Origin: Candidatus Altimarinota bacterium
Lineage (GTDB): Bacteria; Patescibacteriota; Gracilibacteria; BD1-5; UBA6164
Reading direction: 5' to 3'
Assembly (NCBI GenBank): GCA_010119095.1
Contig: SAAG01000005.1
Span: forward strand, 1-36,353
DNA length: 36,353 nucleotides
The number at the start of each line of letters is the position of its first letter. Position 1 is the first letter of the stretch. Made by a program: the position numbers and the translations under genes. The notes under the pieces are model-generated. The model worked only from the letters and a program-made list of their open reading frames with translations, was not told where the DNA came from and did not search any database. Of this stretch, positions 1 through 36,353 are shown piece after piece.

Positions 1-1
1 T

Positions 2-340
2 GGTTTTATTTTTTCAATATCAATCCAAAAAATAAAAGCATACATAGAAAAAACCCCAAATAAGATTGATGATGCAATCTTTAATTTTTTAGTAAATGAT
101 ATATTTTTGAAAGTTGAGAAACAGAAACTTGATGAAATTGCTAAGAAATATAACCTTAACTTTAAAAACTTAGATAAAGCAACACAAGCTATAGAGATTT
201 TTAAACTTTGTTATAAAGAACAAACTGGACAAAATGCAAATGCTTCAATATTAGCACAAGCTAAAGCAGTTTGGAGTGAGCTTTCTACAATTTATCCCAG
301 TAAAAACTCCGTTAATATGGAAAATGTTGACAATAAATAA
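2..340 (+). CDS. Partial small phage protein, holin-like (5' end outside window)
   Basis: The frame is open from the first bases of the window, so the true start probably lies upstream; an internal TTG at 107 has no good ribosome binding site. The visible N-terminal part (about residues 1-40) reads as a short hydrophobic stretch followed by AYIEKTPNKIDDAIFNFLV. This is the kind of juxtamembrane segment seen in small phage holins of the LLH or bacteriocin type. The rest is soluble, helical and lysine-rich, with an Ala/Gln-rich helix near the end. The protein is about 112 residues in the window. A holin role is inferred from segment style and from the lysis genes at the other end of the genome; no specific motif proves it. 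Confidence 0.45.
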   Translation, partial: GFIFSISIQKIKAYIEKTPNKIDDAIFNFLVNDIFLKVEKQKLDEIAKKYNLNFKNLDKATQAIEIFKLCYKEQTGQNANASILAQAKAVWSELSTIYPSKNSVNMENVDNK

Positions 341-440
341 AAAGTATATTCCTAAAATTTCATTTTCAAATACTTTATATATGCCAATAAATGATGAAAT
401 TAAAAAAGGCAAATTTATAAATTTTACTTGGAGATTTTAA
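324..440 (+). CDS. 38-aa hypothetical ORF overlapping the previous gene
   Basis: An ATG inside the end of the preceding frame (overlap 17 nt) opens a 38-codon ORF beginning MLTINKKYIPKISFSN and ending in TWRF. It is basic and aromatic-rich, with no membrane segment or motif. The ribosome binding site is weak, so translation would depend on coupling to the upstream gene. It ends just before a TTGACT promoter-like box. It may be a real coupled gene or only an open stretch in AT-rich DNA. Confidence 0.3.
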   Translation: MLTINKKYIPKISFSNTLYMPINDEIKKGKFINFTWRF

Positions 441-448
441 AATAAAAC

Positions 449-476
449 TTGACTTTTAATTTGTATATGGTATTTT
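449..476 (+). promoter_or_regulatory. Candidate promoter for the structured RNA
   Basis: TTGACT (449-454) and TATTTT (471-476) are separated by 16 bp. The site lies between the small left-edge genes and the structured RNA at 583-840, in the right direction to drive it. The -10 is weak and the region is AT-rich, so this is a suggestion. Confidence 0.3.
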
Positions 477-587
477 TTAAAAATTAAAGAAAAATTAAAG
501 AAAAATTAAAGAATTAGACGAGAAATTTATTAATTTAAAGATTAAAATTAATTAATAAAATTAAAGAAAAATTAAAGAAAAATAGTG
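477..587 (+). repeat. Short direct repeats of AAAAATTAAAG
   Basis: The unit AAAAATTAAAG occurs three times head to tail at about 478-511 and twice more at 559-585. Between them is a related AT-rich stretch containing ATTAATTTAAAGATTAAAATTAATTAAT. The tract ends exactly where the structured RNA begins. It could be slippage product, a protein-binding array, or the flank of an inserted element. Confidence 0.55.
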
Positions 588-840
588 GTGGAAGATAGAC
601 ACAAGCAGTGAAATAGAGTAGACATATACTAAACAAAGATGATATATGTGAAGCTAAACCCTAGAGCTTTGGTGAAAGGTTTATGTAATGGTGCAAGTCC
701 ATTATCTATTTTTTTTTATATTATCACACCCAAACTGCCTCTTTCTTTTTTAAGAAATGCTCATGTGCTTTGGGTAGAAAAAAAAATCTTTCTAAAATTA
801 AAGTCGGATTCAAGCCGTGCGGTGTAATAGCCCTAGTTTT
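583..840 (+). ncRNA. Structured RNA, HEARO/omega-RNA-like, without a protein partner
   Basis: This stretch is richer in G and C than its surroundings and folds locally. ACATATA (622-628) pairs with TATATGT (643-649). TAAACC (655-660) pairs with GGTTTA (678-683). TAATGG (686-691) pairs with CCATTA (699-704) around the loop TGCAAGT. A tail with TTCAAGCCGTGCGG follows at 808-825. The order GAAGC, CCCTAGAGCTT, GGTGAAAGG, GGTGCAAGTCC and the CAAGCC tail resembles, from memory, the HEARO RNAs that serve as guide scaffolds of IscB/IsrB proteins in IS200/IS605 elements. No HNH or RuvC gene follows, so it would be an orphan or minimal copy. The family assignment is recollection, not a covariance match. 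The RNA character is better supported than the family name. Confidence 0.42.
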
Positions 841-855
841 TTAAAGGTTTGTTTT

Positions 856-898
856 AGGCTATATCCAATAATATTTACAGATATAGCCTTTTTTTTTA
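856..898 (+). terminator. Rho-independent terminator of the structured RNA
   Basis: AGGCTATATC (856-865) and GATATAGCCT (880-889) form a perfect 10-bp stem, followed directly by a run of nine T (889-897). The T run follows only in the rightward direction, so it ends the transcript carrying the structured RNA. The stop codon of the convergent leftward operon lies inside the T tract. Confidence 0.85.
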
Positions 899-1054
899 TC
901 TGACACTAAAAAGAAGATTGGAAAGTGTTAATGTATGAATCGCATAAAGTTTCGCACCTATTTCTAGTTTTGTCAAATTAAATGAGCCTAAAGACCAAGA
1001 AATAAGTAAATATAAAATCAAATTTAATATTAAAAATGATAATATCTTTTTCAT
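896..1054 (-). CDS. 52-aa membrane or exported peptide, last gene of the early operon
   Basis: The start has a good ribosome binding site (AAAGGAG, 7-8 nt upstream of ATG at 1054). Residues 1-24 are Lys-Lys followed by a long hydrophobic helix ending in ISWSLGS, which could be a membrane anchor or signal peptide. The rest is a short polar tail. No family is recognised. It is the last gene of the leftward operon, and its stop codon is embedded in the T run of the oppositely oriented terminator. Small terminal membrane proteins in phage early operons often act on the host envelope or on superinfection, but nothing here proves such a role. Confidence 0.6.
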   Translation of the reverse strand: MKKILSFLILNLILYLLISWSLGSFNLTKLEIGAKLYAIHTLTLSNLLFSVR

Positions 1055-1065
1055 AATAATCTCCT

Positions 1066-1389
1066 TTATTGTTTATTTATTTTTTCTTTTAAAATTTCTA
1101 TAAATTTAGTTCTATTAGTGCTTATATGTTTATATGTGTATTTACATTCGTATGGTATAATGTTTTTATAAAAATCTTTAAATAATTTGAAACATTTTAT
1201 AATTATTTGAAATAAAAACCCTAATATATTCAATATTAGTCCATATAATATAAATTCGCATAATAATATAATGACAGAGACGATTTTATTTAATAAATAT
1301 AATATTTGATTACTGCAAATAATAAGATAAATTTCATAGATTGATTTATTTTTATATATTTGTTTTAATATACTTTCAAAAATTTTCAT
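1066..1389 (-). CDS. Membrane protein, 107 aa, unknown
   Basis: The start at 1389 is preceded by AAAGGAG. The central part (about residues 22-65) is strongly hydrophobic and Ile/Leu-rich, enough for two membrane helices, with basic N- and C-terminal tails. The C-terminal 30 residues are polar and Lys-rich, and probably cytoplasmic. No family is recognised. It lies 11 nt upstream of another small membrane gene, so the two may work together. A role in superinfection exclusion or membrane modification is only a guess. Confidence 0.65.
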   Translation of the reverse strand: MKIFESILKQIYKNKSIYEIYLIICSNQILYLLNKIVSVIILLCEFILYGLILNILGFLFQIIIKCFKLFKDFYKNIIPYECKYTYKHISTNRTKFIEILKEKINKQ

Positions 1390-1408
1390 ATTTTTTTACT
1401 TATCTCCT

Positions 1409-1585
1409 TTATTGTAAATCTTCTAATTTAACTATTCCCTTTGTTTCTTCATATTTTATTTTTTTGCATTTTTCACAAACATAAGTAATATAAGAAAAAT
1501 CAATAAAAATATCAGCCCTAAACCACATTTGAGCATTCCGAATATCTACTGCCTTCCATTTATGTCCAAATCCTAAAAAACACAT
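1409..1585 (-). CDS. Small CxxC zinc-binding-type protein, 58 aa
   Basis: The start ATG at 1585 follows AAAAGGAG at good spacing. The protein opens MCFLGFGHKWKAVD and carries a single VCEKCKK knuckle at about residues 38-44. A GHKW stretch plus one CxxC is typical of short phage proteins that bind one zinc, with the His and first Cys possibly completing the site. No specific family or function can be given. It sits between the excisionase-like gene and the membrane gene pair in the leftward operon. Confidence 0.6.
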   Translation of the reverse strand: MCFLGFGHKWKAVDIRNAQMWFRADIFIDFSYITYVCEKCKKIKYEETKGIVKLEDLQ

Positions 1586-1848
1586 AATAATCTCCTTTTT
1601 TTTATTTGATTCTTTTTAAAATTATCAATATACTCTTTATCAAAATAATATTTCCCATTAAATCCTTTACCTTTTTTACAAGGTTTTAATTTGCCTGACT
1701 TAATCAAATCATATATAGTTTTTTTATTTTCTATATTTAATATTTTCATAATATCTGTAGTATTATAAAATTCAAAAATTTCAAAATTATATACTTTTTC
1801 TTTATTCCCTTTTTTGTATTGTTCTATTGCTTTTCTCCAATTACTCAT
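1573..1848 (-). CDS. Excisionase-like helix-turn-helix protein
   Basis: The start at 1848 (MSNWRKAIEQY) is chosen because AAAGGAG precedes it by 6 nt; a longer frame to 1884 has no comparable site. The product is 91 aa. Residues about 30-75 read as a MerR/excisionase-type winged HTH: a first helix DIMKILNIENKKTIYDLIKSG, then the KLKPCKKGKG wing and a YYFDKEYIDNFKK end. Such proteins act as excisionases or as small transcription regulators. No integrase is seen in the window, so regulator is as likely as excisionase. The last seven residues overlap the next gene. Confidence 0.65.
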   Translation of the reverse strand: MSNWRKAIEQYKKGNKEKVYNFEIFEFYNTTDIMKILNIENKKTIYDLIKSGKLKPCKKGKGFNGKYYFDKEYIDNFKKNQIKKRRLLCVF

Positions 1849-1867
1849 TTCAAAACTCCTTTGATTT

Positions 1868-2023
1868 TTATTTAAATTCCCCAATTTTTATTACTAAGTC
1901 ATATATACTTGAAAATGGAATAATAATATTTAAAATTATATAAATAAATTTTTCCCAAAACAAAATAGTATAAAAAAGGTTATACATCCAAATAATCCCA
2001 AATAAAAGGCTTCCAATTCTCAT
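1868..2023 (-). CDS. 51-aa membrane peptide
   Basis: ATG at 2023 overlaps the stop of the upstream gene as ATGA, so it is translationally coupled. The product (MRIGSLLFGIIWMYN...) has two hydrophobic stretches, about residues 4-23 and 26-40, with Trp and Tyr at the edges. This looks like a two-helix hairpin membrane protein. No family is recognised. Confidence 0.55.
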   Translation of the reverse strand: MRIGSLLFGIIWMYNLFYTILFWEKFIYIILNIIIPFSSIYDLVIKIGEFK

Positions 2024-2268
2024 TTTATTAACTCCTCTAATATTTTTTGCATAGCTTTTTTCATATTTTCCAATTGACTTCTTTCAGAGTTACTTATAGC
2101 AACTATTTTAGATGGAATATGTGTTATTTTTACTCCTTGCTCGCTTAAATTTAATTGTCCCCATCCCATAACATTTTCGGATATATTATCTGATAAAGGA
2201 GTATATCTTTCTATTAAAAAATCTTCCATCAATTGTTTTGGAGTGAAATAATCTTGATAATGTATCAT
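2020..2268 (-). CDS. Hypothetical phage protein, 82 aa
   Basis: The start is at 2268, with GAGG in the upstream sequence. The product begins MIHYQDYFTPKQLMEDFLIE and ends in a 25-residue amphipathic helix (SQLENMKKAMQKILEELIK). No motif or membrane segment is visible. It is coupled to the next gene by an ATGA overlap. It is soluble and of unknown function. Confidence 0.6.
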   Translation of the reverse strand: MIHYQDYFTPKQLMEDFLIERYTPLSDNISENVMGWGQLNLSEQGVKITHIPSKIVAISNSERSQLENMKKAMQKILEELIK

Positions 2269-2357
2269 CTCACTATATCCTCTAATTCTTTCTCATATTT
2301 ATCCCCACGATTTATTCTCTTATTTATAAAAAAAATATCTACAATTTTTTATATTAT

Positions 2358-2495
2358 TTAAAATGGCACTGTATAAGTTAATCCAAATGCAAAGAACCAA
2401 TACAAACCTTTTTTTATGTCTCCATTACAAAAATATACAATACTAGCTAAAACATCTAAGGCCATTAATATTATTGGAAAAAATTTTACATTCAT
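2358..2495 (-). CDS. 45-aa two-helix membrane peptide
   Basis: ATG at 2495 overlaps the TGA of the DUF1064 gene (ATGA). The peptide has hydrophobic residues 4-20 and 29-45 separated by the polar turn CNGDIKKG, which gives a small helical hairpin in the membrane. No family is recognised. The roughly 90 nt to the next gene contain only a short ORF without a start codon. Confidence 0.55.
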   Translation of the reverse strand: MNVKFFPIILMALDVLASIVYFCNGDIKKGLYWFFAFGLTYTVPF

Positions 2496-2890
2496 AATTT
2501 TATATAATCCTTTATTTCGTGTTTATTGTTTAAATATGAATTTAATCTAAATACAGCATCATATCTATTTATAATTAATTTAAATTTAAGCGAGAAATCT
2601 TTCGTTTTAAAGCCTTTGACATCCTCAATGATATATTTCCTTAAATCATTATCAAAATAGTAAAAATCAGCAATATAATTAATTTCTCTTAATATGCCTT
2701 GATTAGTCTTCATTTTATTTTGAATAATTAATTTTTTTTGTAATTCTAAATCTTTTATTTTGTTAGCTTTTTGTAATAATAAAAGTTCTTTATATCTAGT
2801 CGATTCTTTGATGCTATCAAACTTAATTCCATCCATTATAATTTTTTTATTATTATATTTCGCTCGTGGGGTTTTATGTATCCATACCAT
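2492..2890 (-). CDS. DUF1064 family nuclease-like protein
   Basis: The start at 2890 follows AAAGGAATATAATTT. The 132-aa product has the DUF1064 pattern: an N-terminal KYNNKKIIMDGIKFDSIKE segment, a helix RYKELLLLQKANKI, then DLELQKKLIIQ. The distal motif YIADFYYFDNDLRKYIIEDV ends in KGFKTKDFSLKFKL. The spaced Asp/Glu-x-Lys residues (IADF...IEDVKG) fit a PD-(D/E)xK nuclease fold of the RecU/restriction type. Family members sit in phage recombination/replication modules, as here near ERF and Gp157, so a DNA-processing role is likely. Activity is inferred from family likeness. Confidence 0.82.
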   Translation of the reverse strand: MVWIHKTPRAKYNNKKIIMDGIKFDSIKESTRYKELLLLQKANKIKDLELQKKLIIQNKMKTNQGILREINYIADFYYFDNDLRKYIIEDVKGFKTKDFSLKFKLIINRYDAVFRLNSYLNNKHEIKDYIKL

Positions 2891-2893
2891 AAA

Positions 2894-3073
2894 TTATATT
2901 CCTTTTATATTCCTTTCTAAAGTTTTGATTGCATTGTTTTTGTTTTGTCGAAATTCTGCAATAAAACTCCCAAAATTAATTCCTGCCTGTATTAAGTCCT
3001 CAGCATTTATTCCATTTTTTCTATTTTTTTTTTAAAATTTAATTAAATCCTTATCTTTTATGACTGGTCGCAT
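2894..3073 (-). pseudogene. Small gene broken by an in-frame TAA at codon 14
   Basis: ATG at 3073, preceded by GGGG, reads MRPVIKDKDLIKF and then hits TAA (3032-3034), next to a run of ten A on the coding strand. The same frame continues after the stop for 45 more sense codons (KKNRKNGINAEDLIQAGIN... to IKGI) and ends at 2894, one base after the next gene's spacing begins. A single TTA to TAA change would explain it, giving an uninterrupted protein of 59 aa. It could also be two separate ORFs, but the second half has no start or ribosome binding site. Confidence 0.55.
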
Positions 3074-3082
3074 CTTAACCCC

Positions 3083-3337
3083 TTATAATTTATTTATTAA
3101 ATCAGCATCTTCGCAATAAGAAACTAAATATAAATCTTGAGTTTCTTTGTTTTTGAATACTTGTATTTCAAAAACCATCTTCCCGTAAATAGTTAAATAA
3201 TAATCTCTTGAATCTTTCCCTAAATCTATATTTTGAACTATCTCAAATTTATCTGTTTTTAAATATTTTAAATTTATCTCTTCACAAAACAAATAATTAG
3301 AAATAAGTAAAAATAATATCAATATGATCTTTAACAT
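3083..3337 (-). CDS. Exported small protein with signal peptide
   Basis: The start at 3337 (MLKIILILFLLISNY) follows GGAGGG; a longer reading to 3361 is less well placed. Residues 1-19 form a classic signal peptide core followed by LFCEEINL. The Cys at about position 19 could be the lipid-modified residue, but the preceding LF is a poor lipobox. The mature part is about 65 aa, polar, with mixed beta-like stretches (YYLTIYGKMVFEIQVFK). It lies in the early operon and not with the lysis genes, so an envelope role such as superinfection exclusion is plausible but unproven. Its start overlaps the stop region of the upstream gene. Confidence 0.65.
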   Translation of the reverse strand: MLKIILILFLLISNYLFCEEINLKYLKTDKFEIVQNIDLGKDSRDYYLTIYGKMVFEIQVFKNKETQDLYLVSYCEDADLINKL

Positions 3338-3338
3338 T

Positions 3339-3509
3339 TTATCCCTCCATATTTTTATCAATAGCTTTTTTTATAGGATTATTCCAATACTCTATTTCTT
3401 TGTCTAGTGTTATTTTATCAATATTTAGCATTTTATAGATTTCAGTTCTCTTGTTTTGCCTTAATATCTTATCCATTTCTTCTTTACTTTTAAATACTGT
3501 TCTTCTCAT
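3339..3509 (-). CDS. 56-aa hypothetical protein
   Basis: ATG at 3509 follows GGAGGTAAAGA, an excellent ribosome binding site. The product (MRRTVFKSKEEMDKIL...) is highly charged and helical, with no hydrophobic core or Cys. It could be a DNA- or protein-binding small regulator. It overlaps the upstream gene's end by a few bases and its stop overlaps the start region of the exported protein gene. No family is recognised. Confidence 0.6.
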   Translation of the reverse strand: MRRTVFKSKEEMDKILRQNKRTEIYKMLNIDKITLDKEIEYWNNPIKKAIDKNMEG

Positions 3510-4084
3510 TCTTTACCTCCTAATACTAATTCTTTAAACTTTTCTAAATTTTCTATCCATTCCAAAAATATTTTCCATTCGTTTAATTTATGTTCTTTTC
3601 TTTGGGTATATATAGTTTTTAATTGTAAATAATTCGTTGTTATTCTAGCAGTCATTAGAAGACCTGTTGGTGTATTATCTAAAACTTTTCTAAAGTTTTC
3701 ATATGTAGTATTTTTTTTATATTCGTTTTGAAAGAAAGATAATATTTCTTTTATTTTTATATCAACAAACTCCGTGCAATCATTATAAAAATCAAAACTC
3801 AAAATATTATGCATTTTGCTTTGACTAGAAACAATATCTAAAAAATGGTATCGTTGGATTTGTTGAAAAAAAAACTGTGGAGCGGTTAAATCTGTCTGGA
3901 CTATAATCCCTTTCAAAAAGCAATCGTGTCCGCTTCCTTGCTGTGCTTTTGCTAGCTTTTTACTCCTATATATAGAATTAAAAAAATCAGCTTTTGAATA
4001 ACTGACTTCTTTATTCTTTGGATACCCGCTAGCAATACAGCTTTCCTCTAATCCATATATTTTAGTATTCTCAATTTTAATCAT
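3506..4084 (-). CDS. ThyX-fold (flavin-dependent thymidylate synthase-like) phage protein
   Basis: The 192-aa product starts at 4084, overlapping the upstream gene. Residues about 48-100 show the pattern GSGHDCFLKGIIVQ...APQFFFQQIQRYHFLDIVSSQS. This matches the ThyX arrangement of a His-containing helix, a strand, then an Arg-x-His signature followed by a nearby Ser. The C-terminal part (LLMTARITTNYLQLKTIYTQR) recalls the ThyX NLR/HxxxLR region that binds nucleotide. Divergent ThyX-like proteins are frequent in clostridial-type phages. The exact RHRx7S signature is altered to RYH...SS, so it may not synthesise dTMP and could act on a different nucleotide. Confidence 0.68.
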   Translation of the reverse strand: MIKIENTKIYGLEESCIASGYPKNKEVSYSKADFFNSIYRSKKLAKAQQGSGHDCFLKGIIVQTDLTAPQFFFQQIQRYHFLDIVSSQSKMHNILSFDFYNDCTEFVDIKIKEILSFFQNEYKKNTTYENFRKVLDNTPTGLLMTARITTNYLQLKTIYTQRKEHKLNEWKIFLEWIENLEKFKELVLGGKE

Positions 4085-4313
4085 TTATTTCCTCCAATTT
4101 TTCTAAATATTCTATTAGTTTTTTTCTTACATCTTGAATTGTTAAATTATATTCCAACAAATCATTCCTATGTTTTTCTGTCTCTACTTCAATATGGAAA
4201 ACATCATTATCTTTTATGATCGCCACTCTTATGTCTGTTTTAAACTCTAAAACATTTTCTTTTTCAAAATGTTCTATACAGAGATTTTTTAATATATTCT
4301 TTTGTATCTGCAT
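4077..4313 (-). CDS. 78-aa hypothetical protein, weak start
   Basis: The product MQIQKNILKNLCIEHFEK... contains a mixed beta core (DIRVAIIKDNDVFHIEVETEK) and a C-terminal helix (VRKKLIEYLEKLEEI). The ATG at 4313 has no good ribosome binding site, but it lies inside the 26-codon ORF at 4264-4344, which has a very good one. Translation is therefore probably coupled or restarts there. No family is recognised. Confidence 0.55.
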   Translation of the reverse strand: MQIQKNILKNLCIEHFEKENVLEFKTDIRVAIIKDNDVFHIEVETEKHRNDLLEYNLTIQDVRKKLIEYLEKLEEIND

Positions 4314-4344
4314 ACTTTAAATTAATAAAGTCTATTTTTACCAT
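4264..4344 (-). CDS. 26-codon leader ORF overlapping the next gene
   Basis: ATG at 4344 is preceded by TTAAAGGAGTTAAAA and encodes MVKIDFINLKYADTKEYIKK... before stopping at 4264, inside the next gene in another frame. It may be a translational leader delivering ribosomes to the weak start at 4313. It may also be the true N-terminus of the downstream protein lost by a frameshift. Confidence 0.4.
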   Translation of the reverse strand: MVKIDFINLKYADTKEYIKKSLYRTF

Positions 4345-4373
4345 TTTTAACTCCTTTAATCTTTCAAGTTCCC

Positions 4374-4544
4374 TTATCCCCAAGCCAATCTTTCGTCTTC
4401 TATCTCTTCTTTACTCTTAAATATTCCACAAACACAAATCCCTCTTTCTAGCAAGTCATCACAAATACACATTTTTTTCAGATTACATTTGCAAGGTTTA
4501 TTTATTCTTTCTTTTAGTTTTTCAATATCTACCAACATTTTCAT
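4374..4544 (-). CDS. Cys-rich small protein, 56 aa, three CxC-type pairs
   Basis: ATG at 4544 follows AGGAG; a second ATG two codons on is also possible. After an N-terminal helix (MLVDIEKLKERI) come CKC, CIC and CVC motifs between residues 18 and 39, then a charged helix ending LAWG. Six Cys in three CxC pairs suggest one or two bound metal ions. No known family fits. It is one of at least five Cys-pair proteins in this operon. Confidence 0.6.
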   Translation of the reverse strand: MKMLVDIEKLKERINKPCKCNLKKMCICDDLLERGICVCGIFKSKEEIEDERLAWG

Positions 4545-4568
4545 ATTAATTCTCCTATTATATTGTTT

Positions 4569-4892
4569 TTATATATTTAACAATAAATGAACCATTAAAT
4601 CATTATTAGTTAAATACTCATTAGAGAGAAATTTAAGTTGTTTATTATTTAAAATCAAATCAAATTTTAGTTCTCTTGTTTCTTTTATATCTTTGAAATT
4701 TGCAACTTTAACTTCTAGTGTTATATCTTTATTCTTATATTCTAGGTTAAATTTATTTAAAATTTGTAATACATATAAAGATAAATCATTATTGATATTA
4801 TCTGTAATCATATAAATATTATTATATGTTATTGGGGAATGATAATATAAATTTATATTTTTATTTATTATATCTTTCAAACTAGTCTCCAT
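4569..4892 (-). CDS. 107-aa hypothetical protein
   Basis: The start at 4892 overlaps the end of the upstream gene. The product is Asn/Leu/Ile-rich with a likely alpha/beta arrangement (YLTNNDLMVHLLLNI at the C-terminus, DITLEVKVANF in the middle). It has no Cys cluster or membrane helix. No family is recognised. Confidence 0.58.
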   Translation of the reverse strand: METSLKDIINKNINLYYHSPITYNNIYMITDNINNDLSLYVLQILNKFNLEYKNKDITLEVKVANFKDIKETRELKFDLILNNKQLKFLSNEYLTNNDLMVHLLLNI

Positions 4893-5166
4893 TTATTCCC
4901 CCTGATAATTGCTCTATTTGTTTATTGAGCCATTTTAAATAACACTTTTTACAGCAAAAATGCAAATCTAACTGTTTTGATATTTTTTTATCTTGTGTTG
5001 TTATCTCAAATATTGGGTTTTTACTGCTATCCATATCTCCTTTTTTTATAGCATCAATAGTTTTTTGATAATTTTTATAATCTATTCTTTTTTTACAAAT
5101 ATCACATTCTATCTTATCTATATAATATATTTTTTCTGTTACAACATCTACTGATTCTATAAACAT
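4882..5166 (-). CDS. Two-CxxC zinc-ribbon-type protein, 94 aa
   Basis: ATG at 5166 follows TTGGAGGAATAA. The product has CDICKK at about residue 20 and CCKKCYLKW at about residue 70, separated by a helix-rich segment. The two knuckles could form one zinc ribbon. The C-terminus (KWLNKQIEQLSGGINGD) resembles small phage proteins with a treble-clef end. Function unknown. Confidence 0.62.
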   Translation of the reverse strand: MFIESVDVVTEKIYYIDKIECDICKKRIDYKNYQKTIDAIKKGDMDSSKNPIFEITTQDKKISKQLDLHFCCKKCYLKWLNKQIEQLSGGINGD

Positions 5167-5225
5167 TTATTCCTCCAATAATCGTTATATTTGTTATAAT
5201 TTTTTCTTTTTAAAAAAAACACTCC

Positions 5226-5732
5226 TCATTTAAACATTAATCCTTTAGTTTTTATTTCTGCCACACCACCCTCTAAAATTCCATTTTTAAAGTCTTTTTT
5301 TGCTTTTTCTTTGTCTAGTGTTATTTCTATTTTTTCTTTTAAATAACCTTTCTCTTTTAGTATATTTTCGTTATATTCGAAAGTCGAATAGTTTCTAATA
5401 CTAATTTTTTCTCCTGTTGCATATTCTTTTTTATTAAGGCCCTTCATTTCAAAAACTGTCAAAATCATTTCTTTTATATTTTCACAAGCCTTGATTTCTC
5501 TTTGTTTTGCTTTAGTCATCCTGTCAATTTCTTCATTTATGAGTTCAATATTTTTTTCTTTTCTTTTTATTAAGTGCCTGTATATTAAGATTTTATTATC
5601 AAATTCTTTTTCTAATTGATCTTTCATTTTAATTTTTATATTTAAATCGTTCCCTGTAGTCTCATCAACATCTAATTCGCTTAACTCTTTCTCTAATCTG
5701 TCAATTTCTCCTTTTAAATCAATTATGTTCAT
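5226..5732 (-). CDS. Siphovirus Gp157-like protein
   Basis: This 168-aa protein starts at 5732. Its first 75 residues are a long charged coiled coil (LKGEIDRLEKELSELDVD...). After this comes KAKQREIKACENIKEMILTVFE, then the conserved second half MKGLNKKEYATGEKISIRNYSTFEYN ending with KDFKNGILEGGVAEIKTKGL. This order is that of the Gp157 family, usually next to single-strand annealing proteins or SSB in phages. The ERF gene lies about 1.1 kb upstream in the same operon. Family members are linked with phage resistance or recombination, but the biochemistry is unsettled. Confidence 0.75.
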   Translation of the reverse strand: MNIIDLKGEIDRLEKELSELDVDETTGNDLNIKIKMKDQLEKEFDNKILIYRHLIKRKEKNIELINEEIDRMTKAKQREIKACENIKEMILTVFEMKGLNKKEYATGEKISIRNYSTFEYNENILKEKGYLKEKIEITLDKEKAKKDFKNGILEGGVAEIKTKGLMFK

Positions 5733-5880
5733 TTATAAACTCCTCTATATTTTGATATTTTAATTTGTTTTTTTTACAATAGCTTTTATAGTCTTCATAA
5801 TAAAATTTTATATAATGCTCTAAAAATCTTTCCTTTACCCATAATCCTTTTTCTTTTTCTAGCCAATGTTTAAAATCCAT
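5719..5880 (-). CDS. 53-aa hypothetical protein
   Basis: The start at 5880 (MDFKHWLEKEKGLWVKER) follows AAAAAGGATAAAAAA and is preferred over a TTG at 5910. The product is rich in aromatic and charged residues (YIKFYYEDYKSYCKK) and helical. Its end overlaps the start of the Gp157-like gene by 14 nt. No family is recognised. Confidence 0.58.
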   Translation of the reverse strand: MDFKHWLEKEKGLWVKERFLEHYIKFYYEDYKSYCKKNKLKYQNIEEFINEHN

Positions 5881-5897
5881 TTTTTTATCCTTTTTAT

Positions 5898-6029
5898 TTA
5901 GTTTTCCCAACCTAATACTTCTGCCAAATCTATTTTTATATTACTACCCTCTACCTCTCTTTCGTTTACTCTCAACTCTTCAATAGCTTTTTTATATGTC
6001 GCTTGTTCCACATCATTTATTTTTTCCAT
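5898..6029 (-). CDS. 43-aa hypothetical acidic protein
   Basis: ATG at 6029 follows GGGAGGTGTTAA, overlapping the end of the YopX gene. The product is MEKINDVEQATYKKAIEELR... ending LAEVLGWEN, acidic and helical, with no motif. Strong ribosome binding site and tight packing support it as a real gene. Confidence 0.55.
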   Translation of the reverse strand: MEKINDVEQATYKKAIEELRVNEREVEGSNIKIDLAEVLGWEN

Positions 6030-6501
6030 TTAACACCTCCCAATGTTTTAAGACTTCAACTGGGAATCCTGCATATTTTACTTTTTCAAAAAGTCTATTA
6101 AATTCTTCTTTATTATCAAAAATATTTCCAACAACTTCATAATCTTTAATATCATCTAAATTTTCTAAATTTAAATTATCTATATAAAAATTAATTATTG
6201 GGTAAAATCCGTCTCCTAAACAATTAAACAAACAAAAACTTCCTTTAAAAAATGTTATTATTGATATTGTTTTTTTATATGGATGTTTTATTATATCCCC
6301 ACTATAAATTTCTTTCCCATTTTTATCTTTAAATCCTGTATATTGACCCATTGTTTTTCTGTCTATTATAAAATTATGTTGTGCTTGATTTTCGTCTTTT
6401 TCCCATATTTGAGTAGTCCCACTATAATCTATTAATAAAGAACCATAAACCCATTCGCCATTATCTACTCTTTTCCCTCTAAATTTTGGGATATTTTCCA
6501 T
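6013..6501 (-). CDS. YopX family protein
   Basis: The 162-aa product starts MENIPKFRGKRVDNGEWVYG, then runs through QIWEKDENQAQHNFIIDRKT, TMGQYTGFKDKNGKEIYSGD and a C-terminal YEVVGNIFDNKE. This is the full YopX pattern (KFRG..., W.YG, T.GQYTGLKDKNG..IYEGDI, VIGNI). YopX proteins are frequent in phages of low-GC bacteria, and their function is unknown. The start follows ATAGGAGGTAAAAA, which is also the end of the 24-aa membrane peptide gene. A truncated second copy lies at 11616. Confidence 0.9.
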   Translation of the reverse strand: MENIPKFRGKRVDNGEWVYGSLLIDYSGTTQIWEKDENQAQHNFIIDRKTMGQYTGFKDKNGKEIYSGDIIKHPYKKTISIITFFKGSFCLFNCLGDGFYPIINFYIDNLNLENLDDIKDYEVVGNIFDNKEEFNRLFEKVKYAGFPVEVLKHWEVLNGKNK

Positions 6502-6504
6502 TTT

Positions 6505-6579
6505 TTACCTCCTATATCTAATATATATCCCAAAAAATAAATACAATATTAAAATTATCCATAAACTTAATAATAACAT
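6505..6579 (-). CDS. 24-aa single-helix membrane peptide
   Basis: ATG at 6579 is preceded by AAAGGAGGAGTAAA, one of the best ribosome binding sites in the operon. The peptide MLLLSLWIILILYLFFGIYI ends RYRR, that is one hydrophobic helix with a basic tail. Its last codons form the ribosome binding site of the YopX gene. Too short for family assignment; the site strength and context support expression. Confidence 0.5.
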   Translation of the reverse strand: MLLLSLWIILILYLFFGIYIRYRR

Positions 6580-6603
6580 TTTACTCCTCCTTTAAAATTC
6601 ATT

Positions 6604-6828
6604 TTATTTCTCATCATAAACTTTAGCATTACCACAAATTTTAGCCTCATCATAAACTTTAGCCTCATTATAAATCCAACAATTCCCGTCTTGAGATAAG
6701 TTATCTTCTTTTTCTATATATCCGCCCAAATCTCCTTTTTTTACATCTCCAAAATCTTTTAGAGCTTGTATTCTATATAAAACTTTTCCTCTAAATTTTA
6801 TATTTTTATCTGTTAATTTATATTTCAT
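6604..6828 (-). CDS. Beta-helix repeat protein, apparently C-terminally shortened
   Basis: The start at 6828 (MKYKLTDKNIKFRGKVLYR) follows AAAGGAG. Residues 20-45 (ALKDFGDVKKGDLGGYIEKE) are the conserved N-terminus of phage proteins in which a DVKKGDLGGYIE motif precedes a left-handed beta-helix. After NCWIYNEAKVYDEAKICGN come only about three repeats of the A-K-V-Y type before the stop, at 74 aa in total. Relatives are usually longer with many such repeats, so the gene seems to have lost repeats by recombination. Function of the family is unknown. Confidence 0.65.
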   Translation of the reverse strand: MKYKLTDKNIKFRGKVLYRIQALKDFGDVKKGDLGGYIEKEDNLSQDGNCWIYNEAKVYDEAKICGNAKVYDEK

Positions 6829-6853
6829 TTTTTTCTCCTTTAATTTTATTATT

Positions 6854-7546
6854 TTAAAATGGTATAATTTCATCCAACTCATCTTGTTTTATATTTAAAT
6901 TTTCAACTTCTAAATCTCTACAATCCCAATAATTGCCGTTCCTAATAAGTCTACATTTTATTTTATCTCCTACATTCAATTTTTTATTAAAAACATTAAA
7001 AACTTCTCCTCCTGCCATTACTTGATAATATTTTGTTCCTGTTGTTTTCCCTATTTTTTCCTCGCATTTTTTAACAACATTTTCTATATTCTTTTCTGCC
7101 ACAACTTCATTATTTTTAGTCTCTTGTTTTGGAGTTGTTAAAACTTCTTTGTCATCGTGTTTATTGGTAAAATCACTATCTTTCGTATCATCTATAGCAA
7201 ATAAACCATTTAAAGCATATTTTCTAGCATAAGATGAAGTAGATCCCGTTAATTGACTTAAATCCATTCCTTTTTTATTATCATCTTCTCTAGCAAATGC
7301 AACATTTTCTATATATTCGTCTTTTGATAATGATATTTTAGCTATAGATTTTATGTATACCCTATTATTTATGCAAACAACATCATCTGTAATCGTTAGA
7401 ATACATTCATTTAATAATGGTTTTACTCCTTCCAAAATATCTTCACAACTCCTAAAATTATAATTACCAAAACTATTTCTTTGAGTTTTAGGGACTTTTA
7501 ACTCTTTTTGTATTCTTGATAATTCTTTATATATATTTTTTTCCAT
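6854..7546 (-). CDS. erf: ERF family single-strand annealing recombinase
   Basis: The 230-aa product shows the ERF core. It has YKELSRIQKELKVPKTQRNS, NYNFRSCEDILEGVKPLL, a middle RVYIKSIAKISL, and the diagnostic LSQLTGSTSSYARKYALNGL followed by FAIDDTKDSDFTN. ERF proteins bind single-stranded DNA and anneal homologous strands, giving RecA-independent recombination and circularisation of phage genomes. A C-terminal segment (KIGKTTGTKYYQVMAGGEVFNVF) adds a small OB-like or accessory part ending DELDEIIPF, an acidic SSB-like tip. It lies in the early operon with Gp157- and DUF1064-type proteins, forming the recombination module. Confidence 0.88.
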   Translation of the reverse strand: MEKNIYKELSRIQKELKVPKTQRNSFGNYNFRSCEDILEGVKPLLNECILTITDDVVCINNRVYIKSIAKISLSKDEYIENVAFAREDDNKKGMDLSQLTGSTSSYARKYALNGLFAIDDTKDSDFTNKHDDKEVLTTPKQETKNNEVVAEKNIENVVKKCEEKIGKTTGTKYYQVMAGGEVFNVFNKKLNVGDKIKCRLIRNGNYWDCRDLEVENLNIKQDELDEIIPF

Positions 7547-7548
7547 TT

Positions 7549-7764
7549 TTATTCTCCTTTCTCAAAATGTATACAACCAAAATTTAAATTAATTATTACT
7601 TCTACATTTTTTGCATCTTCTATATAAACATTTTCTCCGTCGTTGGATATATCATTAGAAAATGCATTTTCATTTTCACAAGTATAATATTTTTTATACC
7701 CAAAAATTAAACTTTCAACTATATTCTCTTTACAATATTTACAATTATGGCATCTATTTATCAT
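7549..7764 (-). CDS. Cys-rich small protein, 71 aa
   Basis: The start at 7764 overlaps the previous small gene. The N-terminus has CHNCKYCKEN (three Cys), and further Cys occur at about residues 29 and 63. The spacing C-x2-C-x2-C...C...C could hold a zinc ion. It ends FGCIHFEKGE, a motif common in small phage zinc proteins. Function unknown. Confidence 0.6.
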   Translation of the reverse strand: MINRCHNCKYCKENIVESLIFGYKKYYTCENENAFSNDISNDGENVYIEDAKNVEVIINLNFGCIHFEKGE

Positions 7765-7894
7765 ATTCTTTCCTCTTAAATTTTGTTATTTCTCTTACAT
7801 AACTAATTAATAATTTTAATTTTGAAATCTTCTTTTCTTTTAAAAACTCTAAATATCTTTTCCTAATTTCGCTTGATTCATAATTTATAATCAT
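7754..7894 (-). CDS. 46-aa helical hypothetical protein
   Basis: ATG at 7894 follows AAGGAG. The product (MIINYESSEIRKRYLEFLKE...) is basic and almost wholly helical. It overlaps the next gene's start by 11 nt. It could be a small nucleic-acid binding or regulatory peptide; no family is recognised. Confidence 0.55.
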   Translation of the reverse strand: MIINYESSEIRKRYLEFLKEKKISKLKLLISYVREITKFKRKEYDK

Positions 7895-7904
7895 TTTTTT
7901 CTCC

Positions 7905-8348
7905 TTAGTCCCTATACCTATCGGGATTTATTCTATTTCTAAAATTTACAATTTCTTTATCGTCTAATTCATTCAAATAATTATCTAATGTGATTTCTAA
8001 AATATATGTTAATATTTCATCCTCTCTATTTATATTTTTTTCTTTTTTATAATTTTTAAAAAAATATTCTTTTCCGTTACATATAACTCCATTAATTATA
8101 TCTCCTTTTTTATTTTCATCATATACAATATTGTCTTGTGAAAATTCTTTTTCTAAATATCTATCAAAATTAATATATCCTGTTTCATTCATCCAACTGT
8201 ATATATCAATATATTTATTACAATTAATTAATTTTAAAAACTTAATTCTTGTAATTTCTTTTACAGTTTCTACTTTCCAGCAATCTGAACAAATGCCGCC
8301 GTCTCTTTCAAATCTACATTCATTACAAGCATTTTTTATTTTAATCAT
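7905..8348 (-). CDS. Cys-rich N-terminus protein, first gene of the leftward operon
   Basis: The start at 8348 (MIKIKNACNECRFERDGG) is supported by AAAAGGAGGGAACGAAA; a longer frame to 8381 begins inside the likely leader. The first 25 residues hold CNECRF and CSDCWK, a four-Cys zinc site. The rest (about 120 aa) is acidic and helical (ILTYILEITLDNYLNELDDKE). As first gene after the leftward promoter it is probably expressed early. It may be a host-takeover or anti-defence protein, but there is no specific match. Confidence 0.6.
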   Translation of the reverse strand: MIKIKNACNECRFERDGGICSDCWKVETVKEITRIKFLKLINCNKYIDIYSWMNETGYINFDRYLEKEFSQDNIVYDENKKGDIINGVICNGKEYFFKNYKKEKNINREDEILTYILEITLDNYLNELDDKEIVNFRNRINPDRYRD

Positions 8349-8383
8349 TTTCGTTCCCTCCTTTTTTCGTCGCTTACACACAT

Positions 8384-8412
8384 AATATAATATAAAAATA
8401 ATTAAATGTCAA
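8384..8412 (-). promoter_or_regulatory. Leftward early promoter
   Basis: On the minus strand TTGACA (8412-8407) and TATATT (8389-8384) are separated by 17 bp, about 35 nt upstream of the first leftward gene and its AGGAGGG site. This fits a sigma-70-type promoter driving the whole operon 8348 to 896. Confidence 0.6.
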
Positions 8413-8433
8413 ATATTTTTTAATAATTATTTT
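8395..8433. repeat. Inverted repeat between divergent promoters, possible operator
   Basis: AAAATAATTA (8395-8404) and TAATTATTTT (8424-8433) are perfect inverted 10-mers 19 bp apart, overlapping the spacer and flanking the -35 of the leftward promoter. This is a sensible place for a regulator site, perhaps for the HTH protein encoded next door. In such AT-rich DNA, chance repeats of this kind are not rare. Confidence 0.35.
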
Positions 8434-8442
8434 TTTATATTC

Positions 8443-8470
8443 TTGACTTTTTATTTTTTATTTATTAAAT
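8443..8470 (+). promoter_or_regulatory. Candidate rightward promoter for the HTH gene
   Basis: TTGACT (8443-8448), with TTAAAT or TAAATT (about 8465-8471) as -10 at 16-17 bp, lies 30 bp upstream of the ATG at 8502. The -35 is good and the -10 poor. Confidence 0.4.
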
Positions 8471-8501
8471 TATATTTAATTCTTAAAAATGGAGAAAAAA
8501 A

Positions 8502-8687
8502 ATGAAAGAAATAAAAAAAGAACAAATAGAGGAATTGCTTAATAGTGGGAAATCTATAAATGAAATTTTAAAAATTTTAAAAATATCACAAAATAAATAT
8601 TATGAATTAAGAAAAGAAGCTGGTATTTTTAAAAGGAAAAAAGGAGCTGGGAGACCAAAAGGAAGTTATACAATTAAATTAGTATAA
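8502..8687 (+). CDS. Small HTH DNA-binding protein, 61 aa
   Basis: The product MKEIKKEQIEELLNSGKSIN... has a helix-turn-helix at about residues 15-42 (GKSINEILKILKISQNKYYE), followed by a basic tail with the RKKGAGRPKGS AT-hook-like motif. The layout resembles resolvase-type or Cro-sized HTH regulators. It is transcribed divergently from the early operon and ended by its own terminator, as expected for a regulator of the adjacent operator region. A repressor or antirepressor role is inferred from position. Confidence 0.68.
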   Translation: MKEIKKEQIEELLNSGKSINEILKILKISQNKYYELRKEAGIFKRKKGAGRPKGSYTIKLV

Positions 8688-8690
8688 ATA

Positions 8691-8724
8691 AAAGGCAGTG
8701 GCAAGTCCCTTGCCTGCCTTTTTT
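8691..8724 (+). terminator. Terminator after the small HTH gene
   Basis: AAAGGCA and GGCAAG (8691-8705) pair with CTTGCC and TGCCTTT around a TCC loop, with only a GT bulge. The stem is followed by T6. It lies 4 nt after the HTH stop codon. Confidence 0.88.
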
Positions 8725-8743
8725 AAATTTTATGGAGATAAAT

Positions 8744-8896
8744 ATGATATGTCAAGTTTGTGGAAAAGAAGTTGAGAATATATCTGATTTATGGGAAGAT
8801 ATATATTGTCAAGATCGTTGGGAAGATTATTGTAGTGAAGAATATGAAAAAGAAATAAACAAATTACCAAAATGGTGTTTTCAAAATAATTATTGA
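8744..8896 (+). CDS. 50-aa CxxC protein
   Basis: ATG at 8744 follows TATGGAGATAA. The product starts MICQVCGKEVENISDLWEDI and continues with CQDRWEDYCSEEYEKEI, ending PKWCFQNNY. CxxC plus later Cys residues form a zinc-ribbon-like pattern. It has its own ribosome binding site between a terminator and the structured RNA; promoter not obvious. Function unknown. Confidence 0.6.
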   Translation: MICQVCGKEVENISDLWEDIYCQDRWEDYCSEEYEKEINKLPKWCFQNNY

Positions 8897-8919
8897 AAAT
8901 TTGTAAAAAATATTATAAT
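8893..8919 (+). promoter_or_regulatory. Candidate promoter of the structured RNA
   Basis: A consensus TATAAT (8914-8919) with TTGAAA (8893-8898) at 15 bp, which is short, lies just upstream of the stem-loop RNA. Transcription would start near 8926. Confidence 0.4.
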
Positions 8920-8926
8920 ATATAGA

Positions 8927-9073
8927 TACCAAAATATTTTACCCTCAAGTAAAATAAATAAAAAAACACACACAAATTAAGTCCTAATTTTGATTAGGCA
9001 GAGCGACTATATTTTTGAGGGGTATAGTCTTTTTGTGTGGGCTCTGTCTAATTAAGGTTAGGACTTTTTTTTT
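8927..9073 (+). ncRNA. Highly structured phage RNA with 26-bp stem and possible pseudoknots
   Basis: AAGTCCTAA...CAGAGC (8979-9004) pairs over 26 bases with GCTCTG...TTAGGACTT (9041-9066) without interruption if G-U pairs are allowed (four of them). The G-U pairs exist only in the rightward transcript. Directly inside it GACTATA (9005-9011) pairs with TATAGTC (9023-9029). The loop TTGAGGG (9015-9021) is complementary to CCCTCAA upstream (8942-8948). CACACAAA (8969-8976) is complementary to TTTGTGTG (9032-9039) in the internal bulge. Both would be pseudoknots. T9 follows the stem, so the 3' end is also a terminator. No known RNA class is recognised. Position before the replication genes suggests a regulatory or anti-host RNA. 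Confidence 0.7.
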
Positions 9074-9093
9074 GTGAAAAGGAGACTAAAAAC

Positions 9094-9122
9094 TTGACAA
9101 TATTTTGTAAAAATTATAGTAT
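9094..9122 (+). promoter_or_regulatory. Promoter of the replication operon
   Basis: A perfect TTGACA (9094-9099) is followed by TATAGTATAAA. The hexamer TAGTAT (9117-9122) lies at 17 bp spacing and TATAGT (9115-9120) at 15. It lies just after the RNA terminator and about 20 nt before the first replication gene. Confidence 0.6.
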
Positions 9123-9128
9123 AAAAAT

Positions 9129-9144
9129 ACGAGGTGCGAGATGA
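9129..9144 (+). promoter_or_regulatory. Translation start region, copy 1 of a 16-nt duplicated sequence
   Basis: ACGAGGTGCGAGATGA contains the ribosome binding site GAGGTG and the start of the 62-aa gene. The identical 16 bases recur at 9295-9310 at the start of the initiator gene. Confidence 0.7.
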
Positions 9145-9329
9145 ACAATCAAGAAATTATTAAACAATTTTCTAAACATTTTAAAAGGCTTGAAGAAGAC
9201 TTATCACAAATTAATGGATTTACTCCTTTAATGAAAAAAGTTATTTCTTTAAATTTAAAAAATTTAGAAAAAGATATTTTAGAAATTACACAAAACGAGG
9301 TGCGAGATGACGGATACTACAATAAATAA
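9141..9329 (+). CDS. 62-aa helical protein before the initiator gene
   Basis: The product (MNNQEIIKQFSKHFKRLEED...) is all helical, with Phe/Leu heptad-like spacing and an acidic end. No motif is recognised. Its last 23 nt overlap the initiator gene, and both start sites use the same 16-nt sequence, so their translation is probably regulated together. It may be a partner or modulator of the initiator. Confidence 0.65.
   Translation: MNNQEIIKQFSKHFKRLEEDLSQINGFTPLMKKVISLNLKNLEKDILEITQNEVRDDGYYNK
9295..9310 (+). promoter_or_regulatory. Translation start region, copy 2 of a 16-nt duplicated sequence
   Basis: Identical to 9129-9144 and located at the start (ATG 9307) of the replication initiator inside the end of the preceding gene. 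Confidence 0.7.
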
Positions 9330-10185
9330 AAATCCAAAAAAAATTACATCAAAAATTTATCCACTAGACATTTTAATTTATCAAAGAGTTAAATATTTTG
9401 TAGAGCAAAAAGATGGGTTTTGTTATGAAAGCAATCTATCTTTATCTAAGGCTTTAAATAGAAGCACACAAAGGATTTCAATGTCAATCTCAAAATTAAT
9501 TAAATTAGGATATTTAATTAATAATGGCACTATTCAACAAAGAGAACTAAAAATAACAGAAAAAAAACTCAATTATTACTTTAACAAAAACGATATAGAC
9601 TTTAACAAAAACGATATAGACTTTAACAAAATCAATACAACGACTTTAACCCAAATACTACTTTACTTTAACAAAAACGATAAAGAGACTTTAACAAAAG
9701 CGATAAGAGACTTTAACAAAACCGCGATGCAAGTATTAGATATAGTATTAGATATTAATAAAGAGAGTAAAGAATTAAGTATTAAAGAAAAAGAAAATTT
9801 TAGTTTTTTAAATGAAGAAGAGGAAGAAAAAGAACGAAAAAGAAAAGAATTTGAATATTACGAAAAAAAAGCAGAAGAAAGAAGAAAGCAAGATGAAGAA
9901 AAAAAAATAAAAGAAAAAGAGGAATTTAAAAAGAATAAAATAAAAGCTGAAGAATATAGAAAAAATAATATTGATAGAATTTATAAACAGATAAAAGAAA
10001 GCCACGATATAGAAGAAATAAATAAATTATTTCAGTCTATAGAACATAAAATCCCAAAAGATTTATTTTTTGCGAATGATGAGCGAAAGCGAGTTATAAA
10101 AGAGATTGAAGACATAGAACTTGAAAAAAAGAAAAAAAGAACTTTAGAATTTTTGCAAAGGAGCCAGTATGAAGCACAATATTGA
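9307..10185 (+). CDS. Replication initiator (winged HTH N-terminus)
   Basis: This is a 292-aa protein. Residues about 15-80 form a winged HTH (YESNLSLSKALNRSTQRISM, SKLIKLGYLI), as in phage replisome organisers and plasmid RepA-type initiators. Residues 91-141 are encoded by the iteron-like DNA repeats and read FNKNDIDFNKNDIDFNK and variants. This linker is followed by a long highly charged Glu/Lys coiled coil (residues 160-270), likely the helicase-loader contact. The DnaB-type helicase gene follows with a 17-nt overlap. The arrangement, an initiator with its origin inside the gene and a helicase next door, parallels lambda O-P. Confidence 0.78.
   Translation: MTDTTINKNPKKITSKIYPLDILIYQRVKYFVEQKDGFCYESNLSLSKALNRSTQRISMSISKLIKLGYLINNGTIQQRELKITEKKLNYYFNKNDIDFNKNDIDFNKINTTTLTQILLYFNKNDKETLTKAIRDFNKTAMQVLDIVLDINKESKELSIKEKENFSFLNEEEEEKERKRKEFEYYEKKAEERRKQDEEKKIKEKEEFKKNKIKAEEYRKNNIDRIYKQIKESHDIEEINKLFQSIEHKIPKDLFFANDERKRVIKEIEDIELEKKKKRTLEFLQRSQYEAQY
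9578..9728 (+). repeat. Seven iteron-like repeats, probable replication origin
   Basis: The unit ACTTTAACAAAAACGATA is exact at 9578-9595, 9599-9616 and 9665-9682. Near copies begin at 9620, 9643, 9688 and 9710. Starts are spaced 21, 21, 23, 22, 23 and 22 bp, about two helical turns, so all lie on the same face of the helix. An AT-only-like stretch follows at about 9730-9800, suitable for strand opening. Spacing, direct orientation and location inside an initiator gene fit initiator-binding iterons. Confidence 0.72.
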
Positions 10186-11461
10186 TTATGAAAAAGCAGT
10201 ATTAGCTTGTATTTTAACATCAAAAATTACTGAATATGAAAAAATATTTGATATTTTAAATGAAGATAATTTTTATTTTGACAGCCATAAATATATATTT
10301 TTAGCGATGAATGAGCTTTTTGAAAAAAATATAGAATTAGATATTTTAATTTTAACTGAAAAATTAAAAAAAATGAAAAAATTAGATAAGATAGGAGGTA
10401 TTGAATATTTAAAAGTTATTTTAAATTCTGAAACTACTATAGCACATAGTATTTTTTATGCTGAAGAACTAAAAAATATTAGTATTAGACGAAAAATTGA
10501 AAATAAATTAAATATTGCATTAGAAAATATATATTCTTGTGAAACATTAGAAGAATTAGACTTAGAAATTGAATGTAAAAAAGAGAATAAAGAACTACAA
10601 AAAATAGATAAATTGATAAGTGAAACTATAGAAAATTATGAAGATGTAAAAAATGGCGACTATAATTTTATTCAGTTAGGATTCCCAAAAATAGACGAAA
10701 AGATTAGATATAGACAAGGAACACTGAATATTTTGGCGGCTGAAACTTCAATAGGAAAAACGGCTTTTGCTTTGAATATAGTTTTGAATAACCTGAAAAA
10801 AGGGAAGAAAGTATTATATTTTAGTCTTGAAATGACAAATATTGAAATAATGAATAGATTGCTTGCTTGTTATTGTGATTTAAATATTTCAAAAATTACA
10901 GACGGAAAATTGACTGATATGGAAATTACAAAAATGCACTCACGATCATTTGATTTTTTAAAATTTAAATTTTTTTGCGATGATACAGCAGGGTTAAGTT
11001 TTGAAGAAATATCACGGAAAATTAATAAAGAAAATGAAAAAGAAAAAGTAGATTTTGTAGTTATAGACCATTTAGGATTAATAAAAACTGATAACACAAA
11101 AGATACAAAAAACGAAAAAGTTGGAAAAATAACAATGGGATTAAAAAACCTATCAAAAACACTAAATTTTCCTATTTTGGTATTAGCACAGTTAAACAGA
11201 GGAGAAGCATCAGAGCAAAGCAAACCGCCAACATTGAGAAGATTGCGGGACAGCGGAAACATAGAACAAGATGCTGATACTGTAATGTTTTTATATAGGA
11301 AAAATAGGCAAGAACAAATTACAGATATAATGATTGAAAAAAACAGAAACGGAGAACTTGCAAAATTAGAAGTTGTATTCTCTGGATGGAAACAAAAATT
11401 CACAGAATTAACAAATTATAATGGAGGATATAATGGATATTTGGGAGAAAAAAGTAAATGA
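10169..11461 (+). CDS. dnaB: DnaB-type replicative helicase
   Basis: The 430-aa product has the DnaB N-terminal helical domain (residues 1-100; VLACILTSKITEY, DSHKYIFLAMNELFEKN, GGIEYLKVI). The RecA-like domain follows, with Walker A ETSIGKTAF at about residue 191, LYFSLEM, Walker B VDFVVIDHLGL, LVLAQLNR and the arginine-finger region RDSGNIEQDADTVMFLYR. It unwinds the replication fork as a hexamer. The first Walker A residue is Ala or Glu where many relatives have Gly-x-Pro, but GKT is intact. Overlap with the initiator gene indicates coupled translation. Confidence 0.93.
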   Translation: MKHNIDYEKAVLACILTSKITEYEKIFDILNEDNFYFDSHKYIFLAMNELFEKNIELDILILTEKLKKMKKLDKIGGIEYLKVILNSETTIAHSIFYAEELKNISIRRKIENKLNIALENIYSCETLEELDLEIECKKENKELQKIDKLISETIENYEDVKNGDYNFIQLGFPKIDEKIRYRQGTLNILAAETSIGKTAFALNIVLNNLKKGKKVLYFSLEMTNIEIMNRLLACYCDLNISKITDGKLTDMEITKMHSRSFDFLKFKFFCDDTAGLSFEEISRKINKENEKEKVDFVVIDHLGLIKTDNTKDTKNEKVGKITMGLKNLSKTLNFPILVLAQLNRGEASEQSKPPTLRRLRDSGNIEQDADTVMFLYRKNRQEQITDIMIEKNRNGELAKLEVVFSGWKQKFTELTNYNGGYNGYLGEKSK

Positions 11462-11615
11462 TTTCAAAAGTCTTGATAATAAACAAGATTTGATTTGGTT
11501 AATTAAACAAAAAAAGAAAGGAAAAAATTATAGTTATAAAAAATTAAATGAATATTCAAAACAACAGCTTTTCTATATATATGCAAAAGTTGATTTTGAA
11601 TGTAGGGGGAAATAA
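11433..11615 (+). CDS. 60-aa hypothetical protein
   Basis: The start at 11433 (MDIWEKKVNDFKSLDNKQ) is chosen because GGAGG precedes it; an in-frame ATG at 11421 overlaps that site. The product is basic, Lys/Tyr-rich and helical, ending YAKVDFECRGK. It overlaps the helicase gene end in another frame. No family is recognised. Confidence 0.6.
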   Translation: MDIWEKKVNDFKSLDNKQDLIWLIKQKKKGKNYSYKKLNEYSKQQLFYIYAKVDFECRGK

Positions 11616-11735
11616 ATGAATAGAGAGATAAAATTTAGAGGAAAAAGGTTAATGGATGGAAAATGGGTTTATGGGTCTTTGGTAATAAGTAATAATTTTT
11701 ATGGAGAAAAAAGGGAAAAGGTGGGCTTATTATGA
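11616..11735 (+). pseudogene. Truncated second YopX copy (N-terminal 39 aa)
   Basis: The ORF starts directly after the previous stop and reads MNREIKFRGKRLMDGKWVYG followed by SLVISNNFYGEKR. This is the N-terminal signature of YopX proteins (compare the gene at 6013-6501). It then stops as ATGA overlapping the methyltransferase start. The rest of the domain is absent. It may survive only as a translational lead-in for the methyltransferase gene. Confidence 0.65.
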
Positions 11736-13342
11736 AAAAACAAATTAAAGATTTAATAGTGGAACTTGAATTAAATAATCAAAGTTTTGAATGGTATCCA
11801 ACGACTAATGAGATATTAAACTGTATAGCTGAAGATATTAAAAAAAATAGAGATGATAATGGGAGTTTTTCTATTTTAGATATTGGGGCGGGCGACTGTA
11901 GATTAAATAAATTTTTAACTGGAAAAGGCTTAAAAATTAGAGAATATTTTATAATAGAAAAATCTAATATTTTAATTCAAAGGGCTTTAGATAATGGAGT
12001 TGATTTAACCCCGTTCGGAGCAGACTTCCACGAAAATTCTATTCTTGGATTTAATGTAGAATTTATATTTTGTAATCCGCCATATTTAGAATTTGAACAA
12101 TGGACGGAACGGATTTTAAAAGAAGCAAGTTCGGATTATATTTATTTAGTAATCCCTCAAAGATGGAAAGAAAATAAAGCTATAAACGAAATCATAAAAT
12201 TAAGAGATTATGATTTTAAAGTAATTTTAAATACAGACTTTTTAGAGGCAGACAGAAAAGCGAGAGCAAAAGTAGATGTTATTAAATTTTTTAAAAAAGA
12301 AAATAAAGAATATATTGATCCTTTTGAATTATGGGCTGAAGAGACTTTTAATATTAAAAAAGAACCAATAGAAGAGGATTTATCTCCATACGAACAAAAA
12401 ATAAAAGAGAAAAAAGCATTTAAAAAAGAAATAGAAAAAGAGATAGCAATTAATAAAAATATAGTTGAAATATTAATAGAAAAATACACAGAAGAAAAAT
12501 TAAAATTACAAAATAACTATATAAATTTAACTAATTTAGACAAAGATATATTGAAAGAATTACATTTTGATAATAATAAAATAATTGAAAGTTTAAAGGT
12601 TAAAATATCAAATTTAAAATCTAAATATTGGCGGGAGTTATTTGATAGATTTGATAAAATAACAAAAAGGCTAACTCAAAAATACAGATTAAAAATATTA
12701 GAAGTTTTAGAGAAAAGACAAACTATTGAATTTAATGAGAATAATATTTTTGTTGTTGTTATGTGGGTTATTAAGAATGCTAATAAATATTACAATGACC
12801 AGTTGATTGACGAATATTTGGACTTAATAAACCCAGAAAATATAAGAAAATATAAGTCTAATTTTAAGGTTTTTGAATTATGTAAATATAGAAAAAATCT
12901 TTTTGCTAACAGTAAAGAAGTTTCACATTTTTATTTAGAATATAGAATAATTAATCAGGTTTATTCTACTTGGTCAGACAGCACAGATCAGGCAGAAAGA
13001 AAAATAGAAGATATTATAGTTATAGCTAATAATTTAGGTTTTAATGTAAATTCATATTTCCCTAAATTTTACAGAGGAGAAAAAGTAAAATTATATTACT
13101 CTAATAATAAAGTTTTTTGCGAATTTATATATTACAAAAACAACAATTTGCATATAAAATTTGATACTCAATTTATGAAGGCTTGGAACATAGAAGCAGG
13201 CAGGCTTTTAGGTTGGTTAAAAAATAAATCACAGGTTGTGGCAGAAATGGAAGACATAACAACAGAAGATGTTGAGAAATATTTTAATTCAAATAAAACG
13301 ATTTCTTTAGTAAACAATAATATTTTAATGTTGGGAGAATAA
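11732..13342 (+). CDS. N6-adenine-type DNA methyltransferase with DUF4942-like C-terminus
   Basis: The 536-aa protein has SAM-binding motif I (SILDIGAGDCRLNKF, about residue 50) and catalytic motif IV FIFCNPPYLEF (NPPY at about residue 115), typical of N6-adenine methyltransferases. The substrate-binding region includes RKARAKVDVIKFF. A helical linker spans residues 210-300. The second half (DRFDKITKRLTQKYR, then a late NNNLHIKFDTQFMKAWN) matches the DUF4942 layout of phage proteins. It probably methylates phage DNA, to evade restriction or time replication. No paired restriction gene is present, so it is an orphan enzyme. Confidence 0.8.
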   Translation: MKKQIKDLIVELELNNQSFEWYPTTNEILNCIAEDIKKNRDDNGSFSILDIGAGDCRLNKFLTGKGLKIREYFIIEKSNILIQRALDNGVDLTPFGADFHENSILGFNVEFIFCNPPYLEFEQWTERILKEASSDYIYLVIPQRWKENKAINEIIKLRDYDFKVILNTDFLEADRKARAKVDVIKFFKKENKEYIDPFELWAEETFNIKKEPIEEDLSPYEQKIKEKKAFKKEIEKEIAINKNIVEILIEKYTEEKLKLQNNYINLTNLDKDILKELHFDNNKIIESLKVKISNLKSKYWRELFDRFDKITKRLTQKYRLKILEVLEKRQTIEFNENNIFVVVMWVIKNANKYYNDQLIDEYLDLINPENIRKYKSNFKVFELCKYRKNLFANSKEVSHFYLEYRIINQVYSTWSDSTDQAERKIEDIIVIANNLGFNVNSYFPKFYRGEKVKLYYSNNKVFCEFIYYKNNNLHIKFDTQFMKAWNIEAGRLLGWLKNKSQVVAEMEDITTEDVEKYFNSNKTISLVNNNILMLGE

Positions 13343-13489
13343 AACAACCTTTAAAATTAAAAATAACCTATCAAATTTAAGTTTATTTCAATTATCTTTT
13401 GATTTTAATATAAATTTCATTAAAGAAATTTTAAAGGCTTAAAATAGCCTTACTTTAAAAGAAAAGAAAAACGAGAAAAAAGAAAAGAA

Positions 13490-13524
13490 AATAATATAAT
13501 TTTCTTCTTTTTTCTTATATTATT
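13490..13524. repeat. AT-rich inverted repeat in the intergenic region
   Basis: AATAATATAA (13490-13499) and TTATATTATT (13515-13524) are perfect 10-bp inverted arms around a pyrimidine-rich loop. The region 13343-13589 carries no gene. It is dominated by purine runs (AAAGAAAAG) and alternating TA tracts, and may hold a weak terminator for the methyltransferase transcript or a binding site. Confidence 0.4.
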
Positions 13525-13589
13525 CTTAATTTCTTAAAAGAAAGAAAATATATATATTTATAATATATATATAAAAGAAAGAAAAAAAA

Positions 13590-13618
13590 TTTACAAAATA
13601 TTAAAAATAAGATATAAT
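13590..13618 (+). promoter_or_regulatory. Promoter for a leaderless RHH gene
   Basis: TTTACA (13590-13595) and consensus TATAAT (13613-13618) lie at ideal 17-bp spacing. The ATG of the next gene is only 9 bp after the -10, so transcription should start on or very near the start codon. Confidence 0.68.
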
Positions 13619-13626
13619 AAATTATT

Positions 13627-13785
13627 ATGAGAAAAGATACACATATTTTATTAAAAATATCTACACAACAAAAAGAGCTTTTAAAACAAAGAGCGAAAGA
13701 ACTTAATATGTCATTATCGTCATTTTTGATTTTGGGTGGAATGATGCTGGTTGCTAATAACTTAAAAATTAATAAAGAGAAATAA
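13627..13785 (+). CDS. Ribbon-helix-helix-like small DNA-binding protein, 52 aa
   Basis: The protein begins MRKDTHILLKISTQQKELLK, a short N-terminal strand followed by a helix, then AKELNMSLSSFLILGGMMLV as second helix. This is the ribbon-helix-helix pattern (HILLKIS strand, KQRAKELNMSLSSF turn) of small dimeric repressors. There is no ribosome binding site before the ATG. It ends immediately before the ParB-like gene, so it probably regulates this promoter or the packaging operon. The RHH call is by pattern. Confidence 0.68.
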   Translation: MRKDTHILLKISTQQKELLKQRAKELNMSLSSFLILGGMMLVANNLKINKEK

Positions 13786-14340
13786 ATGCAGATTAAGAAC
13801 ATAAACATTAAAGATTTAAAATTGAATAGCGGACAGATTAAAGATGTTCCTAAAAACCCAAGATTTATAAAAAACGAAAGATTTGAGGCATTAAAAAAAT
13901 CTATTCAAGAATTTCCAGAGATGTTGGAATATAGAGAAATAGTTGTTTATGATAATAACGGAGAGTATGTAATAATCGGCGGGAATATGAGATACAGAGC
14001 TTGTAAGGAATTGGGATATAAAGAGATTACTTGTAAAGTGTTTCCAGTAGATACTTCAGCTAAAAAGTTAAGAGAGTTCGTCGTGAAAGATAATAGAGAA
14101 TTTGGAGCAGATGATTTTGATATGCTAGCTAATGAATGGGAAATGGAAGAACTTTTAGATTGGGGATTTGAAGAGTTTGAGTTTGGCGGAGATGTTGTGA
14201 TAGAAAGACTAGAAGAAGACGAGGGAATGGGAATAACAGATAAATTTCAATTAATTTTAGATTTTGAGAATGAAAACGAACTAAAAAAAGAATATAATAA
14301 ATTAAAGAATTTAGGCTATAAATGTTTTATAGAAAAATAG
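13786..14340 (+). CDS. ParB/Spo0J N-terminal-like nuclease-fold protein
   Basis: The 184-aa product has the ParB N-terminal fold. KDLKLNSGQIKDVPKNPRFI leads into RFEALKKSIQEF, then IVVYDNNGEYVIIGGNMRYR at residues 51-70, with the GGNMRYRA-KELG motif and ITCKVFP. This GxRRxxA-like box binds CTP or phosphate in ParB relatives. No central HTH domain is present, so it is not a partition ParB. Stand-alone copies of this kind sit next to methyltransferases and terminases in phages and act as nucleases or modification adaptors. The acidic C-terminus (EEDEGMGITDKFQLIL) may contact the neighbour. Confidence 0.82.
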   Translation: MQIKNINIKDLKLNSGQIKDVPKNPRFIKNERFEALKKSIQEFPEMLEYREIVVYDNNGEYVIIGGNMRYRACKELGYKEITCKVFPVDTSAKKLREFVVKDNREFGADDFDMLANEWEMEELLDWGFEEFEFGGDVVIERLEEDEGMGITDKFQLILDFENENELKKEYNKLKNLGYKCFIEK

Positions 14341-14347
14341 TATAATT

Positions 14348-14533
14348 ATGAAAATAGTTGAGATGTTAAAAGAAAAAACTAAAATGAATTATGAGTATGA
14401 AATAACTGAGATTTTATTTAATAAACATACTTATTTAGAAGGCAAGCTAAACGGTTCTAAGGCATTAACTAGAAAAGAAAAAGATTTAATTTTAAATGCT
14501 TTAGCATTGATAGAAGAGCTTGCAAATTTGTAA
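14348..14533 (+). CDS. 61-aa hypothetical protein
   Basis: MKIVEMLKEKTKMNYEYEI... is helical with a central strand and an RKEKDLILNALALIEELAN helix at the end. It starts 7 nt after the ParB-like gene without a clear ribosome binding site. No family is recognised. Confidence 0.55.
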   Translation: MKIVEMLKEKTKMNYEYEITEILFNKHTYLEGKLNGSKALTRKEKDLILNALALIEELANL

Positions 14534-14547
14534 TTAGAGGGGAAAAT

Positions 14548-14958
14548 ATGAATGATCACAATTTAGTGTCTCTCGCCACGAGGTCAAAACAAGAAAGAAC
14601 TGAAATAGGAAGAAAAGGAGCAGAGGCTACAAATAGAATAAAAAGACAAAAGAAAACTTTTGCTGAAATATCACAACAACTGCTTGATATGAAAGTAAAA
14701 AATGACAAGTTAAGAGATATTGTAAAGATATTTTTTCCAGATATAGAAGACGACGAAATAACTGCTAAAATGGTTATGATAGCTAGACAATACGAGAAAG
14801 CAGTCAAGAAAGGCGATACACGGGCTTTTGAAGTTATAAGAGACACAGCAGGAGAAAAGCCAACTGAGAAAATAGAGAATACAACTGAGATGACTATAAA
14901 AGGGCAAGATGTGGTAGAGTTTACGAAAGAATTAAGAGAAAGTTTAAGGGGGGAATAA
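14548..14958 (+). CDS. terS: Terminase small subunit
   Basis: The 136-aa product starts at 14548 after AGAGGGGAAAAT. It has a basic N-terminus (RSKQERTEIGRKGAEATNR), a helical middle with DIEDDEITAKMVMIARQYEK, and the typical KKGDTRAFEVIRDTAGEKP ending. These features match phage small terminases of the DUF5681-like kind, which recognise pac/cos DNA and stimulate the large subunit. Its stop is within a GGGGGGAATAA tail sequence that recurs after the next gene. The large subunit follows after two small genes. Confidence 0.78.
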   Translation: MNDHNLVSLATRSKQERTEIGRKGAEATNRIKRQKKTFAEISQQLLDMKVKNDKLRDIVKIFFPDIEDDEITAKMVMIARQYEKAVKKGDTRAFEVIRDTAGEKPTEKIENTTEMTIKGQDVVEFTKELRESLRGE

Positions 14959-14961
14959 ATG
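14941..14961 (+). repeat. Direct repeat, left copy, flanking the P-loop gene
   Basis: AGTTTAAGGGGGGAATAAATG ends the small terminase gene (Ser-Leu-Arg-Gly) and starts the P-loop gene. It recurs with one base missing at 15466-15485. Confidence 0.75.
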
Positions 14962-15486
14962 GTAATAAAACTAACACGAATAATATCTGGGTTTCCTGGT
15001 ATTGGAAAAAGTTTATTTGTTAAACAATCAAAAAAATATGATTGTTTAGATAGCGACAGCAGTAATTTTAGCTGGATAAAAGATGAAGCTGGGAATAATA
15101 CAACTAAAAGAAACCCTGATTTTCTAAAAAACTATATTAAACATATTAAAAATAATATTGGTAAAAAAGATTTTATTTTTGTTTCTTCACATAAAGTTGT
15201 AAGAGATGCTTTATTGCAAAATTGTATGTTTTTTTATTTGATTTATCCTGACGAAGATAATAAAAAATTGTATATTCAACGATATAAAAATAGAGGCAGT
15301 GATGATAAATTTATTGAGTTGGTAAATAATAATTTTGAAAAATGGATAAAAGAATGTGATTGTTGCGTCCGTGGTTGTAAAAGAATAAAGATGTTAAAAC
15401 ATAATAATGAACCAGATGATATTTTTATGGAAATTAGACATATTGTAGCTAGTGAAAATGGCGACAGTTTAAGGGGGGATAAATGA
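14959..15486 (+). CDS. P-loop NTPase / nucleotide kinase-like protein
   Basis: A 175-aa protein with Walker A GFPGIGKSLFV at residues 11-21, then YDCLDSDSSNFSWIKDEAG. That DSD-S pattern is a conserved acidic strand in phage adenylate-kinase-like P-loop proteins. Further on are DFIFVSSHKVVRDALL and the LYIQRYKNRG lid-like Arg motif. It most likely phosphorylates a nucleotide or another small substrate. It lies inside the terminase pair and is bounded by direct repeats that give it and the small terminase the same SLRG C-terminus, suggesting a cassette insertion. Confidence 0.75.
   Translation: MVIKLTRIISGFPGIGKSLFVKQSKKYDCLDSDSSNFSWIKDEAGNNTTKRNPDFLKNYIKHIKNNIGKKDFIFVSSHKVVRDALLQNCMFFYLIYPDEDNKKLYIQRYKNRGSDDKFIELVNNNFEKWIKECDCCVRGCKRIKMLKHNNEPDDIFMEIRHIVASENGDSLRGDK
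15466..15485 (+). repeat. Direct repeat, right copy, flanking the P-loop gene
   Basis: AGTTTAAGGGGGGATAAATG, nearly identical to 14941-14961, serves as the stop/ribosome-binding/start region between the P-loop gene and the exported peptide gene. Confidence 0.75.
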
Positions 15487-15665
15487 AAGTTTTATTTTTG
15501 ATATCCGTAATGTTTTTGAGTATGCCATTGTTTGCAAATGAAAATGTTGTTATAAATAATATCGGGGATGGTATATTTGAGTTAATCAAAGATAACGAAA
15601 TAACTATCGTTGAATTAACTTATTGTAGAGACTTAAATGGTAATAAGTTAGAAGATAAATTTTAA
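15483..15665 (+). CDS. 60-aa exported peptide inside the terminase locus
   Basis: Residues 1-18 (MKVLFLISVMFLSMPLFA) are a clear signal peptide with cleavage likely before NENVV. The mature part is about 42 aa, acidic, with one Cys. It overlaps the end of the P-loop gene, using GGGGGGATAA as ribosome binding site. A secreted product has no obvious part in packaging, so this is likely a moron with an envelope function such as superinfection exclusion. No family is recognised. Confidence 0.62.
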   Translation: MKVLFLISVMFLSMPLFANENVVINNIGDGIFELIKDNEITIVELTYCRDLNGNKLEDKF

Positions 15666-15696
15666 TAAAGCTTGAAAAATTGGAAATTAAAAAATT

Positions 15697-17151
15697 ATGA
15701 AAGTTGAAAGTATAAATGATATAGATTTATTACTTAAGACACCAGAGAATGTTCTAAAGTTGAAACTAGCAATGTTAGCTAGTTTTGAGATATATCTAAG
15801 ATTAATGTATTTAATCATAAACAACAAAAAAATAATCATAAAAGATTTTCATTACAAAATTATAGAAAAGTTAGAAGCGATAGTTTTTCAGGAAAATACA
15901 AAGCAAAATTTATGTCTTAACTTGCCAGTAGGTGCAGGAAAATCATTAATAATCCAATATTTTATAAGTTGGGGGTTTGCAAGGAGCAAAAACAACTCGT
16001 TTATTTATACCAGTGCAAATGATACTTTAATTGGTAGATTATCACGAGAAACTAAAGAAATCATAGAAAATGAATATTGGCAAAAGATATTCGGGCATAG
16101 ACTAAAAAAAGACGAACGGGCAAGGACAAATTGGAGTTTTGAGGGTTCAGCGAATAGAACAGGATTGATTGCAAAAACTATAAAAGGAGCTATAACAGGG
16201 CTTGATGCAGGAATGAGTGATAGCAGTTCATTTAATGGAGCAATGATAATTGACGATCCTTTGGATGCTAGCAATGTTAGATATGAATTAGCAATAAACG
16301 AGGTAAATGAGATATTTGATAATAAACTTGAAACAAGGAAAAGAGCAAGTAATACTCCAACTATTCTTATGAGCCAAAGACTAGCAAATAATGATTTAAC
16401 AGGACATATATTAAAACATTATGCTGAAGATTGGGATTTTGTGGTCATACCAGCATTAAACGAGAAAGATGAAAGTTATATGGAAGAGAGGTATCCAGCA
16501 AAAAAACTTATTAAAATTCGGGAAACGAACCCGTTTTTGTTTTATTCGCAATACCAGCAAGCTCCAATGCTAGCAGGCGGAAATATAATCAAAAGAGAAT
16601 GGTTCGGGTTTTATAATACATTAACAGATAAGAAACTAACAAAATTATTTATGACAGCAGACACAGCACAGAAGACGAAAGAAACTAATGATTATTCAGT
16701 TTTTTGTTTATGGGCTCTTGACAAGTCTAATATTTATTTAGTAGACTTATTAAGAGGAAAATGGGAGTTTGTAGATTTATTGAAACAATCTGAGTTATTT
16801 TGGAGGAAATGGGAAAGTCAAGTTTGGAATAATAGCAGGCGAGTTTCAAGCCTTTATATAGAAGATAAGGTTAGTGGGACTGGATTAATACAGAGTTTAA
16901 AAGTGAATACTAGAATACCAGTAATGCCAATAAAAAGAGACAAAAAAGATAAAATATTAAGACTTGAAGAAGTTTTGGATGTTATAGCAAGTGGAAAAGT
17001 TTTATTGCCAATACAAAGTAATTTTAATGATATGTTTATAAGTGAATGCGAGGCATTTACAAGAAATGATACACACAAGCATGATGATATGGTAGATAAT
17101 CTTATTGATGCTTGTATAATCTCAAAAGAGCCAGACTTGAGCTGGATATAA
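15697..17151 (+). CDS. terL: Terminase large subunit
   Basis: 484 aa. The ATPase domain has Walker A LPVGAGKSLIIQYF at about residue 77 and Walker B AMIIDDPLDA at about residue 183. These are followed by SQRLANNDLTGHI (coupling motif region). The nuclease domain begins LFMTADTAQKTKETNDYSVF at about residue 319 and has YIEDKVSGTGL and the C-terminal THKHDDMVDNLIDA with catalytic Asp residues. The enzyme drives DNA into the prohead and cuts it. The start at 15697 is accepted although the ribosome binding site is weak. Confidence 0.95.
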   Translation: MKVESINDIDLLLKTPENVLKLKLAMLASFEIYLRLMYLIINNKKIIIKDFHYKIIEKLEAIVFQENTKQNLCLNLPVGAGKSLIIQYFISWGFARSKNNSFIYTSANDTLIGRLSRETKEIIENEYWQKIFGHRLKKDERARTNWSFEGSANRTGLIAKTIKGAITGLDAGMSDSSSFNGAMIIDDPLDASNVRYELAINEVNEIFDNKLETRKRASNTPTILMSQRLANNDLTGHILKHYAEDWDFVVIPALNEKDESYMEERYPAKKLIKIRETNPFLFYSQYQQAPMLAGGNIIKREWFGFYNTLTDKKLTKLFMTADTAQKTKETNDYSVFCLWALDKSNIYLVDLLRGKWEFVDLLKQSELFWRKWESQVWNNSRRVSSLYIEDKVSGTGLIQSLKVNTRIPVMPIKRDKKDKILRLEEVLDVIASGKVLLPIQSNFNDMFISECEAFTRNDTHKHDDMVDNLIDACIISKEPDLSWI

Positions 17152-17160
17152 GGATAATAT

Positions 17161-18501
17161 ATGAGTAAAAATAAAAAAATAAATAAAATTAATCCCGAAC
17201 AACAAAATATTATCAATAATAACTTGACTGGTTTTACCAAAAATATTTCAAGTTCCACACAACAAAATCTAAGTATTGATACAATGATAAGAGGCTTGAG
17301 ATTGGGGTTTATAACACAATACAGGCAAATTCTATCAGGTGCATATATACAACACGGACTTATTCAAAAACTAATATCACAGCCAGTTGACGATGCTTTC
17401 AAAGGTGGAATTAATATTAAATCTAATATGCTAGATAGCGATGATATTGCAGATATAAATAATTATATTGAAGATAATAATATACTAGACAAGATAAAAG
17501 AGACTATAAAATGGGGGAGGTTGTTTGGTGGGGCAGGACTTGTTATTAATGTTAGTCAAAAAGCTGATGAGGAATTAAATTTAGATAAAATAAGTAAATT
17601 TTCAAAGATAGACTTCTATCCAGCGGATTGTTGGGAACTTAATATGCAATATTACCAACAAAATCCATCAGTGGAATTATTAGAAGAAATTCCATACAAT
17701 TTTTATGGGGAAAGACTACATAAAAGTAGAGTTTTAACTTTTAAGGGTAGACAAGCACCATCTTTTTATAAAAGACAATTTAGAGGTTGGGGAATGAGTG
17801 AAGTTGAAAGGTTAGTAGCTTCATTTAACCAATTTTTAAAGAATAATGAAATCGGATTTGAATTAATGGATGAATGTAAGATAGATGTTTATTCAATAAA
17901 TGGATTTAAGAATGCTTTAATGTCAGAGGCAGGGCAATCACAGATAGAAAAACAAGTAGAGTTAACTAACCAATTAAAGAACTTTTTAAATGCTATTGTT
18001 ATGGATAGCGATGACAAGTTTGAACAGAAAACGATGTCATTTGCAGGGATTGGGGATATGATGAAAGAAAACAGAATGATACTTGCTAGCGATTTGAATA
18101 TGCCAATAACAAAATTATTTGGGGTTTCAAGTGCTGGATTTAATGCAGGCGATGATGATATAGAAAACTATAATTCAATGCTAGAGAGCGAAATAAGAGA
18201 CAAATCAAAACAGTTGATAATTCAGACATATAGAATAATCATAAAACATTTAAAAGATATTGATGTAGAAGATTTAAGGGTAGATTTTAAGCCTTTAAGG
18301 CTATTGACAGGAGAACAAGAAGAGAATGTGAAAACACAAAAATTAAATAGATTGCTTTTATTAGTTAATGCAGGACTTGTAGATATATCCACAGCAAAAG
18401 AATGTGTTAATGTAGATAATTTAATAGCAAAAGATTTAGATGTTAACGATGTTTTATTTAAAGATATGACTATCACGGGTGGAACTAACGAGGGCTTTTA
18501 A
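17161..18501 (+). CDS. Portal protein, DUF1073 type (Acb1-like N-terminus family)
   Basis: 446 aa. Characteristic stretches are RQILSGAYIQHGLIQKLISQ, PVDDAFKGGINI, IKETIKWGRLFGGAGLVINV and FYPADCWELN, then NMPITKLFGVSSAGFNAGDDD. They follow the DUF1073 portal order, with stem and crown region before a helix. As dodecamer it forms the DNA channel at one capsid vertex. It lies 10 nt after the large terminase and 3 nt before the head morphogenesis gene. Confidence 0.92.
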   Translation: MSKNKKINKINPEQQNIINNNLTGFTKNISSSTQQNLSIDTMIRGLRLGFITQYRQILSGAYIQHGLIQKLISQPVDDAFKGGINIKSNMLDSDDIADINNYIEDNNILDKIKETIKWGRLFGGAGLVINVSQKADEELNLDKISKFSKIDFYPADCWELNMQYYQQNPSVELLEEIPYNFYGERLHKSRVLTFKGRQAPSFYKRQFRGWGMSEVERLVASFNQFLKNNEIGFELMDECKIDVYSINGFKNALMSEAGQSQIEKQVELTNQLKNFLNAIVMDSDDKFEQKTMSFAGIGDMMKENRMILASDLNMPITKLFGVSSAGFNAGDDDIENYNSMLESEIRDKSKQLIIQTYRIIIKHLKDIDVEDLRVDFKPLRLLTGEQEENVKTQKLNRLLLLVNAGLVDISTAKECVNVDNLIAKDLDVNDVLFKDMTITGGTNEGF

Positions 18502-18503
18502 TT

Positions 18504-19451
18504 ATGAAATATTTAGCTCCAGTCATTACAAAGGCAGAATATTATGAGGAACTAGAAAAAACTATTAATGATTTTTTTATTGAATTTTTAGAAGAGATAA
18601 CTAACATAATAAATAAAAATATTCAAATGTTAAATTCTAAAAACATAATACAAGATGCCTTAAATGTTGGCAGAATACAATATATTAATGGGACTTTTCA
18701 AGGAAAGTTTAATGCTAGTATTGTTAAGGAATTAAAAAAATTAGGAGCAAGTTATAATAAAAAGACTAATAGCTATAGTGTAGATATGGCAAGCCTACCT
18801 TTTAATATACAATCTCAAATTTCAATATCAAAGACTAGATTTGAAAAGGTGCATACTGAAATAATTAAATATTTAGATGATATGCAAAACGAGAATGTTT
18901 TAAAATCAAAAATAAATGAAATACCTATAGAGAACGGATATTTAAATACTTTAAGTAATATAGACAATGAATTTCAAAAGACAATGATTGGGGTTGTAGA
19001 CTATCAAAGAAGTCAAGATATTAACGAAAATCTTGCAAAAGACTATGCAAATAATCTAAAATTGTATATTGAAAACTTTACAAAAGATAATATAATTAAT
19101 TTAAGGAAACAAGTATTGAATAATACTTTTAATGGATACAGAGCAGAAAACTTAATTAAAATTATAAAAATGAATTATAATGTCAGTCAGAGCAAAGCGA
19201 ACTTTTTAGCTAGACAAGAAACAAATTTATTGGTTGCTAGTTTTAGAGAACAAAGATATAAAGATGTTGGAGTTCAAAAATATAAATGGCGAGTTCGTGG
19301 GTTTCATACTAGACCGGATCATAAGGCATTAGATGGAAAGATATTTTTTTGGGATAATCCGCCAGTGGTAAACAGAGAGACTGGAGAACGAAAGCATCCC
19401 GGACAAGATTGGAATTGTTATTGCACAGCTATACCAATAGTGGAGTTTTAA
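18504..19451 (+). CDS. Mu F-like head morphogenesis (minor head) protein
   Basis: 315 aa. The C-terminal 90 residues (SKANFLARQETNLLVASFRE, then YKWRVRGFHTRPDHKALDGK, PGQDWNCYCTA) are the Phage Mu F/SPP1 gp7 domain. The conserved R-x-D-H-x2-L-D-G and the CNCYC-like end are intact. The N-terminal two thirds are helical. These proteins bind the portal and stay in the head in a few copies. Confidence 0.93.
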   Translation: MKYLAPVITKAEYYEELEKTINDFFIEFLEEITNIINKNIQMLNSKNIIQDALNVGRIQYINGTFQGKFNASIVKELKKLGASYNKKTNSYSVDMASLPFNIQSQISISKTRFEKVHTEIIKYLDDMQNENVLKSKINEIPIENGYLNTLSNIDNEFQKTMIGVVDYQRSQDINENLAKDYANNLKLYIENFTKDNIINLRKQVLNNTFNGYRAENLIKIIKMNYNVSQSKANFLARQETNLLVASFREQRYKDVGVQKYKWRVRGFHTRPDHKALDGKIFFWDNPPVVNRETGERKHPGQDWNCYCTAIPIVEF

Positions 19452-19453
19452 AA

Positions 19454-19618
19454 ATGTATATAAAACAAATTATAGAAAATATTAAGACTATAGATAAAGA
19501 CTTTACAAATAAAAAAGAATATGGTAAAATAGTAATTGAGATAAACTATCAAAACGGGAAATATGTTTGCGATAATATAAAAGAAGAACGAACTAATAAG
19601 AGAATAATAAAAGAATAA
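19454..19618 (+). CDS. 54-aa hypothetical protein
   Basis: The start at 19454 (MYIKQIIENIKTIDKDF) follows TGGAG in the end of the previous gene; a longer frame from 19409 lies entirely within that gene. It is basic, with a strand-rich middle (GKIVIEINYQNGKYVC). No family is recognised. A terminator follows. Confidence 0.55.
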   Translation: MYIKQIIENIKTIDKDFTNKKEYGKIVIEINYQNGKYVCDNIKEERTNKRIIKE

Positions 19619-19651
19619 TTTTTTTAAATATTTAGGAATAATCAAATATTG

Positions 19652-19692
19652 AAGTCCTATCTTAGCGATTGCTAGGGTAGGACTTTTTTTTT
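19652..19692 (+). terminator. Terminator with 15-bp perfect stem
   Basis: AAGTCCTATCTTAGC (19652-19666) and GCTAGGGTAGGACTT (19671-19685) form an unbroken 15-bp stem (two G-U) around GATT, followed by T9. The outer eight bases equal those of the structured RNA at 8979 and 9059. It lies within the head operon, so it probably reduces downstream expression without stopping it. Confidence 0.85.
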
Positions 19693-19709
19693 GGATAAAA
19701 GAGGTTAAA

Positions 19710-20732
19710 ATGGAAAGAAAAGGTTTTAAAAGATATTTTGCAAAACATTTTCAAGTTGGGACTTGTAAATATAAAGACAAAGTCGTATTTATAGATAATC
19801 CTACCATAAAACAATCAATGGGAAGTTTTGACGGAAAACCAGTCTATATAGAGCATCAAGAGGTAGACGGAAATAATCTAAAAGAACAATCAGACGGAGC
19901 AGTTGTTAAATGTTTTTATAATGAAATTGATGGTTGGTATTGGTTAGAGTTTTTGACCTTTACTGAAGAGATAGATAAAAAAATAAATATGGGCTGGAGT
20001 GTTTCAAATGCTTATGCGATTTTAAAGAAAGGCGAGGGGGGAACTTGGCATAACAACGAATATGATTTTGAAGTTTTAGAATTAGAATTTAATCATTTAG
20101 CGGTTGTAGAAACTCCAAGATACGAGCAAAGCTGTATTATGACACCAGAACAGTTTAAGAAATATAATGAAGAAGAAAAATTAAAATTAAATGAATTGCA
20201 AAATTCAATAATTAAAAAAGAAAATAAAAACGGAGGGAAAGGGATGTTTAAACTTTTTTCAACAAAAAAAGAATCGTTAAACATTGATGATAATGTAGCA
20301 ATTCAGCTAGAAAATGGCAAAGATGTTTCATTGTCGGATATGGTTAAGTGCTGGAACGAGGCAGAAGAAGAAAAGAAAAAAGAAGAAGAAAAAAAAGAAA
20401 ATGAATGCGGTTATCCAAAAGATGATGATGTAGTTAAAATTGGAGATAATGAAGTTTCTATAAAAGAACTCAAAGAAAATTATAGAAATATGATGAAAAA
20501 AAATGAATTAACAGAAGAAGAGAAAAAAATAGAAGAAGAAAAATTAAAGAAAGAAGAAGAAGAAAATAAGAAGAAAAATGAATCAGAAGAAGAAAAGAAA
20601 GAAGAAGAAGAAAATAAAAATTCTAAAGAATTTTATAAATTGAAAAATGCTAAAGAAAAAAACGAAAATATATTTGAAACTGAATATTTAACACAAGCTG
20701 AAAAAATAGCTAATGGTAAAAAAAGGTATTAA
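19710..20732 (+). CDS. DUF2213 protein: likely prohead protease fused to scaffold
   Basis: 340 aa. Residues 1-150 (KGFKRYFAKHFQVGTCKYKD, SMGSFDGKPVYIEHQEVDG, GVSNAY-like MGWSVSNAYAILKKG, NHLAVVETPRYEQS) follow the DUF2213 pattern with the conserved His-Leu-Ala-Val-Val box. This family is thought to be a capsid maturation protease. Residues 179-340 are highly charged Glu/Lys coiled coil, with a short VKIGDNEVSIKELKENYR segment, as expected for an internal scaffold. A strong internal start divides the two parts at 20244. Confidence 0.82.
   Translation: MERKGFKRYFAKHFQVGTCKYKDKVVFIDNPTIKQSMGSFDGKPVYIEHQEVDGNNLKEQSDGAVVKCFYNEIDGWYWLEFLTFTEEIDKKINMGWSVSNAYAILKKGEGGTWHNNEYDFEVLELEFNHLAVVETPRYEQSCIMTPEQFKKYNEEEKLKLNELQNSIIKKENKNGGKGMFKLFSTKKESLNIDDNVAIQLENGKDVSLSDMVKCWNEAEEEKKKEEEKKENECGYPKDDDVVKIGDNEVSIKELKENYRNMMKKNELTEEEKKIEEEKLKKEEEENKKKNESEEEKKEEEENKNSKEFYKLKNAKEKNENIFETEYLTQAEKIANGKKRY
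20244..20732 (+). CDS. Nested in-frame scaffold protein from internal start
   Basis: ATG at 20244 lies in frame with the DUF2213 gene (its codon 179) and is preceded by AACGGAGGGAAAGGG, a better ribosome binding site than that of the full gene. The product (162 aa, MFKLFSTKKESLNIDDN...) is the scaffold-like half alone. This repeats the lambda C/Nu3 arrangement, where a protease gene contains its scaffold gene. Inferred from the sequence; independent initiation would need to be shown. Confidence 0.68.
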   Translation: MFKLFSTKKESLNIDDNVAIQLENGKDVSLSDMVKCWNEAEEEKKKEEEKKENECGYPKDDDVVKIGDNEVSIKELKENYRNMMKKNELTEEEKKIEEEKLKKEEEENKKKNESEEEKKEEEENKNSKEFYKLKNAKEKNENIFETEYLTQAEKIANGKKRY

Positions 20733-20758
20733 AAAATTATAAATTAAAGGAGAAAAAA

Positions 20759-21610
20759 ATGGCTTTAACTTCAAATCAATTTCAAAGAAGTAATATCAAA
20801 GGCAGACTAGACGAAATTTTAAATCTTAATCAATTTAGATGTATAGTAGCATCAACAGAAACAGAAACATTAGTTCCAGCAGACCCTGTAAAAATTAAGG
20901 ATGTATCAGGAAACTTGATAGTCGTAGAAAAAGCAACAGCTTTAACAGATAATATATTTGGTTTCGTTTCATATTCAGTCGATACGAACGAATATGTGGC
21001 TGGGGATATTTTGCAAGTTGCAAGTTGTGATTGTGTAATGACTATGGAAGCTAGTGCAGCAATAGCTAGAGGTGTAGCAGTTCAAGTAAATTATGCAACA
21101 GGAAAGATTGCAACAAAAACAGGAACAAATACAGCTATTGGTATAGCTCTAGAAAAAGCATCAGGAGATACTAGCATAATAAAAGTTTGGATAAAAACTC
21201 CAAGACTAGTAGATGAAGACTTAGTAGGATTAACATCAAGTATTGCAGAATTGAATATATTGACAGGTGCGACATTAACAACTGCAGAATTAAATCTTTT
21301 AGATTTATCAGCACAAACTGAAACAATTACAACAGGAGCTATTTCGGTTGTTAAAAGAATTACAAAATTAGACACAACGGCAGGAGCTACATTATTTACT
21401 TTAGCTGTTCCAAATGCAACAATGCTAGGCCAAGTAAAAGTTATTAGTTTTGCTGTAGACAATGGCGATGCTACTCTTGCATTAACGAATGTTCAAGGTG
21501 GAAGTGCTGGATCTTTAGCAACTTTTTCAAATGTTGGAGATGAGTTAGTATTAGTTGCAGGTGTTTCAAAATGGAATGTTATATCTGAAGGTGGAGTAGT
21601 TTTATCATAA
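20759..21610 (+). CDS. Capsid cement/decoration-type protein
   Basis: 283 aa. The first 150 residues (VASTETETLVPADPVKIKDV, DNIFGFVSYSVDTNEYVAGD, ...ARGVAVQVNYATGKI) form a beta-rich domain of the cement (gp24/DUF2190-like) sort. A linker with SIAELNILTGATLTTAELNLLD, a pattern common in decoration proteins, leads to a C-terminal jelly-roll-like region (GATLFTLAVPNATMLGQVKV). It probably binds the outside of the shell. It starts with a very good ribosome binding site. Confidence 0.75.
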   Translation: MALTSNQFQRSNIKGRLDEILNLNQFRCIVASTETETLVPADPVKIKDVSGNLIVVEKATALTDNIFGFVSYSVDTNEYVAGDILQVASCDCVMTMEASAAIARGVAVQVNYATGKIATKTGTNTAIGIALEKASGDTSIIKVWIKTPRLVDEDLVGLTSSIAELNILTGATLTTAELNLLDLSAQTETITTGAISVVKRITKLDTTAGATLFTLAVPNATMLGQVKVISFAVDNGDATLALTNVQGGSAGSLATFSNVGDELVLVAGVSKWNVISEGGVVLS

Positions 21611-21641
21611 TAAACTAAAAATATAAAGGAGAATAAAAAGA

Positions 21642-22661
21642 ATGAATAAAAGGCAAGAATTAATGCTTAATAGTAAAAATAGATTACAAGCACAAGCTGA
21701 TATTTTATTAAATGCTTTAGGACATAAAGTAGATTTAACAACGATGACAGCAATATCTTCAAAGGTTATAGACCAAAGATTTTATGAGGTTGCACCGTCA
21801 GATTTTATGGCGGTTATTGAAGGACAAAATGCTTTTGCAGAAGAGATTTTGACTTATAAAGAATATCAAGTTTCGGGACATATTGAAGACGGAATTTTAA
21901 GAGGTAATTCAAATGTTCCAAGAATCAATAAAGATGATATAGCAATGGATGCTGTAAGAATCCCGATTGTTGATTGGGCTCAAGGTTTACAATATAACTT
22001 AATAGAACTTTCAAAAGCAACAAGAAGTGGAAACTGGTCTTTAGTTGATATGAAAGAAAAAGCAAGATTGAAAAAATACCAATTACTTTTACAAAATATA
22101 GCTTTTTTAGGAAGCGAACAAGTAAGTGATGTAAAAGGATTATTGACACAATCAGATGTTGCTTCTAATTCAACAACGATTGCTAAATTTATAAAAGATA
22201 TGTCAGTAAATGAATTTTACACATTTATATCAAAAATATTAGCAGATTATTCTACAAATTCTAACTCAACAGTAATGCCAGATACTTTTGTAATGCCAAT
22301 GAGTGATTGGCTAGGTTTGGGAGTTCCATTGTCAGAAACATATCCGAACACAACAAAATTAGAATGGCTAAAGAAAACCTTTATAGACTTGACAGGAAAT
22401 GCTAATTTTAAGATTGGATATTTAGCATATTGTGATAAAGCTAGAAATAGCCATATTTTAGATGTTGGAACAGGGTATAACAGATATGTTTTATATAGAA
22501 ATGATGCAGACACATTGAATATGAATATTCCTTTGCCTTATACAACAACAATAGCTGATACAATCAACGGATTTGAATATCAGGCAGTAGCATATTCACA
22601 ATTTAGTGGATGTAAAGCATATAGACCACAAGAGGTTTTATATTTTGATCATCAACTATAA
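21642..22661 (+). CDS. Major capsid protein, DUF2184 type
   Basis: 339 aa. Key stretches in order are VIDQRFYEVAPSDFMAVIEG, IPIVDWAQGLQYNLIELSKA, ATRSGNWSLVDMKEKARLKK, YQLLLQNIAFLGSEQVSDVK, SDWLGLGVPLSETYPNTTKL and the C-terminal FEYQAVAYSQFSGCKAYRPQ. This is the DUF2184 capsid family with HK97 fold. Strong ribosome binding site and location after the scaffold and cement genes agree. Confidence 0.93.
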   Translation: MNKRQELMLNSKNRLQAQADILLNALGHKVDLTTMTAISSKVIDQRFYEVAPSDFMAVIEGQNAFAEEILTYKEYQVSGHIEDGILRGNSNVPRINKDDIAMDAVRIPIVDWAQGLQYNLIELSKATRSGNWSLVDMKEKARLKKYQLLLQNIAFLGSEQVSDVKGLLTQSDVASNSTTIAKFIKDMSVNEFYTFISKILADYSTNSNSTVMPDTFVMPMSDWLGLGVPLSETYPNTTKLEWLKKTFIDLTGNANFKIGYLAYCDKARNSHILDVGTGYNRYVLYRNDADTLNMNIPLPYTTTIADTINGFEYQAVAYSQFSGCKAYRPQEVLYFDHQL

Positions 22662-22693
22662 GAAATAGAATAACATAAAAGGAGAAAATCAAT

Positions 22694-22984
22694 ATGTTAG
22701 TTTTGAATAAAGGACAAAGAATAATTGACGGAATACAGCCTAATGAAAAAAAAGATATTAAGGATGAAATAGCTAAAAAACTTTCTATGATGTATAAAGA
22801 CGAAATAATTATCGTGGAAGTAATAAATCTAAACACAGACTTAGAAAAGATAAACAAAGAATTATCTGCTGATAATCAAAGATTAAAAGTAGAGAATGAC
22901 AGTTTAAAATTAGAAATAGAAAAATTAAAAGAAGATACTTTAAATATCGAAACAAAAACTTTTAATAATTCTCGTAAAAAATAG
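22694..22984 (+). CDS. 96-aa protein with C-terminal coiled coil, head region
   Basis: Residues 1-45 (MLVLNKGQRIIDGIQPNEKK...) form a small beta-like domain common in the gene after the major capsid. Residues 50-85 (DLEKINKELSADNQRLKVEN) are a Leu/Asn-spaced coiled coil. It may be a head fibre or a connector accessory. No specific family. Confidence 0.6.
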   Translation: MLVLNKGQRIIDGIQPNEKKDIKDEIAKKLSMMYKDEIIIVEVINLNTDLEKINKELSADNQRLKVENDSLKLEIEKLKEDTLNIETKTFNNSRKK

Positions 22985-22998
22985 TAAGAGGTTTTAAT

Positions 22999-23568
22999 AT
23001 GAATTTAGGCGACATTACAATACAAGATTTTAAAAATCAATTCTTTAGAGATTTTCCATACTTAAATATATGGGATGAAACTAAAATATATAATATTGAC
23101 AATGTCGTCTATTATTCAGTTAATGGACTTTTCTATAAATGTAAAAATAATGGAACGACTAGCATTCCAACTACTATATTAGACTGGGAATTAGTCAATG
23201 ATAACATATTAAATTATGTTTTAGATGCAGATATTACAAAAGCACAGTCAGAAGCTAAATTATTATTTAACCAGTCATTATTTTCTAGTGATGCAGAAAT
23301 AGTCCTAGCTTTTAATTATATAACAGCACACTTTTTAGCTATAGATATTAGACGAAGTGGCGAGGGTATAAATTCAAAAGGCGAATACCTTGCCAATAGT
23401 CAAAGTGTAGGAAGTATAAGCGAAAGCAAATCAATACCAAATTCTATAAGTGAAAATCCATACTTAAATATATTTACCACAACAGGATATGGACAGAAAT
23501 ATATTGGTTTAGTATTGCCACGATTAATAGGAAGAATTTCTGTAGTCTCAGGAGCAACGAATGCTTAA
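22999..23568 (+). CDS. Head-tail connector (DUF4054-like) with CBM5/12-like insert
   Basis: 189 aa. The core (IQDFKNQFFRDFPYLNIWDE, SEAKLLFNQSLFSSDAEIVL, AFNYITAHFLAIDIRR, then NPYLNIFTTTGYGQKYIGLV) fits the DUF4054 connector family. Residues 24-66 (YNIDNVVYYSVNGLFYKCKN...WELVND) are an extra module with the Y-x-D-x-V-x-Y...Y-K-C...W pattern of small carbohydrate-binding modules. Such an insert is unusual in a connector and would sit on the particle surface. Confidence 0.75.
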   Translation: MNLGDITIQDFKNQFFRDFPYLNIWDETKIYNIDNVVYYSVNGLFYKCKNNGTTSIPTTILDWELVNDNILNYVLDADITKAQSEAKLLFNQSLFSSDAEIVLAFNYITAHFLAIDIRRSGEGINSKGEYLANSQSVGSISESKSIPNSISENPYLNIFTTTGYGQKYIGLVLPRLIGRISVVSGATNA

Positions 23569-24022
23569 AAACGAAATCAATTTAGACATAAAAGGCTTAG
23601 AATCTATAAGTAAAGAGCTAAAAACTAATGCTTATGTTAAGATTGGTATTTTAGGAAATAAGAACTCCAGAGCAGGCAAAAATAATAATGCGAGTATAGG
23701 CTTAACACAAGAATTTGGAAGTGCTAGTAAAAATATCCCAGAACGAAGTTTTTTGAGAATGCCATTAAAAGAAAAAATGCCAAAAAGATTATCTGAAATA
23801 GGTAAAGAGGCAATGCTTGGGATAGCTAAAAAAAACATTGTTTTATTTCTTAAAAAATTAGGGGTTTTAGGCGAAGAAATAATTCAAATGGCTTTTGATA
23901 CAGGCGGTTTTGGAAAATGGGCGAATTTAACTGAAAGAACCATAAAAATAAAAGGGTTTGATACAAGGCTGGTAGAGACTACACAATTAAGAAAGTCAAT
24001 AACTAGCGAGGTTAAAAAATGA
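23561..24022 (+). CDS. HK97 gp10/Mu gpG-like tail completion protein
   Basis: 153 aa. VKIGILGNKNSRAGKNNN, IGLTQEFGSASKNIPERSFL, RMPLKEKMP and the end NLTERTIKIKGFDTRLVETT QLRKSI follow the virion morphogenesis/tail completion family. The E-F-G...I-P-x-R-S-F/P-L motif is clear. It caps the connector ring or tail end. It overlaps both neighbours, so translation is coupled. Confidence 0.86.
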   Translation: MLKNEINLDIKGLESISKELKTNAYVKIGILGNKNSRAGKNNNASIGLTQEFGSASKNIPERSFLRMPLKEKMPKRLSEIGKEAMLGIAKKNIVLFLKKLGVLGEEIIQMAFDTGGFGKWANLTERTIKIKGFDTRLVETTQLRKSITSEVKK

Positions 24023-24402
24023 TAGTTAATGCTAGTAATAGTAAGATTAAATATTCTAATTTACCTAACCTTTCAAATCCAATCAAGAAATGGTTTCAAA
24101 ATATCAGTTTTATTTATATATCAAAAACTATAATAGATTTTGAGGTTATAGAAACAGAGACTTTAAAAAATTTTGTTGGGGTAGTTCAAAATTTAGACAG
24201 TAAACAATTACAGGTAAAGCCCGAATCACAACGAAGTTGGAGCTGGAAGATGATACATTGCTTGCCCGATTTAGTTTTGGATGTTGACGATATAATAGTT
24301 TATGAAAATGATAGATACAGGGTAATGAATATTAGAGATTTTAAAGAATATGGGTATTTAGAATATCATATAGTAAAGGATTTTATAGATGGAAATAATT
24401 AA
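24019..24402 (+). CDS. Neck/tail-end protein, 127 aa
   Basis: The protein is beta-rich, with GVVQNLDSKQLQVKPESQRS, WSWKMIHCLPDLVLDVDD and IIVYENDRYRVMNIRDFKEY, and lies between gp10-like and neck terminator genes. The RYRV-motif strand with an oxidised-looking DIIVYENDRYRV region is shared by neck proteins (head-closure) of this phage type. Assignment is by position and pattern. Confidence 0.68.
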   Translation: MIVNASNSKIKYSNLPNLSNPIKKWFQNISFIYISKTIIDFEVIETETLKNFVGVVQNLDSKQLQVKPESQRSWSWKMIHCLPDLVLDVDDIIVYENDRYRVMNIRDFKEYGYLEYHIVKDFIDGNN

Positions 24403-24883
24403 AATTCTAGCTGAAATTATAAAACAAGAGATGCAATTAGATAATGAAAGAGTTTTGATATATAACCAAAAATGGAACTTGCCTAATACGGATGATATTT
24501 TTGTTTATTTAGCATATTTAAGCGAGAGTATATTTGGAAACAATAGATATTATGAAGATAGAGAAGACGGATATTATGAAGTTCAAGTATTAGAAAAAAT
24601 GACAAGCATTTCAATTAATATTTTTTCTAAAAACTCTACAGCTAGAGAAAGAAAAGAAGAGATTGTATTTGCTTTAAATTCAACATATTCACAACAACAA
24701 CAAGAGAAATATGGTTTTAAAATTCATAAAATACCGTCTGGATTTAATGATATTTCAGAGCTAGAAACCTCAAGTATGTTAAATAGATTTAATATAACAG
24801 TAGATGTAATAAACAAAGTAGAGAAAGAAAATATAGTAGAGTATTATGATAAATACGAACTAACTACAAAAAATAATTTATAG
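24389..24883 (+). CDS. Tail terminator / neck protein
   Basis: 164 aa. RVLIYNQKWNLPNTDDIFVY, YYEVQVLEKMTSISINIFSK, ARERKEEIVFALNSTYSQQQ and the late MLNRFNITVDVIN strand are the pattern of phage tail terminators (neck terminator gp12-like). The four-residue Q run is a small homopolymer. Located directly before the sheath gene as expected. Confidence 0.78.
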   Translation: MEIIKILAEIIKQEMQLDNERVLIYNQKWNLPNTDDIFVYLAYLSESIFGNNRYYEDREDGYYEVQVLEKMTSISINIFSKNSTARERKEEIVFALNSTYSQQQQEKYGFKIHKIPSGFNDISELETSSMLNRFNITVDVINKVEKENIVEYYDKYELTTKNNL

Positions 24884-24894
24884 GAGAAAAAATT

Positions 24895-26385
24895 ATGGCA
24901 AATTTACCGATTACAAATGTCGTAAATGTTTTTTTAAATGAGCCTCAAGCTGGAATTTCTGCATATAAAGTCAATAATTTAGCAATATTTACAAAAACAC
25001 AGCCATTAGTTTCAATGACAGACGGATATGCTATTTATAAAGATAGTGTTTCTGTAGGTAATGATTTTGGAACTACAAGCGAAGTTTTTAAACAAGCAGT
25101 TTCAATATTTTCACAATCCCCAAATATTTTAAGTGCAAATGGCGATTTAGCAATAATTCCAATGTTATTAAATCAACCAGCAACTGCAGGGAAGTTTGCG
25201 ACTAGCGATATATTTGCAAATACTGAAGATATTACAGCTATTGATGACGGAGAATTTACGATTGCTATTGATGGTGGAGCAAGTTCAAATATAACAGGGC
25301 TTGATTTTACAAGTGCGGAAAATATTACAGATATTGCAGGAGTTATTGATGCAAAACTAACAGGAGCAGTAGCAACAGCTGATTTATTGTCTGGTAAAAT
25401 TATAATAACAAGCGAAACAACAGGATCAAGCTCAAGTATAGTTATTACTGCATATACTGGAGGAAGTGGAACAGATATTAGCGGAGAAACATTATTTAAT
25501 TTTGCAAGTGGAACAGCAACAACAGGTAGAGCTTTAGGAGACGAAACAATATTAGAAGCGATCACTAGAACACAAGATTTAGTATTTTATTTTGGGATAT
25601 TATCAACTGAAAATATGTCAAGCGAAATGCCAGCATTATCTAATTATGTTCAAAGTCTAAGAAAACTAATATTCTTTCCTCAAAACTCAACAACAGCATT
25701 AAATTATGGCGGAGCTTTTTATAATGTTAAAAATGCTTCAAATACTCATACAAGATGTTTATTGTTTACAACAGGAGCAGAAGAAAGTAGACTTATGGCT
25801 AGTGCTTATGCTTCTAAAGGTTATGGAATGAATTTTAATGCAAATAATAGCAATATAACAATGAATTTAAAAGATTTAGCAACAATATTGCCAGATGAAA
25901 ATATAACACAGACAATAAAACAAAAATGCGAAGATTTAGGTGTTGATATATACACAAGTATAGCAGGTATTCCTAAGGTATTTAGTTTTGGAGCAAATAG
26001 ATATTTTGATAGTATTTATTCAGAACTTGCTTTAGTTAGTGATTTAGAAGTTGAGCTTTTTAATGCTTTAGCAAAAGTTTCTACAAAAATCCCACAAACT
26101 GAAAGCGGTATGGAAATATTAAAAGGTGCAGTTAGAAATGTAATGAATAAATATGTAATAAACGGATATATAGCATCAGGAACTTGGACGAGTGCTGATA
26201 CTTTTGGAAACCCTGAAGACTTAAAACGAAATATTTTAGATTTTGGATTTTATATCTATTCACAACCGATAAACCAACAATTACAAGTTGACAGAGAAGC
26301 TAGAAAATCTCCAGTGATACAAGTTGCTTATAAAGAATCAGGAGCAATCCATTCAACGATATTAAATTTATTTAGGAATGCTTAA
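24895..26385 (+). CDS. Tail sheath protein, DUF3383 type
   Basis: 496 aa. The N-terminus (MANLPITNVVNVFLNEPQAG, LAIFTKTQPLVS) and the QAVSIFSQSPNILSANGDLA strand begin the DUF3383 sheath. A middle beta-domain (residues about 105-210, EFTIAIDGGASSNITGLDFT) is the surface insertion, and the C-terminal half has EESRLMASAYASKGYGMNFN, SFGANRYFDSIYSELALVSD and PINQQLQVDREARKSPVIQV. This is the contractile layer around the tail tube. Strong evidence that the virus is a myovirus. Confidence 0.93.
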   Translation: MANLPITNVVNVFLNEPQAGISAYKVNNLAIFTKTQPLVSMTDGYAIYKDSVSVGNDFGTTSEVFKQAVSIFSQSPNILSANGDLAIIPMLLNQPATAGKFATSDIFANTEDITAIDDGEFTIAIDGGASSNITGLDFTSAENITDIAGVIDAKLTGAVATADLLSGKIIITSETTGSSSSIVITAYTGGSGTDISGETLFNFASGTATTGRALGDETILEAITRTQDLVFYFGILSTENMSSEMPALSNYVQSLRKLIFFPQNSTTALNYGGAFYNVKNASNTHTRCLLFTTGAEESRLMASAYASKGYGMNFNANNSNITMNLKDLATILPDENITQTIKQKCEDLGVDIYTSIAGIPKVFSFGANRYFDSIYSELALVSDLEVELFNALAKVSTKIPQTESGMEILKGAVRNVMNKYVINGYIASGTWTSADTFGNPEDLKRNILDFGFYIYSQPINQQLQVDREARKSPVIQVAYKESGAIHSTILNLFRNA

Positions 26386-26396
26386 GGAGGCAAAAA

Positions 26397-26855
26397 ATGG
26401 CAAATAAACAAGTTTTGACTGGCGATGATACATTAAAGATAAATGGCGATATTATAGAAGACTTGGCAGACGGAGAAAGTGTAGTTATTTCATTTCCTAA
26501 TGAATTATTTACAATGGAAAAAGGAAAAAATGGAAATGCTATATATGCAAAGAACGAAAGCGGAAGTATTACAGATATGACTGCAAGAGTATTATTGGGA
26601 AGTAATAATGATAAAACATTAAACTCTTTATTGTTATCACAGAAACAAGATTTTATAGGTTCTAGCTTTATAGATGTAGAATTTATAAAAAGGCTTGGAG
26701 ATGGTGCTGGGAATGTTTCAAGTGTTAACTATTTTTTAGAGGGTGGAATGTTTAAAAAAGAAGTAGACACAAAAAGCAGTGCAAGTGGGGATGTAGAGCA
26801 AGCAGTAGCGGTTTATACATTACAATTTGCAAGAGTAAAAAGAATATTATCATAA
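26397..26855 (+). CDS. Tail tube protein
   Basis: 152 aa, beta-rich. It begins MANKQVLTGDDTLKINGDII, has DGESVVISFPNELFTMEKGK, GNAIYAKNESGSITDMTARV and a C-terminal VAVYTLQFARVKRIL strand, the layout of the tube proteins that follow DUF3383 sheaths (DUF3277-like). A very good GGAGG ribosome binding site fits the large copy number. Confidence 0.87.
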   Translation: MANKQVLTGDDTLKINGDIIEDLADGESVVISFPNELFTMEKGKNGNAIYAKNESGSITDMTARVLLGSNNDKTLNSLLLSQKQDFIGSSFIDVEFIKRLGDGAGNVSSVNYFLEGGMFKKEVDTKSSASGDVEQAVAVYTLQFARVKRILS

Positions 26856-26871
26856 ATAATAGAGGTTAATA

Positions 26872-27306
26872 ATGAATACAAAAAAGCGACTTAAAAGCGG
26901 AGCTGAGCTAGAGATTACAATGGCAAGTTTTAGAGATACTAAGGATTTAGTAGATAGCATTGCAAGAGAACTAAAAAAGAATGATATTGATATAAAAACT
27001 TTAAACCTTGAAAGCGAGATTGATGGCGGTATTATAAACTCATTAAAGAATATGTTTTTGGGAATTTTAGTAAATGAAGAGATAATGCGAGCATTGAATA
27101 AATGTTTTGAAAAGGCATTATATAACAACAAAAAAATAACAGAAGATTTATTTGATAATGACGAACGAGCAAGAGCAGATTATTTTGTTATCTGCTGGGA
27201 GGTTGCAAGATATAATCTTGCCCCTTTTTTAAACGGGATAGATTTATCATTAATAAAAGGGGTATTCCCGAAATTGACGACACAGTCTATCCAAAAGTCA
27301 AAATAG
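26872..27306 (+). CDS. Tail assembly chaperone, zero-frame product
   Basis: 144 aa ending LTTQSIQKSK. It follows the tube gene and precedes the tape measure, the invariant place for this chaperone. Features are LKSGAELEITMASFRDTKDL at the start (as in gp-G-type chaperones) and a helical body with NNKKITEDLFDNDERARADY. A slippery sequence near codons 118-121 allows a -1 shift into a second ORF, giving a longer form, as with lambda G and G-T. Confidence 0.85.
   Translation: MNTKKRLKSGAELEITMASFRDTKDLVDSIARELKKNDIDIKTLNLESEIDGGIINSLKNMFLGILVNEEIMRALNKCFEKALYNNKKITEDLFDNDERARADYFVICWEVARYNLAPFLNGIDLSLIKGVFPKLTTQSIQKSK
27225..27234 (+). promoter_or_regulatory. Tandem -1 frameshift slippery sequence
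   Basis: In the zero frame the codons CCT TTT TTA AAC contain both T-TTT-TTA (27225-27231) and T-TTA-AAC (27228-27234), two classic X-XXY-YYZ slippery heptamers. The CGGGATA stem-forming segment starts at once after it and pairs with TATTCCCG at about 27263-27270 with a bulge. Confidence 0.82.
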
Positions 27307-27473
27307 ATATAGAAGAGGGATGTTTTATAGCTATTAAACTAGCAAAGGCTGGGTATGGTAAGCTAAACGAGATTTTGGAGATGCCGACAGAATTAGTTTT
27401 GTCGGCTTTTGAGTATGAAAATTTTTTGAACGAGTATGACAAAGAATTTTATCTTTTAAATAAAAAGGATTAA
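27234..27473 (+). CDS. Tail chaperone -1 extension (GT-like domain)
   Basis: The -1 frame is open from before the slippery site to TAA at 27471 and has no usable start. The 79 codons after AAC include YPKVKIDIEEGCFIAIKLAK, GYGKLNEILEMPTELVLSAF and EYENFLNEYDKEFYLL, a soluble helical domain. A shift at 27225-27234 gives a fusion of about 200 aa. The T part normally binds the tape measure. The stop lies just before the tape measure ATG. Confidence 0.84.
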   Translation, partial: RDRFIINKRGIPEIDDTVYPKVKIDIEEGCFIAIKLAKAGYGKLNEILEMPTELVLSAFEYENFLNEYDKEFYLLNKKD

Positions 27474-27476
27474 AAA

Positions 27477-28766
27477 ATGAATATAGGCGAGTTGTTTGTA
27501 AAGTTAGGGTTCAAAGCGGACACTAAAGAATTATCAACAATGAAGGCTGGGCTTAACAGTGCGAGAGTAGGAGCGATTGCACTGACAGGAGCGGTTATTG
27601 CAACTGTTGTGGCAGTCAATAAACTTATATCAGCAAGTCTGCAAAGTGCGGTAGTATTAAAGAATTTTGAAGTCCAAACGGGACTGTCTTCTCAACAACT
27701 TCAACAATGGAGTTATGTTGCAGAACAAAATGATGTTTCAACCCAAACATTAATAGGAAGTATTAAAGGACTTCAAAAAGCACAAGCAAATTTAAGAATG
27801 GGACAAGGTAATATGCGACCTTTTGCATTGCTTGGAATTTCGCCAACCGAAGACCCTTTTGTTGTTTTAAATAAACTTAAAGAAAGAATAAAAGGTTTAA
27901 GTCCTGCGATTGCTAGCAGTTTATTAGGGCAATTAGGGATTGGCGACGAAATGCTTAATATTTTAAGAAATTCTAACATTGAATTTGATAAACTTAATAA
28001 AAAATTCTTATTGACAGCGAAAGAACAAGAAAATTTAATAACATTAAATAAATCATATAAAGACTTTATATTCACATTAAGAGGAATTAGAGATAGACTT
28101 GTGGCAATGATAAGTCCAGAAGTTCTAGCTTTTATAAAAGCATTAAAGAATAATTTTGAGTTTTTATTTGATGTTGGTAAATGGATATTAGATTTAATTG
28201 AAAAATATAAATGGTTAGGTGGAATTATAGCTATAGTTGGAGCTATTGCTTTAACTATATTTGCACCTTGGGTAGCATTAATTTTAGGTATAATATTAGT
28301 AGTGGACGACTTATGGACGACTTTTAAGGGTGGCGAGGGTGTTATTGCTAATACTATTGCAAAACTTATGGGATTTAAAGATATAAATGATTTATGGAAA
28401 AGTTTGAAATCAGGATTTAATAGATTTATAGATGATATAAAAAAAGGGATGGATTTTTTTAAGAATATATTTGAGGGAGCTTTTAATTTTGTAAAAGATA
28501 TGTTTGATAAATTTATAAAACCAATAATAGATGGAATTAAAGGAATTACAGATAATAAAATAATTGCTAAAATTATGGGAAAAGAAGAAGAGCGAGTTCC
28601 ACAAAATAATATCAATAATGGTGGAAATGTTGCAAATAATACGAACAATATTGTAATTAATATTGATGGAGCTACAGGAGACGGAAAAAAGATAGCAAAC
28701 GACATTAAAGATGTTTTAACTAAACAAATGGAAAAGACATATTACACAACACCAGTAGGAGTATAA
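27477..28766 (+). CDS. Tape measure protein (short)
   Basis: 429 aa. The N-terminus MNIGELFVKLGFKADTKELS and LEVQTGL-like VLKNFEVQTGLSSQQLQQWS, then IGSIKGLQKAQANLRMGQGN, follow phage tape measure proteins. At about residues 245-275 is a hydrophobic membrane-spanning pair (GGIIAIVGAIALTIFAPWVA). The C-terminus has repeats of helices with F and K and ends near an Asn-rich NGGNVANNTNN stretch. A 429-residue ruler is short, so the tail should be short for a myovirus. Confidence 0.85.
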   Translation: MNIGELFVKLGFKADTKELSTMKAGLNSARVGAIALTGAVIATVVAVNKLISASLQSAVVLKNFEVQTGLSSQQLQQWSYVAEQNDVSTQTLIGSIKGLQKAQANLRMGQGNMRPFALLGISPTEDPFVVLNKLKERIKGLSPAIASSLLGQLGIGDEMLNILRNSNIEFDKLNKKFLLTAKEQENLITLNKSYKDFIFTLRGIRDRLVAMISPEVLAFIKALKNNFEFLFDVGKWILDLIEKYKWLGGIIAIVGAIALTIFAPWVALILGIILVVDDLWTTFKGGEGVIANTIAKLMGFKDINDLWKSLKSGFNRFIDDIKKGMDFFKNIFEGAFNFVKDMFDKFIKPIIDGIKGITDNKIIAKIMGKEEERVPQNNINNGGNVANNTNNIVINIDGATGDGKKIANDIKDVLTKQMEKTYYTTPVGV

Positions 28767-28767
28767 A

Positions 28768-29553
28768 ATGTCATATTCAACGATTACGAACAATTTAAAT
28801 TTTCTTAAGTCTGCAACAAGTCAAATTAAAACTCCAGAATTAAAAGCTATGATTTCAACAAAGATTACTGGAGTTGATAAAATATTTTCTTTTGATGTTA
28901 TATTAAGAGAAAACATAAAACTAGAAAGCGATATTACAGATCATTATGTAGAAGATAACACTACAATAAATGACAATATATCACTCAAGCCAATAATAAT
29001 TACAGTATCAGGATTGGTTGGCGAAAAGACTTTTAAAGTTAGTGACCAGCAAGATATTTTTTCAGTTGCAACAGAAAAATTATCAGCATTTTCTAGTTTT
29101 GCTCCAGAATTAACAACACAAGCAAATCAAATTAATAATCAAAAAAAGAAAATTTTTAATGCGATAGATAATGCACAGAGCACATATAAAAATATTTATG
29201 GGTTGTTTAATGATTTAGAATTAGAAGCAGAACCGACAAATCAAAGCAAAGCATTTTCTTTTTTGTTAGCTTTAAGAGATGCTAGACAAATATTCACACT
29301 AGAAACACCATATAAGACTTTTGAAAATATGGCAATATTATCAATAGATATTAATCAGGAAGATACAACATCAAAATCAAATTTTGAATTAACAATGAAA
29401 CAACTTAATTTTAGTAAAAAAATAAATACCACATTAAATTCTCAAGGTAGACTAGCACAACAAAAATCAGGTGGAGAAAATAAAGGAAAAACTAAAGGAA
29501 CAGAAAAAAATAAGAGTTTGGTATTACAGATTATAAATTTATTAAAAAAATAA
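28768..29553 (+). CDS. Dit-like baseplate/tail protein
   Basis: 261 aa. It has a conserved central part TDHYVEDNTTINDNISLKPI, IITVSGLVGEKTF and a distant IFTLETPYKTFENMAILSID plus DINQEDTTSKSNFELTMKQL strand. These are features of Dit-like proteins of contractile and non-contractile tails. The N-terminal region binds the tube. The C-terminal GGENKGKTKGTEKNK is a charged tail. Confidence 0.8.
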   Translation: MSYSTITNNLNFLKSATSQIKTPELKAMISTKITGVDKIFSFDVILRENIKLESDITDHYVEDNTTINDNISLKPIIITVSGLVGEKTFKVSDQQDIFSVATEKLSAFSSFAPELTTQANQINNQKKKIFNAIDNAQSTYKNIYGLFNDLELEAEPTNQSKAFSFLLALRDARQIFTLETPYKTFENMAILSIDINQEDTTSKSNFELTMKQLNFSKKINTTLNSQGRLAQQKSGGENKGKTKGTEKNKSLVLQIINLLKK

Positions 29554-29569
29554 TAAAAGGGAATAAAAA

Positions 29570-29908
29570 ATGAAAGAAATAACAGGTTTAACAGATAATC
29601 CTAAACAATCATTATTTTTTGTTTTAGAAAATAACACAACTTTTAGTTTATATTTAGAGTTTAGAGCAAATGTTAATGGTTGGGTATATTCTATAACTAA
29701 GGATAGTTTTAAATTAAACAATAAAAGATTAGTTATGTCTCCTAATATATTATTTCAATTTACTAATATATTAAATTTTGGTATTACAGTTATTTCAAAT
29801 GACGGGCAAGACCCTAATTCAGTTGACGATTTTATAACTGAAAGAGTTAGATTATTTGTTATAGAAAATACAGAAAAAAAAGAAATAGAGGATGAGTTTT
29901 TTAAATGA
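29570..29908 (+). CDS. Baseplate plug protein
   Basis: 112 aa, beta-rich, with TDNPKQSLFFVLENNTTFSL, YLEFRANVNGWVYSITKDSF and GISNDGQDPNSVDDFITERV-like end (ISNDGQDPNSVDDFITERVR). This DUF6983-like pattern is typical for the plug between Dit-like and hub genes. It overlaps the hub gene by 4 nt (ATGA). Confidence 0.8.
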   Translation: MKEITGLTDNPKQSLFFVLENNTTFSLYLEFRANVNGWVYSITKDSFKLNNKRLVMSPNILFQFTNILNFGITVISNDGQDPNSVDDFITERVRLFVIENTEKKEIEDEFFK

Positions 29909-30759
29909 TAAAACTAAATAGACAATTTCTTTTAAGAATACAAACTAATGAGAACACAACACTAGAAATAAGGAATCCGTTAACAGTGGAATTTTCTTGT
30001 AAACGAAATATATTTGCAAGTGCTAATACTGGAAATTTTAAAATTTATAATTTATCAAAAAAAACAAGACAATCTATTTATAAAGAAAAAGTAGACTTTT
30101 TAACCATAAGGGGCATAGAATTTAGAGCAGGATATGACACGGATGCACCGATAATATTTATTGGAAATATTCAGAGTTGTTTTAGTTATAGAAATGGAAC
30201 AAATATTATAACAGAAATAGAAGCATACGACGGCGGGAATGCAATTATGAATTCTTTTTCTAGCTTTAACATAGAAAAAGACACACCTAATGGCGAGATA
30301 GTCCAAAGATTAGTTAATGATTTAAACGGAGTTAAGGGAAGTAATATTGGAAATATATCTGGTAGTATAAAACGAGGAAAAGCATTGCTAGGAAATACAG
30401 CATTGTTATTAAGTAAAGAGACTGGGGATAAGTTTTTTATTGATAATGAGGTTGCAAATGTTTTAAATGATGATGAAGTATTAGAGGGAAATATACCAGT
30501 TATAACAGCAGAAAGCGGATTATTAGAATCACCACGAAGAAGTGAAATACAGATTGTTTTTAAGATATTATTTGAGCCAGCATTAATTATAGGACAGATT
30601 GTAGAATTAAAAAGTATTGTAAATGACGAGTTTAACGGACAGTACAAAGTAGAGGGTTTAGAGCATACAGGAACAATTAGTGATAGTATTGGCGGAGTTT
30701 GTGAGACAACAGTCAGTTTAAGACTTGGATTAAGAAGTTTAGAGGTATTGAAAAAATGA
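29905..30759 (+). CDS. Baseplate hub protein
   Basis: 284 aa. NPLTVEFSCKRNIFASANTG, FKIYNLSKKTRQSIYKEK, IRGIEFRAGYDTDAPIIF and the late KVEGLEHTGTISDSIGGVCET strand follow hub (gp27-like) proteins. The order plug, hub, spike, wedge, gpJ confirms it. Coupled to both neighbours. Confidence 0.85.
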   Translation: MIKLNRQFLLRIQTNENTTLEIRNPLTVEFSCKRNIFASANTGNFKIYNLSKKTRQSIYKEKVDFLTIRGIEFRAGYDTDAPIIFIGNIQSCFSYRNGTNIITEIEAYDGGNAIMNSFSSFNIEKDTPNGEIVQRLVNDLNGVKGSNIGNISGSIKRGKALLGNTALLLSKETGDKFFIDNEVANVLNDDEVLEGNIPVITAESGLLESPRRSEIQIVFKILFEPALIIGQIVELKSIVNDEFNGQYKVEGLEHTGTISDSIGGVCETTVSLRLGLRSLEVLKK

Positions 30760-31373
30760 AAAAAGATGAAATAGAATTAAAAGATTTATTTGAAGATTTT
30801 AAATTGAATATACTAGCAAACTTAAATTGTCATAGTATAGGCGAAATTGTTAGTTTTAATAATTCAACACAGACTGCAAAAATTAAGATTATGTATAAAA
30901 GAAAATTCAATAATGAATATGTTTCTTATCCTATTTTATTAGATTGTCCTTGTGTTATCTTATCAGGGGGATCGGTTAGTTTAAGAATGCCAATTAAATC
31001 AGGAGATAGTTGTTTAATTTTATTTAATGATAGAGATATTGATAATTGGTATATAAGTGGAGAAGAAAAAATACTAAACAGCGACAGAATGCACGATTTG
31101 AGCGATGGGATTGCTTTGGTAGGCATAAGACATCTAAAAAATAATTTAAGCGATTTTTCAAGCGATGAGGCGGGTATAGTTGCAGAGGATATGACAAAGA
31201 TAAGAATTGAGAATGGAGCTTTAAATTTAAAAATGTTTATTGATACTTTATTAGATACTATAGCCAGCACAACTATTACTATTCCTTATGGAAGCAGTGC
31301 TGGGACATTTCCTATAGATAATTCTTCTGCAATTACAGCATTAAAAATTATAATAGGAGGTTTATTAAAATGA
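30756..31373 (+). CDS. Gp138-type spike (membrane-puncturing) protein
   Basis: 205 aa. It opens with LKDLFEDFKLNILANLNCHS IGEIV, then KIMYKRKFNNEYVSYPILLD, VILSGGSVSLRMPIKSGDSC, LILFNDRDIDNWYISG, ...IALVGIRHLKNNLSD. The OB-fold and C-terminal beta-prism-like part match the Gp138 N-terminal spike family. It sits at the tip of the tube and pierces the cell surface. Confidence 0.88.
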   Translation: MKKDEIELKDLFEDFKLNILANLNCHSIGEIVSFNNSTQTAKIKIMYKRKFNNEYVSYPILLDCPCVILSGGSVSLRMPIKSGDSCLILFNDRDIDNWYISGEEKILNSDRMHDLSDGIALVGIRHLKNNLSDFSSDEAGIVAEDMTKIRIENGALNLKMFIDTLLDTIASTTITIPYGSSAGTFPIDNSSAITALKIIIGGLLK

Positions 31374-31726
31374 GTTTTAGAAATTTAGATAATGATGGAG
31401 ACTGGACTTTTGGGAAAGGGAAACAAAATTATGTTAATTTAGATAAAGAGATAATGTTGAATATAAAGACAAGATTACTTTCGTTTTTGGGAGATTGTTT
31501 TTTTGCGACGGATGAGGGGATTGATTGGTGGAATTTGTTATTACAAAAAGACAGACAAAAAATAATAATAGAATGTAAAAAGATTATAAACTCAACCCCT
31601 AATGTTAGAAAAATCAATAGTGTAGATTATTTTGAAAATGAAAAAAGACAGATGACAATTTATTTTAATATTGATACAATATATTCTAATAACTTAAGCA
31701 ATGAAATAGGGGGAGTTAATGTCTAA
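31370..31726 (+). CDS. Baseplate wedge protein, gp25/gpW-like
   Basis: 118 aa. LDNDGDWTFGKGKQNYVNLD, NIKTRLLSFLGDCFFATDEG, IDWWNLLLQKDR and IIINSTPNVRKINSVDYFEN give the DUF2634/gp25-like pattern. A 4-nt overlap on each side couples it with spike and gpJ genes. Confidence 0.84.
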   Translation: MSFRNLDNDGDWTFGKGKQNYVNLDKEIMLNIKTRLLSFLGDCFFATDEGIDWWNLLLQKDRQKIIIECKKIINSTPNVRKINSVDYFENEKRQMTIYFNIDTIYSNNLSNEIGGVNV

Positions 31727-32921
31727 CGAAATAAACGAAATAAACGAAACTGGGATAGTTATAAAAGATCTTGATGTTATCTTAAATGAAGTAAAAGAAA
31801 CCTTAAAATCAATTTATGGGATAGATATAAACTTGGAGCAGAACTCTCCAGACGGGCAATTTGTCAATATATTTTCACAGGAAGTGAGAGATTTATTAGA
31901 AAAGATAGTAGATGTTTATAATAGTTTTGACCCTGACAGTGCGGTTGGAGTTAGTCTTGATGCAAGATGTGCTATAAATAATATACAGAGACAAGGAGCA
32001 AGTTATACATATACAAATATAGATATAGAAGTTTCAAAAGCATTAACATTACAAGGAATTGATAATATAGACTTGCCATCGGATGAGATAGGGAGTGATG
32101 TCTTTACAATTTCAGATGAAAGCGGAAATGAATTTGTTTTAGTCTCAACTACAATATTTACAGGAGCGGGAACTACTATCCATAGCTTTAGAGCAAAGAA
32201 TATAGGACAGGTTATTACCACGATTGGAACAATAAATAATATGGTTTCAGTTATTGATGGGGTTGAAAGTGTAAATAATCCAGCGAGTGCAGTAATAACA
32301 GGAATAGACGAAGAAACAGACACACAACTAAGATTAAGAAGGCAAAATAGTATTTATATAAATTCAAATGGATTTAAAGAAAGTATTATTTCAAATATAC
32401 TTAATTTAGATGAAGTTCAAGATGTAAAAGTAATAGAGAATAAAACAAGTGCAGTAGATATTTATGGAGTTCCAGCACATTCAATTTGGGTAATAGTATT
32501 GGGTGGAGATAGTACAGAAATAGCAAATGTTATTTATTCTCAAAGATATGGAGGCGGAACTTACGGAGACGAAACTGTCACGATTACAGAAATAGATAAT
32601 AATGAAGTAGATATTAATTTTGATTATGCAATAAATGAAGATTTATATATAAAATTCCAGATTGAAAAACTAATCGGAGATACAACGATTGATTTTGATT
32701 ATATAAAAGAACAGTTAGTCGAAAAAATAAACTATAAAATAGGACAGATTGCAAATAAATCATTGATTGAAAAAATAGTATTAGATATAATAGACAATGT
32801 ATATGTAAAAGATTTGCAAATTTCAGTTGATGATATTTCATATTTTGATACTCTAGAAACTTCAACAATACAACACAGGTTTGTTTTAGACACAACAAGG
32901 ATGGATATAAGTTATGTATAA
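31719..32921 (+). CDS. Baseplate protein J
   Basis: 400 aa. VILNEVKETLKSIYGIDINL, DGQFVNIFSQEVRDLLEKIV, DARCAINNIQRQGASYTYTN and the C-terminal SIWVIVLGGDSTEIANVIYS are the baseplate J signature. It links the wedge to the tail fibre proteins and helps start sheath contraction. Confidence 0.93.
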   Translation: MSNEINEINETGIVIKDLDVILNEVKETLKSIYGIDINLEQNSPDGQFVNIFSQEVRDLLEKIVDVYNSFDPDSAVGVSLDARCAINNIQRQGASYTYTNIDIEVSKALTLQGIDNIDLPSDEIGSDVFTISDESGNEFVLVSTTIFTGAGTTIHSFRAKNIGQVITTIGTINNMVSVIDGVESVNNPASAVITGIDEETDTQLRLRRQNSIYINSNGFKESIISNILNLDEVQDVKVIENKTSAVDIYGVPAHSIWVIVLGGDSTEIANVIYSQRYGGGTYGDETVTITEIDNNEVDINFDYAINEDLYIKFQIEKLIGDTTIDFDYIKEQLVEKINYKIGQIANKSLIEKIVLDIIDNVYVKDLQISVDDISYFDTLETSTIQHRFVLDTTRMDISYV

Positions 32922-33675
32922 TGAAATAAAAGATAAATTTATAGAATATTATAAAAACTTATTAATTTTACAATATTATGATAAACCAAAAGCAAGAGAA
33001 ATGATAGGATTATTTGCAGAGTCATTAGTTGCGGATGCTTTGATTTGGAAGTTAGAGCGAGCTTTTGATATTGAAACAGCTATAGGCAAACAGTTGACTA
33101 TTATAGGAAAATATGTTGGAGTTGATAGAATACAATATGGAAGGTTTATTGAAAAAGAATATTTTAGTATGTGGTTTGATGCAAGCGATACAGGACTAGA
33201 AGAAGTTAGAGGTTTTGATTATGATATATTACAACAATTTGATGGATATTTTTTAAGTGATAAAAGTTTCAATAATGATATTTACAAACTAACTGATGAC
33301 GAAATGCGATTTTTAATAAAACTACAGATTATAAAAAATACTTTAGATGGGACATTTAAATCATTAAAAGAAAATCTATATAAAATATTTGGAGATGAAT
33401 TGTTTATAGTTGATAATTTTAACATGTCTATAACATACTGGACAGAAAAAAATATTCAAAACTTATTTTTATTAGCAATTAGTCAAAACTTTCTTCCAAT
33501 GCCAATCACTCAAACAATAAATATTTTTAGTGTTAGTGATATAAATAATTTATTTGGTTTTGGAAGATATTCACAGACAGATGAAGAAATAGAATTAATA
33601 TCTGGGTTTAATTATGATGAAGACCCATTAACTAGTGGCGGAGAGTTCTTTTCATATAGTGATGCAATAAACTAA
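32914..33675 (+). CDS. DUF2612 baseplate/fibre-attachment protein
   Basis: 253 aa. FGLFAESLVADALIWKLERA-type region (MIGLFAESLVADALIWKLER), AFDIETAIGKQLTIIGKYVG, VDRIQYGRF, DDEMRFLIKLQIIKNTLDGT and the end GRYSQTDEEIELISGFNYDE follow DUF2612, which replaces gpI in these tails. It overlaps gpJ by 8 nt. Confidence 0.86.
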   Translation: MYNEIKDKFIEYYKNLLILQYYDKPKAREMIGLFAESLVADALIWKLERAFDIETAIGKQLTIIGKYVGVDRIQYGRFIEKEYFSMWFDASDTGLEEVRGFDYDILQQFDGYFLSDKSFNNDIYKLTDDEMRFLIKLQIIKNTLDGTFKSLKENLYKIFGDELFIVDNFNMSITYWTEKNIQNLFLLAISQNFLPMPITQTINIFSVSDINNLFGFGRYSQTDEEIELISGFNYDEDPLTSGGEFFSYSDAIN

Positions 33676-33691
33676 AAAAGGAGATAAATAA

Positions 33692-34507
33692 ATGGCAAAG
33701 ATAGAAAGAAAACTCTTAAAACAGTTTGGAGTAAATGCTGGAACAAGCGAAATAAAACAATTTGGTTCAAGAGCAAGTGGTAGTCCAGTAGAAACTAAAA
33801 ATATTGATACAATACAGGCATTAACAGCTTGGGAAAGCGGATGGCTTTCTGCAACATTGACAGGGAAGGAAAATTCAAAAATTCCAACACTAGAAGATAT
33901 GAATGCCCTTCAATATGTTTTTGCAACACAAATGAAATACTTATATCAAGCTGGTATTCCAGAATGGATTGCAACAGAGACTTATTATACTAATTCTTTA
34001 TGTCTGGGCAGTGATGGAAATATTTATCAATCCTTAAGTGATGATAATATAAATAACAATCCTACAACTGATACAGTTAACTGGAAAGATATTTTTATAA
34101 GTTCATTATTGAATAAAGTTTATCCTATCGGTTCAATTTATATGAGCGTAGTAAATACATCCCCAGCCTCTTTTTTAGGTGGAACTTGGGCAGTATGGGG
34201 AACTGGAAGAGTTGCAGTTGGAGTAGATACTGGACAGGGAGAATTTAATACCGTAGAGAAAACTGGAGGAGCAAAGACACATCTTTTAACAAGTGCAGAA
34301 AGTGGGGTTCCATCACATATCCATCCTATAGGATTAGCAAAGGCTGGAGGCACTCCAGTAAGCTATTGGGGGACACTTCAAGATAGTAATCCTACCGACC
34401 CTGCCACAATTAATGCTACTAGTCCTAATACTGCACAAAATGCTTCAACGGCTCATAACAATCTACAACCATACATCACTTGTTATATGTGGAAAAGAAC
34501 AGCATAA
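33692..34507 (+). CDS. Tail fibre / receptor-binding protein
   Basis: 271 aa. Residues 1-85 (EIKQFGSRASGSPVETKNID, SGWLSATLTGKENSKIPTLED) anchor to the baseplate. Residues 91-130 (WIATETYYTNSLCLGSDGNI YQS...VNWKD) are a small carbohydrate-binding-module-like part. The C-terminal half has YPIGSIYMSVVNTSPASFLG GTW and WGTGRVAVGVDTGQGEFNTV, then several HIH/H residues and end LQPYITCYMWKRTA, the T4 gp12-type metal-binding collar/receptor domain. It probably decides the host range. Confidence 0.9.
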   Translation: MAKIERKLLKQFGVNAGTSEIKQFGSRASGSPVETKNIDTIQALTAWESGWLSATLTGKENSKIPTLEDMNALQYVFATQMKYLYQAGIPEWIATETYYTNSLCLGSDGNIYQSLSDDNINNNPTTDTVNWKDIFISSLLNKVYPIGSIYMSVVNTSPASFLGGTWAVWGTGRVAVGVDTGQGEFNTVEKTGGAKTHLLTSAESGVPSHIHPIGLAKAGGTPVSYWGTLQDSNPTDPATINATSPNTAQNASTAHNNLQPYITCYMWKRTA

Positions 34508-34521
34508 AAGGAGATAATAAA

Positions 34522-34962
34522 ATGAGAATATTTGACGAAAAAAAAGAAAATGAACTAGTTTTAGAAAATTTAGATTTAAGCAAAGGATATTTAAAACAAG
34601 ATAAGTTATTCCTCAAAAAACATAAAGCAATAAAAGAACAAACAGAAATAAAAGAAGAATATGTTATTTATGAATATCCAAACGGTGGCAAAGATATAGG
34701 GTATAAAATTATACAGCCTTATATTGCACCTAAAGATGCTTGGGATGAATATGAAGATATACAGGTTTACATTCCTTATACAGAAAAAGAACTAGCGGAA
34801 AAAGAAATAATAGAGCTAAAAGCAAAATTACAAGATAGTGATTATAAAGCTAGCAGATTTGCGGAGGGAAGTTTGACAGCAGAAGAATATGAAAAAACTA
34901 AACAGGATAGAATTGCTTGGAGATTAAGAATACAAGAATTAAGTAAAAAAATAAGAGGATAA
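34522..34962 (+). CDS. Tail fibre assembly chaperone-like protein
   Basis: 146 aa with start at 34522 after AAAAGGAGATAATAAA; a longer frame lies in the fibre gene. The C-terminal LKAKLQDSDYKASRFAEGSL, TAEEYEKTKQDRIAWR LRIQEL is the common ending of small phage fibre-associated proteins (L-x3-D-Y-K...EG-x2-T-x-E-E-Y...R-x-x-W-R). It follows the fibre gene directly. Confidence 0.7.
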   Translation: MRIFDEKKENELVLENLDLSKGYLKQDKLFLKKHKAIKEQTEIKEEYVIYEYPNGGKDIGYKIIQPYIAPKDAWDEYEDIQVYIPYTEKELAEKEIIELKAKLQDSDYKASRFAEGSLTAEEYEKTKQDRIAWRLRIQELSKKIRG

Positions 34963-34964
34963 AG

Positions 34965-35080
34965 ATGATAATTCCTATGATCATTAATCAAAAAACAAAT
35001 AAATTTAAAATAGAAGAATATATATATATAAATCTTTTAATATAGAAGATTTAAATAAAATAATAATTAATTTTAATTAA
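34965..35080 (+). pseudogene. Small ORF frameshifted within a (TA)6 repeat
   Basis: ATG at 34965 follows GAGGATAAAG and reads MIIPMIINQKTNKFKIEEYI, then stops at 35045. A (TA)6 tract lies at 35019-35030. Removing one TA unit would join it to KSFNIEDLNKIIINFN and end at 35080, giving one 37-aa protein. So the gene is either broken or switchable by slippage. Confidence 0.5.
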
Positions 35081-35097
35081 AAAAAATAGGAGGCACT

Positions 35098-35424
35098 ATG
35101 TCCTTAGGGGATGAAAGGATAAAATTAACACCAGAATTGCAATTAATATTAGATAATATAAGAGAGATTAAAACAGAATTAATGCATAAAATAGAAAAAA
35201 CTGACCATGAATTAAAAAGTCTATCTGAAACATTAAATAGAGTTATGATTTTATATATTGAAAATAAAAATAATACTGACAATATTAAAGAAAGATTTGA
35301 TTCTCATGTATTAGAACATAAAGAATCAAAAAAAGCCATTTCTACTCCTATATTAAATTGGATATTTGGGGGAGGTTTATTTGCTTTAATCCTTGCAATA
35401 TTTAAGTATTTTTGGAGGATATAA
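35098..35424 (+). CDS. XhlA/holin-associated-like membrane protein
   Basis: 108 aa. Residues 10-75 form a long charged coiled coil (LILDNIREIKTELMHKIEKT...). After a VLEHKESKKAISTPILNWI linker comes one membrane helix (FGGGLFALILAIFKYFW). This matches XhlA-like haemolysin/lysis proteins that partner a holin. It has a very good GGAGG ribosome binding site and is followed immediately by the DUF5675 gene. Confidence 0.75.
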   Translation: MSLGDERIKLTPELQLILDNIREIKTELMHKIEKTDHELKSLSETLNRVMILYIENKNNTDNIKERFDSHVLEHKESKKAISTPILNWIFGGGLFALILAIFKYFWRI

Positions 35425-35832
35425 ATGAATATATTAACATTAAAAAGACAATTTTTTAATACAAATAATACTATTGGGGAGCTAGTAGGGTTTAATAATG
35501 AATTTTTATGTTATACATTAGAGGATGCTGTTAGGGATAAAAAAATACAAAATAAAACTGCAATCCCTTATGGGAAATATAAAGTTGCAATTACATTTTC
35601 TAATAGATTTAAAAAAAACATGATACAACTTTTAAATGTTCCAAACTTTGAAGGGGTTAGAATCCATAGTGGAAACACAGAGGCGGATACAGAAGGCTGT
35701 ATTTTAGTTGGGAATAAAATCTTAAATAATAATTCTATTTATGAAAGCAGAGTTGCGACAAACAAGGTTTTTAATTATATAAAAAAAATATTAGATAAAA
35801 AAGAAGAAATATATATTAATATTATTAAATGA
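35425..35832 (+). CDS. DUF5675 family protein (lysis region)
   Basis: 135 aa. TNNTIGELVGFNNEFLCYTL, EDAVRDKKIQNKTAIPYGKY, KVAITFSNRFKKNMIQLLNV, PNFEGVRIHSGNTEADTEGC ILVG match DUF5675 closely. The HSGN...T-x-G-C core resembles L,D-transpeptidase His/Cys sites (Gly-Cys after a conserved His-Ser-Gly), so peptidoglycan processing is likely. It sits in place of or next to an endolysin. Confidence 0.9.
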   Translation: MNILTLKRQFFNTNNTIGELVGFNNEFLCYTLEDAVRDKKIQNKTAIPYGKYKVAITFSNRFKKNMIQLLNVPNFEGVRIHSGNTEADTEGCILVGNKILNNNSIYESRVATNKVFNYIKKILDKKEEIYINIIK

Positions 35833-36035
35833 ATAAATATAAAAAAATAAAAGATATTTTAACATTAATTGCTATTATTTTAGGAATTATTGGAACATTA
35901 ATTAAATGGATTGGTGGTCCAATGATTGAATATATATTATCTAATTCCATAACAATTAAAGATATTAATAATAAAATTAAATCTTTAGAATACCAAAATA
36001 GAATTAATGAAAAACAAAAAGGGTTAATAACCTAA
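35829..36035 (+). CDS. Small membrane protein, holin-like
   Basis: 68 aa. Residues 10-38 are hydrophobic (ILTLIAIILGIIGTLIKWIG), followed by an amphipathic helix and a charged coiled part (DINNKIKSLEYQNRINEKQK). One or two membrane helices and its place between DUF5675 and an endolysin remnant fit a holin or antiholin. It overlaps the DUF5675 gene by 4 nt. Confidence 0.65.
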   Translation: MNKYKKIKDILTLIAIILGIIGTLIKWIGGPMIEYILSNSITIKDINNKIKSLEYQNRINEKQKGLIT

Positions 36036-36209
36036 AGGAGAGGCTATGTTGCAGAAGAGATAAGACAAGCTATTATCAAGAATAGAAGTAAATTTCCACA
36101 GATTACAAGAATGGAGCATATAGATACTAGAATTAATAAACCTATTAATTGGGTTCATATTGATGTTATGCCCACAAATAAAAAAGAAATAGTTTTATTT
36201 AATGTATAA
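36036..36209 (+). pseudogene. C-terminal remnant of a peptidase (M15-like endolysin)
   Basis: After a stop at 36033 the frame is open from 36036 without a start codon near and reads GYVAEEIRQAIIKNRSKF, PQITRMEHIDTRINKPINWV HIDV and ends KEIVLFNV. The H-I-D...W-V-H-x-D-V pattern is the C-terminal zinc-binding region of M15/D-Ala-D-Ala peptidases used as endolysins. The catalytic N-terminal part is missing. The upstream AAAGGAGAGGCTATG could start a five-codon ORF only. So this is a decayed endolysin. Confidence 0.72.
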
Positions 36210-36232
36210 TAAATAGGAAATAAAAATATAAA

Positions 36233-36353
36233 ATGAAAAATTTTAATATAAAAGATTTAATTTATATAATAGGAATAGGAATAACAATCTCTAATTTTTA
36301 TTTTAGATTAGAGAATCGGTTAAATATTTTAGAAAAAGAAATTTTATATTTAA
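36233..36353 (+). CDS. Partial membrane protein at the right edge
   Basis: ATG at 36233 follows AATAGGAAATAAAA. The 40 visible codons read MKNFNIKDLIYIIGIGITIS with a following NFYFRLENRLNILEKEILYL: one membrane helix then a charged coiled-coil start. It looks like a Rz- or holin-type lysis accessory. The gene runs out of the window. Confidence 0.5.
   Translation, partial: MKNFNIKDLIYIIGIGITISNFYFRLENRLNILEKEILYL

Follow-up and report, generated by a model that had tools for sequence, protein, structure and literature searches.

Between a putative regulator gene and the replication genes of a phage contig lies a segment of 147 nt (8927-9073) whose rightward transcript is predicted to form an unusually long hairpin, with two loops complementary to sites in its own 5' flank. 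This raises the question of whether the segment acts as an RNA in its own right or simply ends transcription, and what its two loops may recognize. The window, meaning the whole stretch of DNA analysed, is 36,353 bases long and constitutes the whole contig of a phage with a contractile tail.

Structure of the predicted RNA

The predicted small RNA (8927-9073, plus strand) is about 145 nt long. The 147-nt sequence has a minimum free energy of -50.4 kcal/mol against -24.1 for shuffled sequences (z -7.8; equalled by 0 of 200 shuffles), while the opposite strand folds more weakly (-33.8, z -4.1), and the hairpin is the longest in the window. A preliminary description of the locus held that its stem is unbroken only when G-U pairs are counted in the rightward transcript. 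This is indeed the case, as 8979-9004 and 9041-9066 form 26 consecutive pairs, four of them G-U, all of which are standard on the rightward strand. The stem carries an apical hairpin (9005-9011/9023-9029) with the loop UUUUUGAGGGG (9012-9022), followed by a 3' bulge, UUUUUGUGUGG (9030-9040). At its 3' end the RNA runs into the U-tract of an intrinsic terminator (9067-9073; the DNA reads T9 over 9065-9073), and the terminator-type end proposed earlier is thus present as U9.

The 5' tail contains a further element, missed in the preliminary description, namely an 8-bp hairpin (HP1, 8935-8942/8949-8956) with pair probabilities of 0.87-1.0 and a tail-fold p of 0.0005. Its loop, CCUCAA (8943-8948), is complementary to the apical loop along its full length. 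Both complementarities described earlier were found at the same positions. The first tail element, CCCUCAA (8942-8948), matches UUGAGGG (9015-9021) in the apical loop, and the second, the linker CACACAAA (8969-8976), matches UUUGUGUG (9032-9039) in the 3' bulge. Taken singly, the apical-loop match is of modest strength (p 0.009 to 0.05; 0.25 under dinucleotide shuffling of the loop only) and the bulge match is weak (p 0.06-0.10); jointly, the two give p values of about 0.0005-0.008 depending on the statistic, and 0.0005 under tail shuffling.

The preliminary description considered two pseudoknots possible. For the linker and the bulge, geometry suggests that pairing in cis would be impossible while the 26-bp stem is intact, because the 2-nt linker would have to span 26 bp (about 70 Å). 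This match would thus reflect pairing in trans, an alternative fold formed before the stem closes, or, given its individual p value, partly chance. Overall, the evidence supports 8927-9073 as a real RNA-level structure, absent from Rfam, and as a candidate regulator. Of the roles suggested earlier, that of a regulator is retained in this form, while those of a decoy or part of a switch gained no support of their own.

Host contig and surroundings of the RNA

PHROGs matches in the window include tail sheath, head protease, scaffold, major head protein and baseplate genes, and further genes encode a terminase, a DnaB-like helicase, an Erf annealing protein and a YopX-like protein. A TGA stop ends 15 of the 59 listed genes. 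In the 1.5-Mb genome of the same bin, long open frames appear in the other sampled contig only with TGA as a sense codon. The same holds for most loci sampled from that genome's family, but not for the window. Since the window stops at TGA and the bin genome and most loci of its family read it as sense, the phage contig is probably misbinned.

The location reported earlier, between a regulator and the replication genes, agrees with an HTH-like open reading frame upstream (8502-8687; weak HMM match) and the rep and DnaB genes downstream (9307-11461). A consensus scan placed a promoter-like site directly ahead of the RNA (8893-8921, plus strand; TTGAAA-17-TAATAT), with an alternative -10 element, TATAAT (8914-8919), at a 15-nt spacing, and another ahead of the replication operon (9094-9122, plus strand; TTGACA-17-TAGTAT, 10/12 matches). 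Such matches are equally frequent in shuffled sequence, and these sites are therefore suggestive only.

Several other features of the window were observed. Two near-identical 19-nt ribosome-binding segments ending in CGAGGTGCGAGATGA (9126-9144 and 9292-9310) precede two successive genes, and repeat units resembling ACTTTAACAAAAACGATA, seen by eye within the rep gene (9590-9730), may be origin iterons. A 16-bp terminator (19651-19686) lies directly ahead of the head protease gene. It has a base in common with the RNA stem, AAGTCCTA/TAGGACTT, and this octamer is found nowhere else in the window.

Search for related RNAs

Sequence searches with the window RNA gave no match among phages or plasmids, in 99 relatives of the bin genome or, by exact pattern, in viral contigs, and a pattern with both sets of loop letters gave 18 chance matches in viral contigs, none with the fold. 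Protein searches with DnaB, rep, HTH and terminase alone revealed no close phage; distant terminase relatives were obtained from alignments, with a best identity of 53%. Thus, neither a close relative of the RNA nor one of the phage emerged from the sequence and protein searches, and none of the homologues was near enough to follow covariation in the window stem column by column. A covariance model of the window RNA matched the RNA itself, the complementary strand and the 19651 terminator but nothing else, and in 39 related virus records it gave no significant match. In Rfam, the window RNA had no match at gathering score, and the weak matches below it (rli60, snoRNAs, microRNAs and others) were taken as chance. 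The RNA svsR (PLoS Pathog 2026, PMC12803456) is a different RNA.

Relatives were also sought by scanning related phage DNA, about 4 Mb overall, for a long stem followed by a U-tract. The first scan (252 loci, 3.4 Mb) used stem and U-tract as its sole criteria, and the two stems taken from it, in L215 and L218, were chosen before their complementarities were examined. From their sample numbers, we take both to be rumen phage contigs. Wider scans added L030, an IMG/VR contig, and Idiomarinaceae phage 1N2-2, and a sequence search with the 1N2-2 RNA led to Marinomonas phage P12026 (74% identical). In a strict scan of 4.1 Mb, fixed criteria gave 13 long-stem terminators in real DNA. Five of these combined p <= 0.014 with an element inside a hairpin loop of the tail, and they are the five members with both matches; none of the eight in reversed DNA or the three in shuffled DNA did so. 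A relaxed scan did not separate real from reversed DNA (seven and five matches, respectively), and the strict hairpin-loop version was therefore relied on. As the scan thresholds were tuned underway, these counts serve as support and not as a formal test.

RNAs of the same design in other phages

At least five other phages (L215, L218, L030, 1N2-2 and P12026) carry an RNA of the same design, with different letters in each. The HP1 loop matches the 3' bulge in all five, and the linker matches the apical loop in all but P12026. These complementarities read UCCCUUCU/AGAAGGGA and UCACAGAUAAA/UUUAUCUGUGA in L218, UUCCAUC/GAUGGAA and CCUCAAAC/GUUUGAGG in L215, CUGCCA/UGGCAG and GACUCUGU/ACAGAGUC in L030, and GUGAGAA/UUCUCAC and UUAGAGAA/UUCUCUAA in 1N2-2. 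Relative to 1N2-2, P12026 shows a compensatory change in the first pair, to GUGAUAA/UUAUCAC, and its second match is lost, or present only as a G-U-rich one seen by eye. The two helices have p values of 0.0003-0.006 for each of the five members with both matches, the window RNA among them. Among all 720 possible assignments of tails to loops, that of own tail to own loops is the best, each RNA fitting itself better than the others. The combined Fisher value of 2.5e-9 is not a clean test, since complementarity served as a criterion in finding some of the members.

The cleanest evidence for maintained complementarity comes from L215 and L218. These phages are about 98% identical on both sides of the locus, with identical promoter and stem base; their sequences diverge in the HP1 loop, in the linker, in both the apical loop and the bulge, and in the mid-stem, and complementarity is nevertheless kept. 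The preliminary description had suggested selection on the RNA and had proposed a comparison of related phages for compensatory changes. The suggestion is upheld by a fold far beyond that of shuffles and by complementarities kept with different letters, and the comparison gave the anticipated result in kind, in that other phages retain both complementarities.

The surroundings of these RNAs vary. At 8000-8800 (minus strand) of L215 and L218, an island of about 0.9 kb, comprising the RNA and the part downstream, is wholly different, with an HNH-like open reading frame in L218 (about 460 nt downstream of the RNA) and an unrelated one of 61 aa in L215. An HNH_3 endonuclease gene directly follows the RNA in 1N2-2 (L299 8283-8348) and P12026 (L305 2501-2619). 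The L030 RNA lies upstream of an antirepressor gene with KilAC and Rha domains, and an Rfam Betaproteobacteria-1 RNA (RF02932; L030 4553-4673) is located directly after the C4-like RNA and before that gene.

Comparison with C4 and other phage RNAs

Proteobacterial phages are the known source of C4 antisense RNAs, which contribute to immunity in P1 and P7. In P1, the leader sites a1 and then b1 are annotated ahead of c4; from a predicted fold of c4, we placed a' in an unpaired segment just ahead of the stem's 3' strand, and b' at the apex, in the loop. The window RNA resembles these RNAs (RF01695, C4; RF03163, c4-a1b1) in having two short leader sites complementary to two loops, and a long stem. 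It has the same topology, namely a long closing stem with one recognition loop at the apex (9005-9029, the position of b') and the other before the 3' strand (9030-9040, the position of a'). The C4 order, in which the first site matches the 3' segment and the second the apical loop, is found in L215, L218, L030 and 1N2-2 and is swapped in the window. Tested with the same two-helix statistic, P1 itself gives p = 0.036. The RNA lies upstream of an antirepressor gene in L030, as in P1, and of a replication gene in the window; in P1, the genes that follow c4 are icd, ant, kilA and repL. Thus, the earlier view of an undescribed RNA stands as far as Rfam is concerned, but the anatomy has a precedent in the a1-a' and b1-b' pairs of P1 and P7.

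There are also differences. The RNAs described here have stems of 20-32 bp that end in a terminator. The Rfam C4 and c4-a1b1 models did not match the window, L030, 1N2-2 or P12026 RNAs even at E <= 10, whereas P1, as positive control, scored 68.8 and 51 bits, respectively. P1 has a tetraloop hairpin that separates the 5' strand from the b' hairpin, and the window fold has none. As to the 5' processing by RNase P at GGW that is expected of a C4 RNA, the window stem starts with AAGUCC. No target resembling a2/b2, which would lie at a ribosome-binding site, was found in the 200 nt downstream of the window RNA (p = 0.2), and elsewhere in five phage genomes the best other site was no better than with shuffled loops. 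Because it has no model match, no tetraloop hairpin and no a2/b2 site beyond chance, the window RNA is not a member of Rfam C4 as defined. As a candidate target of the tail, the leftward early leader paired best of 60 starts (-24.0 vs -19.4; p of about 0.04 across all starts), but the UGUGUGU of this leader is located at or upstream of the point where transcription is expected to begin, and this target is therefore not claimed.

Other phage RNAs offer partial parallels. The CI immunity RNA of satellite phage P4 pairs with its own leader sites upstream of the replication operon and acts on leader termination. The C4-derived sRNAs of Acinetobacter baumannii have a stem-loop with a loop of 6-7 nt (Region 1) upstream of the C4 part and an a' loop that is the variable, specificity-giving region; these sRNAs are recognized by the C4 model of Rfam and reportedly undergo processing at a GGW motif (PMC5320573). 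The window RNA likewise has an upstream stem-loop, but lacks the C4 match, and its stem starts with AAG. The OOP RNA of lambda, which is antisense to cII (PMC12197685), is also a short terminated phage RNA beside replication genes; the window RNA differs in being co-directional with the genes and antisense to none.

On its anatomy, the window RNA is best read as a predicted variant of the C4/a1b1 kind with the order of its tail sites swapped. We estimate a probability of roughly 60%, by analogy, that 8927-9073 encodes an independently transcribed, terminator-capped antisense RNA working like the c4/a1b1 system of P1 and P7. In such an RNA, the long stem would display two single-stranded recognition loops, the apical loop and the 3' bulge, and the site complementary to each would be present as a copy in the 5' tail, in one case within a small hairpin loop. 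The loops, as the putative recognition surface, may pair in trans with targets resembling the tail, possibly in the host or in rival phages. The tail would then be a built-in copy of the target, and by pairing with the loops of its own RNA species it could limit or self-tune the RNA. We infer from these parallels that the window RNA is transcribed, acts in trans and has a regulatory or immunity role.

Alternative explanations

The maintenance of complementarity under changing letters may also be read without reference to c4. The phage RNAs could form a self-recognising family, in which the tail of one molecule pairs with the loops of another of the same RNA species. With letters that diversify among near-identical phages, the RNA would act as a self/non-self marker (for example, in superinfection exclusion or in control of a linked HNH gene). 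We consider this unlikely.

The main rivals to the antisense reading are self-assembly and attenuation. In the former, the RNA would be structural, with the loops of one molecule pairing with the tail of another to give dimers or chains, or, in the four members of canonical order, would adopt a compact fold in cis in which the apical hairpin bends back to meet the tail. In five phage genomes, both loops find their best partner in the RNA's own tail (with the next site about as good in G157), matches within an RNA are better than those between members, and the linker pairing of the window appears barred in cis with the stem intact. These observations all fit self-assembly, but the geometry is reasoning and not modelling, and P1 c4 has the same self-complementarity yet acts as an antisense RNA. 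Self-assembly as the function of the RNA thus seems quite unlikely.

Alternatively, the element could act on the downstream gene as a conditional terminator (attenuator), with tail-loop pairing during transcription delaying closure of the stem. This is consistent with 1N2-2 and P12026, in which the HNH endonuclease gene starts at most about 20 nt past the U-tract and lacks an obvious separate promoter, and with the late terminator of the window (19651-19686), which shares the AAGTCCTA base and lies just ahead of the head protease gene. However, the next gene is more than 200 nt away in L215, L218 and L030, and the promoter-like site at 9094-9122, just past the window terminator, argues in particular against a simple attenuator of the replication genes. 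Attenuation is, on balance, improbable. A plain strong intrinsic terminator of the regulator operon, with complementarities due to chance in A-/U-rich sequence, would suit the low-complexity tail, the p value of the bulge match alone and the second window terminator with the same stem base, but the joint p of 0.008 or less, the HP1 hairpin and the four other phages with a double complementarity of this kind make it very unlikely.

Implications

If the RNAs described here work alike, the C4 kind would be much wider than Rfam shows, extending to AT-rich, rumen and marine phages, and its members would have escaped sequence models because their recognition letters turn over. The near-identical rumen phages L215 and L218, with their different letters, would constitute a natural experiment on specificity set by RNA. 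The rule that two tail sites match the apical loop and the 3' bulge may offer a way to find further members.
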